From Bacteroidia bacterium (GTDB lineage: Bacteria > Bacteroidota > Bacteroidia > UBA4408), in NCBI GenBank assembly GCA_020845635.1, contig JADLFI010000018.1:62001-126000 (forward strand): a stretch of 64,000 nucleotides of DNA, in the 5' to 3' direction. The notes under the pieces are model-generated. The model had not been told where the DNA came from, did no database searches, and saw only the letters and a program-made list of their open reading frames with translations. Each line of letters starts with the position of its first letter. Positions within the stretch are counted from its first letter, which is position 1. This document shows positions 1 through 64,000 of the stretch, in pieces. Made by a program: the position numbers and the translations under genes.

Positions 1-513
1 TTTTTTCTCTATAAACTGTTTCTCTACGGTTTTTATCTTACTTTCTGTGGTTTTTTTGGTAGAACTTGGTTTTTTTGTAGTATTAACTTTAGTCTTAGCC
101 ACTTGTGAATTTACTTTAGCGGCTTTTTTACTTTTTACGGATATTTTATTTTTTTCAACTTTACTAGGACTGTTTTTTTTAGTAGAAGACTTAGTAATTG
201 TTTTTTTGTTTAATTTATTACTTTTAGAAATAGACTCAGTTTTTTTTCGGGCTGAGGTTAACTTAGAATCTACTTTTGATAATTTAACATTCTTATTTGA
301 ACTAGATTTCTTGGCCACTAAACTTACCTTTTTTGAGGAAATGATATTTTTCTTCTTAGGTGCATTTTTTGTGTTATCAGCGACTCTTTTTGCTGTTTTA
401 GCAGTTTTACTAGAAGATTTTGTTTTATTAGCAACTGTTTTTGCAACGGCTGTTTTAGGTTTAACCGTTTTCTTCTTCGTCACTGTCTTTTTTAAGGTTG
501 ATTTTATAGCCAT
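1..513 (-). CDS. Lysine-rich basic protein, truncated by window edge (possible N-terminal tail of a DksA/TraR-type or histone-H1-like protein)
   Basis: Minus strand reads from ATG (513-511) without a stop to base 1: MAIKSTLKKTVTKKKTVKPKTAVAKTVANKTKSSSKTAKTAKRVADNTKNAPKKKN... Very K/S/T/A rich. The plus-strand ORF 47..523 is its antisense shadow. Confidence 0.7.
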   Translation of the reverse strand, partial: MAIKSTLKKTVTKKKTVKPKTAVAKTVANKTKSSSKTAKTAKRVADNTKNAPKKKNIISSKKVSLVAKKSSSNKNVKLSKVDSKLTSARKKTESISKSNKLNKKTITKSSTKKNSPSKVEKNKISVKSKKAAKVNSQVAKTKVNTTKKPSSTKKTTESKIKTVEKQFIEKK

Positions 514-589
514 AATATTTTAATTATTTTCGCCCATAAATAATTTTTGGGCAATGTAATATTTATTTTTGAATCTTAAAATTTTTTTA

Positions 590-1333
590 ATGGCTCTAAT
601 TCACAGTTTTGAATCGTCAGGGAATTTCCTCTTCAAGTATCGCGGACAATTTCCTATAGTTTTGTTTTTTCTATGTATTCCTTATGTTTATACTACTAAT
701 TATCAGGATATTGCAATAAGTAATCAGAGGTTGTTTTTGTGGTTAGGTGTTTTACTTTGTATAGCAGGTTTTTTTATTCGAGCGGTAACTATTGGAAATA
801 CGCCTAAAGGAACTTCGGGACGAAATACCCAACAACAAGTGGCTGAACAACTGAATACCAGTGGAATTTACTCGATAGTACGCCATCCCTTATACTTGGG
901 AAACTATTTAATGTGGGCTGGAATTGTTGTTTATGTAATGAATTTTAGTTTTTTTCTTATTTTTTCAATGGCTTATTGGATTTATTATGAGAGAATAATG
1001 TTTGCAGAAGAAAGGTTTTTAGAAAAAAAATTCGGGAATAATTATTTAGAATGGTCTAAACAAGTTCCGGCATTTATACCATCGTTTAAAAACTATATTA
1101 AATCAAACGGGTCTTTTTCTTTTAAATCAATCTTGAGGCGCGAATATTCAGGTGTTTTGGCTACAGTTATTGGTTTTGTTTATATACAATTTTTGCGGAA
1201 TATCTTTGCCATTCAAAAAGTATTTATTTCTACAAATTTTATGACCGTTCTAGGATTAACCATTGCGGCAGCACTTATTTTAAGATCATTGAAGCATTAT
1301 ACCGGTATTCTTAATGAATCTGATAAGGATTAG
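590..1333 (+). CDS. Isoprenylcysteine carboxyl methyltransferase (ICMT/PEMT)-like membrane methyltransferase
   Basis: Multi-TM protein with SGIYSIVRHPLYLGNYLMW (RHPxYxGxxL-type motif). ATG at 590 is likely; the ORF track starts at a TTG at 569. Confidence 0.7.
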   Translation: MALIHSFESSGNFLFKYRGQFPIVLFFLCIPYVYTTNYQDIAISNQRLFLWLGVLLCIAGFFIRAVTIGNTPKGTSGRNTQQQVAEQLNTSGIYSIVRHPLYLGNYLMWAGIVVYVMNFSFFLIFSMAYWIYYERIMFAEERFLEKKFGNNYLEWSKQVPAFIPSFKNYIKSNGSFSFKSILRREYSGVLATVIGFVYIQFLRNIFAIQKVFISTNFMTVLGLTIAAALILRSLKHYTGILNESDKD

Positions 1334-1431
1334 AGTATAGTGCGGTTAGAAAGGCTAAAGAATTTGATTTACTTTTTTAGTTGTTTTATTTATCTTTAAA
1401 TTGCGAAACTGAATTATTTTATAAATAAAAG

Positions 1432-1445
1432 ATGATATAAATCAT
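1432..1445. promoter_or_regulatory. Candidate Crp/Fnr-family box (ATGATATAAATCAT) upstream of the cbb3 operon
   Basis: Inverted repeat ATGAT-ATAA-ATCAT matches the TGAT-N4-ATCA core of FNR-type sites, about 78 bp before ccoS. Confidence 0.5.
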
Positions 1446-1522
1446 GTTTGAGTCTGATTAATGTCATTGAGATAGTTAATTGCTTAAAATAATTTTACCC
1501 CTGTAAAAACCCGAGGAGTCTA

Positions 1523-1732
1523 ATGACTGTAATGATTGTATTAATAGGATTTAGCTTATTACTGGCTGTTAGTTTTTTGATTGCCTTTTTGAGGTCTGTT
1601 AAAAACGGTCAGTTTGATGATGATTATACCCCATCAGTAAGGATTTTATTAGATGACATCACAGTAAAAACTGAGGAAAAGAAAGAATCAAACCAATCAA
1701 TAATTTCAAATCACACAAAAAACCAAGCGTAA
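1523..1732 (+). CDS. ccoS: cbb3-type cytochrome oxidase assembly protein CcoS
   Basis: Small single-TM protein followed by an acidic segment (FLRSVKNGQFDDDYTPSVRILLDD), immediately upstream of ccoNO. Confidence 0.85.
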   Translation: MTVMIVLIGFSLLLAVSFLIAFLRSVKNGQFDDDYTPSVRILLDDITVKTEEKKESNQSIISNHTKNQA

Positions 1733-1736
1733 ATTT

Positions 1737-3860
1737 ATGGAACAAGAAAAGTTTTATTATGATAATAAGATTGTAAAACTATTTGCTTATGCAACTATTT
1801 TTTGGGGTCTAATAGGCATGTCGGTAGGCTTGCTGGTGGCTTTACAATTTGTATTTCCTGAGTTAAGTTTTAATTGGGCTCCAACTACTTTTGGACGTGT
1901 ACGTCCGGTGCATACTAATGCAGTAATTTTTGCCTTTGTGGGTAATGGAATTTTTACAGGGGTGTATTATTCCTTGCAACGATTGTGTAAAACCCGTATG
2001 TATAGTGATGTAATGAGCAAAATGCATTTTTGGGGTTGGCAGTTAATCATTGTTGTTGGGGCACTAACCTTATTTGCAGGTTTTACTACAGGGAAAGAAT
2101 ATGCCGAACTGGAATGGCCGGTTGATATTGCCATAACATTTATATGGGTAATATTTGGTTGGAATATGTTTGGAACCATATTAAACCGAAGAGAAAGGCA
2201 TTTATATGTGGCTATATGGTTTTACATTGGAACATTTGTAACCGTTGCCGTATTACATATAGTTAACTCTATTGAATTGCCCATTTCGGCATTTAAGAGC
2301 TATAGCGTTTATGCGGGAGTTCAAGATGCACTAGTGCAATGGTGGTATGGTCACAATGCAGTGGCTTTTTTCCTTACTACTCCATACTTAGGCATTATGT
2401 ATTACTTTGTACCTAAGGCTGCAGAGCGTCCGGTATATAGTTACAGATTAAGTATTGTGCACTTTTGGGCCTTAATATTTCTATATATTTGGGCAGGCCC
2501 GCATCATTTATTATATACAGCTTTGCCCGACTGGGCGCAATCATTAGGGGTGGTGTTTTCAGTAATGTTAATTGCACCGTCATGGGGAGGTATGATAAAT
2601 GGGTTATTAACGCTTCGTGGTGCTTGGGATAAAGTTCGTGAAGATGTGGTGTTAAAGTTTTTTGTAGTAGCTATTACAGCTTATGGAATGGCTACTTTTG
2701 AAGGGCCAATGCTATCATTGAAAAATGTTAACGCTATAGCTCACTATACTGATTGGATTGTAGCACACGTTCACGTGGGTGCATTAGGTTGGAATGGCTT
2801 TATTACCTTTGGAATGCTGTATTGGTTGTATCCAAAACTTTTTAAAACCCAGTTGTTCTCTAAGAAGTTAGCTAACTTTCATTTCTGGATTGCCACTATT
2901 GGAATATTGTTTTATGCTGTTCCGTTATATTGGGCTGGTTTTACTCAGAGCCTTATGTGGAAAGAGTTTACAGCCGAAGGTTTCTTGCAATATCCCAACT
3001 TTTTGGAAACCGTAAAGCAAATTATTCCTTTATATGCTTTGCGCTCATTAGGAGGAGCTTTGTATTTAATAGGTTTTATTGTAATGATTTATAATTTAAT
3101 TAAAACGGCTAAACAAGGTAATGAAGTTTCCGATGATGAAGCTTATGCAGCCCCTTTGGCTAAGGTATACCAGCCACATGGAAAGGAGCATTGGCATAGG
3201 GTTATTGAACGTAAGCCAATACAAATGTTAATATGGAGTTTAATAGTGATTTTAATAGGAGGTATTATAGAAATGATTCCAACATTTATGGTAAAATCAA
3301 ATATACCAACTATTTCGAGCGTTAAGCCATATACCCCTCTAGAGTTACAAGGACGCGATATTTATGTTAGAGAGGGGTGCTATACTTGCCACTCGCAAAT
3401 GATTAGGCCGTTTAGATCAGAAACAGAGCGTTATGGGGAGTATTCAAAGGCCGGAGAGTTTGTTTATGATTTTCCTTTTCAATGGGGGTCAAAAAGAACC
3501 GGACCCGATTTAGCACGTATTGGAGGAAAATACCCGGATTCCTGGCATTTTAATCACATGGAAGACCCATCAAGTATGTCGCCAGGTTCTATAATGCCCG
3601 GTTATCCATGGTTAATTGAGAATGAATTAGATATTAGCAATACACCTGCAAAAATACGTGCTATGCAAAAATTAGGTGTTCCATACCCTGAAGGGTTTGC
3701 AGAAGAGGCCAACAAAAACTTATTGCAGCAAGCTGAGAAGATTGCTAAGAGTTTGAATAAAGATGGAATTGAAGTTAAATCTGATAGAGAGATTGTTGCC
3801 TTAATTGCCTATTTACAACGTATGGGAACTGATATTAAAGGAAACAAAACATCAAAATAA
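1737..3860 (+). CDS. ccoNO: cbb3-type cytochrome c oxidase, fused subunits I (CcoN) and II (CcoO)
   Basis: N-terminal haem-copper oxidase subunit I with conserved His motifs (e.g. VAHVHVGALGWNG, GPHHLLYTALPDW). C-terminal CcoO with GCYTCHSQMIRPF haem c site and GPDLARIGGKYPDSWHFNHMEDP. Confidence 0.95.
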   Translation: MEQEKFYYDNKIVKLFAYATIFWGLIGMSVGLLVALQFVFPELSFNWAPTTFGRVRPVHTNAVIFAFVGNGIFTGVYYSLQRLCKTRMYSDVMSKMHFWGWQLIIVVGALTLFAGFTTGKEYAELEWPVDIAITFIWVIFGWNMFGTILNRRERHLYVAIWFYIGTFVTVAVLHIVNSIELPISAFKSYSVYAGVQDALVQWWYGHNAVAFFLTTPYLGIMYYFVPKAAERPVYSYRLSIVHFWALIFLYIWAGPHHLLYTALPDWAQSLGVVFSVMLIAPSWGGMINGLLTLRGAWDKVREDVVLKFFVVAITAYGMATFEGPMLSLKNVNAIAHYTDWIVAHVHVGALGWNGFITFGMLYWLYPKLFKTQLFSKKLANFHFWIATIGILFYAVPLYWAGFTQSLMWKEFTAEGFLQYPNFLETVKQIIPLYALRSLGGALYLIGFIVMIYNLIKTAKQGNEVSDDEAYAAPLAKVYQPHGKEHWHRVIERKPIQMLIWSLIVILIGGIIEMIPTFMVKSNIPTISSVKPYTPLELQGRDIYVREGCYTCHSQMIRPFRSETERYGEYSKAGEFVYDFPFQWGSKRTGPDLARIGGKYPDSWHFNHMEDPSSMSPGSIMPGYPWLIENELDISNTPAKIRAMQKLGVPYPEGFAEEANKNLLQQAEKIAKSLNKDGIEVKSDREIVALIAYLQRMGTDIKGNKTSK

Positions 3861-3879
3861 CAAATAAATTGACTGTACA

Positions 3880-4065
3880 ATGAAATTTAGGAATTACCTT
3901 GAAAGCATTACAGGAATAGAAATCTATCCTTTAATCTCTTTAATCATTTTTGTAGCATTTTTTATTATACTGCTATACTATGTATTTAAGGCAGATAGAA
4001 GCTATATTAAACATCTTGAAGAATTACCTTTTGATAAAGAACAAAAATCAAATATCTATGAATAA
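3880..4065 (+). CDS. ccoQ: cbb3-type oxidase small subunit CcoQ/FixQ-like
   Basis: 61 aa single-TM protein between ccoNO and ccoP. Confidence 0.75.
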   Translation: MKFRNYLESITGIEIYPLISLIIFVAFFIILLYYVFKADRSYIKHLEELPFDKEQKSNIYE

Positions 4066-5227
4066 TCAGTTTAACTTATTTTCTGGAAAAAAGTTTCTGA
4101 CCGCTTTGCTATTAGGGCTGTTAAATATTAACTTATATGCAGCAGAAGCCGAAAAAACAGTTCAGGAGAATGTAATAGTAACCAATAATTTGTTTTGGAT
4201 ATTACTCATTATAATTTTGTTATTATTATTCTTCATTACCTCATTAAGTAATGCTTTGAAGAATTTATCGCAGATAAATTTAAAAGATTATAAAGAAAAA
4301 CCTTCAAAGCCAAAAGTACAAACCAATGTTATTATAGGAGTTATTGCTTTTGCAGCAACTTTTATGGGTAACTTTTCTTTAAAGGCTCAAGAGACGGTTG
4401 AAGCAGAGGCAAGTTCCTCTTTTTTATCCCCAAAGATGTACGGTGGCCTAAGCCCCGATATCTTTTGGATAATGATTATAGCTATTGTTTTTGAGTTAAT
4501 AGTAGTTTTTATTTTAATAGGGGCAATACAGAAAATGCTAAGTATGTTAAACGAAGCAAGTGGCTTAGCTCAGGAAAAAAGTATTTCTGTATTTAATTTT
4601 TCGAGACTTTCGGCTAGTATTAATGATGCCGTGCCTATTGAAAGCGAGCAGGAAATAATGACAGATCATGAGTATGATGGAATCAGAGAGTTGGACAATA
4701 ATTTACCCCCTTGGTGGAAATATGGTTTCTATTTAACCATCGTTGTTTCGATTGTTTATTTATTATCCTATCATGTTTTTCAAACCAGTCCGCTGCAGCT
4801 TGAAGAGTATCAAAGAGAAATGGATATTGCAGCTTTAGAGAAAGAAGCGTATTTAAAATCGGAAGCCGGTAATATAAATGAAAACAATGTTACCTTAGTA
4901 ACCACTGCTGATGGTATAAATTCCGGAAAAAATATTTATAAGGATAATTGTGCTGCTTGCCATGGTCAGGCAGGAGAGGGTACTGTAGGCCCCAACCTTA
5001 CAGATGAATATTGGTTACACGGAGGAGGTGTTAAAAATATATTTAAAACCATAAAGTATGGTGTTCCGGCTAAAGGTATGATAGCATGGCAAGCTCAGTT
5101 AACACCTGTACAAATTCAACAAGTGTCGAGTTTTATTGTTTCGTTAAAAGGAACTAATCCTCCGGGGGCTAAGGAACCACAAGGAGATTTATTTAAAGAA
5201 GACGATTTGCCTCAAACGGAAAAATAG
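4058..5227 (+). CDS. ccoP: cbb3-type cytochrome c oxidase subunit III (CcoP), one CXXCH
   Basis: N-terminal domain motif (NNLPPWWKYGFYLTIVVSIVYLLSYH) and a single haem c motif CAACH. Internal ATG at 4058 (MNNQFNLF) preferred over the 3980 ORF start. Confidence 0.9.
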   Translation: MNNQFNLFSGKKFLTALLLGLLNINLYAAEAEKTVQENVIVTNNLFWILLIIILLLLFFITSLSNALKNLSQINLKDYKEKPSKPKVQTNVIIGVIAFAATFMGNFSLKAQETVEAEASSSFLSPKMYGGLSPDIFWIMIIAIVFELIVVFILIGAIQKMLSMLNEASGLAQEKSISVFNFSRLSASINDAVPIESEQEIMTDHEYDGIRELDNNLPPWWKYGFYLTIVVSIVYLLSYHVFQTSPLQLEEYQREMDIAALEKEAYLKSEAGNINENNVTLVTTADGINSGKNIYKDNCAACHGQAGEGTVGPNLTDEYWLHGGGVKNIFKTIKYGVPAKGMIAWQAQLTPVQIQQVSSFIVSLKGTNPPGAKEPQGDLFKEDDLPQTEK

Positions 5228-5291
5228 GTTAGCCTAATTATATTCAATTTTATATGAAATAGTACTTAATTTCTTGCAGTAAAGAAAGGAA

Positions 5292-6704
5292 ATGGACTCG
5301 AATAACAATAGTAAACCTGATTTAGATCAATCGTTCAGAGATTCGGTATCAACTGTTGCCAAAGATGGGAAAAGGGTGTGGATTTTTCCACTTAAACCCA
5401 AAGGTAAATTTTACGATTATCGAACATGGTTTAGCTACTTTTGCTTGATTTTGTTGTTTGGGTTGCCTTTCGTGAAAATAGATGGCAATCCACTACTCTT
5501 GTTAAATATTATTGAGCGGAAGTTTATTATTTTCGGTATAGTTTTTTGGCCTCAAGATTTTGCTTTGTTTGGTTTAGCCATGATTACATTCATGGTTTTT
5601 ATTGTATTGTTTACTGCCGTATTCGGCCGATTGTTTTGTGGATGGGCATGTCCCCAAACTATTTTTATGGAAATGGTTTTCCGAAAGATTGAATATTGGA
5701 TTGAGGGCGATATGGCTTATCAGAAACTATTGGATAAGATGCCATGGAATGCCGAAAAAATAAGAAAGAAAACCATGAAGTATTTTCTCTTCTTTTTGGT
5801 TTCATTCATCATCTCAAACACATTTTTAGCTTATATTATTGGTGTTGATGAATTGTATAAAATTATTACTGAGCCTGTTTCACAACATATTGGGGGATTA
5901 ACCGCTATATTTTTATTTACGGGTGTATTTTATTTTGTATATAGTTATATGCGCGAACAAGTGTGTATTGTGGTTTGTCCATATGGTCGTCTTCAGGGGG
6001 TTTTGTTAGACAGAAACTCAATTGTAGTGGCTTATGATTATATGAGAGGGGAACAAAGGGCTAAGTTTAAAAAGAATCAGGAGCGAACAGCTGGCGACTG
6101 TGTAGATTGTAATTTATGTGTGAAGGTGTGTCCCACAGGTATTGATATTAGAAACGGAACACAAATGGAGTGTATTAACTGCACCGCTTGTATTGATGCT
6201 TGCGATAATATGATGGATGCCGTGAATTTACCCAAAGGACTTATCAGATACACCTCGGAAAACCAAATAGAAAAGAAAAAGCCTTTTAAAATAACCTCAA
6301 GAATTATTGTATATAGTGCATTGCTATTATTGCTTTTGGTGGGACTTATTTCGGCATTATTGGTACGTAGTGATGTTGAAACTACCATACTACGTACAGC
6401 CGGTTTAATGTATCAGGAACAACCAAATGAAAAAATAAGCAACCTTTATAATTATAAAGTTGTTAATAAAACCTTCAATAATAAGAACTTGACATTTAAA
6501 CTGGAAGATTTTGACGGAGAGTTTCGGTTTATTGGCCAAGAACAATTAACTCTAAAGGGGCAAGAGCTTAAAGAAGGAGAATTCTTTTTGATTGTGGACA
6601 AGAAAAATATAAAGCAAAGAAGTACAAAAATTAAGATTGGGGTTTACGAAAATGGGAAGAGAATAGAAACTATCAAAACCAAGTTTTTAGGTAAAAGTTT
6701 TTAG
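5292..6704 (+). CDS. ccoG: Cytochrome c oxidase accessory protein CcoG (polyferredoxin)
   Basis: FCGWACPQTIFMEMVFRKIEYWIEGD and two 4Fe-4S ferredoxin motifs (CVDCNLCVKVCPTGIDIR, CINCTACIDACD). Confidence 0.95.
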   Translation: MDSNNNSKPDLDQSFRDSVSTVAKDGKRVWIFPLKPKGKFYDYRTWFSYFCLILLFGLPFVKIDGNPLLLLNIIERKFIIFGIVFWPQDFALFGLAMITFMVFIVLFTAVFGRLFCGWACPQTIFMEMVFRKIEYWIEGDMAYQKLLDKMPWNAEKIRKKTMKYFLFFLVSFIISNTFLAYIIGVDELYKIITEPVSQHIGGLTAIFLFTGVFYFVYSYMREQVCIVVCPYGRLQGVLLDRNSIVVAYDYMRGEQRAKFKKNQERTAGDCVDCNLCVKVCPTGIDIRNGTQMECINCTACIDACDNMMDAVNLPKGLIRYTSENQIEKKKPFKITSRIIVYSALLLLLLVGLISALLVRSDVETTILRTAGLMYQEQPNEKISNLYNYKVVNKTFNNKNLTFKLEDFDGEFRFIGQEQLTLKGQELKEGEFFLIVDKKNIKQRSTKIKIGVYENGKRIETIKTKFLGKSF

Positions 6705-6732
6705 TTTATTCAGATGTAATAATATATTTAAC

Positions 6733-7164
6733 ATGAATTGGGGAGCAAAGATTGTAGTAGTGTTTGTATTGTTTGTTAGTATGATACTTACTTTAGTTTA
6801 TAAATCATCACAACAAAAGGTTGATTTGGTGGCACCTAATTATTATGAACAAGAGTTGAAGTATCAGGAAAAAATTGATGGTATAAATAATTTAAACACA
6901 AATAATAATACCTTATCGGTAATGACAAGCAACAATGCTGTAGAGTTTATTTTTGATACCTTACAAGGGACACCGGAAGGTAGTATTTTATTTTTTAAAC
7001 CTGATAATGCCAAAGCCGATTTTAATACCCCAATTAAAACAGATGATTCAGGACGGCAAATTATTTTAAAACAAGATTTATTTAACGGGCTTTATATTGT
7101 AAAGATTGATTGGAAACAAAACGGTAATCATTATTTTAAGGAGGAACGAATTAGAATTAATTAA
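6733..7164 (+). CDS. ccoH: FixH/CcoH family protein
   Basis: N-terminal TM helix, YYEQELKYQEKIDG motif, position after ccoG. Confidence 0.85.
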   Translation: MNWGAKIVVVFVLFVSMILTLVYKSSQQKVDLVAPNYYEQELKYQEKIDGINNLNTNNNTLSVMTSNNAVEFIFDTLQGTPEGSILFFKPDNAKADFNTPIKTDDSGRQIILKQDLFNGLYIVKIDWKQNGNHYFKEERIRIN

Positions 7165-7898
7165 TGACTGCATATTTTCTTACAGCATTTACTATTGGTA
7201 TTATGGGTAGCTCTCATTGTGTTGGAATGTGTGGTCCATTGGCTTTGGCTATTCCATTAAACAATCATCAAAAGTTTTACAGATTACTAGGCATCTTAAA
7301 TTATTTTTTGGGTAAAACACTTACCTACGGAATATTAGGATTATTTTCGGGGATGTTGGCCAAAGTAATAAATGTGGCAGGTTTTCAACAGTATTTGTCA
7401 ATATTTGCAGGAGTTTCCATTTTAGTGATTTTAGTATTCAACAGAAAAAAACAATCTAATACTTTTCTAAGTAAATTAAATCATCGGTGGTTACTTACTA
7501 TAAAAACTTACTTTGGAAAATTTATTCATCAAAAAAACTTGCTCTCGGCCTTTTTTATTGGATTAATAAACGGCTTATTACCGTGCGGACTTGTATATAT
7601 TGCATTGGCAGGTTCTATTGGTGCTGGCGGCTGGTGGCAAAGTGTTTTATATATGATGTTATTTGGTATATCATCTATGCCTTTATTAATGTTATTGATG
7701 CTTTTTAAATATCGTTTACAAACAACATTAGGGAAATATTTTAATAAGACTACACAAGCGTTTACAATAGCAATAGCCCTATTGTTAATTGTAAGAGGAT
7801 TGAACTTAGGGATTCCTTATATTAGCCCCAAGCAATATACCGAACAAAAAAATACAAACCTAGAATGTTGTGTTAAACCGGAAAGAGGTATGAAATAA
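7164..7898 (+). CDS. Sulfite exporter TauE/SafE-like (DsbD_2-type) membrane protein
   Basis: GSSHCVGMCGPLALAIP and LINGLLPCGLVYIALAGS motifs. Stop/start overlap with ccoH. Confidence 0.85.
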   Translation: MTAYFLTAFTIGIMGSSHCVGMCGPLALAIPLNNHQKFYRLLGILNYFLGKTLTYGILGLFSGMLAKVINVAGFQQYLSIFAGVSILVILVFNRKKQSNTFLSKLNHRWLLTIKTYFGKFIHQKNLLSAFFIGLINGLLPCGLVYIALAGSIGAGGWWQSVLYMMLFGISSMPLLMLLMLFKYRLQTTLGKYFNKTTQAFTIAIALLLIVRGLNLGIPYISPKQYTEQKNTNLECCVKPERGMK

Positions 7899-7922
7899 TT
7901 TTGAAGTTCAAACTTTACCCTT

Positions 7923-8441
7923 TTATTTATCAAAGTTTTCAAGTATAAGATTGGCATCGCTTAAAAATTTTGTTTCTTCTTTGCCGGGAGTAGCCCCCTG
8001 AGGATAACCTAAGGAGCCTATAGTAACCAAGTTAGTAGCACCTGTAGTTTCATTCTTCTCGGCAAATAAAAGCCAAACAGTGGGATACCCTCTAATGCCT
8101 AATGCCTGTTGTAAACCATTGTTTTGTTCTACCAAATCAGCACTTAATTGTTTTTTTCTAGGGAAATCGAGTTCTAATAAAACTACATTTTCTTTAGCCC
8201 ATTCAATAAAATCAGGTTTGCTAATCACATCCTTTTGTAATTTCATACACCAGCCACACCAATCGCTGCCGGTAAAGAATGCAAATATGGGTTTGTTTTT
8301 TTCTTTAGAGATTATACGTGCTTCTTCTAGGTATGAGTACCATGTTAACCCATTTTTATCAGTATGGGCAGAGCTTTGTGCCTTTGTGTTTAGGCTAAAG
8401 AAGATTGAAAATATAAAAAATAGAAGAATATTTTTTTTCAT
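7923..8441 (-). CDS. Secreted thioredoxin-family protein (CGWC active site)
   Basis: Signal peptide; FFTGSDWCGWCMKLQKDV; cis-Pro segment RGYPTVWLL. Confidence 0.85.
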   Translation of the reverse strand: MKKNILLFFIFSIFFSLNTKAQSSAHTDKNGLTWYSYLEEARIISKEKNKPIFAFFTGSDWCGWCMKLQKDVISKPDFIEWAKENVVLLELDFPRKKQLSADLVEQNNGLQQALGIRGYPTVWLLFAEKNETTGATNLVTIGSLGYPQGATPGKEETKFLSDANLILENFDK

Positions 8442-8473
8442 TTCTGTGTTAAGTATTAGAATTGATGAAATTG

Positions 8474-8887
8474 TTATTTACTTTTTTTCTTGCATTTACT
8501 GTTGTATGCATCTTGTGCATCGGGGGAGTCGAGTTTTATGGCTTTCTTTAAATCATCACAACTAGTTGGGTCATTTAATATACTTTTTACCAAACCTCTT
8601 TGACAATATGCCTCGGTATAGTCTTTATTCATCTGAATAGCTTTGTTATAATCATCTAAAGCTTCTTTGTAACTTTTTAATCCAAATAAAGCATTGCCTC
8701 GGTTAAAGTACACATAATCCGGTTGGGAAATTTTAAGGGCTTTGTTATAGCTTTCAATGGCCTTACTATATTGGGCTTTTACCAATAAGGCGTTCCCTTC
8801 AAAATAAAAATTATAAAACTCAGTACTTTGAGCACTACAATTGATGGCAAATAAAGCAATAACTAATAATGTAAAAATGCTTTTCAT
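8474..8887 (-). CDS. Tetratricopeptide-repeat protein
   Basis: Signal peptide and TPR repeats (AIESYNKALKISQPDYVYFNRGNALFGLKSYKEALDDYNKAIQMNKDYTEAY). Confidence 0.8.
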   Translation of the reverse strand: MKSIFTLLVIALFAINCSAQSTEFYNFYFEGNALLVKAQYSKAIESYNKALKISQPDYVYFNRGNALFGLKSYKEALDDYNKAIQMNKDYTEAYCQRGLVKSILNDPTSCDDLKKAIKLDSPDAQDAYNSKCKKKSK

Positions 8888-8925
8888 ATTCTCAAAAGTA
8901 CAACATTATTTTAAATATATGGTAT

Positions 8926-10116
8926 TTAATATTGGTTTTCGGTAATTATTTGTACCAATTTTTGGTTATGTTTTTTCCAACTATAATTTTTTTCAACAAA
9001 TTCTCTCCCTTTCTGTGCAAGTTCTATACCACTTTCGGGCGATTGTAATATATTTAATACATGTTCGGCAATACTTTGTTCATTCCTTCCTACTAGTATT
9101 TCTTCACCATCAAGAGCACCTAAAGCGACATTAGCTAAAGGGGAGGTTATACAAGGGATTTTCATGGCCATGGCCTCGAGTAATTTATTTTGTAGGCCGG
9201 TACCTATTTGCATTGGTGCAATAAATATTTTACTTCGCGCATAACTTTGGCGTATGTCTTTAACCCATCCTCCAATTATTATATTTTTATTTTCAAGTTC
9301 TAATATTTCTGAAGTAGGAGAAGTCCCGGAAATCAGTATTCTGGTTTGGGGTCTTTTTTCCAAAATTATCGGCATTACTTTTTTTACAATATATAATACA
9401 CAGTCAATATTGGGCGGGTAACTCATATTTCCGGTAAAAAGTAAATCAAAATCTTTGGTATGGTTTTGTGGGGTAAAATAATCTAAATCTACACCATTGG
9501 GAACAATTTGAATTTTATCATTTTCTTCGTTAATAATATAATTTCTGTCTTGTTCTGAGATAATTGTATGATGTTCAAAATAGTGAAATATTATATGCTC
9601 ATAACGTCTTAATCTTTGAAACTCCATTTTAAGCAAGGGCTTAAGATAAAGTGGCGAATTTTTTATTCTGCGCTCTACGCCTTTTGCAAAGGCGTCTTGG
9701 TAATCAATAGTTTTAGTAATTGTATTTATATTTTTGGCATATTCTGCCGTACGTATTAATTGGCAAAATATTTTGTCGGGTTTTACTTTGTTGAAAAATT
9801 GCTTAAATTTTTTGTGCGCTTTTTGGTGATAAAAATAATAAACCTGAAACGGTTTGGAACCGAAGAGGCCAAGCAATAAATTAATTAGAATGTTTAATTT
9901 GTTTAGCTGAACAACACATATCTCTTTACAAAACAGATTTAATTTACTCATTGCTTCAGGATGAATTTTTCCATCGCTTAATGCAAATAAGTATATATCA
10001 TGAAATTCTGAAAGGCCTTTAATTTGATGATACGCACGAAGTTTATCTCCTTTGTCCAAAGGATAAGGGATTCGTGATAAAACAACTAATATTTTTTGTC
10101 TTGATGCCAATTTCAA
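8926..10116 (-). CDS. Glycosyltransferase family 1/4, resembling the PEP-CTERM/EpsH1-associated sugar transferase type
   Basis: SRIPYPLDKGDKLRAYHQIKGLS N-terminus, GT-B C-terminal half (IFIAPMQIGTGLQNKLLEAMAMKIPCITS). Confidence 0.8.
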   Translation of the reverse strand: MKLASRQKILVVLSRIPYPLDKGDKLRAYHQIKGLSEFHDIYLFALSDGKIHPEAMSKLNLFCKEICVVQLNKLNILINLLLGLFGSKPFQVYYFYHQKAHKKFKQFFNKVKPDKIFCQLIRTAEYAKNINTITKTIDYQDAFAKGVERRIKNSPLYLKPLLKMEFQRLRRYEHIIFHYFEHHTIISEQDRNYIINEENDKIQIVPNGVDLDYFTPQNHTKDFDLLFTGNMSYPPNIDCVLYIVKKVMPIILEKRPQTRILISGTSPTSEILELENKNIIIGGWVKDIRQSYARSKIFIAPMQIGTGLQNKLLEAMAMKIPCITSPLANVALGALDGEEILVGRNEQSIAEHVLNILQSPESGIELAQKGREFVEKNYSWKKHNQKLVQIITENQY

Positions 10117-10145
10117 GTATAAAAACCCTACAAATTAAATAATAA

Positions 10146-11366
10146 TTAGTTAATAGATGTTTCGGTAACGTTAATTACCGATGATAAAAACTTTTCTAAC
10201 TCATCAGCTTTGATTTTAGTGTTAAAATCAGTAGCTGCCTTGTTATAAGCATTGTTGCATAACAATGCAAATTCATTAGGATGTGATAAACATTGATTTA
10301 TATTTTCAACAAACATATCTGCACTATCGGCCATCAATATATCATAATTGTTTTTAACGTTAATGCCTTTTGCAGCAAAACTTGTACTAATTATTATTCT
10401 TTTCAGAGCCATAGCCTCAATCATTTTTATTTTAAGCCCGCCACCGGAAAATATTGGTGCAATCATGATAGGTGCTATAGTCATAAATTCTTTGGCATCA
10501 TCTACCAGCCCCATATTAATAATATTTTTGTTTTTATAATTCATTAACTCATTTGGCATTGCTTTTCCGGCTATATATAATACGGTTTCGGGATGATGTA
10601 TTAATACTTTATCCCAAACATGTCGAATAAACCATTTTATCCCCTCTAAATTTGGCATCCAGTCCATAGCACCAATAAAGAATAATGCTTTTTTATTGAA
10701 ATTCGGCTCGCCCCGGTATTTTGAAATATCAATGGTAAACGGAATATTTATAAGCTTTTTAGATGGTGCTATTTGTCTAATAAAATTTAAATCATCAGTA
10801 GTTATTGTAATAATACCATCAACATCATTAATAATTTTTGTTTCTTCAACTCTTAATCTTTTACTTTGAATGTTTAAATAAATCTTCTTCAAATAATTAC
10901 TTGACTTCTTTGAATTATTACTCCAGATTTCGAATTCAATATTATGTGCCCGATATATGATTTTAGCTTTTGAGTATTCTCTGATAGTAGAAATGGTAGA
11001 ACCCACAAATAAGCTGTCGAGTAAAACAATGTCGGGTTGGTATTGATGCAATAGTGTTTTTAACTTATTATTAAAAGCCTTACTTTTAAACCTAGAAAAG
11101 ATATAAGATTGAGTACTGAAAAAGAAATTGACAAGAAGATTAAACGGTTTTATTTTTGTATCCACAAAAACAGTTTGTGGTTGATACTGATTAACCATAA
11201 ACTCCGAAAAACCTTGTTTCGGTAGCGGATGTTTGTATGTTTCCATACACAACATTTTTACTTCTATATTTCTTTGAATCAATAGCTCAGCCATGTTAAG
11301 CATAGCCAAAGAGCCACCGTCAACCGGAGGGTATGGAACTTTATTGCAAAGATGCAGAACTATCAT
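10146..11366 (-). CDS. Glycosyltransferase, GT-B fold
   Basis: NKVPYPPVDGGSLAMLNMAELL and APIFSGGGLKIKMIEAMALKRIIIST motifs. Confidence 0.8.
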   Translation of the reverse strand: MIVLHLCNKVPYPPVDGGSLAMLNMAELLIQRNIEVKMLCMETYKHPLPKQGFSEFMVNQYQPQTVFVDTKIKPFNLLVNFFFSTQSYIFSRFKSKAFNNKLKTLLHQYQPDIVLLDSLFVGSTISTIREYSKAKIIYRAHNIEFEIWSNNSKKSSNYLKKIYLNIQSKRLRVEETKIINDVDGIITITTDDLNFIRQIAPSKKLINIPFTIDISKYRGEPNFNKKALFFIGAMDWMPNLEGIKWFIRHVWDKVLIHHPETVLYIAGKAMPNELMNYKNKNIINMGLVDDAKEFMTIAPIMIAPIFSGGGLKIKMIEAMALKRIIISTSFAAKGINVKNNYDILMADSADMFVENINQCLSHPNEFALLCNNAYNKAATDFNTKIKADELEKFLSSVINVTETSIN

Positions 11367-12798
11367 TTTTTTGACGAGAGAATAGTTTTTTTATAGGAGT
11401 TGTATAAGCATCTATATCAAAAAGAGCTGAGTCATGAGTGGCTTTATAGGTTAAGAAAATTCCTATGGGTAATAATACTGCACTGGCCAACCATGTGCCT
11501 TGCCATGCTTCCCATACACCTTCTTTAGCCGATTTTTCGCCTGATATTGATAAGACATGAAAAATTAGAAAGAAGCAAACAGAGACAACGGCCGGCATGC
11601 CAATACCTCCCTTACGAATAATAGCGCCAAGAGGAGCACCTATAAAGTACAATACAATACATGCAAAAGGCAAGGTTAATTTTTTATGCCATTCTACTTT
11701 ATATCTGTTGACACTTGTCATTTCATTTTTTAATGACATTGCATTGATTGAGGTATAACTTTGATTGGTTCGTGCAATATTCAAAGCGCCATCATAGATT
11801 CGTTTTTTTTCATCAGGAGTATATACATCCATCCAGTTCTTACTTTTAGTCATTAATGCTATTAATGAGTCTCCACTGTGATTTGATTTTAAAGTGTCAG
11901 AAAATAAATTATAGTTTCTAATCACTTGCTCGTTGATAGCTACTTTCCTTTCTTTACTATCTTTTATTAAGGTGTCAATTTCTGAAGATAATTGCCATAA
12001 ATTAAGCATTTGGTAATTGTCTTTAAAAAGTGATTCATCAGATCTAATTAATTTAAAATCACTCATGTCAAGCATAATAGTTTCTTCTTTAAACGAAGAA
12101 CGGTTTAAAGGCTTGTAATCTTTATTATTTTGCGATATTATTTCCTCATAGCTATGACCATCTTTTAAGGTAATTATTAAATAGTTTTCATCATCGCTTA
12201 TTTTCATTAACCCTTCTTTAGCCAGAATTACTTTGTTGTTACCTTGCCTTTGGGTATGATCGTAAATAATGATATTATATAATATATTCTTCTTTTTATC
12301 TTTTTTGGAAATCTTAATAGTGTATCCCTGAATACCATTATAAAAAACGCCTTCTTTAATATCTAAGGAAGGTTTTTGGTGGGTAATGTCATACAATAAA
12401 GTTCCCATTTTTAAATTGGCTATAGGAAGCACATAGTTGGCAAACAAAAAAGCACCAATAGCCATTAAAAATGAGGTATAAGTTAAAGGTTTCATTATTC
12501 TTTGCAGCGACATGCCTGCTGTTTTTAGAGCGGTTAGCTCGTAGTGTTCGGCTAAATTCCCGAAGGTCATAATGGAGGCAAGCAAAATAGCTAAAGGTAA
12601 AGCCATTGGAACCATAGTAATAGCTACATAAAACATAAGTTCCATAATGATAAACCAATCAAGTCCTTTCCCTACAAAATCATCAATATACTTCCATACA
12701 AATTGCATTAGTAAAATAAACATAACTATAGCAAAAGTCAGTATAAAAGGACCGAGATATGATTTTAAAATAAGGAGTGTTATTTTTTTTAATCTCAT
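11341..12798 (-). CDS. LptF/LptG family permease (YjgP/YjgQ)
   Basis: LKSYLGPFILTFAIVMFILLMQFVWKYIDD, MALPLAILLASIMTFGNLAEHYELTALKTAGMSLQRI, C-terminal TM helices. Confidence 0.85.
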   Translation of the reverse strand: MRLKKITLLILKSYLGPFILTFAIVMFILLMQFVWKYIDDFVGKGLDWFIIMELMFYVAITMVPMALPLAILLASIMTFGNLAEHYELTALKTAGMSLQRIMKPLTYTSFLMAIGAFLFANYVLPIANLKMGTLLYDITHQKPSLDIKEGVFYNGIQGYTIKISKKDKKKNILYNIIIYDHTQRQGNNKVILAKEGLMKISDDENYLIITLKDGHSYEEIISQNNKDYKPLNRSSFKEETIMLDMSDFKLIRSDESLFKDNYQMLNLWQLSSEIDTLIKDSKERKVAINEQVIRNYNLFSDTLKSNHSGDSLIALMTKSKNWMDVYTPDEKKRIYDGALNIARTNQSYTSINAMSLKNEMTSVNRYKVEWHKKLTLPFACIVLYFIGAPLGAIIRKGGIGMPAVVSVCFFLIFHVLSISGEKSAKEGVWEAWQGTWLASAVLLPIGIFLTYKATHDSALFDIDAYTTPIKKLFSRQKNDSSASLQ

Positions 12799-12854
12799 TG
12801 ATTGCAATAATTCGACTTAGTTTATGTGAAGCTGTTTTTTGTAGTGTAAAAAGA

Positions 12855-14525
12855 TCATAGCTTTTTTAACTCGTAGTCTTCATACTTCAACATAAAAATA
12901 GATTGATTTTCAAAACCACTGTCAATACCTGTTTTCTTTAAATGGAAAATGGTGCTGAAACCAATATTCTTATTCTCCTCAAATTTATTAATACAGCCAT
13001 AACCGTACTTCGACAATAAAGGTAAAAAATACATGGCTACATCATATCCATTAAAGGCATATTTACCGGGTTCTGTTTGAAACCTGTTTCGATAGTTTTC
13101 TATAAATTTACAAGTTAGAGTATCGCTATAATTTATACAAGTATTGGAGGGGATAACAAGCCCAAATTTTTGAATCATATTGATGTCAAGATTGTCATAA
13201 TTTATCCATTGTTCCATACCAGCAACGGATATCTTATATTCTTTATCATCTAAAGATTTTATTTTGTTAAAAAAATCGGTAACAAAAGCCTGATCACTAC
13301 TTCCAACTATTATCAGGTTGTTTTTATATTTTGAGAGGGCAGCAGTTAAACCCTTAATTCCTGCTGTTTTATAAACAATTTCTTTTATTGAATCACCTGA
13401 AGAACGTATTTTATAAGCTTTCTTCAATAAGCTAACAATTTGTTTTTCTTTATTTAGATTGTTGTGAATTATAACAAAATTATTATTTTTATATTGAGTA
13501 TATAGCTGTGCAATGTAACTGTCCATACTGGTTGGCAAAGAAGGGTTAACTTTAATTACATTCTCTTTACCCATCAACACTTTGTTTGGTGCTGTATAGG
13601 GTAATACTAATAATGTGTTTTTGTTTTTTACTGCTTTTGCTGCTGCTGTAGCTACACTGCTATGAAAAGGACCTACCCAAATATCTGCTTGTTTAAATTG
13701 CTTATTGGCAAAGAAACTGAGTGACGCAAGTGAATCGGCAGGAGTATCATAAACATTTAAATTAATTTTGTTACCTTTTTTAATAAGCGAATCGCAAGCT
13801 AATTGAAAGCCTGATAGAAATTCAACTCCCGGTATTGATTTTGAGTACAGTTCATCATTCTCGCTAAGTGTTTCTTTTTGAATAACACTATCGTTTTGTA
13901 ATAAATAAAAAGGGAGGAATAAATTTACATTTATTTCAGCCAAAGAACCACCATTATATTTTGGAGTTGTTCTTTCTTCATTAATGACAGGTATAATAGG
14001 AGCCTCAGTATTTTTTACTTCTTTTGTATCTTGTATAGCTTTCCCTTTTTGCGGAATTTTTATGGTCATTCCTTCTTTTAAGCCGCTTTCCGCTTCAGGG
14101 TTTTCAGCAACAATGCTCTCCACAGTTACATTGTATTTTTTTGAAATAGCGTATAAAGTTTGTTTCTTCTCAACAGTATGTATAATATATTTATTACCAT
14201 TTTCTTTAACTGAAGGTTTACTGTTCTGGAGTATTGGTTCTTTAGGAATTTTAAGTTCCATGCCTGTTTTAAGGCCTGTTTTTAATGTATCATTCCATTG
14301 TTCAATTTCGGGTATAGTTACATTATAGGCTTTGCTAATGGAATATAATGTTTGTCCCTGCTCAACTTTATGAATATATACTTTGTATCCCTTATCGCTT
14401 ATAATATTTTTGCTCACAGTTATTGGTTTCACTGTGTTCTCCTGTGCCTTGACAAAATTTACACTGCTTATTAAACAGATGAAAATTAGGCTATATATAA
14501 ATTGCTTTAAAGTGTAATGAGCCAT
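12855..14525 (-). CDS. LysM-domain protein with C-terminal type-1 periplasmic-binding-like domain
   Basis: Two LysM repeats (YIHKVEQGQTLYSISKAYNVTIPEIEQWN; YIIHTVEKKQTLYAISKKYNVTVESIVAENP), then a Leu/Ile/Val-binding-like domain. Start at MAHYTLKQ (14525). Confidence 0.75.
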   Translation of the reverse strand: MAHYTLKQFIYSLIFICLISSVNFVKAQENTVKPITVSKNIISDKGYKVYIHKVEQGQTLYSISKAYNVTIPEIEQWNDTLKTGLKTGMELKIPKEPILQNSKPSVKENGNKYIIHTVEKKQTLYAISKKYNVTVESIVAENPEAESGLKEGMTIKIPQKGKAIQDTKEVKNTEAPIIPVINEERTTPKYNGGSLAEINVNLFLPFYLLQNDSVIQKETLSENDELYSKSIPGVEFLSGFQLACDSLIKKGNKINLNVYDTPADSLASLSFFANKQFKQADIWVGPFHSSVATAAAKAVKNKNTLLVLPYTAPNKVLMGKENVIKVNPSLPTSMDSYIAQLYTQYKNNNFVIIHNNLNKEKQIVSLLKKAYKIRSSGDSIKEIVYKTAGIKGLTAALSKYKNNLIIVGSSDQAFVTDFFNKIKSLDDKEYKISVAGMEQWINYDNLDINMIQKFGLVIPSNTCINYSDTLTCKFIENYRNRFQTEPGKYAFNGYDVAMYFLPLLSKYGYGCINKFEENKNIGFSTIFHLKKTGIDSGFENQSIFMLKYEDYELKKL

Positions 14526-14569
14526 TTTTATTAACGGTTGAATTTGTGTACAATCATAGAAAAGTGTTA

Positions 14570-16099
14570 TTACTCCCACTCGATAGTAGCCGGAGGTTTT
14601 GAACTTATATCATATACAACTCGGTTTATACCTTTTACATTATTTATAATTTCGTTTGATACTTTTGCAAGAAAATCGTATGGTAAGTGGCACCAATCTG
14701 CTGTCATCCCATCAGTTGAACTAACAGCTCTCAGAGCCACAGCATTTTCATAAGTACGTTCATCGCCCATTACCCCTACACTTTGTACCGGTAAGAATAT
14801 AACTCCTGCTTGCCATACAGTTTTATACAAATCATATTGTTTTAGCAAGTTAATAAATATATCATCAGCTTCCTGCAATAATTGTACCTTTTGTGGAGTA
14901 ATATCACCCAATATTCGTATAGCCAAGCCCGGACCCGGAAACGGATGTCTTTCTAATAATTGTGGGCTCATTTGAAGCGCTTTTCCAACTCTGCGTACTT
15001 CATCTTTAAATAAGCTGCGCAGAGGTTCTACAATTTTTAATTTCATAAAATCGGGCAATCCTCCAACATTATGATGCGATTTAATAGTTGCAGAAGGTCC
15101 TTTGACCGAAACTGATTCAATTACATCAGGGTATATAGTGCCTTGAGCCAACCACTTAACTTCATTAATTTTGTGAGCTTCCTCATCAAATACTTCAATA
15201 AAGGTTTTTCCTATGGCCTTTCTTTTTAATTCAGGGTCTGAAATGTCTTTTAATGCGGCATAAAACTTATCGGCAGCTCTTACTCCTATTACTCTCAAGC
15301 CCATATCTCTGTATGAATGAAGTACATTTTCAAATTCATTTTTACGCAACAGTCCATTATCTACAAAAACACAATTTAAATTATTACCAATAGCTTTGTG
15401 TAGCAACACTGCACATACCGAACTATCAACACCTCCTGAGAGTCCTAACACCACTTTGTCATTTCCGAGTTGTTTTTTTAGTTCGGCCACTGTGCTCTCT
15501 ATAAAAGAATCAGAGGTCCAGTTTTGCTTACAATGGCATATATGTGTTAGAAAATTTTTAATAATCATTATGCCTTGTGTTGAATGATAAACCTCAGGAT
15601 GAAACTGAATACCGTAAGTAGATTCGTTGCTGAAGCAAAAGGCAGCATTTTCAACAGTTTCTGTGGAGGCTATATTTTCGGCATTATTTGGTAGTTGGGT
15701 AATGGTATCTCCATGGCTCATCCAAACTTGGCTGTCCTTATCAATATCTTTAAACAAAATATTGTTTTGATTTATTTTTGATAAGTTGGCACGACCATAC
15801 TCACGAGTATTACTGGCTTCTACATTGCCACCATAGGTTTGCGCCAAGAGCTGCGAGCCATAACAAACCCCTAAAATTGGAACCTTGTTACGAAATAAAG
15901 AGAAGTCAATTTTAGGGGCATCATTATCACGTACACTATGCGGACTACCGGAAAGAATAACTCCTCTTAATCCTTCAATCGGTTTGTTGAAATTATAGTA
16001 TGGTTGAATTTCGCAATATACGTTTAGCTCTCGTACTCTACGGGCTATTAATTGGGTATATTGACTTCCAAAGTCTAAAATCAATATGGTTTCTGTCAT
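14570..16099 (-). CDS. guaA: GMP synthase (glutamine-hydrolysing)
   Basis: Class I amidotransferase ([15 protein letters not shown]), PP-loop [17 protein letters not shown]-terminus [13 protein letters not shown]. Confidence 0.97.
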
Positions 16100-16305
16100 G
16101 TTGCAAAGGTAACTATTTTATACTATTTACGTTGGTATAAATAGCTAATCGTTACGATATAGTATTTGAACTCTTATTTGTTGAAATCTTCTGCCATTAA
16201 GTGAAAAAGTAGTTTCTTTTTTTTTGAAATTTGAAAGAATATGGTGCAAACCGCACTATCATTAATTTATTTTATGTATAGAAGATAAAAACAACGGTGC
16301 TTATT

Positions 16306-16881
16306 ATGAATAAAATTGGGGTAAATATTATTTATCTTTTTGTATTGACGATTTTGGTATCTTCTTGTAATCTTTTTAGATATGGAATTGAAGAAAGAAA
16401 GCGCGAAAAAGAAAAGTTGGGTTTAAACAATGGAATAGAGGAGGAGAAGAAGAAGGGGGAAAATAAGTATCTAAACAAAAAAGAGCATATTAAAACTGCT
16501 GAAAAGATATTAAGTACTGCCCGTCAATATGATGGTGCACCTTATAAACTTGGAGGTGAAAGCAAGAAAGGAATAGATTGTTCTGCTTTGGTTATGATTA
16601 GCTATAAAAATGCGGGAATTGATTTGCCTCGCACAAGTATTGAACAGAGTAAGGTTGGCAAGAGTGTAAGTGTTAAAGAAGCCTTGCCCGGTGACTTAAT
16701 ATTCTTTAAGTTTAAAAAATATAAAAATCATAATCCGGTAAACCATGTAGGCATAGTAACCAAGGTGAGCAATAATACCGTTTATTTTTATCATGCCAGC
16801 ACCTCGCTTGGTGTTACCGAAAGTAGCCTGGCCGAGAGTTATTATAGTGATGTTTTTGTGAAAGTTATGCGTGTGTATTAA
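16306..16881 (+). CDS. NlpC/P60 family cell-wall peptidase, lipoprotein
   Basis: Lipobox-like VSSCN; GIDCSALV, LPGDLIFF, NHVGIV NlpC/P60 catalytic motifs. Confidence 0.9.
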   Translation: MNKIGVNIIYLFVLTILVSSCNLFRYGIEERKREKEKLGLNNGIEEEKKKGENKYLNKKEHIKTAEKILSTARQYDGAPYKLGGESKKGIDCSALVMISYKNAGIDLPRTSIEQSKVGKSVSVKEALPGDLIFFKFKKYKNHNPVNHVGIVTKVSNNTVYFYHASTSLGVTESSLAESYYSDVFVKVMRVY

Positions 16882-16986
16882 TACAAAAATTATTGAATAA
16901 ATCATCCTTTCAAACACAATTATCATGTATCTCTTTATTGTTTATAAAGGGCATAACTTTTCTTAAATTTTAAAGGTAAATTGACT

Positions 16987-16994
16987 TAACTTTG
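16987..16994 (+). promoter_or_regulatory. Possible Bacteroidetes-type -7 element (TAACTTTG)
   Basis: Matches TAnnTTTG about 30 bp before the helicase start. No clear -33 TTTG seen. Confidence 0.35.
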
Positions 16995-17024
16995 TAAAGT
17001 TATTTACAGATATAGTTTTTTATA

Positions 17025-19397
17025 GTGCAAAATTTTATTGAAACTTTAAATAGCCCTCAACGACAGGCCGTTACAAATATAAATGGACCTATGATGATTG
17101 TTGCGGGAGCCGGATCGGGAAAGACCCGCGTGCTGACCTACAGAATTGCTTATTTGATGGAACAAGGGATAGACCCTTTTAGTATTTTGGCTTTAACCTT
17201 TACCAACAAAGCAGCCAAAGAAATGAAAGAGCGTATTGAAAGTATAGTAGGGGCAGAGAAGGCACGTAACCTATGGATGGGCACATTTCACTCGGTATTT
17301 TCAAGGATATTACGTATTGAGTCCGAAAAGTTAGGGTTTCCTAGCGATTTTACCATTTATGATACTGATGATTCAAGAAGTTTATTGAAATCAATTATTA
17401 AAGAGTTGGGGTTAGACGAAAAGCAGTATAAGCCAGCCCTGGTTCATAGTAGAATCTCAATAGCCAAAAACAACTTGCTATCGTGGGAAGCATACATGAA
17501 TAATGATGAAATACGACAAGAAGATAAATTGAGCATGAAACCGATGTTAGGAGATATTTATAAATATTATCAGCATCGTTTGTTTCAATCATCAGCCATG
17601 GATTTTGATGATTTACTATTTAAAACCAATGTGTTATTAAGAGATCATCCTGATGTTTTGTTGAAATACCAGCATAAGTTTAGGTATATTATGGTTGATG
17701 AGTTTCAGGACACAAATTTCTCACAATATTTAATTGTAAAAAAACTGGCAGCCGCATTTGAAAATATTTGCGTAGTGGGCGATGATGCTCAAAGTATATA
17801 TGCTTTTAGAGGAGCTACTATTCAGAATATACTAAACTTTAAGAAAGATTATCCGGATTTAAAGGTATATAAGCTTGAGCAAAATTACCGGAGCACCAAA
17901 GTAATAGTAAAAGCCGCCAACAGTGTTATTGCATACAATAAAGGACAGTTACAGAAGCTGGTTTGGACAGATAATGAAGAAGGCGATAAAATTGATGTAC
18001 TTAGGGCTTTTACGGATAATGAGGAAGGGCAGATGGTGGCAGGTTCTATATTTGAAACTAAAATGAGTACTCAATCGCGTAATTGTGATTTTGCTATATT
18101 ATATCGTACTAATGCGCAAAGCAGAGCAATGGAAGAGGCTTTGCGTAAGCAAAATATTCCCTATAAAATATATGGGGGGCTTAGTTTTTATAAACGAAAG
18201 GAGATTAAGGATATACTTGCTTATTTAAGACTATCCGTCAATCAGAACGATGAGGAGGCTATAAAGCGTATTATCAATTATCCGGCACGCGGAATTGGCG
18301 ACAGCACCATTGAAAAGATTATAGTGGCTGCAGCTAACAATAATGTGGCCTTATGGGAGATAATTTGTAACCCGTTAAAATATCAGTTAAATATTAACCA
18401 AGGTATTGCAAACAAGTTGCACGATTTTGCCGAAATGATAAAAAGTTTTAGAATAATTGCTGCCAGCCAAAATGCATTTGATGCCGGAAACCATATTGCC
18501 ATGCAGAGTGGTTTGCTTAAAGAGTTATATAATGATAAAAGTCCCGAAGGGGTAGCACGATACGAAAATATTCAGGAATTATTGAATGGAATGAAAGAGT
18601 TTACAGAAAACGATGTTGAAGATTTAGTAGTTCAGGAAAATGTTGAATCAACTCGTTTTTTGAAAGATTATATGAAGGATATTGCACTTCTTACAGATGA
18701 TTTGAACGAGAATGATGAGGACAAAGATAAGGTTACATTAATGACTATTCATGCTGCAAAAGGCCTTGAGTTTTCGTATATATATATTGTTGGTGTTGAG
18801 GAGAACTTATTTCCGGGGCAATTAAGTATAAATACCAAAGAGGAGTTGGAAGAGGAACGAAGACTTTTTTATGTAGCCCTAACCAGAGCTGAGAAGAAGG
18901 CCACCATTAGTTTTGCCTCATCAAGATATAAATGGGGCAATTTAACAAGTTGTGAACCTAGTCGTTTTATTGATGAAATAGATATAGAATGTTTGAATTA
19001 TAAGTATAACACTAATTCCCAGACCAATAATGACTTTATAAATGACTCTGGATTTGATGCTTGGGGTACTTATAATAAGAAAAAAACAGTAGGTAGTAGT
19101 TCCTATTACGGAAAGCAAACCAATCCTATAAAATCTCAGCCTCAAAAGCCTAAGTTTGAACCGCCCAAAAATTTAAAACGTTTAAATCAAATAGCACAAA
19201 ATACGGCAACTGAACCTTTAGGCGATGATGTAAGCCAATTAAAAGCCGGTGATCGTGTACAGCACCAAAGGTTTGGAAATGGTTTAGTGGAAAATATTGA
19301 AGGAAATTTCCCTAATCGTAAGGCTACAATTGTGTTTGACGAAGCCGGAAAGAAACAGTTGATATTAAAATATGCCAAACTGAAGGTATTGTCATAA
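17025..19397 (+). CDS. UvrD/REP/PcrA family ATP-dependent DNA helicase
   Basis: LNSPQRQAVTNINGPMMIVAGAGSGKTRVLTYRIAYL, VDEFQDTN, VTLMTIHAAKGLEF, and a PcrA-like C-terminal GDRVQHQRFGNGLV segment. GTG start. Confidence 0.95.
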   Translation: MQNFIETLNSPQRQAVTNINGPMMIVAGAGSGKTRVLTYRIAYLMEQGIDPFSILALTFTNKAAKEMKERIESIVGAEKARNLWMGTFHSVFSRILRIESEKLGFPSDFTIYDTDDSRSLLKSIIKELGLDEKQYKPALVHSRISIAKNNLLSWEAYMNNDEIRQEDKLSMKPMLGDIYKYYQHRLFQSSAMDFDDLLFKTNVLLRDHPDVLLKYQHKFRYIMVDEFQDTNFSQYLIVKKLAAAFENICVVGDDAQSIYAFRGATIQNILNFKKDYPDLKVYKLEQNYRSTKVIVKAANSVIAYNKGQLQKLVWTDNEEGDKIDVLRAFTDNEEGQMVAGSIFETKMSTQSRNCDFAILYRTNAQSRAMEEALRKQNIPYKIYGGLSFYKRKEIKDILAYLRLSVNQNDEEAIKRIINYPARGIGDSTIEKIIVAAANNNVALWEIICNPLKYQLNINQGIANKLHDFAEMIKSFRIIAASQNAFDAGNHIAMQSGLLKELYNDKSPEGVARYENIQELLNGMKEFTENDVEDLVVQENVESTRFLKDYMKDIALLTDDLNENDEDKDKVTLMTIHAAKGLEFSYIYIVGVEENLFPGQLSINTKEELEEERRLFYVALTRAEKKATISFASSRYKWGNLTSCEPSRFIDEIDIECLNYKYNTNSQTNNDFINDSGFDAWGTYNKKKTVGSSSYYGKQTNPIKSQPQKPKFEPPKNLKRLNQIAQNTATEPLGDDVSQLKAGDRVQHQRFGNGLVENIEGNFPNRKATIVFDEAGKKQLILKYAKLKVLS

Positions 19398-19413
19398 TAT
19401 TTAAGACGAAAAA

Positions 19414-19454
19414 AAGAAAAGAGGCTGATTTTTTAAAAATCAGCCTCTTTTCTT
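19414..19454. terminator. Bidirectional intrinsic terminator between helicase and rplS
   Basis: Stem AAGAAAAGAGGCTGATTTTT / AAAAATCAGCCTCTTTTCTT between convergent genes. Confidence 0.85.
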
Positions 19455-19474
19455 AGGAAAAAGTATGTATGAAA

Positions 19475-19822
19475 TTACATTTTCTTTTCACGAATACGAG
19501 CTTTCTTGCCTGTAAGACCTCTTAAATAGAATATTTTAGCACGTCTTACCACTCCAACTTTGTTAAGTTCAATCTTTTCAATAGCAGGAGAAGCCAATGG
19601 AATTATTCTTTCCACACCCACTCCGTTTGATATTTTACGAACAGTAACGGTTTCACCGGCACCAATACCATGACGTTGAATTACAACACCTTGATATAAC
19701 TGTATTCTTTCTTTATTACCTTCTTTAATTTTATAGTGTACTGTAACAGTATCACCCGATCTGAAATTAGGCAGTTCTTTTTTTGTGTTGAATTGTTCGT
19801 CAACTAATTTAATTAATTCCAT
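19475..19822 (-). CDS. rplS: 50S ribosomal protein L19
   Basis: [66 protein letters not shown]. Confidence 0.97.
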
Positions 19823-19896
19823 GATTCAATAAGTATTATTTCCTTAATAATTTGGGAGCGCAATATTATAAAATAATTAAGAGACTGCAAAATTTT

Positions 19897-21333
19897 TTAT
19901 GGATTAAGTTGGCGCTCCACTTCGTCAAATGCCTTTAACCCTTTTAAAGTAGTAAATTCGGGCTGTTTCAAAATTCTGTTTTTATCTGTCAGATTTAATT
20001 TTAACGATTTTTTAATATTTTCAATGGCCTCAACAGGCTTATTTTCTGTCGAATTTACAATGGCCTTGAAAAAATACACCTCAGCATTTTCAGGGTCGGC
20101 TACTTCGTAACAGTCAATCATAGTTTTAGCGGCTTGGTAATTACGGGATTGCAAGTACCTATTGCTTAAACTATAACTCAAAAGGCTTGCATAGCCCAAC
20201 AAACGTTGATTCATGGCTCCTAAATCGTTATTCTTTTTTGCTTCCTTTTTTAACAACTCAATTTTTTCTTTCCAGGCTTTAAAATTATCGGGAGTCTGAA
20301 TAATTTGGGTTAGCTCCTTTTGAATTTCAGTTTCCATCAAATTTATTCGCATTAATTTGTTCTTTTGTGCAATGTATTCGTCAGTTTGAGCTAACGAATC
20401 AGGGCTGGGAAAGGATAAAGTACTTAAATCTTTTACTCCATTGTTGAGTATAACAAGTTGGTTATAGGCCTCTACCAGGTTGTTGTCAAGTTCAAGTTGT
20501 TTAATATCATTCAGTTGTTCAGTAATAAAGTCCGAAACAATTTCGGGCGATGTATCTATAATACTTTGCCTAAAAGCATGAAATAGGGTAAGTTGTAGCG
20601 CCTTTTTAAAAATGTTTAAGGGAGCCCACTCATGTTTTCCCTTAAATTCAATATAATAATGAGGTAACGTGGTAGCTTCCAGAAAATAATCAATGTTAAG
20701 CATCTCGGCACGATTCATATCACCTTTGCCCGAAAGCCCAATAAAAAGACTATTGTTTGATAGTTTTTGGTTTAATTGCTGTGCCCCGGCCGAGTTAGCT
20801 ATAACAGACAGAACACTTTTGTCTATTTCAGCCAAACTACAACTTACTCTTGCTCCGCCCGAAAATCCGCAAAGCACTATGGCATTTTTATTTATTTTAA
20901 AATTATTAAGGCAAGCATTCTTCAACAAATACCAAATTTGCTGACTCTCTCGAAAATCCTGCCCATTTTTTGAAGCATTAGAGCCTACTAATATAAAGCC
21001 TAACGAATCGGCTATGGTTTTGTATTTCTTTATTGGCAATGAACCATTTCCGCCCGAATCAAAGAAGAATACAATAGGCCAAGAGGTTTTTGTGCTGTAA
21101 TAACGGGGTAAATATATAGCAAAACTATTAAGGTAATCGTTATTAATTAATATGTGCTCATAAATATTGCCAGGTTCAATGGTGTCATTTATATTAAACT
21201 CAGGGCTTGCATTTTGCATTTCTTGAGCATTGTTTTTAGAATTCTTTTCAGTACTGCTGTTGCATGAACTATGCGTATGAAGACAAAGAAGTATAATAAA
21301 GAATATTTGTATTTTATACCAATAATTATTCAT
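19897..21333 (-). CDS. Alpha/beta-hydrolase-like protein with TPR-like C-terminus
   Basis: FFFDSGGNGSLPIKKYK..., LCGFSGGARVSCSLAE (GxSGG nucleophile elbow), C-terminal helical repeats. Start at MNNYWYK. Confidence 0.55.
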   Translation of the reverse strand: MNNYWYKIQIFFIILLCLHTHSSCNSSTEKNSKNNAQEMQNASPEFNINDTIEPGNIYEHILINNDYLNSFAIYLPRYYSTKTSWPIVFFFDSGGNGSLPIKKYKTIADSLGFILVGSNASKNGQDFRESQQIWYLLKNACLNNFKINKNAIVLCGFSGGARVSCSLAEIDKSVLSVIANSAGAQQLNQKLSNNSLFIGLSGKGDMNRAEMLNIDYFLEATTLPHYYIEFKGKHEWAPLNIFKKALQLTLFHAFRQSIIDTSPEIVSDFITEQLNDIKQLELDNNLVEAYNQLVILNNGVKDLSTLSFPSPDSLAQTDEYIAQKNKLMRINLMETEIQKELTQIIQTPDNFKAWKEKIELLKKEAKKNNDLGAMNQRLLGYASLLSYSLSNRYLQSRNYQAAKTMIDCYEVADPENAEVYFFKAIVNSTENKPVEAIENIKKSLKLNLTDKNRILKQPEFTTLKGLKAFDEVERQLNP

Positions 21334-21343
21334 TTGAAAAATG

Positions 21344-22144
21344 CTATTCAATTGTAAAACTATCAGCATCATTAATTACCGGGAAAGTACTTCTTAACTT
21401 GTTTAAATAATCAAAATCTAAGCTAAGCGTTTCAGTATTTTCCTCATTAGGTAAAATGTTACTGATTACTTTTCCCAAAGGGTCAATAATTACCGAATCG
21501 CCTGAGTAAGTGATGTTATTTCCATCAGTACCTACCCGATTAACCCCAATAACATAACATTGGTTTTCAATAGCACGCGCTACCAATAAACTTTTCCAGG
21601 CATGGCTACGTACTTCCGGCCAACTGGCAACATATATCAACACATCATACAAAGGACTGTTGGTATTATTTTTTGAACTGAAATTACGACTCCAAACGGG
21701 AAATCTTAAATCGTAACAAACCAAGGGGCATATAGTCCATTTATTAATTGTAGCAATAAGTTTGGAGTTCCCAGAATCATAAAAACTGTTCTCATTAGCC
21801 ATCCTAAATAAATGACGTTTATCGTATTGCAATGAAGTGCCATCCGGTAAAACCCAAAGTAAACGATTGTAATATTTGCCATTATCGTGTACTACAACGC
21901 TTCCGGTTATAACAGCCTTTTTTTTGGCAGCCATTAATTGCATCCATTGTGTAACTTCGCCATTAGGAGTATCGGCAACTTTATGAGGCTCCATAGTAAA
22001 GCCCGAAGAAAACATTTCGGGCAGCACTATAAGTTGAGTGGGAGTATTTATTTTATTAATTAACTCTTCAATACGTAATAAATTAGCTTCGCGATTGTGC
22101 CAAGCTAATGATGTTTGAATGATTGATACAGCAAGGTTACTCAT
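21344..22144 (-). CDS. Carbon-nitrogen hydrolase (nitrilase/omega-amidase, YafV-like)
   Basis: LPEMFSSGFTMEP, YDKRHLFRMANE, CPLVCYDLRFPVWSRN catalytic E-K-C motifs. Start MSNLAVS at 22144. Confidence 0.88.
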   Translation of the reverse strand: MSNLAVSIIQTSLAWHNREANLLRIEELINKINTPTQLIVLPEMFSSGFTMEPHKVADTPNGEVTQWMQLMAAKKKAVITGSVVVHDNGKYYNRLLWVLPDGTSLQYDKRHLFRMANENSFYDSGNSKLIATINKWTICPLVCYDLRFPVWSRNFSSKNNTNSPLYDVLIYVASWPEVRSHAWKSLLVARAIENQCYVIGVNRVGTDGNNITYSGDSVIIDPLGKVISNILPNEENTETLSLDFDYLNKLRSTFPVINDADSFTIE

Positions 22145-22154
22145 ACTTCTTAAT

Positions 22155-23309
22155 TTAAATAGAACATAATTTTTCAGCAGCTTTCTCGAGTGTGGAGTTC
22201 TCTTTTGCAAAACAAAAACGTAACACTTTATTATCAATTTTGCGATGGTAAAAAACCGATACCGGAATAGAAGCTACCCCATACCGGGTAGTTAGTATCT
22301 CGGCAAATTTTATATCACTTTCCTGACTTATTTTATCATATTTCAATATTTGAAAATAGGTACCGTTGCATGGAAGTAGCTCAAATTTTGAGTTTTTTAA
22401 TAAGGATTGAAAGTAATTTCTTTTCTCGGAATAAAAATTACCTAAATTCAAATATTCTTCGGTACGCGCCATAAATTCTGCTAAAGCCAGTTGCACCGGG
22501 TGATTTGCCGAAAAAACCAAAAACTGATGCACTTTTCTGAACTCATTCATTAAATTTATGGGGGCTAAACAATATCCCATTTTCCAACCTGTGGCGTGAT
22601 AGGTTTTACCAAAAGATGAAATGATAAAACTTCTTTCTGCAAGCCGTGGGAAACGTGCCACACTTTGATGTTCATTCGAATCAAAAACAATATGTTCATA
22701 CACTTCATCACTCAGCACCACAATATCGGTATTTCTAATAAGTTTTTCAAGGTTCATTAAGTCTTCTGTGCTAAGTATGCTTCCTGTAGGGTTATTAGGA
22801 TTATTAATAATTATCATTCGAGTATGCTTGTTTATTAGCTTTCTCACATCATCCCAATTAATACTGTATTCAGGGAATTTTAGCTGCACAAAAATAGCCT
22901 TGCCTCCATTAAGTTCAATGGCCGGAATATAACAATCATAAGCAGGTTCAAAAACTATAACTTCATCGCCTTCGTTTACAATTGCAGAAATGGCCGTGTA
23001 AATAGCTTGTGTTGCTCCCGAAGTAATTGTTATTTCAGTATCAGGATTGTATTTAGTATTATATAAATCTTCAACTTTTTGGGCTACAATTTCACGTAAC
23101 TTCATCGAGCCCGCCATGGGTGCGTACTGGTTATAGCCTTTTTTCATGTATTTGCTCACCAGATTTATTAAGTCGGTCGAAACAGAAAAATCCGGAAACC
23201 CTTGAGCCAAGTTAATGGCATTATGTTCAACAGCCATTTGGCTCATAACTGTAAATATGGTTGTTCCGGTGGTTGGAAGTTTTGATCTTAAGGCGCCTGA
23301 ATATTGCAT
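22155..23309 (-). CDS. Methionine aminotransferase-like class I/II PLP aminotransferase
   Basis: NLAQGFPDFSVS, NNPNNPTGSILS, SSFGKTYHATGWKMGYCLAP (PLP lysine). Confidence 0.88.
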   Translation of the reverse strand: MQYSGALRSKLPTTGTTIFTVMSQMAVEHNAINLAQGFPDFSVSTDLINLVSKYMKKGYNQYAPMAGSMKLREIVAQKVEDLYNTKYNPDTEITITSGATQAIYTAISAIVNEGDEVIVFEPAYDCYIPAIELNGGKAIFVQLKFPEYSINWDDVRKLINKHTRMIIINNPNNPTGSILSTEDLMNLEKLIRNTDIVVLSDEVYEHIVFDSNEHQSVARFPRLAERSFIISSFGKTYHATGWKMGYCLAPINLMNEFRKVHQFLVFSANHPVQLALAEFMARTEEYLNLGNFYSEKRNYFQSLLKNSKFELLPCNGTYFQILKYDKISQESDIKFAEILTTRYGVASIPVSVFYHRKIDNKVLRFCFAKENSTLEKAAEKLCSI

Positions 23310-24115
23310 ATACTTTCTTTACTTTTTTTAGCAAAATTATTGATTTAAAGCTAAAGAGAAAATGTATGTTTATTTTGTTTGTTACGAATGACCATATTAA
23401 AATACCATCTAAAGTAAATATCTAAGTGCATATTACAGAATATAGTGGCTTTAATACCTTGATTTTATTATAAATGGATTACCTATTAATTACAAGTTGT
23501 GTTAAAATTATTCCTACTCGGGAATCAAAACAGTTTTATTTCACTTATTTATTGCTGCTTTTTTGGAGTTGAATTTCAATTCATCTTTTATTTATAGTAT
23601 AACAAGATTAATAGCTTATATCTTTTTGTTTGATAAGTAAGGTGCTTTTTACACGTTAGCTTAATGCAAAGCTTGTTACTTCAGCAAATTACTTATCCCG
23701 TTTATATTCGTTTTCTTATTATTTACCTTTTTTAAATGAAATTGGTAATGTTGAGGTAATTAATACTTTAGTATGCTCATCTTATTCAGTGATGGTTAAA
23801 ACCAATATGTCTAACAACATAACTCTTTATTATTTAAATTTGTTAATCATAGCGTGTAAACCTCTATTATATTTGTTTCAGATTGAAAAAATATTAAAGA
23901 GGTATTAGGGCATGTGGTAATATTTAATTCTGATAAAGTATTAGGTATTGAAACTTTTTTCTACAGTATATAAAAATGATTAATATATTGAGTTATGGTA
24001 AAAGCATTTATTCTTTTGAAGTTTCACTTCATTCTGAAAAGTCATAAACAGAACTGAGATAATATGATAATTCTTTACTTGTTATTAAATTTATAAAACA
24101 TTAAATTCATTAAAT

Positions 24116-24706
24116 ATGAGTTTGTCAAGAAACAAAAAAACAGGTTTATTTTTTGGCTCTTTTAACCCTATACATCAGGGTCATTTAATACTTGCAAAGT
24201 ATATACTGAACGAGTATGATTTAGAAGAAATATGGTTTGTTGTAAGTCCTCAAAATCCGCTGAAGAATAAAAAATCCTTATTGAATGAGTATCATCGTTT
24301 GCAGATGGTAAGATTGGCTATTGAAGACGAGCCTAAGTTTAAAGCTTCAGATATAGAGTTTAAATTAGAAAAACCATCATATACCATTAACACACTAATT
24401 CATTTAGACGAGAAATATAAACGTCCTTTTGTATTAATAATGGGCGAAGATAGTGCTGAAAGTATTACCAAATGGAAGAACTACGAAGCTATTTTAGATA
24501 ATTATGAGGTATATGTTTACCCCCGCCAAGGAGCTGTAAAATCAAAAATTATACAACACCCGCATTTAAAATTTATTCATGCTCCACAGCTTGAACTTTC
24601 TGCAACGTATATACGACAAGCTATTAAAGCGGGCAAGGATGTTAGATTCTTATTGCACTATAAAGTTTATGACTTTGTAAAAGAAATGCACTTTTACGAA
24701 AAATAG
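24116..24706 (+). CDS. nadD: Nicotinate-nucleotide adenylyltransferase
   Basis: GLFFGSFNPIHQGHLILAKYI and SATYIRQAIKAGKDVRFLLHYKVYDFV. Confidence 0.93.
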   Translation: MSLSRNKKTGLFFGSFNPIHQGHLILAKYILNEYDLEEIWFVVSPQNPLKNKKSLLNEYHRLQMVRLAIEDEPKFKASDIEFKLEKPSYTINTLIHLDEKYKRPFVLIMGEDSAESITKWKNYEAILDNYEVYVYPRQGAVKSKIIQHPHLKFIHAPQLELSATYIRQAIKAGKDVRFLLHYKVYDFVKEMHFYEK

Positions 24707-24922
24707 GGAGAGAAAACCGGAATTCACATGAACGCGAAAAAGGCATTTGTAAAACATAATTATTTTTATTATATTAGGCGCTAAAGGGCTAATTATTAGC
24801 GTTAACCAAACTTAACAACTTCATTTTTTGCATTAACAAACTTTTGAAATGTTATGGATATTATGGTTTGAATTTTGTATATGTATTGTTAGTTACTTAA
24901 TTTTTAAAAAGGAGAAAAAATT

Positions 24923-26374
24923 ATGAAAAAAGTAGTTAGTATTTTTTTAGCTGTAGTTGGTGGGTTTGCCGGCTCGGCTATTTACAACAATTATTATAAG
25001 AGTTCTGAAAAACCGGTAATAAGTGCTGAACTTAAGCGCCCGGTACATACCGTTAATTATAACGGTGCAAATTATGAGGCAAATGTAAATTTTGAAACGG
25101 CTGCCGAAAAAACAGTTCATGCTGTGGTGCATATTAAAACATATTTTAGAGAAAATAGTTTTATGACAGATCCATGGCATCAGTTCTTCTTTGGCGATAA
25201 TGGCTATAGAAGAAACGCTCCTCAACAAGTGTCAACCGGCTCCGGGGTTATTATATCTGATAACGGATATATTGCCACCAATAATCATGTTATAGCTAAT
25301 GCAGAAAAAATTGAGGTTACTCTTAACAACAATAAAACATATCAGGCAGAGGTGGTAGGCCGTGATCCTAATACCGATTTAGCTTTACTGAAAATAGACG
25401 AGAAAAACTTACCCTATATTACCTATGGTAATTCTGACGATGTAAAAGTAGGTCAATGGGCTTTGGCTGTGGGCAATCCGTTTAATTTAACTTCAACCGT
25501 TACCGCAGGTATAATTAGTGCCAAAGGTAGAAGTATTAATATTTTAGAAGCCAATGCCAGTAAAGACAGGTATCCTATTGAGTCATTTATTCAAACCGAT
25601 GCAGCGGTAAATCCCGGAAATAGTGGAGGAGCTTTGGTTAACACTGCCGGTGAGTTAATTGGTATTAACTCTGCCATTGCTTCCAATACAGGTTCGTATG
25701 CCGGATATTCGTTTGCTGTTCCGGTAAATATTGTAAAGAAGGTAATGTCTGATTTGCTTGAATTTGGTGCAGTACAGCGCGCTTTTATTGGTGTAAGCAT
25801 AAGAGAAATAGATACTAAACTTGCCGAGGAAAAGAAACTCAATCAATATCAGGGTATATATGTTGCCGGAATAACCGAGGGCGGAGCAGCAGACCAGGCC
25901 GGAATTAAAGAAGGTGATATTATTACGCAAATAGGAGGAACCGCTGTAAACAGTTCACCTGAGTTGCAAGAGCAGGTAGGTAAATATCGCCCTGGCGATA
26001 AGATTGATATTACTCTTATTAGAAATGGCAAAGAGAAATTATTGTCATTGGTATTGAAAAACAAAAATAATAACACCGACCTTATGAAACGAGAAAAAAG
26101 CAGTGTTATTAAGGCATTAGGAGCAGAGTTTGAACCTGTAACTGCTGATGAAATGCAAAGACTAAGAATTGTAAATGGATTAAAAGTAAAAAAATTGGGG
26201 CAAGGAAAATTAGCAGGGTCAGGAATTAAGGAAGGTTTTATTATTACAAGCATTGATAAAAAACCGGTAACTGAGGTTGAAGATTTAAGCTTTTTAGAAA
26301 GTAAAAAAGGCGGAGTACTTATTGAAGGAGTATATCCTAATGGCTTTAGAGCCTATTACGGATTTGGGTTATAA
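24923..26374 (+). CDS. DegP/HtrA (Do) family serine protease with PDZ domains
   Basis: TNNHVI (His), DLALLKI (Asp), NPGNSGGALV (Ser); PDZ EGGAADQAGIKEGDIITQIGG and a second degenerate PDZ. Confidence 0.93.
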   Translation: MKKVVSIFLAVVGGFAGSAIYNNYYKSSEKPVISAELKRPVHTVNYNGANYEANVNFETAAEKTVHAVVHIKTYFRENSFMTDPWHQFFFGDNGYRRNAPQQVSTGSGVIISDNGYIATNNHVIANAEKIEVTLNNNKTYQAEVVGRDPNTDLALLKIDEKNLPYITYGNSDDVKVGQWALAVGNPFNLTSTVTAGIISAKGRSINILEANASKDRYPIESFIQTDAAVNPGNSGGALVNTAGELIGINSAIASNTGSYAGYSFAVPVNIVKKVMSDLLEFGAVQRAFIGVSIREIDTKLAEEKKLNQYQGIYVAGITEGGAADQAGIKEGDIITQIGGTAVNSSPELQEQVGKYRPGDKIDITLIRNGKEKLLSLVLKNKNNNTDLMKREKSSVIKALGAEFEPVTADEMQRLRIVNGLKVKKLGQGKLAGSGIKEGFIITSIDKKPVTEVEDLSFLESKKGGVLIEGVYPNGFRAYYGFGL

Positions 26375-26392
26375 TTCCGGAAGATAGAATAA

Positions 26393-26439
26393 AAACTATA
26401 AGGGCGAAATTCAGATACTGAATTTCGCCCTTATAGTTT
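26393..26439. terminator. Long intrinsic terminator after htrA-like gene
   Basis: AAACTATAAGGGCGAAATTCAG-ATA-CTGAATTTCGCCCTTATAGTTT. Confidence 0.85.
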
Positions 26440-26455
26440 GATTAAACTTAATGAG

Positions 26456-26535
26456 TGCCCGGGATGAGATTCGAACTCACACGATTTCTCGCCACCCCCT
26501 CAAGATGGTGCGTCTACCAATTTCGCCACCCGGGC
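26456..26535 (-). tRNA. tRNA-Leu(GAG)
   Basis: Reverse complement GCCCGGGTGGCGAAATTGGTAGACGCACCATCTTGAGGGGGTGGCGAGAAATCGTGTGAGTTCGAATCTCATCCCGGGCA. Acceptor GCCCGGG/CCCGGGC, anticodon stem CCATC/GGTGG with loop TTGAGGG, T arm GTGAG-TTCGAAT-CTCAT. Confidence 0.9.
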
Positions 26536-26727
26536 TAAACTTATGTAATAGCTAGGTTTAAACTTAACAGAGGCAAATGTAATAGTTTTGATAATGAAAA
26601 ATTAATATATTTTTTTAGAAAGTACAATTGGTATGACAAAATCTAAACTCAAAATATTTAAATAATTCTTTATCAAGAAGTTTTGTAAATAATTTTTTGC
26701 TCTTGCTTTTGAATATTTTTCAAAAAA

Positions 26728-26757
26728 AAAGGTTGTTTGATTTATCAAACAACCTTT
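26728..26757. terminator. Intrinsic terminator downstream of ssb copy 1
   Basis: AAAGGTTGTTTGA-TTTA-TCAAACAACCTTT hairpin preceded by an A-tract. Confidence 0.8.
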
Positions 26758-26778
26758 AAGCTAACATATAATATTTGT

Positions 26779-27126
26779 TTAGTTTTGATTTTTAGGCTGC
26801 CCTACCATCAAAAACTCGTTAACTACAATCTCGGTAACATATCGTGTAATCCCATTTTTATCGGTATAGTTGCGATTGGCAATTTTTCCCTCTATGGCAA
26901 CTTCCGACCCCTTTCTTAAATAGTTCTCGGCAATTGAGGCTTTATTTCCCCAGGCCACTATATTATGCCAGGTGGTATCTTTTACCGGATTACCTTTGGC
27001 ATCCTTGTAGGTTTCTGATGTTGCTATACTAAATCGGGCTACTTTCTTGTTGTTCATGGCTGATTTAATTTCAGGATTCATTCCCAAATTACCAATTAAT
27101 CTTACGGAGTTTCTTAAATTATTCAT
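26779..27126 (-). CDS. ssb: Single-stranded DNA-binding protein, copy 1
   Basis: OB-fold SSB: NSVRLIGNLGMNPEIK...WHNIVAWGNKASIAENYLRKGSEVAIEGKI. No acidic C-terminal tip. Confidence 0.92.
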   Translation of the reverse strand: MNNLRNSVRLIGNLGMNPEIKSAMNNKKVARFSIATSETYKDAKGNPVKDTTWHNIVAWGNKASIAENYLRKGSEVAIEGKIANRNYTDKNGITRYVTEIVVNEFLMVGQPKNQN

Positions 27127-27171
27127 GACTTTTATTTTTTATAGTTGTTGTATTAATTTTCTTTTATTTGA

Positions 27172-27513
27172 TTAGTTACTTTTTGATCCTAACATTAAAA
27201 TTTCACTTACAATAATTTCGGTAACATATCTTTTTACACCTTCTTTATCATTATAACTGCGACTTGTAAGTTTGCCTTCAATAGCTACTTCGTTCCCTTT
27301 TTTTAGGTATTTCTCTACTATCTTTGCTTGATTTCCCCAAGCTATAAGATTATGCCATTGTGTTTCGGTAACTTTCTCGCCTTCTTCGTTTTTGTAGGTT
27401 TCGTTTGTGGCAATGCTGAACTTGGCCATCTTTTTGTCATTGGCAATTTCTTTAATTTCAGGGTTCATACCCAAGTTACCAATTAATCTTACGGAGTTTC
27501 TTAAATTTTTCAT
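27172..27513 (-). CDS. ssb: Single-stranded DNA-binding protein, copy 2
   Basis: Clear paralogue of the neighbouring ORF (NSVRLIGNLGMNPEIK...WHNLIAWGNQAKIVEKYLKKGNEVAIEGKL). No acidic C-terminal tip. Confidence 0.92.
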   Translation of the reverse strand: MKNLRNSVRLIGNLGMNPEIKEIANDKKMAKFSIATNETYKNEEGEKVTETQWHNLIAWGNQAKIVEKYLKKGNEVAIEGKLTSRSYNDKEGVKRYVTEIIVSEILMLGSKSN

Positions 27514-27949
27514 GTGTTTAAATTTTTAGTTATTAATATTTATTTGAATTTTTATTTTGTTGTTCAAAACCCTTGTTTGATTTTGATGGTGCAAAGATGA
27601 TACGACTCCAAAAAATTACTCGGTATGCAAATAATTCTATTCGGATACAGTCGTTTGTAAACGCTTAAAAACGATTGTTAGTTTAATGAGATATTTAATT
27701 AAGACATTGATAATCAATATAATTATTATGTGTTTTATCGAATTGCTCATTTTATTTCTTAATAGTTTTGAAGTTCAATAAAAATTAAACTTTAGTTGTC
27801 AACAAGAGAATAAATGGGAAGCTGATAGTTGAAAATATTAAATTTTTTTCCTTGAAATTTTGAGTACAATATTGCTATGACCAACTTCCTAAATTTTAGA
27901 ATAAATCAATTAAAAAGCTAATTTTACTTTTTGTTTTTAACTTTAAACC

Positions 27950-29149
27950 ATGCCCTATTTTAAAGCCGATTATATTTATACCATTAGCTCTGCGCCAATA
28001 AAAAATGGGGTGGTTTTTACCGATAATCAAGGCTTAATTATTGATATTTTTAATGAAACGGAAAGCCTGTTTTTAGAAGCGTCCGAGATTCAAGCATTTA
28101 ATGGGATTATTTGCCCCGGGTTTGTTAACGCACATTGTCATTTGGAGCTATCACACTTGTGGAATAAAATACCTGAAAATACCGGCTTGGCGGGCTTTAT
28201 AAAACAATTGCAGCAATTCCGCCAAATAGATGTTGAATTAATCGAAAACAAGGCTGTTGAATGGCAGCAAAAAATGTATCATGCAGGAATTGTTGCCGTT
28301 GGCGACATCTGTAACAGTACTCATAGTTTAAAGGCTAAGTCGTTAGGGCTTTTGCATTATCATAATTTTATTGAGCTTTTTGCATTTGATAGTGATAAGG
28401 CCGAAAGCAGCTATAAACATGGGATTAAAATATTGGACAGCTTTAAGCAAAACATTGAAGTGTATAACAGGTATTTTACTTCGTCCATTACGCCACACGC
28501 GCCCTATAGCACTTCTGCGAATTTAATATCCCTCATTTCAAAAAATCATCAAGCTCATTTGCCTTTGAGCATACATAACCAAGAGAGTCCGGCTGAGAAC
28601 GAGTTTTTTATTGAAGGAAAAGGAGATTTAATGCAAATGATAAACGATTTTGGGATTAATACAACTCATTGGGAAGTACATCCCGAGGGGTCGTTAAGAA
28701 GTATAGCAGCTTTGCTGCATAGGCCTGTAAAAATAATATGGGTTCATAATACTTGTTCAAGCCGCAATGAAGTTATGCAAGTACAGCAAATGCTGCCCGA
28801 CTCGTATTGGTGCCTTTGCCCTAATGCCAATTTATATATCGAAAACAGATTACCCGATTTTTCTATTTTTAATACTATATCATCAAATGTTTGCCTGGGA
28901 ACAGATAGCTTAGCTTCAAATCACGATTTAAGTATATTAAACGAAATGCAATTAATCAGTAAGCAAACTGAAATTAAGTTTGATACTTTACTTCAATGGG
29001 CTACCATTAATGGAGCAAAAGCTTTAGGTTTTGATAAACTTTTAGGCAGTATCGAAAAAGGTAAAAAATGTGGATTAAATTTACTTCAAATCAGTCAACC
29101 TGAACATCCGGTAATTCATCAGGAATGTACTGTAAAACGGTTAATTTAG
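27950..29149 (+). CDS. Amidohydrolase-superfamily protein (aminodeoxyfutalosine/cytosine-deaminase-like)
   Basis: GIICPGFVNAHCHLELSH metal-binding motif, SITPHAPYS, CLGTDSLASNHDLSILNEM. Confidence 0.8.
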   Translation: MPYFKADYIYTISSAPIKNGVVFTDNQGLIIDIFNETESLFLEASEIQAFNGIICPGFVNAHCHLELSHLWNKIPENTGLAGFIKQLQQFRQIDVELIENKAVEWQQKMYHAGIVAVGDICNSTHSLKAKSLGLLHYHNFIELFAFDSDKAESSYKHGIKILDSFKQNIEVYNRYFTSSITPHAPYSTSANLISLISKNHQAHLPLSIHNQESPAENEFFIEGKGDLMQMINDFGINTTHWEVHPEGSLRSIAALLHRPVKIIWVHNTCSSRNEVMQVQQMLPDSYWCLCPNANLYIENRLPDFSIFNTISSNVCLGTDSLASNHDLSILNEMQLISKQTEIKFDTLLQWATINGAKALGFDKLLGSIEKGKKCGLNLLQISQPEHPVIHQECTVKRLI

Positions 29150-29409
29150 TTAAATCATAAAAACCTTACAGATTATTATAAGATACCCAAAAAACCAAGC
29201 TTTTCCCGTAATTCTACCAACAATTTTTAACATTAAAATAAGGTTTATAATATTGATTTTGTAAATAAATAGAAACAAGTAATTATAAGTTAGGAATATC
29301 CCCAAAAAATGAGTACCTTTATTTATAAATTACAATATAAAATAGCTAAGTTATTTTGCATAGATTAATCAGCTATAAAATAATAGTATAATAACCTAAA
29401 ATATAAAAC

Positions 29410-29748
29410 ATGAAAAAGATAATAGCATCGAGCTTATTTACTGCTTTATTTTTAATGAGTACCATTCTTTTAGCTTCCGATACGGTAACCGAAAAGTTTA
29501 AAGTATGGGGAAACTGTGGAATGTGTAAAAAAACAATCGAAAAATCACTACGTATTGAAGGGGTAAGTAAAGCCTCGTGGGATGTGAAAAGTAAAGAGAT
29601 AACCGTAACTTATAACCCTAAGAAAACAGATTTAAAGACTATTCAAAATGCTATTTGTGCTGCCGGATATGATAATGATGGATGTAAGGGTAGCGATGCT
29701 GCTTATAATAAACTACACTCTTGCTGTAAATACGACAGAAAAGAGTAA
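29410..29748 (+). CDS. Secreted heavy-metal-associated (HMA) domain protein
   Basis: Signal peptide; FKVWGNCGMCKKTIEKSLRIEGV (CxxC HMA motif); C-terminal HSCCKYD. Confidence 0.85.
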   Translation: MKKIIASSLFTALFLMSTILLASDTVTEKFKVWGNCGMCKKTIEKSLRIEGVSKASWDVKSKEITVTYNPKKTDLKTIQNAICAAGYDNDGCKGSDAAYNKLHSCCKYDRKE

Positions 29749-29925
29749 TACTTTGCATGTTGATTAGTTCTTATGATTATCTCATTGCGCAAATACAAGT
29801 TTTATTTAATATATTGTTGTATTTAGAATAATTCTTCCTTACCTTAGCTACTCTGTTTACAGGCTACTTAATAGATTTATATATTTATGAAAGTTGCCTA
29901 AAGGAATTTAACCGAAATATACTTT

Positions 29926-31815
29926 ATGAGAATATTTATTAGATTTTCGTTTATGTTGGCGCTATTACTTGTAATTGCTTGTAACAGTAATAAAGAAAGT
30001 AATGAAAGCAATAACACAGAACCGGCAAAAGATACCCATTCATTTGCCAATGCCGATAAAATAAGTGTATCGCATATACATTTAGATTTAAATGTTGATT
30101 TTGATAAATCAGTATTACGCGGCATGGCTACATTAAGTTTGCAGCACCACTTACCTGCCGACACTTTATGGCTTGATACCCGAGGATTAAACATATTCTC
30201 AGTAACACTTAATAACGATACCAGTAAAAAAATAAATTATTATTTAGGCGCCACCACACCTTTTAAGGGAAGTGCATTAGGAATTCCGGTAAACAAAACA
30301 ACTCAAACAGTTCAAATAAAATACCAGACAACAGAAGAGAGTGTTGCTTTGCAATGGCTTACTCCTGAACAAACCGCAGGAAAAGATTTCCCTTTCTTGT
30401 TTACCCAATCCGAAGCAAATTTAGCTCGCAGTTGGGTACCATGTCAGGACAGCCCGGGAGTGCGTTTTACATATAGTGCAGATATTACGGTTCCGCCTAA
30501 TATGTTGGCATTAATGAGTGCAGAAAACCCACAGAAAAAGAATGATAGTGGAAAATATCATTTTGAGATGAAAGAAAAAATTCCGGCATATTTAATGGCC
30601 TTGGCAGTTGGCAATATTGAATTTTTAGCTACCGGACAGCGTACAGGAGTGTATTCCGAACCGGCCATGGTACATAAAGCAGTAGTTGAATTTTCTGAAA
30701 TGGACGATATGGTAAAAACTGCCGAAATGTTGTATGGCCCTTACCGATGGGGCAGATTTGATGTTATTGTTTTGCCACCTGCTTTCCCTTTTGGCGGAAT
30801 GGAAAATCCTCGACTAACATTTTTAACACCTACCTTGGTGGTTGGTGATAAATCATTGACCGCTGTAGTGGCACATGAGTTAGCACATTCGTGGAGTGGT
30901 AATTTGGTAACCAATGCTACTTGGAACGACTTTTGGTTAAATGAAGGATTTACTGTTTATTTTGAAAGAAGAATTATTGAGAGGTTAAAAAGTAAAGATT
31001 TTGCCGATATGCAAGCAGTATTGGGTAGGCAGGATTTAGAGGAGACTTTGGAAGACCTAAAGAGTAACCCGGAGGATACTCGCCTGAAATTGAATTTGGA
31101 AAACCGCGATCCTGACGATGGTATGTCTGATGTGGCTTACGAAAAGGGATATTTATTTTTACGATTAATTGAGGAAACAGCCGGTAGGGAAAAGTTTGAT
31201 AATTTTTTAACCAATTATTTTAATGAATTTGCTTTTACAAGTATGACTACCGAAAAATTTATTCATTATCTGAAAGAAAATTTATTGAACGATAAGAATG
31301 GATTAACTAATAAAGTTAATATTGATGAATGGGTTTATAACCCCGGCATTCCGGCAAATTGTCCAATAATAGTTTCAGAAAAATTTAAAGAAATAGACAA
31401 TAAAGTTGCTGAATTTATGAAAGGGAGCAGTGCCGCCTCACTCAATTTATATAATGTTTCTACCAATGAGTGGCTGCATTTTATGGATGCTTTGCCTTTA
31501 CAATTAAGCATGAAACAATTGACCGACTTGGATAGTACCTATGGTTTTACCGATAGTGGCAATGCCGAAATATTATGTAAGTGGCTACGCAAATGTATTG
31601 CGGGCAATTATAGCAAAGCTGACGAAACATTAGAATATTTCTTAATGCATACCGGCCGAAGAAAGTTTGTAAAACCTTTGTTTTCTGAATTGGCCAAAAC
31701 ACCTGAGGGTTTAGAAAAAGCAAAAAAGATTTACGAAAAAGCCAAACCCAACTATCATGCTTTGCTGATAGCCACACTAGAACAAATTTTAGAAAAACAA
31801 ATGATAAAAGTGTAA
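29926..31815 (+). CDS. M1-family metallopeptidase, lipoprotein (leukotriene A4 hydrolase/aminopeptidase-like)
   Basis: Lipobox LLLVIACNS; GGMENPRLTF; VVAHELAHSWSGNLVTNATWNDFWLNEGFT (HExxH-x18-E). Confidence 0.92.
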   Translation: MRIFIRFSFMLALLLVIACNSNKESNESNNTEPAKDTHSFANADKISVSHIHLDLNVDFDKSVLRGMATLSLQHHLPADTLWLDTRGLNIFSVTLNNDTSKKINYYLGATTPFKGSALGIPVNKTTQTVQIKYQTTEESVALQWLTPEQTAGKDFPFLFTQSEANLARSWVPCQDSPGVRFTYSADITVPPNMLALMSAENPQKKNDSGKYHFEMKEKIPAYLMALAVGNIEFLATGQRTGVYSEPAMVHKAVVEFSEMDDMVKTAEMLYGPYRWGRFDVIVLPPAFPFGGMENPRLTFLTPTLVVGDKSLTAVVAHELAHSWSGNLVTNATWNDFWLNEGFTVYFERRIIERLKSKDFADMQAVLGRQDLEETLEDLKSNPEDTRLKLNLENRDPDDGMSDVAYEKGYLFLRLIEETAGREKFDNFLTNYFNEFAFTSMTTEKFIHYLKENLLNDKNGLTNKVNIDEWVYNPGIPANCPIIVSEKFKEIDNKVAEFMKGSSAASLNLYNVSTNEWLHFMDALPLQLSMKQLTDLDSTYGFTDSGNAEILCKWLRKCIAGNYSKADETLEYFLMHTGRRKFVKPLFSELAKTPEGLEKAKKIYEKAKPNYHALLIATLEQILEKQMIKV

Positions 31816-31857
31816 GCCTAAGGCTGAATTAATATATATAACTAATCCAAAATAAAA

Positions 31858-32949
31858 ATGATAACAATAGAACAAGTATTAGAAGCGTTGAAAAACGTTG
31901 ATGACCCCGACTTTAAAAAAGATATAGTAACATTGGGAATGGTAAAAGATATAAAGATTGATGGCAAAAAAGTTTCTTTTACCGTAGTACTTACCACACC
32001 GGCATGTCCTATGAAAGATATGATACATAAGGCTTGTGTTACTGCCATTACACATTTCGTAGATAAAGAAGCACAGGTTAATGTGAATATGACCGCTAAA
32101 GTTACTTCGCACCGCAACAATGACGGCCCTCTGTTGCCCGGAGTAAAAAATATAATTGCTGTAGCTTCCGGGAAGGGTGGGGTAGGAAAATCTACCGTAG
32201 CTTCCAATTTAGCTGTTGGCTTAGCTTTAAATGGGGCTAAAGTAGGCTTGGTTGATGCTGATATTTACGGGCCTTCGGTGCCAATGATGTTTGATGTAAT
32301 AAATGAAAAGCCTTTGGTGACTCAGAAAGATGGAAAAAACTATATTATACCTGTTGAATCTTATGGTGTAAAATTATTATCTATAGGATTCTTTGCCGAT
32401 ACTTCGCAAGCAATAGCTTGGCGCGGACCAATGGCCAGCAAGGCTTTAAATCAAATGTTTTCTGATGCCGATTGGGGGGAGCTGGACTATTTATTGGTTG
32501 ATTTACCTCCCGGAACAGGTGATATACATTTAAGTTTGGTACAATCTGTTCCGGTTACAGGAGCTATTGTAGTTAGCACTCCACAAGCTGTGGCCTTAGC
32601 TGATGCGCAGAAAGGAGTTAGTATGTTTAAGTTGCCTTCTATTAACGTACCGGTATTGGGTATTATTGAAAATATGTCATACTTTACTCCCGAAGAGTTA
32701 CCTGAGAATAAGTATTATATTTTTGGCAGAGACGGTGCCAAGCGACTGGCCGAAAGATTAAATGTTCCATTGTTGGGAGAAGTTCCGTTAATCCAAAGTA
32801 TTAGAGAAGCAGGTGATGCCGGACGACCTGCAGCCATGCAGGACAATACCCTACAATCAAATATTTTTAGAGAAATTGCACAACGTGTTGCGCAAGAAGT
32901 AGCCATAAAAAATGCCGAGAAACAGAATGCTCAGGTACAACAGGCTTAG
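31858..32949 (+). CDS. Mrp/NBP35 family P-loop ATPase (Fe-S cluster carrier)
   Basis: N-terminal MIP18-like domain, then IIAVASGKGGVGKSTVASNLAVGLA and VDLPPGTGDIHLSL. Confidence 0.95.
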   Translation: MITIEQVLEALKNVDDPDFKKDIVTLGMVKDIKIDGKKVSFTVVLTTPACPMKDMIHKACVTAITHFVDKEAQVNVNMTAKVTSHRNNDGPLLPGVKNIIAVASGKGGVGKSTVASNLAVGLALNGAKVGLVDADIYGPSVPMMFDVINEKPLVTQKDGKNYIIPVESYGVKLLSIGFFADTSQAIAWRGPMASKALNQMFSDADWGELDYLLVDLPPGTGDIHLSLVQSVPVTGAIVVSTPQAVALADAQKGVSMFKLPSINVPVLGIIENMSYFTPEELPENKYYIFGRDGAKRLAERLNVPLLGEVPLIQSIREAGDAGRPAAMQDNTLQSNIFREIAQRVAQEVAIKNAEKQNAQVQQA

Positions 32950-32976
32950 TTTTATGAATATGTTTGAATGAATAAT

Positions 32977-33018
32977 AAAAAAAGAGCTGCAACAATTATT
33001 GTTGCAGCTCTTTTTTTT
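32977..33018. terminator. Bidirectional intrinsic terminator
   Basis: AAAAAAAGAGCTGCAACAAT-TATTGTTGCAGCTCTTTTTTT between convergent genes. Confidence 0.85.
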
Positions 33019-33038
33019 AAGCAAGGGAAAGTTGCCTA

Positions 33039-33494
33039 TTAATTATTGCTAATAGGATTATCCGTTGGTCTTTTATCCCAACTTCCCTCGTACTTAAATG
33101 ACAGTTTGCCGTAATAATCATTAGAGTAAAATGCCACTCTATCCAAAGTGGCAACTATTTCGCTTTGATCTAAATTATCAGATTCACGTAAATTCAGAAC
33201 ATACATCCAATTGTCCTTAATACTTATCCATGAACCATAGAGATTATGATTAATCTCGAGTATGTTCCTAAAAATTTCTTCATGGTTTCTATCCGGAACC
33301 CGAAGCAAAGGGCTCATTACCTGAAAATAGTATCTATTGGGATTGTCGGGAAAGTTAAATATATCAATCCACACGGTTGACCCCTTATAACTGATAGTCC
33401 ATTGTCCGGGCTTATCGCCACGACTTAAAACAGGGTCTTTCCCTATTTCTACAATGCTTTGTTCAACTAAGAACGATAATGATTCTAATGTCAT
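33039..33494 (-). CDS. YbjN/TY3-type chaperone-like domain protein
   Basis: Fold-like pattern (YFQVMSPLLRVPDRNHEEIFRNILEINHNLYGSWISIKDNWMYVLNLRESDNLDQSEI). Confidence 0.55.
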   Translation of the reverse strand: MTLESLSFLVEQSIVEIGKDPVLSRGDKPGQWTISYKGSTVWIDIFNFPDNPNRYYFQVMSPLLRVPDRNHEEIFRNILEINHNLYGSWISIKDNWMYVLNLRESDNLDQSEIVATLDRVAFYSNDYYGKLSFKYEGSWDKRPTDNPISNN

Positions 33495-33515
33495 AACTCA
33501 AAATAATTAATTAAT

Positions 33516-34130
33516 CTATTTGTCTTCAAAACTAATAATATTTCTGAAAGTTAAGTTAATACGAGGAGTAATTATTTTCTTAGTTAGAGGTAACTGATGT
33601 TTCCAATACTCCTGAATGGAACCTTGCATCAAAAGTAAACTACCATGCTTTAGAGAAATTGATATAACTTGCTTTGATGCTTTATGCTTAAATTTAAAGA
33701 TGCGCTCGGCTCCCAAACTTAATGAGGCAATACATCCATTTTTTACTAATTCGGGCTCATTGTCGCTATGCCAACCTAAACCTTCGTTGCCATCATGGTA
33801 TAAGTTTAATAAACAGGAGTTAAAAGAAGTGGAACAAAAACTTTCAACATACGACTTCAGGGCAAATATTTCATCAGTCCAGGCTAAAGCAGTTTTTACC
33901 GTGTTTGAATATTTGTAAGTATAGTCCTGATTGCCATACCAGGCCACCTTGCGTTTGGTTGTGTATTTCTTTCCGAAAATTATTACTTCATCATGTTGCC
34001 AAGGCACATTTAATAGCAATATATTGAAATAATAATCTGCTTGCGAGGGGGTTAAAACATTTTCTATATAGTATGCCTCCCCTTCAAAAGGTATAATATT
34101 GTTGGTTCTTATGCTTTTATGGACAGACAT
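33516..34130 (-). CDS. AlkB-like alpha-ketoglutarate-dependent dioxygenase
   Basis: NLYHDGNEGLGWHSDNEPEL (HxD) and SLLLMQGSIQEYWKHQLPLTKKIITPRINLTFR. Confidence 0.92.
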   Translation of the reverse strand: MSVHKSIRTNNIIPFEGEAYYIENVLTPSQADYYFNILLLNVPWQHDEVIIFGKKYTTKRKVAWYGNQDYTYKYSNTVKTALAWTDEIFALKSYVESFCSTSFNSCLLNLYHDGNEGLGWHSDNEPELVKNGCIASLSLGAERIFKFKHKASKQVISISLKHGSLLLMQGSIQEYWKHQLPLTKKIITPRINLTFRNIISFEDK

Positions 34131-34132
34131 AG

Positions 34133-35020
34133 TTAAAACAATTCGGCCATCATACAGCGTACACTTCCTCCACCTATACTCTCTATTGTTGGTATAGCTA
34201 TACTGATAATTTTATGTTTTTCAGATATTTTATTGACTTGCTCGGGCGATAATGATTGGTATGCACTTTGCGACATAATCAGAAATAGTTCGTTATTCTT
34301 ATTTCTAAGACACAACATATTGCCGGCAAAATTTTCAATTTGTAAGGCACTTAAAGTTATTATTTCCTTTTGAGTATTTTTAAAACTTTCTATTAATTTT
34401 TCTCTGTCATCAGGAGCCACAATATCTAACCCAATAATGGCTAAAGCAGGCGTTAAAGCCATTACTACATTAGTGTGGTAAACTGGCTGATGATAACGAT
34501 CGTAAGCCCTGAAGGAAATAACTTCGAAACCTGACTTCTCCGAAAAACAATTAAGGGCTTTTGTTGTTGTTCGAGGCGATAAAGCGGCATAGGCAATTTT
34601 ATTCTGGTGATCTAATACTAAACTTCCGGTGCCTTCAAGTATTTCACCTTCATTCTCAAGATAACTTAAATCAATTATATTTTCTGAATTATAGCCCAGC
34701 CTTTCGAGAATCTCCATACGTCTTTCAATTCTTCTGTTATGATGAAGCATAGGATAAATAAAGCAAGTATTGTTGAGGTGTGTGCTAAACCAATTGTTAG
34801 GAAAAACAGCATCGGGCTTTGTTGGATATAAAGTATCGTTAATTACCATTACTTCAATACCGGCATGCTCTAAAATATTTACCATTGAATCAAATTCATT
34901 TAAGGCCGATTGAGGACTTATGTTTGAAGTTTTTTTTTGAAAACTGTTGGTACTTGCTGTTTGTTCATTATAACCGAAAGCCGCAGGTTTTATCATTAAT
35001 ATTTTGCTGGCAGTAAACAT
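34133..35020 (-). CDS. Arginine deiminase-superfamily hydrolase (CtlX-like)
   Basis: MIKPAAFGYNEQTA, PDAVFPNNWFSTH, GTGSLVLDH, YHTNVVMAL, SIGGGSVRCMMAELF. Confidence 0.85.
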   Translation of the reverse strand: MFTASKILMIKPAAFGYNEQTASTNSFQKKTSNISPQSALNEFDSMVNILEHAGIEVMVINDTLYPTKPDAVFPNNWFSTHLNNTCFIYPMLHHNRRIERRMEILERLGYNSENIIDLSYLENEGEILEGTGSLVLDHQNKIAYAALSPRTTTKALNCFSEKSGFEVISFRAYDRYHQPVYHTNVVMALTPALAIIGLDIVAPDDREKLIESFKNTQKEIITLSALQIENFAGNMLCLRNKNNELFLIMSQSAYQSLSPEQVNKISEKHKIISIAIPTIESIGGGSVRCMMAELF

Positions 35021-35599
35021 TTAAAAAGCTATTAAATTCTCGTATAGTTCTTTGGTTGGAAGCCCCATAACATTATAAAAACTACCATGTATTTTTTCAA
35101 CCCCCGTAAGGCCAATCCAGTCTTGTGCACCATAACTACCGGCCTTATCAAATGGCTTGTAATGGGTAATATAATAATCTATTTCATCATTACTTAAAGG
35201 TTTAAAAAACACTTCGGTTCGGGCATAAAAACAATGCTGTTTTGATATACTTGTTAGACACACCCCGGTATATACTTCATGTTTATTGCCCGATAATGAT
35301 TGAAGCATTTGAAAAGCCTCCCGGTAGTTTTCGGGCTTATTTATGGCCTTGTTGTTGAGCCATACTATGGTATCTGCTGTAATTAACAGTTGTTGTTCTT
35401 GAAGTTGGGCTTTTAAAAAATCTGCTTTCTTTTTTGATAAAAAAAGGGGTATTTCCTGTGCTTTTAAATGTTCCGGAAAATCTTCATCAATATTGGCTAC
35501 AATGGTTTCAAAATTTATTCCCAAATCATGCAAAAGCTGTTTTCTCCTTGGTGAGCCTGAACCTAATATAATTTTATATTTATTGGAAATTTCTAGCAT
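35021..35599 (-). CDS. Maf-like nucleotide pyrophosphatase
   Basis: IILGSGSPRRKQLLHDLGINF, ITADTIVWLN, KAGSYGAQDWIGLTGVEKIHGSFYNVMGLP. Start at MLEISNK. Confidence 0.92.
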   Translation of the reverse strand: MLEISNKYKIILGSGSPRRKQLLHDLGINFETIVANIDEDFPEHLKAQEIPLFLSKKKADFLKAQLQEQQLLITADTIVWLNNKAINKPENYREAFQMLQSLSGNKHEVYTGVCLTSISKQHCFYARTEVFFKPLSNDEIDYYITHYKPFDKAGSYGAQDWIGLTGVEKIHGSFYNVMGLPTKELYENLIAF

Positions 35600-35600
35600 A

Positions 35601-36560
35601 CTACTTGAATAGTAAATAATAATAAACGGCACAGTATAAAACTCCAGCCAGCATAATTAATTTCAATAAACTACTTGCTTTGTGATAATCAGACGGCTTT
35701 TGAGCCTTTTTAACCATCCAAATAAACACTACAAAATTTAACTGAAAACATAGCCCAAAATAAATAAGTGAAATATAATCGGCCGAGCTGTATTGTTGGT
35801 ATTGTAAAAAAGCCAGAGCCACCATCTCAATAAGTGCAAGAGCGTAAATTATTTTTTTTGTATGGTCAACTCCAAAGGCTATTGGCAGTGTATTGCAACC
35901 AAACTGACTATCGCCTAAATAATCTTCTGTATCTTTTACAATTTCTCTTATAAGTGTAGTAAAAAAAGCAAAAGCAGTATAACCTAACACAAAACTGATA
36001 ATATGATTAAAATTGACATGGTAAAACTGAAGTATAGTTTTATATTTTGAAACTAAAGGAGGTATTTCGTATAGTAGTACAATCAGTGGCACCATAGCGG
36101 TTAGCAAGGAAGTAATAATATTACCTATGAGTAACTTTTTCTTAAAGTCGGTTGAGTAAAACCATAATAAACCGGTACAGAGTAGGTGAATGAATCCTAA
36201 TTTTATTAAACCTGCTTTGAATCCTACATAAAAGCCCAAAGCAACTCCAATAACATTTAAAACAGTATGCAAAAACATAGCCTGTCTGCGACTAATACTT
36301 TTTCCAACAACCACTTTATCGGGTTTATTAAAGGCATCTATTTTTGTATCAAAATAATCATTAATAATATAGCCGGCAGCAGCTATAAGTATGGTTGATA
36401 AGCAAAGTAGAAAAAAAACAAAATGACTAAGTTGAAATACAATACCCAAATTCATAAACTCAAGCATTCCGTATATAAGAAAGTAACGTACAAAGTATTG
36501 TGTAAATGCTATAATGAGAAGGTTTTTCCAACGTATGAGTTTAAGTACGGAATACAGCAT
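35601..36560 (-). CDS. UbiA-family prenyltransferase (geranylgeranylglycerol-phosphate geranylgeranyltransferase-like)
   Basis: AAAGYIINDYFDTKIDAFNKPDK (NDxxDxxxD) and REIVKDTEDYLGDSQFGCNTLP. Confidence 0.88.
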   Translation of the reverse strand: MLYSVLKLIRWKNLLIIAFTQYFVRYFLIYGMLEFMNLGIVFQLSHFVFFLLCLSTILIAAAGYIINDYFDTKIDAFNKPDKVVVGKSISRRQAMFLHTVLNVIGVALGFYVGFKAGLIKLGFIHLLCTGLLWFYSTDFKKKLLIGNIITSLLTAMVPLIVLLYEIPPLVSKYKTILQFYHVNFNHIISFVLGYTAFAFFTTLIREIVKDTEDYLGDSQFGCNTLPIAFGVDHTKKIIYALALIEMVALAFLQYQQYSSADYISLIYFGLCFQLNFVVFIWMVKKAQKPSDYHKASSLLKLIMLAGVLYCAVYYYLLFK

Positions 36561-36640
36561 ATTATATAATGAATAATGGTGTAAAAGTATAAAAATAGAT
36601 TGGAAAGAGGTAATATTTGAAATATCAGAATATTTTTTGA

Positions 36641-37674
36641 ATGATTATTTCGTTTCGGGGAAGAGTAAATATAGTCGAAATTTTACGCCTGATTGCCTTT
36701 AATGAACAAAGAAAATACTTACTTTTTCTGGTGATACTTCATGGAGTAGCTACAGGTTTAAATAATTGCATCAATTGTATTTATAAATCTATCATCATAG
36801 TGTTTACAACTATCTTACAAATAGAAAAAGAGTTAATAAAAAGTACCGATACAGAAGTGAATAAAGTATCGCATTGGTTGAGAGAATTTGAGAATCTTAC
36901 TATTTCCTACATTCCGGTTATTGTTTTAGCTGTTCTATTGTTCTTTCTTGGGTTGTGGGGTATTCGTATAATGTTATTGGGGCTGAAAAAAGGTTTAAGA
37001 AAAAACATTACGACCCTGCCTTACAGCTATTCCTAATTTCGGTTATACGCTTAGTTTTATTTGTAGTACTTTTCATCTTAATAGCAGGTGTTTTAGGCCT
37101 AAATATTACAGGCATTGCGGCTTTACTTGCGGGAGCCGGTTTGGCAGTGGGTTCTGCACTTAATGGCACTTTAGGGAATTTGACCGGAGGGGTAATGATA
37201 TTGCTCTTAAGGCCTTTTAAAGTTGGCGATTTAATTGAGGCGCAAGGGTACTTTGGTACGGTGCATGAGATAGGAATAGTTTATACCATTCTTATCAATG
37301 CCGAAAATAAAACTATTCTTTTGCCTAATGGAAATTTGAGTACAGGTATTATTACCAATTATTCCCAACAAAATAACCTTAGGATTAACTTGAAGTTTCC
37401 TTTAAAATCAGATGTAAATATTGATAAGGCACGTGAAATTGCTATACAAGAAATTTTGAAATGTAACGGAACAATAAAAGAACTTGCTGAGGCCTGGGTT
37501 ACTGATATTTCTGAATCGCAGATTACCTTACAAATTAGTTGCCGCATTCAAATTATACCTTATGATTATAAAAATCATCAACAATACCTGAAAGACTATT
37601 ATAGAACTTATTACACACTAAACGAAAATATCGTTAAAGCTTTTATTGATAATAATATTTATAAAAATACTTAG
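36641..37674 (+). CDS. MscS-family mechanosensitive channel, reading frame split by a -1 shift near 37000-37006
   Basis: Frame-2 ORF (36641-37036) supplies the N-terminal TM region ending GLKKGLRK. Frame-1 ORF (from 36955) supplies KHYDPALQLF...AALLAGAGLAVGSALNGTLGNLTGGVMILLLRPFKVGDLIEAQGYFGTV. The two halves join into one MscS domain only through a -1 shift. Confidence 0.8.
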
Positions 37675-38077
37675 TAGTTAAGTATTAAGACCTCAGCAAT
37701 TATTCGGGTCAAGTAATAAGGGGAATACAATATTTTAAGCAACAATCCTTATATTACACTTAATACACTGTAATAATACATAATTCAATACTGTCTTTTT
37801 TAATAGTTATTTTACGATACAATGGTTTTAGTTTCTTTCTTGTTAGTGCAATTGGTGTGATGTACCGCTTGAACAATCATTTAGTTTTCCCACTAGTATT
37901 TCTGTAAGTAGAAACATTTAAGGCTATATGATAGTTCATAATATTTAGCCCCATCATCAACTTTAATCGAATGTTTAATGTAAAACTTTAAAAAATATTC
38001 TCTATGTTTTTTAGGAATTGATTGTTGATTAAAAACAAACTGTACATTTGCTAAAAAATTTTAAATAATTTAAGCAG

Positions 38078-40135
38078 ATGATTTATAAAAAGAAATTTCT
38101 AATCTTAATCCCGGCAGCTATAGCCTTGCTAACTTCTTGTGGCGGAAAAAAAGCCGATAATGCTGATAATACAAAAGGTTATGGTATTGACTTAACTGCC
38201 ATTGACAGTACCATAAAGCCTCAAGATGATTTTTACGATTTTGCCAATAACAACTGGTTAAAACGTACTGTTATACCTGCTGCTGAAGTAAAGTGGGGTA
38301 TTTTTGGAGTATTAAATCAAAACAATCAAAAAGACTTACACGATATTCTAACCGAGGCATCAGCAAACACCGCTGCTCCTGCCGGAAGCAATATTCGTAA
38401 AATTGGTGACTTTTATAAAACGGCAATGGATTCGGTAAAGTTAAATACTGAGGGTATTAATCCTATCATGCCATGGATAGCGGCTATTGACAGTATGAAT
38501 AAGCCCGAAGATATTACAAAATTAACGGCACGTATGCACAGAATGTCAGCAAGCGTTTTATGGAGTATTTATGTTTCATCAGACATTAAAAACAGTAATG
38601 AAAATATATTATATGTTGGTCAAGGAGGAACCTCATTGCCTGATGCTGATTATTATTTAAAAAGCGACCCGGAGTCGAAAGAAATACAGACAAAATACAT
38701 AGCACATATTTCAAAAATGTTGCAATTTTTAGGATATACTGCTGCAGAGGCTGATAAAAAGGCAAAAATAGCGATGAACATTGAGACTCGTTTGGCAAAA
38801 GTATCAATGAATGTTATACAACAGCGCGATATTGAGGCACAGTATAACAAAAAAACTATTGATGAGTTGTCAAAAGAAGCTCCAAATATTAACTGGAATG
38901 AATACTTTTCGGCTATTGGTATAAAAGATATGACCGATTTGGTTGTTGGTCAGCCATTATTTATGAAAGAGTTAAGCAATATGTATAAGTCTGTGCCAAT
39001 GGATGATTGGAAAGTGTATTTTAAATGGCGATTAATTGATGATGCTGCTCCATTTTTAAGTGACGAAATTGTATTGCAAAATTTCGACTTCTTTGAGAAA
39101 ACACTTAATGGAGCGCAGGAATTAAAGCCAAGATGGAGACGCTGTTTGGAAGTTATTGATATGACTATGGGAGAAGCTTTAGGTCAGTTGTATGTTGATA
39201 AACATTTTAGTAAAGAAAGCAAAAAGAAAATCAACGAAATGGTTGATAATTTGATGGCAGTGTACAGCGATCATATCAACAAGCTTGATTGGATGAGCCA
39301 AGAAACCAAGAAAAAAGCTCAGGAAAAGTTAATTACTATTATTAGAAAATTAGGATATCCTGATAAGTGGAGAGATTACAGCAATTTGCATATTCAATCC
39401 GATAATTATATAAGTAATGTAATACGTGCCTCAGAATTTGAATTTAATTTTAACATACAAAAATTAGGAAAACCTGTTGACAAAACTGAGTGGGGAATGA
39501 GTCCACCTACTGTTAATGCTTATTATAATCCGGTAATCAATGAAATAGTTTTTCCGGCCGGAATTATGCAACCACCGTTTTTTGACCCTAAAGCAGATGA
39601 TGCAGTTAATTATGCCCGTATTGGTGCGGTAATAGGTCATGAAATTACTCATGGTTTTGATGACCAAGGTTCGCAATTTGATGCACAAGGGAATATGAAA
39701 GATTGGTGGACAGCAGAAGATAAAGAGAAGTTTGTTGAAAAAACAAAAATAGTTATTGAGCAATTTGATCAATATATAGCTATTGATTCGCTTCATGTTA
39801 GAGGTGCACTTACCGTTGGCGAAAATATTGCTGATTTGGGCGGTTTTACTATTGCCTTTGCTGCTATGCAGCGTTCGTGGTTAACCAAAGGAAAGCCCGA
39901 TAAAATAGATGGATATACTCCGGAACAAAGATTTTTTATTTCAGGATCTCAAATGTGGCAAACAAAGTATAGAGATGAAGCATTAAAAAAACAGGTGCTT
40001 ACTAATCCGCATGCCCCTGGAAAATTTAGAGTTAATGGTCCTTTTAGCAATATGCCTGAATTTTACGAGGCCTTTAATGTAAAAGAAGGAGATAAAATGT
40101 ATCGTCCGGAAAATATTAGAGCTAAAATTTGGTAA
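38078..40135 (+). CDS. M13-family (neprilysin/PepO-like) metallopeptidase, lipoprotein
   Basis: Lipobox LLTSCGG; VNAYYNPVINEIVFPAGIMQPPFF; GAVIGHEITHGFDDQGSQFD; GENIADLGG. Confidence 0.95.
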   Translation: MIYKKKFLILIPAAIALLTSCGGKKADNADNTKGYGIDLTAIDSTIKPQDDFYDFANNNWLKRTVIPAAEVKWGIFGVLNQNNQKDLHDILTEASANTAAPAGSNIRKIGDFYKTAMDSVKLNTEGINPIMPWIAAIDSMNKPEDITKLTARMHRMSASVLWSIYVSSDIKNSNENILYVGQGGTSLPDADYYLKSDPESKEIQTKYIAHISKMLQFLGYTAAEADKKAKIAMNIETRLAKVSMNVIQQRDIEAQYNKKTIDELSKEAPNINWNEYFSAIGIKDMTDLVVGQPLFMKELSNMYKSVPMDDWKVYFKWRLIDDAAPFLSDEIVLQNFDFFEKTLNGAQELKPRWRRCLEVIDMTMGEALGQLYVDKHFSKESKKKINEMVDNLMAVYSDHINKLDWMSQETKKKAQEKLITIIRKLGYPDKWRDYSNLHIQSDNYISNVIRASEFEFNFNIQKLGKPVDKTEWGMSPPTVNAYYNPVINEIVFPAGIMQPPFFDPKADDAVNYARIGAVIGHEITHGFDDQGSQFDAQGNMKDWWTAEDKEKFVEKTKIVIEQFDQYIAIDSLHVRGALTVGENIADLGGFTIAFAAMQRSWLTKGKPDKIDGYTPEQRFFISGSQMWQTKYRDEALKKQVLTNPHAPGKFRVNGPFSNMPEFYEAFNVKEGDKMYRPENIRAKIW

Positions 40136-40157
40136 GCTAAATTTGATTTTAATAAAT

Positions 40158-40193
40158 AAAAAAAGAGGTATGAATATTCATACCTCTTTTTTT
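40158..40193. terminator. Intrinsic terminator between M13 peptidase and tRNA-Met
   Basis: AAAAAAAGAGGTATGAATATTCATACCTCTTTTTTT. Confidence 0.85.
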
Positions 40194-40200
40194 ATGATAG

Positions 40201-40274
40201 TAGCGGAGACGGGAATTGAACCCGTGACCTCAGGGTTATGAATCCTGCGCTCTAACCACCTGAGCTACCCCGCC
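40201..40274 (-). tRNA. tRNA-Met (CAT anticodon)
   Basis: Reverse complement GGCGGGGTAGCTCAGGTGGTTAGAGCGCAGGATTCATAACCCTGAGGTCACGGGTTCAATTCCCGTCTCCGCTA. Cloverleaf with loop TTCATAA. Confidence 0.9.
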
Positions 40275-40431
40275 ATTTCTAATATAAATAACGTAGAACG
40301 TTAATTTTGCGGGCGCAAAGATAATATTATTTACGAATCAAAATAAATATTATACATTTATTTCATATTTTTTCTTTGTGTAGTTTTAACACTATTATTT
40401 ATATATTAGCGCTGTCATTAATAAATTATCA

Positions 40432-43400
40432 ATGAAAATAAAACCATATCAGCTTATTGCCCTGCTGTTGTTTATCAGTTACACGGCCACAGTTAGCGCA
40501 CAAAGCATTTCAGGAAAAATAACCGACAAGAAAAACGAACCTGTTATTGGTGCAGCGGTGGTAATAGAAGGCACCACTAAAGGAGTAGCCTCCGATTTAG
40601 ATGGGAATTATAAATTAGTTGACTTAGAACCAAAGAAATACACTATTGTAGTTTCTGCCTTAGGATACGCTAAGCAAAGAAAATCGGTTGATTTGAGTAC
40701 TAATGCCAATCAGGTAATTGATTTTGTTATTGATGATGATGCTTTGCAATTAGACCAAGTAGTAGTTGTAGGCTATGGTTTAGAGCAAAAAAGAGATGTA
40801 ACAGGGTCTATCAGTACTATCAAAGGAAAAGATATAAACAACTCCCTACAGCCTAGTTTTGAACAAAGCATGCAAGGGCGTGCTGCCGGTGTACAGGTAA
40901 CTTCTGCAAATGGTATGGCCGGTGCTCCGGTTAAAATTAATATACGTGGTACCAACTCTATAAGTGCCGGAAGTCAGCCTTTATATGTAGTTGATGGTAT
41001 TCCGGTAACTACGGGTGATTTTAGTCCAGGAAATCTTGGAAGTCGCACCAATGCTTTATCTGACATAAACCCTGCAGATATTGAATCTATAGAAATTTTA
41101 AAAGATGCAGCAGCAGCAGCGATATATGGTTCTCGTGGAGCCAATGGAGTTGTTTTAATTACCACTAAAAAAGGGAAATCCGGTAAAACAGTATTTGATG
41201 CCGGCTACTCGTATGGTGTTTTAAGTCCAACTAATTTAATTAAATATACCAATGCCCAGCAAATGCTTGATTTACGAGATAAAGCTGAAATGGAGATAAA
41301 CGGGAAACCTGAAGATAAAAATAATACCGTAGGTTTTTGGAACAACAATCCTTTTACACGTGCACAAGCCGACAGTTTTGTCAATGCTACCGGTGGAAGC
41401 GACTGGATAAAAGAAACTCTACGGCAGGGAACATTGCAAATGGCTAACCTTTCGGCCTCAGGTGGAAATGATAAAACAACTTTTTACCTCGGTGGGACCT
41501 ACCGTAAAGAAGAAGGCTTTTTGCGCGGTAATAATTTTGAAAGAACAAACGGAAAGATAGCGGTAGAAAATAAGGCCTTCGAGAACCTTTCAATAGGATT
41601 TAATTCTAATTTAAGTTATAGTATTAACGATCGTGTTCCAACCGGAAGCGATGGAGGTTTTGGGTTGGCACAGCTTAAAATGCCTTATATACCAATCTAT
41701 AATGATAACGGACTGTTTAACGATCCTACCGGAAACCCATTGTGGCAATTAGAGAACCGACACTTTACTGCGCGTGTTTTTCGTGCCATCAGTGAGGCTC
41801 ATGCTGATTGGAACATTACCAAGAACTTAAGTTTAAGAAGTAGCTTCGGCACCGATTTCTTGTATCAAAACGAATCGGAATTTAATTTTAGAAACACCCA
41901 GTCTTTAGACACATCTGATGTTTCGAATGCATGGGATAGACGAACCTCTGTGTTTAATTGGATAAATAGTAATTACCTTACCTATCGCATTACCTTAAAC
42001 GAAATACATGATCTTACTGTTTTAGCCGGTAACGAAACGCAAAAATCTAATCGCAATGGTGTTGGTTTATATGGCGAAAAATTTCCTAACGATTATTTTA
42101 CCCAACCCGGTGATGCTATCGTAAAAAGAGGTTATTCTTATACTACAGCTTGGAGTTTTGCTTCGTTTTTTAGTCGTGTAAATTACAAACTTTTTAATAA
42201 GTATTTATTTAGCACCAGCATACGTTATGATGGATCTTCGCGTTTTGGTAATAATAATAAATGGGGCGCTTTCCCGGGTGTTTCGGCAGGTTGGATTTTA
42301 AGCGAGGAAGAATTTATAAAAAAGATTAAACCTATAAGTTTCTTAAAATTACGCGCCAGCTACGGACAAACCGGAAACGCCAATATTGGAGATTTTGCCT
42401 CTTTAGGTTATTACAGCAGTTCTAACGGATATAATGGTTATTCTGCTATTGTTCCTTCCACTTTATCAAATAATAATTTGCGCTGGGAGAAATCAAATCA
42501 GGTGGATGTTAACTTAGATATTGCTTTTCTTAAAAACCGCATAGCCACAAGCATTAACTATTACTACAAAACTTCTAAAGATTTATTGCTAAATATTAGT
42601 ATTCCTACCTCTTCGGGTTATGCACAAGTGTTGCAAAATAAAGGTAAGCTCGAAAATAAAGGAGTTGAAATTAGTTTAAATACTAAAAATTTAGAGGGGA
42701 AATTTGTTTGGTACACCGACTTTAATATTGCTTTTAATCAAAATAAAGTGCTTAATGTTGAGGGGCTAAGTCCTGATGCTTTTGATGATAAAGACCTAGG
42801 AAACAGAGGCGGTGAGGGGCGTGTAATTGAAGGTTACCCGGTAGGTCAGTTTTATGTGGTTGAATGGGCGGGCGTTCAACAAAGTGAAGGGACAATACCT
42901 TTGTGGAATAGCGATGGTTCTCCTAAGGTTGATGCCAATGGCAATCAAATAGAGGTTGTAGTTCCGGCAGGTACAGAGCTGTTTAAAGACAAAAATGGAA
43001 ATCTAATGACTTATGCCAACCCAACAGGAGGTGAGTTTTATGGCGAAAACAGAAAACCTATGGGTAATCCACTGCCTAAGTTTATTGGTGGTATTACTAA
43101 TACCTTTATGTACAAAGGATTTGAGTTGAGTTTCTTATTTAATTTTGTTTATGGAAATACTATTTATGATGATGCTGCAAAAACTCAAATAGGAAGTTTT
43201 AAAAATATAAATCAAAGACCCGAAATATTAGAGGCCTTTACAGTTGATAATCCCTCTGCAGATGTTCCCGCATTGTATAATAATTCAGGAAGCACAAATC
43301 CCAAGAGTGATTATGTGGCTATTAACAGCAGTAGATGGCTGTATGACGCATCTTATATAAGATTAAGAAGTTTAACTTTGGCTTATTCATTTAATGATGA

Positions 43401-43608
43401 TTGGTGCAAGAAAATATTTTTAACCAATATGAAAGTTTTTATCAGTGGTGGTAATTTATTAACTTTTACAAAATTTCCGGGTATGGATCCTGAGGTACTT
43501 CGCAATGTTGACCCCGACTCTGAAAGAGGGAACATAGCGTTTGGAGGCCCGTATTTAGGAACCCCACAAGCTAAAACAATTACAGCAGGTGTAAATATTA
43601 AGTTTTAA
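40432..43608 (+). CDS. SusC/RagA-type TonB-linked outer membrane protein
   Basis: CarboxypepD-reg domain (ISGKITDKKNEPVIGAAVVIEGTTKG), plug (QVVVVGYGLEQKRDVTGSIS), SRGANGVVLITTKKGKSG. Confidence 0.96.
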   Translation: MKIKPYQLIALLLFISYTATVSAQSISGKITDKKNEPVIGAAVVIEGTTKGVASDLDGNYKLVDLEPKKYTIVVSALGYAKQRKSVDLSTNANQVIDFVIDDDALQLDQVVVVGYGLEQKRDVTGSISTIKGKDINNSLQPSFEQSMQGRAAGVQVTSANGMAGAPVKINIRGTNSISAGSQPLYVVDGIPVTTGDFSPGNLGSRTNALSDINPADIESIEILKDAAAAAIYGSRGANGVVLITTKKGKSGKTVFDAGYSYGVLSPTNLIKYTNAQQMLDLRDKAEMEINGKPEDKNNTVGFWNNNPFTRAQADSFVNATGGSDWIKETLRQGTLQMANLSASGGNDKTTFYLGGTYRKEEGFLRGNNFERTNGKIAVENKAFENLSIGFNSNLSYSINDRVPTGSDGGFGLAQLKMPYIPIYNDNGLFNDPTGNPLWQLENRHFTARVFRAISEAHADWNITKNLSLRSSFGTDFLYQNESEFNFRNTQSLDTSDVSNAWDRRTSVFNWINSNYLTYRITLNEIHDLTVLAGNETQKSNRNGVGLYGEKFPNDYFTQPGDAIVKRGYSYTTAWSFASFFSRVNYKLFNKYLFSTSIRYDGSSRFGNNNKWGAFPGVSAGWILSEEEFIKKIKPISFLKLRASYGQTGNANIGDFASLGYYSSSNGYNGYSAIVPSTLSNNNLRWEKSNQVDVNLDIAFLKNRIATSINYYYKTSKDLLLNISIPTSSGYAQVLQNKGKLENKGVEISLNTKNLEGKFVWYTDFNIAFNQNKVLNVEGLSPDAFDDKDLGNRGGEGRVIEGYPVGQFYVVEWAGVQQSEGTIPLWNSDGSPKVDANGNQIEVVVPAGTELFKDKNGNLMTYANPTGGEFYGENRKPMGNPLPKFIGGITNTFMYKGFELSFLFNFVYGNTIYDDAAKTQIGSFKNINQRPEILEAFTVDNPSADVPALYNNSGSTNPKSDYVAINSSRWLYDASYIRLRSLTLAYSFNDDWCKKIFLTNMKVFISGGNLLTFTKFPGMDPEVLRNVDPDSERGNIAFGGPYLGTPQAKTITAGVNIKF

Positions 43609-43629
43609 TTTTTTCTGATAAATAAATTA

Positions 43630-45120
43630 ATGATAAATAGAATGAAAAAAATTGCTCAATTTCTCATAATATTAGTGCTTGGATTATCCATGTTTTCATG
43701 TAAAAAATTTTTGGAGATAAAACCCCAACAAGCATTAATTAACGATAGTGCCATGACTACGGTTAAGGACTTATACGCGGTATTGAATGGTGCCTACGAT
43801 GGCTTGCAAAGTAATAGTGTGGCCGGAGGTGATGTTAGTGCATTTTCTGATTTAATGTCAGATGATTTTGATGTATTGCCCGGAAGATTAAACAACTTTG
43901 GAACTTCTGAGATATATAATGGTCAAACCTCTGTTCAGATAGGCGCCTTAAGCGAGATGTGGAGACAGCATTATGGGGTTATTAATAGAGTAAATAATGT
44001 AATAAGTGTAATTGATAAAAATATAATTTCCGGTCCGGAGTTTGATGCGGTTAAAGATATATACAAAGGCGAAGCCTTATTTATAAGAGCATATTGTAAT
44101 TATAACTTATTGCAAATGTTTGCGCTTCCGTATAATGTTGGTACACCGGGAAATAACAACCAATTAGGAATAGTTTTACGAACCGAGCCAACACTGAATG
44201 GGCCTGATGGTTTATCCAAAGCACGCAGTACTGTTGAGGAGTGTTATAAGAGTATCATTGATGATTTACATGAATCGTTTACCTTACTTAATAAAGCCGG
44301 AAAATCAACTTCTTCTGATAGGGTTTCGGCTATGGCTTCGCAAGCCATGTTGGCAAGGGTTTTATTTACCATGGGAAATTATACCGATGCAGCTAATGCT
44401 GCTGATTATGTTATTGCTTCTAATTACTATCAGTTAGCTAATCAGAATGGGGCAGATTCAACTATTATTTTAAAAAGCCTTATAGACCCAACTAATAGTG
44501 CTTATATGTATAACGGAAAGCCGGAAGTTATCTGGCAATTGGTAAATACCAAAGATGACAACAGCGGAAGTTTGTTCGGTTACTATTTTCCAAAGTATTA
44601 TATGAAAGTAAAAAGTGAATTAATAAACTCAATTGACAGTTTAGATGATAGAATTATAAAAAGTTCATCAGGAAGCACAGTTGATGCCTCCTCAGTGTTT
44701 GTGAATCCTTTAAAATTGGGCGATTGGTATGTCAATAAGTATCGCAAAAGAACAGGAATTAATTATAACAATAATATCATACTTTTACGTTTATCCGAGA
44801 TGTATTATATAAAGGCCGAAGCTGTTGCCTTAGTAAATGGCGTAAACAGTGATGCTTTGGATGCATACAATAAAATGAAATTACGCAACTATGGCATGGG
44901 GTCGTATATACCTGAAACCACCAACGATATTAATGATTTTTTATATAAAGTAAGACACGAAAGAAGAATAGAGTTGATGAGCGAGAATGGCGACAGATAT
45001 AATCAATTAAAGCGTTTAGGCCTGCCCTTGCGTGATGGAACAACCAATTATGCAAAATATGTATTTAAGATTCCTCAAGAAGAAATGGCAAGCAATACCT
45101 TAATTGAACAAAATCCCTAA
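43630..45120 (+). CDS. SusD/RagB-type outer membrane lipoprotein
   Basis: Lipobox MFSCKKFLEIKPQQ; C-terminal NIILLRLSEMYYIKAEA and VRHERRIELMSENGDRYNQLKRLG. Confidence 0.95.
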   Translation: MINRMKKIAQFLIILVLGLSMFSCKKFLEIKPQQALINDSAMTTVKDLYAVLNGAYDGLQSNSVAGGDVSAFSDLMSDDFDVLPGRLNNFGTSEIYNGQTSVQIGALSEMWRQHYGVINRVNNVISVIDKNIISGPEFDAVKDIYKGEALFIRAYCNYNLLQMFALPYNVGTPGNNNQLGIVLRTEPTLNGPDGLSKARSTVEECYKSIIDDLHESFTLLNKAGKSTSSDRVSAMASQAMLARVLFTMGNYTDAANAADYVIASNYYQLANQNGADSTIILKSLIDPTNSAYMYNGKPEVIWQLVNTKDDNSGSLFGYYFPKYYMKVKSELINSIDSLDDRIIKSSSGSTVDASSVFVNPLKLGDWYVNKYRKRTGINYNNNIILLRLSEMYYIKAEAVALVNGVNSDALDAYNKMKLRNYGMGSYIPETTNDINDFLYKVRHERRIELMSENGDRYNQLKRLGLPLRDGTTNYAKYVFKIPQEEMASNTLIEQNP

Positions 45121-45402
45121 TTTGCGTATTTCTTGTAGGAAACAATAAGTTTTATATAATTGTTTTTATGATGAATGCTTTGGCTTTATTTGTGATAAAC
45201 CTTGTACCTTGAGAATAAAGAGTATTCTTAAAGTACGGTACTTAAAATGAAAAAGCCTTTATCTGAAAACAAGTTCATTCTTATATATTCATTTTATTGC
45301 AACAAACCCTTCAATTGGTTTTACCATTTTCTCTTTTTTCTCTGATGTAAAAAAGTATCAATTCAAACAATCGAGCTTGATAATTATGCATTGAGAAGTT
45401 TA

Positions 45403-48400
45403 CTAGAACGATTTGTTAACACCAACTACCCATCTGAATTTAATAAATTCAGGCTCGGTGAATGGCGGAGTATTAATAAATAATGGTGCGTCAAATCTTA
45501 TGCAGAATGGTTTTATGTTTTGCATTGGGCCAAATTTCTTTATATATATAGCAGTACCTATACCGGCATCAGCTTTTAATAAGTTTTTAACTTCATAGGA
45601 TTTAATGTTCCCTAATTGCAAAACACCTGCATCAGCAAATAAATACAAATCATAATCAATTATTCCTCTAATACGCGATGTTCCTTTTTTCCATAAACGA
45701 TCAAAACCTAATTCGGCATTAATAGATGCTCCGGAATTTATACGATAGTTTAATTGTTGAACTCCATTAATATCATTAACAGGCATTAAATACCCTGCAA
45801 AGCCACGTAAATTTAGCCCTCCGCCTTGCTGAAAATGATTGGTGTTTACATCATACTTGCTCCAACTTCTTGGAACAAAAGCATCGGCACGAGTATATTT
45901 ATTATCCATTAATTGTTCAGGATTAGCACCTGCAGCATATAGTTGTGACTCAATCGGGGTATTGCTTCCGGTTCCAAATTGCGCAAAAACACGAGTGTTT
46001 ACATCAAAAGAACCTAAAGCACTACGATTAATAGCTGTCATTGAAATTTGCGAATAATCATAATCACTCCACATGGTCGATGCTTTTAGGTTCATATTTA
46101 TATAACCGTATCCTTTAAAATATCGGTATTGATAATCAAAACCTAAATTGGCAGTATTATTCCACTTGTCATGCTGCCACAAATCTTTATACATTAAATA
46201 AATTAAATCAGTACTATCTTTACGATACATGCTTTTGGCATAGGCATAAAAACGGGTGTTCAAGGTTTCTGATTTTTTTTCTACCCCAACAATATTATAC
46301 ACCAAACCATCTAACCAACGGCTGGTTAAATACCAGGCTGAGTTTTTTACTATTTTATTGGTAGGGTTTGTATAGTTTAAAGCGTACGAAAATTTCTTTA
46401 ACGAGAAATTGTAGTTCTTATCTTCAATATTCTGCCCAATCATTGAACTAAACCAAACCGTAAAGTCAAAAACATTTTTATACTTTAGGTAGTTCCCGTT
46501 AATATGTGCTCCTATTTTGGCGCCATCAAAACGATTGTACCAAAAGTCAGGTCTTAAAAAGAACTCATAATGATGTCGGTCAGAAGGGTTATTAAGTCGG
46601 TGGTCAAAATCTAAAGTTGTTTTATCAAATGTTTTGTTGTTTAATAAATTAACATCTCCTAAGCGATTGCTTGGGTCAATAATAATATTATTGATACCTC
46701 CCGGAATATTTACCGATGCCTCATACTTTGGTTTTAGTTTTCCCCAACCCACCCAACGTGGCAGAACTTGTGCCTCTGTTTTTTTTACAAACCAATGGTT
46801 AGGAATATGAAAATGATATACCGAATCGTTTTTTGAAATAACATCAAAATCAAGCGGCATTTGCATTTCACCAAGTCGCTTAAATGTTATTTTATAAACA
46901 TCAGTGCCGGCCTTTACATCAGGTTTAATTTTTCCAATTTTGTAATCTATTACTTTATCGGTTTCTATCCATTGGTCAAAGAACCAGTTTAAATCAACTT
47001 TTGTATATTGAATCATACTGTTCCTAAAATCTTCAACATAAGGATGACAGAATTTCCATTGCTCAAAATAATGTTTCATGGCTGCCAGAAATAGACTGTC
47101 GCCCAGCACATATTGCAAATTGTAAAGCATGGTACCCGTTTTGAAATATACATTGCGGTAACCGCCACCATGTCCCAAAGCACCGTTAAAATCATCGCTA
47201 TGAATATTTAAGGGTGTTGAGGTTCCTCTTATCGCATCATTAATATAAGGGTTATATACACGGGCATCTATAGCTAATTCATCTCGCATAAATTTATTTA
47301 CATATTTCGATTTAGGATTAGCCTTAACTAAAGTATCGCCATCAATGGCAGTTAACCCCCAGGCAGTTAAAAACTGGGTAAAGCCTTCATCTAACATGGC
47401 TCTGTAGGTTTCGTTATTACCTACCATACCAAAAAACCAGTTATGGCCAACTTCATGAACTAATAATTGACGATAGTCAGGATCTCTACCACCATCTAAA
47501 GTAAGCATAGGATATTCCATACCGTCTCGTGCATCGGCTACTACCATTTTGGGGTAGGCATACATTCCGAAATCTCGGGAAAATATTTTTATAACCTTGC
47601 CCGTATATTGTGCAGCGTTAAGCCATCCCGATGCATGAGGCTCTTGAACCACAGCTATAACTTTTGTTTTTCCCCATGAGTACTCATCTATACGATAAGT
47701 GGGGTCGGCTGTAAAGGCAAAGTCATGTACATTCTCTGCATGATATTTCCAAACTTTTCTCTTGTTTTTGTCATACGGAGTTATTACCGATGGAGGAGAG
47801 TTCCAAACCTTATCTTTAAAGTTCGTAATGTCTAATTTTTCGCGTAGTTCGTCAGGTAATACTTCTTCCTGATTCAACAAATTGCCTGTAGCTTCAACTA
47901 CAAAGTTATCCGCAAAATCAAGCTCTACATCATAAGCTCCAAAATCACCATAAAATTCTTTCCCTAAATGCTGCTGTGTATCCCAGCCAAATTTTGAGTC
48001 GTACACCGAAATGCGAGGGTACCAGTGTACTCCATCATAATGTTTTTGGCCAAAGCTGTTAAAGGCCTTCATACGTCTGCGTGTACTACCGTAATCATAA
48101 TAGGTTTTAAAATCAATATCAAAGGTTATGGATTCGCCCGATTTTAAAGTCTTTGGGAGCCATACCTTGGCAATTGTATTATCATATTCTATTTTGCATG
48201 CAATACCGTTTACATTCAATTTTAAAATCTCTGTGCCTTTCTTTTCTCTTTCATATTTACCGTAGCGGGGCTTTACTTTATTTTCTTTCTGTAACTCATC
48301 AAGATAAGAATCGGGTTGAAAAGCATTTTGGTATAAATGAAAAAATACAAAATTCAAATCATCGGGACTATTGTTCCAATATGTCAAACTCTCACGTCCT

Positions 48401-48612
48401 TCAATAATATCGGTTGTTTCGTCAATTTTAGCTTTAATATCATAATATACATCTTGTTGCCAATACCCGGGATATGGAGGGCGGTTTTTCCAGTAATTAG
48501 GATTATCGGTGTTACGGTAGGTATTAGGCTTCTGTAAAGGGTTATAAGCCTGTCCATAACTGTTGAGCTGAAAAATGAGCAGCGCAACTATACAAGTATA
48601 AAATTTAGTCAC
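45403..48612 (-). CDS. Large M1-family metallopeptidase with C-terminal outer-membrane-barrel-like region
   Basis: Signal peptide; YRQLLVHEVGHNWFFGMVGNNETYRAMLDEGFT (HExxH-x18-E). About 400 C-terminal residues of alternating aromatic/polar strands with GGGLNLRGFAGY, ending WVVGVNKSF. Confidence 0.9.
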   Translation of the reverse strand: MTKFYTCIVALLIFQLNSYGQAYNPLQKPNTYRNTDNPNYWKNRPPYPGYWQQDVYYDIKAKIDETTDIIEGRESLTYWNNSPDDLNFVFFHLYQNAFQPDSYLDELQKENKVKPRYGKYEREKKGTEILKLNVNGIACKIEYDNTIAKVWLPKTLKSGESITFDIDFKTYYDYGSTRRRMKAFNSFGQKHYDGVHWYPRISVYDSKFGWDTQQHLGKEFYGDFGAYDVELDFADNFVVEATGNLLNQEEVLPDELREKLDITNFKDKVWNSPPSVITPYDKNKRKVWKYHAENVHDFAFTADPTYRIDEYSWGKTKVIAVVQEPHASGWLNAAQYTGKVIKIFSRDFGMYAYPKMVVADARDGMEYPMLTLDGGRDPDYRQLLVHEVGHNWFFGMVGNNETYRAMLDEGFTQFLTAWGLTAIDGDTLVKANPKSKYVNKFMRDELAIDARVYNPYINDAIRGTSTPLNIHSDDFNGALGHGGGYRNVYFKTGTMLYNLQYVLGDSLFLAAMKHYFEQWKFCHPYVEDFRNSMIQYTKVDLNWFFDQWIETDKVIDYKIGKIKPDVKAGTDVYKITFKRLGEMQMPLDFDVISKNDSVYHFHIPNHWFVKKTEAQVLPRWVGWGKLKPKYEASVNIPGGINNIIIDPSNRLGDVNLLNNKTFDKTTLDFDHRLNNPSDRHHYEFFLRPDFWYNRFDGAKIGAHINGNYLKYKNVFDFTVWFSSMIGQNIEDKNYNFSLKKFSYALNYTNPTNKIVKNSAWYLTSRWLDGLVYNIVGVEKKSETLNTRFYAYAKSMYRKDSTDLIYLMYKDLWQHDKWNNTANLGFDYQYRYFKGYGYINMNLKASTMWSDYDYSQISMTAINRSALGSFDVNTRVFAQFGTGSNTPIESQLYAAGANPEQLMDNKYTRADAFVPRSWSKYDVNTNHFQQGGGLNLRGFAGYLMPVNDINGVQQLNYRINSGASINAELGFDRLWKKGTSRIRGIIDYDLYLFADAGVLQLGNIKSYEVKNLLKADAGIGTAIYIKKFGPMQNIKPFCIRFDAPLFINTPPFTEPEFIKFRWVVGVNKSF

Positions 48613-48779
48613 TATGTTTTAAGTTGAAAATTTAATTTGTGGGCTAATGTAACAATTACACTTTGCAATACAAATGGATTTTTTGAACAATTATTTAAGC
48701 ATTGTGTAATATTATTTCCACATAACTCTGAAAAAATCCGTTTATTTGTAAGTTTTAAACGAATGAGTATTCACTAAAA

Positions 48780-49856
48780 ATGTCAACTGAAAAGTCAGTA
48801 ATATTTTTATTCCCATATCCTTTAAACGAAGCTCCCAGTCAGCGCTTTCGCTTTGTTCAATATCTTGAAATATTGAAAAATAAAGGCTTTGTAATTGAAA
48901 CTCATTCATACTTGAGCCAATCGGCATGGAAAATATTATACCAGCCCGGACGCTTTTTTAAAAAATTCTTATGTATTGCCCATAGCTATATTAAGCGACT
49001 TCTATTGCTGTCACAGATTAAAAAGTTTGACTATGTTTTTATTCATCGTGAAGCAGCGCCTTTAGGGCCGCCATTACTTGAATTTATTATTGCAAAGATT
49101 CTTAAAAAGAAGATAATCTACGATTTTGATGATGCTATCTGGCTTCCTAATTATTCTGAAAGCAATCGTTTTTTCTCGTTCTTGAAATGGTATTCCAATA
49201 CTAGAGTTATTTGTAAATGGTCCTATAAAGTATCGTGTGGAAACGAATATCTATGCAACTTTGCAAGTAAATACAATTCTCAGGTGGTGTATAACCCAAC
49301 AACTATTGATACCGATAATTATCACAACCGTATAAGCAATCAACAAAAAGAGAAGTTTGTAATTGGTTGGACAGGGAGTCACAGTACTACCCAATACCTA
49401 AGCCAAATTGAAGAGGTTTTACAAAAACTGGAAAATAAATATGACTTTGAGTTTCGAGTTATTGCTGACATTCCGCCAACGATTAGTTTACAATCATTTA
49501 AATTTATTAAATGGCAAAAAGATACCGAGATTGACGATTTGCTTACTTTTAACATTGGTATAATGCCTTTGGTAAACGACCCTTGGGCCAGTGGCAAATG
49601 TGGCTTTAAAGCCCTTCAATACATGGCTTTGGGTATTCCTGCCTTAGTTTCACCGGTAGGGGTAAACACAAAAATTGTGGATCATGGCGTTAATGGGTTT
49701 ATTTGCACCACAGCACAAGACTGGGAAGATGCCATTGAAAAATTAATAACCGATAAAAATTTATTATCCCTTATGGCAGCCAATACCCGAAGTAAAATAA
49801 TTGATTATTATTCGGTAAAATCAAATACCGATAACTTTATTTCCTTGTTTTCTTAA
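48780..49856 (+). CDS. Glycosyltransferase, GT-B fold
   Basis: [69 protein letters not shown]. Confidence 0.82.
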
Positions 49857-49933
49857 CTAACTATAATTTTTTATCAAAAAAAATAAGATATTGCAGTCTT
49901 AATAAATATTCGAATTTAATATACAAATTAATT

Positions 49934-51019
49934 ATGATTAAAACAACAGCCTTAACTCAAACACACATTCAGCTTAATGCAAAAATGATTCCTTTTGCAG
50001 GTTACAATATGCCTGTTTCCTACGAAGGTATTAATGTAGAGCACGAAACTGTGCGCAATGCTGTGGGGGTATTTGATGTGTCGCACATGGGCGAATTTAT
50101 TTTAAAGGGAAGTAATGCACTTGATTTAATTCAAAGAGTTTGCAGTAATGATGCTTCAGTATTAACTGATGGAAAAGTTCAATACACTTGTTTGCCAAAC
50201 GAAACAGGAGGTATTGTTGACGATTTGCTGGTTTACCGTCTTACACAAGAATCGTATATGTTAGTTGTAAATGCCTCTAATATTGAAAAAGATTGGAATT
50301 GGATTAATAAGTTCAACAGTAAAGGTGTAGAAATGCATAATATTAGTGATAAAACATCTTTATTGGCTATTCAAGGCCCTAATTCAATTGATGCCTTGCA
50401 GCCTTTAACGGATATCAAATTAAGTGAAATGCCTTATTATACCTTTAAGAAGGGGAATTTTGCAGGAATTGATAATGTTCTAATATCAAACACCGGATAT
50501 ACAGGTGCCGGAGGATTTGAAATTTATTTTGAAAACCAGCATGCACAACATATTTGGGACGAGATATTTAAATCAGGACAGTCTTTTGGGATAAAACCTG
50601 TTGGTTTGGGAGCACGCGATACTCTACGCTTGGAAATGGGTTTTTGTTTGTATGGCAATGATATTGATGATACTACTTCACCTATTGCAGCCGGTTTGGG
50701 CTGGATTACCAAGTTTAACAAAGAGTTTACCAACAGCAGTAATTTGCTAAAGGAAAAAGAAAGTGGGGTGGAGAAAAAATTAATTGGTTTTGAAATGATT
50801 GATCGCGGTATTCCTCGCCACGATTACGAAATATGCAATGAAGCAGGGAATGTAATAGGAAAGGTTACATCAGGAACCCAATCGCCTACCTTGCAAAAGG
50901 GAATAGGTATGGGCTACGTAAAAACCGAATTTTCAAAGGCTGGGAATGAGATATTTATAAAAGTGCGCGATCGTCAATTAAAAGCGGTTGTTGTAAAGGT
51001 ACCTTTCCTGAAAAAATAA
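49934..51019 (+). CDS. gcvT: Glycine cleavage system T protein (aminomethyltransferase)
   Basis: [79 protein letters not shown]. Confidence 0.95.
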
Positions 51020-51027
51020 TTTGCCTT

Positions 51028-51744
51028 ATGCAACATGGTCCTACAATAGATGTTTGCCTTACACCATACCTTTATCCGGTGTATGAAAAAGAAGAGCAAA
51101 TAGTAGTAATTATTGATATACTACGTGCTACTTCAGCAATATGTACTGCATTTCAATATGGTGTTACAAAAATTATTCCTGTAGCCTCGGTAGAGGAAGC
51201 CACAAAATATAAGCAACAAGGTTATTTAGTAGGGGCCGAACGTAATGCCCAAACTCTTGATGGATTTGACTTTGGGAATTCGCCTTTTGATTATATGACG
51301 GAAAGAATAAAGAATCAAACAGTTGTGATTACCACTACTAATGGAACTCAAGCTATTGAGGCAGCAAAAAATGCCTACTCCGTTGTTATTGGTTCCTTCT
51401 TAAATATAACAGCATTATGCAATTGGTTAGTAAGCCAAAACAAACCTATATTGTTGCTGTGTAGCGGATGGAAAAATAAGTTTAACCTTGAAGATACCTT
51501 ATTTGCCGGTGCTGTAGCCAATACACTCAGTCAGATAGGAGTTTTTAAATTGTTAGATGCTGCTCTGGCTGCCAAGTATCTATACCTACAGGCTCACGAG
51601 AATCCGTATAAGTTTTTGAATTACTCTTCGCACAAAGAAAGATTATCAGCCTTAGGACTAAAAGAAGATATAAAGTATTGCCTGGCAGTAGATAAAACAA
51701 ATGTTATCCCTAAACTCGATGAAAACTATTTAGTGCTACTGTAA
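51028..51744 (+). CDS. comB: 2-phosphosulfolactate phosphatase family protein
   Basis: VVIIDILRATSAICTAFQYG, GFDFGNSPFDY, TTTNGTQAIEAAKNA, LLCSGWKNKFNLEDTLFAG. Confidence 0.9.
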   Translation: MQHGPTIDVCLTPYLYPVYEKEEQIVVIIDILRATSAICTAFQYGVTKIIPVASVEEATKYKQQGYLVGAERNAQTLDGFDFGNSPFDYMTERIKNQTVVITTTNGTQAIEAAKNAYSVVIGSFLNITALCNWLVSQNKPILLLCSGWKNKFNLEDTLFAGAVANTLSQIGVFKLLDAALAAKYLYLQAHENPYKFLNYSSHKERLSALGLKEDIKYCLAVDKTNVIPKLDENYLVLL

Positions 51745-51773
51745 GTTTCATTTTATTAATACCAATACTCCTA

Positions 51774-51944
51774 TTATTTTTTCATAGGCTTTTCTGCTTT
51801 TAACCTTTTAGCCTTCTTCAGGCTGTCGTGCAACATCCATTCTATTTGTCCATTCACACTACGAAATTCATCGGCTGCCCATTTCTCAATTGCCTTCATA
51901 GTATCGGCATCAATTCTCAACGCAAATGGTTTCTTGCCCGACAT
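51774..51944 (-). CDS. Small Arc/ribbon-helix-helix-like protein (56 aa), absent from the ORF track
   Basis: Minus-strand ATG at 51944-51942: MSGKKPFALRIDADTMKAIEKWAADEFRSVNGQIEWMLHDSLKKAKRLKAEKPMKK, stop at 51774-51776. RHH pattern FALRIDxxTxxxIEKWAxxEFRSVNGQIEWML. Starts 4 bp after the SPFH stop codon. Confidence 0.8.
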   Translation of the reverse strand: MSGKKPFALRIDADTMKAIEKWAADEFRSVNGQIEWMLHDSLKKAKRLKAEKPMKK

Positions 51945-51948
51945 CTTA

Positions 51949-52803
51949 TTACTGATTTAAAGTTCCTGTATTGATAACCGGTTTAGTTTCACTTTCACCA
52001 CATAATACAACCATCAAATTACTTACCATAGTGGCCTTCTTATCTTCGTCAAGTTCAATAATTTCTTTAGATGATAAAAGATTTAATGCACTCTCAACCA
52101 TGCCTACAGCACCTTCAACAATCTTATGGCGTGCAGCTACTATGGCTGTGGCTTGTTGCCTTCTTAGCATTGAACTTGCAATTTCAGGAGCATAAGCCAA
52201 ATATCCAATACGTGCTTCAATAACTTCTATACCGGCCATACTTAAACGTTCAGTTATCTCAAGTTCTAAAGCCTTATTTACATCTTCAAAATTTGTACTT
52301 AAAGTAATGGTAGCTTTCTCATCTTCAAAATGGTCATAAGGAAAGGAACCGGCTAATTTTCGTACCGCAGAGTCGGTTTGTATTCTTACAAAGTTTTCGT
52401 AATCGTCAACTTCAAAAGTAGATTTAAATGTATCTTTTACTTTCCATACTAAGATTACACTTATCATTATCGGATTCCCCATTTTATCGTTCACTTTTAT
52501 TTTTTCGCTCTCTAAGTTACGGGCACGAAGCGATAGAGATACTCTGCTAAAAAGAGGGTTTATCCAAAACAAGCCATTTTGTTTAATACTTCCTTTATAA
52601 GCCCCAAAAAGCAATAATACTTTTGAGCTGTTTGGACTAATGATAAGCATTCCTTTTGATAATATTACAAAAACTATAATGAGGAATATTCCTAATATTT
52701 CATTTTCTGTAACAAAACTAAAAATAATAGAAGCAATTAGTACTAATAGTACTACTAATACTGTGTAGCCATTTACCGGGGTTAATTCTTTTTCGGTTTT
52801 CAT
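51949..52803 (-). CDS. SPFH/Band 7 domain membrane protein
   Basis: Two N-terminal TM segments; LLFGAYKGSIKQNGLFWINPLF, SLRARNLESEKIKVNDKMGNPIMISVILVWKVKD, RRQQATAIVAARHKIVEGAVGMVESAL. Confidence 0.9.
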   Translation of the reverse strand: MKTEKELTPVNGYTVLVVLLVLIASIIFSFVTENEILGIFLIIVFVILSKGMLIISPNSSKVLLLFGAYKGSIKQNGLFWINPLFSRVSLSLRARNLESEKIKVNDKMGNPIMISVILVWKVKDTFKSTFEVDDYENFVRIQTDSAVRKLAGSFPYDHFEDEKATITLSTNFEDVNKALELEITERLSMAGIEVIEARIGYLAYAPEIASSMLRRQQATAIVAARHKIVEGAVGMVESALNLLSSKEIIELDEDKKATMVSNLMVVLCGESETKPVINTGTLNQ

Positions 52804-53569
52804 AATTTAAATTTTTATATAATATCAAAATGATATCACAAAGATATGAAAATAATTTTTTAAACTCCAAATTTTTCTTGAAAAAATTTTTGCATCATTC
52901 AAAATAATCAATTAAAACTATGCAGCATCAACCAATTAATACATTTTAAATAGATTAATAATCAAATTTGTTTTATATCAATTTGATTTGGGTCCGATAA
53001 TACCATTATCTGGATGGCAATCGGCTTTTTTGTAGCTATTTATATTAAAAGTATTGTTGGCAATGTAAGTTTAAAATTTAGCTGCTTTAGTGGTTATATC
53101 TGTTACTAAGTACCAAAGGATTTATTTTTTTGAAGATAATTAAAACAAGTCTTTTATTTTAAATTAGTTTTTAATATATAAATGATGTTTGTTTTATTTG
53201 TTTGACGGGATATCATCTCTCAGAATCACTATTCCGATAATGATGCCATGTTTTATCTAACAAATGCTAGCTTGCAAATTCAGACAATGGCGCACTGAGT
53301 ACTAACAAAACCACTATTTTACTAAATCAATATTATACAACATGTTGAACGTGTTATTAGCCTAACCAAATTCCTCAAAATGCCGGGCTATATACAGTCT
53401 TGTTCGCAATAATCCGAAGAACTTAACCCAATAGCGACTCAAATATTAACTTTTCCTTATAGAGACTATATGACTATGCCGTAAACAATAGATAAGCTCA
53501 ATATTGTTCGTTTATTTAAACATAATTATTTATGTGTTTCGAGTCTCATCATACCTTAATCTTCATCAT

Positions 53570-53586
53570 AATATATATATATATTT
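53570..53586. repeat. Short (AT)n tract
   Basis: ATATATATATATATATT-like run in the intergenic region. Confidence 0.6.
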
Positions 53587-53677
53587 AATTTGGGTAACTA
53601 AAGGCCTCAACATCACAAGAAAATACCTAAATAATTTTTTGACAATGTTAATTTATGTTTTTAAGTATAAATATTAT

Positions 53678-53715
53678 ACTATGGAAACTTTTATTATAAA
53701 ATTAGTTTCCATAGT
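53678..53715. promoter_or_regulatory. Candidate TetR-family operator: ACTATGGAAACT-N14-AGTTTCCATAGT
   Basis: Perfect 12-bp inverted repeat ending about 26 bp before the TetR-like start codon. Confidence 0.6.
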
Positions 53716-53741
53716 TTTGCGCCTGATTTTTGAAATTAAGG

Positions 53742-54356
53742 ATGACAACAGAAGAAAAAATCTTATCGGGTGCTCAAAATTTGGTGTTTAAATATGGCAT
53801 TAAGTCAATAACTATGGATGATATTGCCAAGCACTTAGGCATGAGCAAAAAAACCATTTATTCTTATTATAAAGACAAGGATGATATTCTATCTAAACTG
53901 GTTGACTTTATTCTGGAATATAACGAAAAACAAATTACTGAGATTAGCAACAGAAGCAAAGATCCTATTGATGAAATTTTTCAGACTATGAAAATAATGG
54001 CCGATACATATAAAAGAATAAATCCGGTATTATTCTTTGATATGATGAAATACTATCCGTCCATATACAATAGATTCAATGATTTTAAAGAAAAAGTGAT
54101 TCTCGCCAATATTGAAGATAATTTAAAGAAAGGCCAAGAGCTAAAATTGTATAGAACTGATCTTAATAATAAAATTATTGCCCGTTTGCGATTACTTCAA
54201 ATAAATATAATCATTGACGGTGAGGAGTTTTCTGAGGAGCAATTTAATACGGTTGAGGTGCATCTTCAATTGTTAGATCATTATTTACATGGTATATGCA
54301 CAATTAAAGGTCACAAACTTATAAATAAATATAAAGAACTTAACGAAGAAGAATAA
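53742..54356 (+). CDS. TetR/AcrR-family transcriptional regulator
   Basis: N-terminal HTH (KILSGAQNLVFKYGIKSITMDDIAKHLGMSKKTIYSYYKDKDDIL). Start at MTTEEK. Confidence 0.93.
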   Translation: MTTEEKILSGAQNLVFKYGIKSITMDDIAKHLGMSKKTIYSYYKDKDDILSKLVDFILEYNEKQITEISNRSKDPIDEIFQTMKIMADTYKRINPVLFFDMMKYYPSIYNRFNDFKEKVILANIEDNLKKGQELKLYRTDLNNKIIARLRLLQINIIIDGEEFSEEQFNTVEVHLQLLDHYLHGICTIKGHKLINKYKELNEEE

Positions 54357-54364
54357 TTTTCCAA

Positions 54365-55717
54365 ATGATGAAAAATAATAAAAATCTTTTGATGAGAATG
54401 TTTATAGCCGTGTTTCTATTCGGCAGCTCATCATTTCAAGTTAAAGCACAACAAAGCTTTAGTTTAGCTCAGGCACAAGATTATGCTGTAAAAAATAGTA
54501 TTAACAGTGTAAATGCCAAGCTTAATATTGATATGGCTAAGGCCAAGAAAAATGAGGTAACAGGTATTGGCTTACCACAAATTAGTTCCAGTGTTGATTT
54601 TAAAGATTATTTAGAACTACCAACATCATTAATTCCGGGCGAATTTTTTGGAGCACCTCCTGGAACTTATCTTCCTTTAAAGTTTGGAACACAATATAAC
54701 ACAACTGCCGGCATTAGTGCCAACCAATTGGTTTTTAGCAGTGATTATATTGTTGGTTTGCAAGCTTCAAAAACATATATGGAGCTAGCACAAAAATCTG
54801 AAACACGTACTAAAATTGAAACTATTACCGCTGTTGCCTCTGCCTATTATGGCGCTCTAATAGCTAAAGAAAGTTCTAAACTGCTTGATATAAATATTGA
54901 AAGATTAGATAAAATGATATTAGATATGAAGGCCTTAAATAATAACGGTTTTATTGAAAAAATTGATTTGGATAGATTAGAGGTTAATTATAATAACCTA
55001 TTAGTAGAAAAACAAAATGCCCAAAGAATGGTAAATGTAAGTGAAGCGCTACTTAAATTTCAAATGGGGCTTGATCCTAATCAATCTATTACCTTAACTG
55101 ATTCATTAAACTCATTTGTAAGTACTCTTACTGAAATAAATGACTTTAAACCAAATCCTAAATCTAGAATAGAGTACTCTATTTTAGAGACTCAGAATAA
55201 GCTAAATGAGTTAGATTTGAGAAGACATAAAATGAGCTATTTACCTTCTTTGGTAGCCTATGGTTCTATCACTTCTCAAGCACAACGTAAAGAATTTGAT
55301 ATTTTTGATACTAAGAAGAAATGGTTTCCTATAGGTGTTGTAGGAGCTACACTTAGCCTGCCCATTTTTGATGGATTACAAAAGCATTATAGAGTAGAGC
55401 AGGCCAAAATAACTCTACTTATGTCAAAAAATAATCTAAATCAATTTCAAAATGCCGCTAGTCTTGAAACCAGCAATGCTAGCGCAGCATATAATAATGC
55501 CTTGGCTACTTTTAAGTTGCAAAAAAGAAATATCGAATTAGCAGAGAATGTTTATAACGTAACCAAAATAAAATACGAGCAAGGAGTAGGTTCTAATATT
55601 GAAGTTATAGAGGCTCAGTCATCATACCGTACGGCCTTGGTTAACTACTATTCAGCTTTGTATGAAGCCTTGAACAATAAAGTAAATCTAGATAAAGCCT
55701 TAGGAAATATTAAATAA
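54365..55717 (+). CDS. TolC-family outer membrane efflux protein
   Basis: Signal peptide; FSLAQAQDYAVKNS; NVYNVTKIKYEQGVGSNIEVIEAQSSYRTALVNYYSALYEAL. Confidence 0.93.
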   Translation: MMKNNKNLLMRMFIAVFLFGSSSFQVKAQQSFSLAQAQDYAVKNSINSVNAKLNIDMAKAKKNEVTGIGLPQISSSVDFKDYLELPTSLIPGEFFGAPPGTYLPLKFGTQYNTTAGISANQLVFSSDYIVGLQASKTYMELAQKSETRTKIETITAVASAYYGALIAKESSKLLDINIERLDKMILDMKALNNNGFIEKIDLDRLEVNYNNLLVEKQNAQRMVNVSEALLKFQMGLDPNQSITLTDSLNSFVSTLTEINDFKPNPKSRIEYSILETQNKLNELDLRRHKMSYLPSLVAYGSITSQAQRKEFDIFDTKKKWFPIGVVGATLSLPIFDGLQKHYRVEQAKITLLMSKNNLNQFQNAASLETSNASAAYNNALATFKLQKRNIELAENVYNVTKIKYEQGVGSNIEVIEAQSSYRTALVNYYSALYEALNNKVNLDKALGNIK

Positions 55718-55732
55718 GAAATACCAAAAAAT

Positions 55733-56875
55733 ATGAAAAAGAACAATTTATTAAAAATACTCATTCTTTTATTTACCACTGCATTTGTTATATCATCATG
55801 TGGAAGTGGTAACAATGTGGAGAAAAAGAAAGAAAAGCTTAACAGTTTGAAAAAACAACAAGCAGAATTGAATTCGAAGATAAAAGCACTTGAAAATGAA
55901 ATAGCCTCTATCAGTGACGGTGCCGATAATACCAAATATAAGCCTGTAATAGCCACTATAGTAAAAGATACCAACTTTGTTCACTATATTGATGTACAAG
56001 GTAAAATTGATGTTGAGGAAAATGTTACCATTAGTGCAAAAATGCCGGCTACCGTTACCAGAATTTATACCAAGGCAGGCAAGTCAGTTAAAGCCGGAGA
56101 GCTTCTAGCCGAGCTAGATAATTCTACTATTGTGGCAGGAATTAATGAGGTAAAAACAGGACTTCAATTGGCCAATAGTATATATGAAAAACAAAAAAAC
56201 CTATGGGATCAAAAAATCGGAACGGAGGTACAATATTTACAAGCCAAAACACAAAAAGAATCCTTAGAGAAGAAGCTCATATCATTACAAGAACAACTTG
56301 ATATGACTAAGATTAAATCTCCTATTGATGGAGTTGTTGATGAGGTAATGTTAAGAATAGGGCAAGGTGCAGCACCTGGAGTACCGGCCATACGTATAGT
56401 AAATTTAGCCGGTTTGAAAGCTAAAGCAGAAATATCTGAAACTTATGCGGGGCGTGTTAAAGAAGGAAATAAGGTTAGTATTAAAATGCCCGATATTCAA
56501 AAAGAAATTCAAACAAGAATTAGTTACTGCAGTAAAGTTATAAATCCTCTTACACGCACTTTTACAGTTGAGGCCTCGATTGACCCTAACCAAGGTTTAC
56601 ATGCTAATATGATGGCTGTTTTAATGATAGCCGATTATTATAAAGATACTGCTATTGTTGTGCCAATAAATGTGGTTCAAAACGGAGAGGACTCAAATTA
56701 TATTCTTGTTGCAGTTGAGAAAAACAAGAAAGTTTTTGCTGAAAAAAGAGTTGTAAAACCAGGCTTGTCTTATAATGGAAAAATAGAAATTATCTCTGGC
56801 ATTGTTCCGGGAGATAAAATTATTACCACCGGGTTTCAGGACTTAAATCCGGGCGATGCCTTATTATTAAAATAA
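55733..56875 (+). CDS. RND efflux periplasmic adaptor (HlyD/MFP) lipoprotein
   Basis: Lipobox VISSCGSG; coiled coil; GKSVKAGELLAELDNSTI; KSPIDGVVDEVMLRIGQGAAPG. Confidence 0.93.
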   Translation: MKKNNLLKILILLFTTAFVISSCGSGNNVEKKKEKLNSLKKQQAELNSKIKALENEIASISDGADNTKYKPVIATIVKDTNFVHYIDVQGKIDVEENVTISAKMPATVTRIYTKAGKSVKAGELLAELDNSTIVAGINEVKTGLQLANSIYEKQKNLWDQKIGTEVQYLQAKTQKESLEKKLISLQEQLDMTKIKSPIDGVVDEVMLRIGQGAAPGVPAIRIVNLAGLKAKAEISETYAGRVKEGNKVSIKMPDIQKEIQTRISYCSKVINPLTRTFTVEASIDPNQGLHANMMAVLMIADYYKDTAIVVPINVVQNGEDSNYILVAVEKNKKVFAEKRVVKPGLSYNGKIEIISGIVPGDKIITTGFQDLNPGDALLLK

Positions 56876-57007
56876 ACCCCATAACCCGTCAAAAGGAAAC
56901 ACTTATTTATGAGTAGTTTATTGATTAATATATTTTCAATATTGGTTCTCTGAAAAAGATGATTCCCAACAAAATAAAAATCATTAATACGTTATTATTA
57001 AATAGCT

Positions 57008-60000
57008 ATGAAAGACATAGAAAAAGAGTTTAAGCCAACTACCTGGAGTATTAATAATCGCACCAGTATCTTTATACTTACCATTATTATTACTTTAACA
57101 GGAATAATTTCTTTTAATAGTTTACCAAAAGAGAAATTTCCTGATATTGTAATACCAACCATATATGTAAGTACAATTAATGCCGGTACCTCACCACAGG
57201 ATATTGAAAATTTGATAACCAAGCCTATTGAGAAAGAATTAAAGGCAGTTTCTGGAATTAAGAATTTAACTTCTAACTCCATTCAAGACTTTAGTAATAT
57301 TATTGTTGAGTTTGACACTGATGTTCCTGCTGCGGAGGCAAAACAAAAAGTAAAAGATGCGGTTGATAAAGCGCGTACTAATTTGCCAACAAGTTTAACC
57401 AAAGAACCCAATGTTCAGGAGGTAAATTTCTCTGATATTCCGGTAATGTTTGTAAACATTTCTGGCGATTTTGATTTGAATAAATTAAAACAATTTGCTG
57501 ATGATATTAAAGATGAGTGTGAGTCGCTTAAAGAAATAACACGAGTAGATATTGTTGGTGCGTTAGATCGTGAAATACAGGTAAATGTTGACCGTTACAA
57601 GATGGAGGCTGCCGATATTACCATGGCCGATATTCAAAGAGCTATAGGCTATGAAAATATGACCATTAGTGGTGGTCAAATAACCATGGATAATTTAAAG
57701 AGAAATATTGCTATTAAAGGGGAGTATAAAGATATTTTAAAACTTAGAGATATAGTAATCAGATCACAAAGTGGGGCACAAATTTATTTAAAAGATATAG
57801 CTGAGATAAAAGATGGATTTAAGGAGAAGGAAAGCTACGCACGCTTAGGTCACAATAAAGTTATTACACTCAATATTATTAAAAGAGCAGGTGAAAACTT
57901 AATAGAAACTTCAGATAAAGTTCATGAAATAGTTGATCGTCTAAAAGTTGAAAAATTCCCTAAGGAATTGGAAATAACAATTACCGGTGATCAAAGCACC
58001 TCTACCAGGACTACACTCAAAGATTTAATCAATACCATTATTATTGGCTTTGTTTTAGTTTTAATGATATTAATGTTCTTTATGGGAGTAACCAATGCTT
58101 TCTTTGTGGCACTTTCTGTTCCACTCAGTTGTTTTGTAGCTTTCTTAATATTCCCAAGTATTGGCTTTGCTCTTAATATGATTGTGTTATTTGCCTTCCT
58201 CCTGGCTTTAGGGATAGTTGTTGATGATGCAGTGGTAGTAATTGAGAATACACACCGTATATTTGATAATGGTAAAGTTGATATTAAACATGCCGCAAAA
58301 ATTGCTGCCGGAGAGGTTTTTCTGCCTGTTCTTACCGGTACTTTAACTACTTTGGCACCTTTTATTCCATTAGCCTTTTGGAAAGGAGTTATTGGCAAGT
58401 TTATGGTTTTTCTACCCATAACTTTAATTATTACACTCTTGGCATCGCTACTGGTAGCCTATATTATTAATCCTGTATTTGCAGTGCAGTTTATGAAGCC
58501 GCACGAAGATATGAACGACCCCAAAATACGAGCAAAGAAACAAAAAGGATTAAAAATAAATTTAATTGTTTTAGGAGTTGCTGCACTTGTTTCATATTTA
58601 GCAATAGGTATTGCTATGGGTAACTTTGTTGTATTTTTAATTCTACTTACTTTATTTAACCGACTTGTTTTAGAAAAATTAATTATTAAGTTTCAAACTT
58701 CTGTATGGCCTTCTATTCAAAATAAATATGAAAATTTATTACGCAAATTGGTAAGTGGTAAAAGACCTGTTTACTTGTTAGCTATTTCTTTTGCTCTACT
58801 TGTATTTAGTTTTATAGTTACTTCTATTGTAAAACCTAAAGTTGTATTCTTTCCACAAAACGAGCCTAATTTCATATATACTTATATTACTCTTCCTGTA
58901 GGAACCTCAGTTGAATACACCGATTCAATTACTCGCATTGTGGAAAACAAAATTTATAAAATTATTGAACCCGATGGAAAACCAAATCCTATAGTTGAAA
59001 GTATTATAAGTAATGTTGCTATTGGAGCTACCGACCCAAACAGTGGCGATAGAAGCACCGCCCCTAATAAAGGAAAGGTTAGTGTGGCATTTGTGGAATT
59101 TGAGAAAAGAGAAGGTAAAACAACCGGTAAATATTTAGATCAAATTAGAGAGGCCGTAAAAGGAATTCCTGGTGCTGAGATAGTAGTTGATAAAGAAGCA
59201 AACGGGCCGCCTGTTGGCAAACCCGTAAGTATTGAAATTACCGGAGATAATCTTGATAAATTGGTAACCACTTCAAAAGAACTAAAATTATATTTGGATT
59301 CATTGCAAATTCCGGGTATTGAGGAGTTAAAGAGCGATGTTCAAAATGTAAAACCTGAAATAGTTATTGATATTGATAGAGAAAGAGCCAATCGTGAAGG
59401 AATTAGTACTGCACAAATTGGAATGGAAATAAGAAATGCTGTCTTCGGAATAGAAGCTTCTAAATATCGCGATGAAAATGATGAATACCCTATACAAATT
59501 CGTTTCAAAGAAGATCAAAGAGATAATATTGATGATTTATTAAATTTAAAAATAACCTACCGAGACATGAATATGGGCGGAATGATTCGACAAGTACCAC
59601 TTAATGCTGTAGCTTCTGTTCATTATTCCAATACCTTTGGAGGTATTAAGCGTAAAAACCAGAAAAGGATAATTATGCTTGAATCTAATATTCTGAGTGG
59701 ATATACAGCTAATGAAGTAGTTTCTTCTGTTCAAAGTGCTATTAAGAATTTTAATATTCCTGATGATATTAATATACACATGGGAGGTGAGCAAGAAAAA
59801 CAACAAGAAACAGCCGGATTTTTAGGGAAGGCTTTATTAATATCCCTAGGTTTAATGTTTTTAATTTTGGTTACACAGTTTAACTCTATCAGCAAACCAA
59901 TCATTATTTTGTCCGAAATATTATTCAGCATCACAGGGGTGTTTCTTGGAATAAGTATCTTTAATATGACCCTATCGGTAGTAATGACGGGTGTTGGAAT

Positions 60001-60391
60001 TGTTGCCTTAGGAGGTATTATTGTTCGCAATGGAATATTGTTGGTAGAGTTTACCGATTTACTCATTGAGCAAGGTATGCCTGTGGAGCTTGCAGTGGTT
60101 GAGGCCGGTCGAACCAGAATGACTCCAGTAATACTTACGGCCTGTGCTACCATTTTAGGATTAATTCCTTTGGCGGTTGGGTTTAACATTGATTTTGTTT
60201 CTTTATTTGAAAGCTTTCAGCCCAAAATATTCTTTGGAGGCGATAATGTTGCTTTCTGGGGGCCTTTAAGTTGGACTATGATATTTGGACTGAGTTTTGG
60301 TACCTTTCTTACATTGTTCCTAGTTCCGGCTATGTACCTTCTCACTTATCGTTTAAAAGAGAAATTTAATCTGATTAAAAAGAACCAGTAA
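57008..60391 (+). CDS. RND-family efflux permease (AcrB/HAE1-like)
   Basis: NNRTSIFILTIIITLTGIISFNSLPKEKFPDI; GIVVDDAVVVIENTHR; GIIVRNGILLVEFTDLLIEQGMP; AGRTRMTPVILTACATILGLIPLA. Confidence 0.95.
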   Translation: MKDIEKEFKPTTWSINNRTSIFILTIIITLTGIISFNSLPKEKFPDIVIPTIYVSTINAGTSPQDIENLITKPIEKELKAVSGIKNLTSNSIQDFSNIIVEFDTDVPAAEAKQKVKDAVDKARTNLPTSLTKEPNVQEVNFSDIPVMFVNISGDFDLNKLKQFADDIKDECESLKEITRVDIVGALDREIQVNVDRYKMEAADITMADIQRAIGYENMTISGGQITMDNLKRNIAIKGEYKDILKLRDIVIRSQSGAQIYLKDIAEIKDGFKEKESYARLGHNKVITLNIIKRAGENLIETSDKVHEIVDRLKVEKFPKELEITITGDQSTSTRTTLKDLINTIIIGFVLVLMILMFFMGVTNAFFVALSVPLSCFVAFLIFPSIGFALNMIVLFAFLLALGIVVDDAVVVIENTHRIFDNGKVDIKHAAKIAAGEVFLPVLTGTLTTLAPFIPLAFWKGVIGKFMVFLPITLIITLLASLLVAYIINPVFAVQFMKPHEDMNDPKIRAKKQKGLKINLIVLGVAALVSYLAIGIAMGNFVVFLILLTLFNRLVLEKLIIKFQTSVWPSIQNKYENLLRKLVSGKRPVYLLAISFALLVFSFIVTSIVKPKVVFFPQNEPNFIYTYITLPVGTSVEYTDSITRIVENKIYKIIEPDGKPNPIVESIISNVAIGATDPNSGDRSTAPNKGKVSVAFVEFEKREGKTTGKYLDQIREAVKGIPGAEIVVDKEANGPPVGKPVSIEITGDNLDKLVTTSKELKLYLDSLQIPGIEELKSDVQNVKPEIVIDIDRERANREGISTAQIGMEIRNAVFGIEASKYRDENDEYPIQIRFKEDQRDNIDDLLNLKITYRDMNMGGMIRQVPLNAVASVHYSNTFGGIKRKNQKRIIMLESNILSGYTANEVVSSVQSAIKNFNIPDDINIHMGGEQEKQQETAGFLGKALLISLGLMFLILVTQFNSISKPIIILSEILFSITGVFLGISIFNMTLSVVMTGVGIVALGGIIVRNGILLVEFTDLLIEQGMPVELAVVEAGRTRMTPVILTACATILGLIPLAVGFNIDFVSLFESFQPKIFFGGDNVAFWGPLSWTMIFGLSFGTFLTLFLVPAMYLLTYRLKEKFNLIKKNQ

Positions 60392-60416
60392 TAAACTAAT
60401 TGAACTATTGGGTTTT

Positions 60417-60450
60417 AAATGGAGAATTGTGTAATTCTCCATTTTTTTTT
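60417..60450 (+). terminator. Intrinsic terminator of the efflux operon
   Basis: AAATGGAGAATTGTGTAATTCTCCATTTTTTTTT, directly after the RND permease. Confidence 0.85.
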
Positions 60451-60478
60451 TACTTTTACCAAAGCAAGTCATAAATTC

Positions 60479-62122
60479 ATGATAAGAATTAGAAGTAAAA
60501 TTTATTTTGTTATTTTATTATTAGGATTGGTTCTTTTTGGCTCATGCCTTCAAGGAAATTTTAATTTTAAAAAAATGAGCTCTTCTTTTTGGGAGCCGGA
60601 TATTGCAATTCCTTTGGTTAGTTCATCACTCACTCTTAAAAATATTTTAACTAAGAGCAACTCAAATAACAACTTTAATGTTGGGAGTGATAATTTTGTT
60701 ACTTTGGTTTATAAAGGAACCCTTTTTTCTGTAAGAGCCGATCATATAATACAAATTCCTGACCATCCCTACTCTTCAAGTTATGCTATGCCATCTAATG
60801 CTTTTACAGCATTTAACAATCTTAATCCTAACGAAGTGTATAATGTACCTTCTCCAATCACTACCGATTTTGATTTTAATAGTGGTGTTGCTGATGCTTT
60901 AATTGACTCGTTAACTCTAAAAAGTGGGCTGTTCAATATCAATCTTACTTCATATTTTCAGCACCAAGTAAAAGTAGTTATCAATATCCCCGATGCAAAA
61001 AAGAATGGTGTTGCCTTTTCAGAAACCATTGATATTCTTCCCGCAGGAAACGGAAATATTACTAAGAACAGTACTTTTAACTTGGCAGGTTATAAATTAA
61101 ATCTTGTACAAGGAGGTTTACCTAATAAGTTAAAAATTATTTTTGATATAAGTATTACCAAGTCGCCTGCACCGGTAACTACAGGGCATAATAATTTAGA
61201 CATTAATATGAGTTTTGCCGATATGACTTTTAAAAACTTGTTTGGTTATATTGGTCAATTGGAACTTTCGCCAAATATTGATACTACTTATATTACACTT
61301 TTTAATAATGCCGTAAGCAACGGAAGCATTTCTCTCAAAAATGCAAGTTTAGGTATTAATATCACAAATTCTTTTGGAATTCCAATAAATGGTGAATTTG
61401 AAAAATTGCAAGGTTTCAACCCTGTATCTGCTGTGCCATTAACTAATATAACAAGCTCATTATTTAACAATCCCTTGCCCATTAACGCCCCGGCACAACT
61501 AGGCCAGTCAACTAACTCTACGTTATTATTAACTTCGGCCAATAGTAACATTAATAATGCTTTGTCAAACCTTCCCCGATATCTTATTTATCAAATAAAT
61601 GCCATTTCTAACCCTCCACCACCGGCCATACAAATGAGAAATTTTATGGAAGATACAAGTAGGTTTAAAGTTGATGTTGATTTAAATATGCCCTTGGAAG
61701 GAAGTATAAAAGATTTGCTATTTCAAGACACCATTCAGTTTAAATTTAAAGATGTAGAGGAACTAAAATCATTAGGCTTGAAAATTTTTATTAATAATGG
61801 GTTTCCTTTAGATGCTAATGTTCAAATATATTTTGCCGATAAAACAGGAGCTATTATAGACTCCTTGTTACAAAACGATTTTGTTATAGCTTCAGGAATA
61901 ATAGGGAGTAACGGAAAAGTTACAACCGCAACCGAAAGACAAGTAGAGATATTGTACCCCGAGGAAAAAATACTGCGACTTAGGACGGTGGATAAAATTT
62001 ATGTAAAAGCCTCTACCAGCACTTACAATCATGGAAACAGTGAGGTAAAAGTGTATTCAGATTATCGTTTAGATGTAAAAATATCGGGGAGGGCAAATCT
62101 TCGGTTTAAAATAAAAAAATAA
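60479..62122 (+). CDS. Lipoprotein of unknown function
   Basis: Start MIRIRSK (60479) with signal and lipobox VLFGSCLQG. No family recognised. Confidence 0.75.
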   Translation: MIRIRSKIYFVILLLGLVLFGSCLQGNFNFKKMSSSFWEPDIAIPLVSSSLTLKNILTKSNSNNNFNVGSDNFVTLVYKGTLFSVRADHIIQIPDHPYSSSYAMPSNAFTAFNNLNPNEVYNVPSPITTDFDFNSGVADALIDSLTLKSGLFNINLTSYFQHQVKVVINIPDAKKNGVAFSETIDILPAGNGNITKNSTFNLAGYKLNLVQGGLPNKLKIIFDISITKSPAPVTTGHNNLDINMSFADMTFKNLFGYIGQLELSPNIDTTYITLFNNAVSNGSISLKNASLGINITNSFGIPINGEFEKLQGFNPVSAVPLTNITSSLFNNPLPINAPAQLGQSTNSTLLLTSANSNINNALSNLPRYLIYQINAISNPPPPAIQMRNFMEDTSRFKVDVDLNMPLEGSIKDLLFQDTIQFKFKDVEELKSLGLKIFINNGFPLDANVQIYFADKTGAIIDSLLQNDFVIASGIIGSNGKVTTATERQVEILYPEEKILRLRTVDKIYVKASTSTYNHGNSEVKVYSDYRLDVKISGRANLRFKIKK

Positions 62123-62128
62123 TATTTT

Positions 62129-63115
62129 ATGGAATATAGAAGACTTGGTAAATCAGGACTTCAAATGAGTTTACTATCATTAGGGTCATGGATAACTTTT
62201 GGGCATCAGGTTGATGATAAAGTATCAGAAAATTTAATGAAAATAGCTTATGACCACGGAGTAAATTTTTTTGATAATGCCGAGGTTTATGCCGATGGCA
62301 AATCAGAAATGGTTATGGGTAAGCTTTTTAAAAAGTTTAAATGGGATCGCTCAACTTACTTAGTTTCAAGTAAAGTATTTTGGGGCGGTAAGCTTCCCAA
62401 TCAATATGGTTTAAGCCGTAAACATATAATCGAGGCTTGCAATGCATCTTTAAAAAGATTGCAGGTTGATTATTTGGATCTATTCTTTTGTCATAGACCC
62501 GATAAAAACACCCCTGTTGAAGAAACGGTAAGGGCTATGGATTATTTAATAAATTCAGGAAAAATATTATACTGGGGAACCTCAGAATGGAGCTCGCAAC
62601 AAATTATGGAAGCCTATAGTGTAGCACGTCAATATCACCTCACACCGCCTACAATGGAACAGCCGCAATATAATATGTTTCATCGCGAAAGGTTTGAGTT
62701 GGAGTATAAACGCCTTTATAGTGAAATAGGGATGGGAACAACCACCTGGTCGCCATTAGCCTCAGGCTTATTAACCGGAAAGTATAACCAAAAACTGAAA
62801 GAAAAAACAAGACTTGGCTTGCCGGAGTTTGCCTGGTTAAAAGAAAAAGTTCTAGGAACAGATACGGAAGAGAAACTAAGTAAAGTAAAGAAATTAATCA
62901 AGTTAAGCACTACGCTGAATACTTCTCTGCCTGTATTATCATTGCAGTGGGTAATGAGTAATAAAAATGTAAGTACAGTAATTTTAGGTGCTTCAAAAGA
63001 AAACCAATTAAAAGAAAATTTGAAAGCTATAAATACTTTTTCACAATATACTCCGGAGGTACACGATATGGTGGAGAAAATATTGGATAACAAACCTAGA
63101 AGCTCAATATTTTAG
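62129..63115 (+). CDS. Aldo/keto reductase (potassium-channel beta-subunit-like)
   Basis: MEYRRLGKSGLQMSLLSLGSW, NFFDNAEVYADGKSE, VDYLDLFFCHRPD, TTWSPLASGLLTGKY. Confidence 0.93.
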   Translation: MEYRRLGKSGLQMSLLSLGSWITFGHQVDDKVSENLMKIAYDHGVNFFDNAEVYADGKSEMVMGKLFKKFKWDRSTYLVSSKVFWGGKLPNQYGLSRKHIIEACNASLKRLQVDYLDLFFCHRPDKNTPVEETVRAMDYLINSGKILYWGTSEWSSQQIMEAYSVARQYHLTPPTMEQPQYNMFHRERFELEYKRLYSEIGMGTTTWSPLASGLLTGKYNQKLKEKTRLGLPEFAWLKEKVLGTDTEEKLSKVKKLIKLSTTLNTSLPVLSLQWVMSNKNVSTVILGASKENQLKENLKAINTFSQYTPEVHDMVEKILDNKPRSSIF

Positions 63116-63183
63116 TATTTTATTAACAAATTTTCATTTTAAACAATTAATTAGTATATTCGCAACGAAATAATTCTAGGTCA

Positions 63184-64000
63184 ATGAAAAAAATAATACT
63201 TTTTGCACTAATATTATTTCCACTTGTTTCAATGTCGCAACAATGGAAAAAGACCCGAAAAGAGGTTCTACTCGGTACGGGTGCTGCTAATTTGTTGGGA
63301 GATTTAGGAGGTGCAGACCAGATAGGAACCCACTTTATGAAAGATTTGGAAATATCTTTAACCAGACCGGTGGTTGCCGCAGGGTATCGTTATAAAATAT
63401 CGCCTACCATTGCTGTAAAAGGGTTTGGTGGTTGGGCACGCTTGGCCGGAAATGATGCTCTAACATTAGAACCTGCTCGTAATAACAGAAACCTGAGTTT
63501 TAGAACAAATATTATTACCGCCTCTGCCCATTTCGAATACTCTGTAGTGGAAGAAAAAGTAAAATCTAAATATTCGAGATACTCTAGAAAAGGCAAAAAG
63601 TTCCCTTTCAATGTATATTTCTTTGGTGGAATGGGTCTTTTCTATTTTAATCCAAAGGGACAGTATTTAGACGGTAAATGGTATAAACTAAAACCTTTAC
63701 ATACCGAGGGGCAAGGCTTACCCGGTAGTGAAGCAAAAGATTATTCCTTAGTTCAATTTTGCGTACCATTAGGTATAGGGCTTAAGTATCCAATTAACAG
63801 AGAGTGGTCTATTGGATTAGAATACTCAATAACCAAAACCTTTACTGATTATATTGATGATGTAAGTTCGGTATATTATGATAACGATGCTATTAGAACC
63901 GCTTATGGCGATGTAGCAGCTTACTTTGCCGACCCTTCAACAACCCCTACCCGTGAGGCTCCAATTAAAGGAGGAACTAATCCCGGAGAAAAAAGAGGAG
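63184..64000 (+). CDS. Outer-membrane beta-barrel protein (DUF6089/PorG-like), truncated at the window edge
   Basis: Open from ATG 63184 to the window end: MKKIILFALILFPLVSMSQQWKKTRKEVLLGTGAANLLGDLGGADQIGTHFMKDLEISLTRPVVAAGYRYKI..., with barrel-like strands. Missing from the ORF track because no stop falls in the window. Confidence 0.7.
   Translation, partial: MKKIILFALILFPLVSMSQQWKKTRKEVLLGTGAANLLGDLGGADQIGTHFMKDLEISLTRPVVAAGYRYKISPTIAVKGFGGWARLAGNDALTLEPARNNRNLSFRTNIITASAHFEYSVVEEKVKSKYSRYSRKGKKFPFNVYFFGGMGLFYFNPKGQYLDGKWYKLKPLHTEGQGLPGSEAKDYSLVQFCVPLGIGLKYPINREWSIGLEYSITKTFTDYIDDVSSVYYDNDAIRTAYGDVAAYFADPSTTPTREAPIKGGTNPGEKRG

Follow-up and report, generated by a model that had tools for sequence, protein, structure and literature searches.

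Programmed -1 frameshifts in bacteria, such as those of dnaX and the IS3-family elements, take place at slippery heptamers of the X_XXY_YYZ type. In E. coli, ribosomes shift far less readily on A_AAA_AAC than on A_AAA_AAG (PMC5009743), and a cluster of mobile elements with A_AAA_AAC represents a proven shift for which the stimulator is not established (PMC4066793). Most frame transitions that are unclustered and validated by homology are expected to stem from sequencing errors or indel mutations, and among homology-validated singletons errors in sequencing are expected to outnumber genuine indels (PMC3711429). A split gene in the window analyzed here, a 64,000-nucleotide stretch of a Bacteroidia genome, can be compared with each of these groups. 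It shares the X_XXY_YYZ-type heptamer with the dnaX and IS3-family shifts, but its site is accompanied by neither conservation nor any downstream structure that we could find, its heptamer is of the weaker kind in E. coli, and there is no known need for two products from the gene. Like the singleton frame transitions and pseudogenes, it is a single case, homology-validated and unconserved in relatives, differing from them in that it happens to bear an in-phase A_AAA_AAC. With the small-conductance mechanosensitive channels of the MscS family in Bacteroidota (PF05552 plus PF00924) it has in common the domain order, the start region and the core motifs GAGLA.G.ALNG.LGN..GG and PFKVGDLIE, although its frame is broken near codon 68 and its protein is more diverged. 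The split gene looks like an ordinary broken gene: very probably a single MscS-family gene from which one base has been lost, by mutation or by sequencing or assembly error, with the heptamer as a by-product.

The upstream frame reads AGA (from 36998) AAA AAC and ends at a stop codon at 37034-37036, and the frame at -1 relative to it is open from 36892 to 37671. The first-pass annotation had located an AAAAAAC in A_AAA_AAC phase at this point and had proposed that a -1 shift there gives a continuous MscS channel; sequence, translation and Pfam bear out that description. MS_channel_1st_1 (PF05552, 22.4 bits) was matched in the upstream part and MS_channel_2nd (PF00924, 59.6 bits) in the downstream part, consecutively and each in its own frame, so the transmembrane helices and the beta domain typical of the family are both present. 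By homology, the two parts form one MscS-family channel gene that a -1 shift unites. The features of the locus are as follows.

36800-37036, plus strand: upstream part of the MscS gene, 78 codons from a probable GTG start, with the N-terminal region and first helices (MS_channel_1st_1)
36892-37674, plus strand: downstream open frame with TM3 and the MscS beta domain (MS_channel_2nd), homology from about 37004, stop codon 37672-37674
36641-36799, plus strand: in-frame extension up to ATG 36641, probably noncoding judging from relatives' starts and weak codon-position bias
36974-37007, plus strand: zone of the frame change by homology, with flat profile HMM scores
36986-36991, plus strand: first six-A run, in phase CTG AAA AAA GGT, no canonical heptamer
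37000-37006, plus strand: AAAAAAC, in phase A_AAA_AAC

The N-termini of relatives read M.LLQI or similar and align with MFTTILQIEKE as read from GTG 36800. Because of this alignment, ATG 36641 is probably not the start, and translation probably begins near GTG 36800; base composition across 36641-36799 has only a weak codon-position bias.

The position of the frame change was examined by joining the two frames at each codon from 36917 to 37034 and scoring every product with a profile of relatives. Scores were flat at 258.1-259.3 bits for joins between approximately 36974 and 37007, and lower on both sides. Since the scores do not discriminate within this zone, which also contains the other six-A run (36986-36991), the earlier statement that the gene is split "exactly" at the heptamer is not established, though the heptamer is a likely place for the change.

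Relatives were drawn from 80 loci found in a scan of a genome collection and from further loci in genomes of the class. In the alignment, a single ORF crosses the site in about 90 well-matching relatives, the nearest being 48% identical, and no in-phase slip heptamer is conserved among them there (six-A runs were flagged anywhere within the segment, whatever their phase). The nearest, the best match in the genome collection, is from Arachidicoccus rhizosphaerae (L033), with which the window protein also shares a C-terminal insertion; among 395 genomes drawn from the class, the best match had 41% identity. No close orthologues, which would show how this stretch read before the break, were found in the genus, family or order, nor in viral contigs, and the conservation result thus applies to relatives at most 48% identical rather than to the species level. 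The orthologue alignment that the first-pass annotation had suggested as a check shows one uninterrupted frame in relatives, at that distance.

Two MscS relatives are themselves split, at other positions (L103, 2700-3240; L054, 3000-3900). The frame of L103 is broken by a single-base change at a different six-A run, approximately 12 codons upstream of the site in the window, and that of L054 by a single-base change in its C-terminal part. A third short ORF among the relatives (L107) starts near a contig end. Single breaks scattered in this way are what one expects from random indels or assembly errors.

The heptamer occurs at chance frequency and is not an unusual motif. AAAAAAC was counted 57 times in the window versus 55.5 expected from shuffles. 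The 49 ORFs of the window hold 56 in-phase A6N heptamers, nine of which are A_AAA_AAC (the copy in the MscS gene and eight others), and ORFs sampled from the genome (330 kb) carry A_AAA_AAN in phase at about one per kb. We also simulated base loss: every A run of at least seven was shortened in silico by one base, and canonical heptamers in phase were sought no more than 16 bases away. The deletion left such a heptamer 51% of the time, compared with 9% for control deletions at random places; for A_AAA_AAN alone the figure was 47%. Heptamer and frame break are therefore not independent coincidences, and because a run of at least seven A that loses one leaves a heptamer about half of the time, a slippery heptamer found in phase where a gene is split says little for recoding in AT-rich genomes.

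Our inference is that a mutation or error, not a programmed signal, accounts for the frame break, and that the base was lost from the second run, 37000-37005. One base would be missing from a short A-rich stretch, most likely from that run, interrupting the frame of an MscS gene that starts at about GTG 36800, and A_AAA_AAC would be what automatically remains once a longer run of A with this phasing has lost one. The loss would be either a genuine, recent mutation in a gene that is dispensable and fast-diverging, or an error of sequencing or assembly, with similar odds for genuine mutation and sequencing error. As it stands, the sequence would encode a short, probably useless product of 78 codons, and any full-length channel would arise only via background slippage. 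One-base loss and sequencing error, two of the four explanations in the first-pass annotation, fit the evidence alike; the other two, a programmed shift and transcriptional slippage, fared poorly.

Several observations concern the dispensability of the gene. Three sibling genomes contain no close copy of it. Two of them (G001 and G003) keep the UbiA-like and Maf neighbours with no mscS beside them, and because synteny with the siblings is lost on the downstream side, there is no clean empty site. Another MscS-like gene, this one intact, is present in the same genome, and the siblings have similar genes. Of 50 conserved columns, the window protein retains 36 and its nearest relative 41 (leave-one-out median 96%), and the profile score of the window protein is below those of all relatives tested (25/25). 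This divergence suggests relaxed constraint. Decay would be recent or absent, since 260 downstream codons are open and the core MscS motifs are kept.

A programmed -1 ribosomal frameshift at A_AAA_AAC, favoured in the title of the first-pass annotation, would let some ribosomes make the whole channel while the remainder end with a short two-helix product; we consider it very unlikely. The X_XXY_YYZ phase is correct, the 0-frame stop follows about 10 codons downstream, the downstream frame is intact, and A_AAA_AAC does serve some mobile elements, but the site is unconserved in the relatives found, none of which carries it, and the heptamer occurs at chance frequency and is far less shift-prone than A_AAA_AAG in E. 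coli. A downstream hairpin had been proposed as a further check; folding without pseudoknots revealed no stimulatory structure better than shuffled sequence (z +0.97 versus shuffles over 51 nt, where the MFE is -2.8 kcal/mol, and z -0.03 over 83 nt). The absent hairpin does not itself exclude programming, because the proven A_AAA_AAC case in mobile elements has no established stimulator (PMC4066793). As a candidate Shine-Dalgarno-like stimulator, the 25 nt upstream offer only the short G tracts GGGG and AAAGG. Mechanosensitive channels go unmentioned in two surveys or reviews of recoding (PMC3711429; PMC5009743). There is an equally slim chance that a lineage-specific shift at this heptamer, acting without a structural stimulator, regulates the amount of MscS channel; if true, this would be a rare example of a recoded channel gene.

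Slightly less probable is transcriptional slippage on the A run, putting some of the mRNAs back in frame. In its favour, two six-A runs fall inside 20 bases of this AT-rich gene, but in many bacterial genomes A/T runs are commonly selected against from about nine bases on, which is read as a mark of slippage, and eight A have been called non-slippery (PMC1088944). Six A are thus shorter than the approximately nine or more A/T expected of a slippage site. Moreover, genome-wide data on transcription indels in E. coli and Buchnera include no case of a restored reading frame (PMC5574713).

A phase-variable contingency locus, with the A run toggling between six and seven copies, is more doubtful still: L103 is likewise broken at a six-A run, but at a different place, the runs are short, and A/T runs of at least six occur at 3.5 per kb in the window. 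Least probable of all are two separate proteins, the downstream frame being translated by coupling from its own start (for example, GTG 36955, in the overlap of both frames), since a start there would prefix the conserved segment with non-homologous residues and relatives encode a single chain.

The frameshift rate of the genome was sampled from stretches totalling 431 kb. None of the 56 sibling ORFs with a confident match there was split, a small sample, and estimated genome completeness was 99.99%. The assembly is therefore not obviously error-ridden, yet both figures are still compatible with one error in an A run. Within the window, an overlapping ORF pair at 21344-23309 was considered as another split gene and rejected, as Pfam gives two different proteins. 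On the minus strand, an aminotransferase-like ORF and a carbon-nitrogen hydrolase ORF share 83 bases (22155-22237); the second probably starts further in. The window is dense apart from two stretches of 0.8-0.9 kb without a 100-aa ORF (23310-24115 and 52804-53729). Adjacent genes for single-strand binding proteins, each with a full SSB domain, lie at 26779-27126 and 27172-27513.
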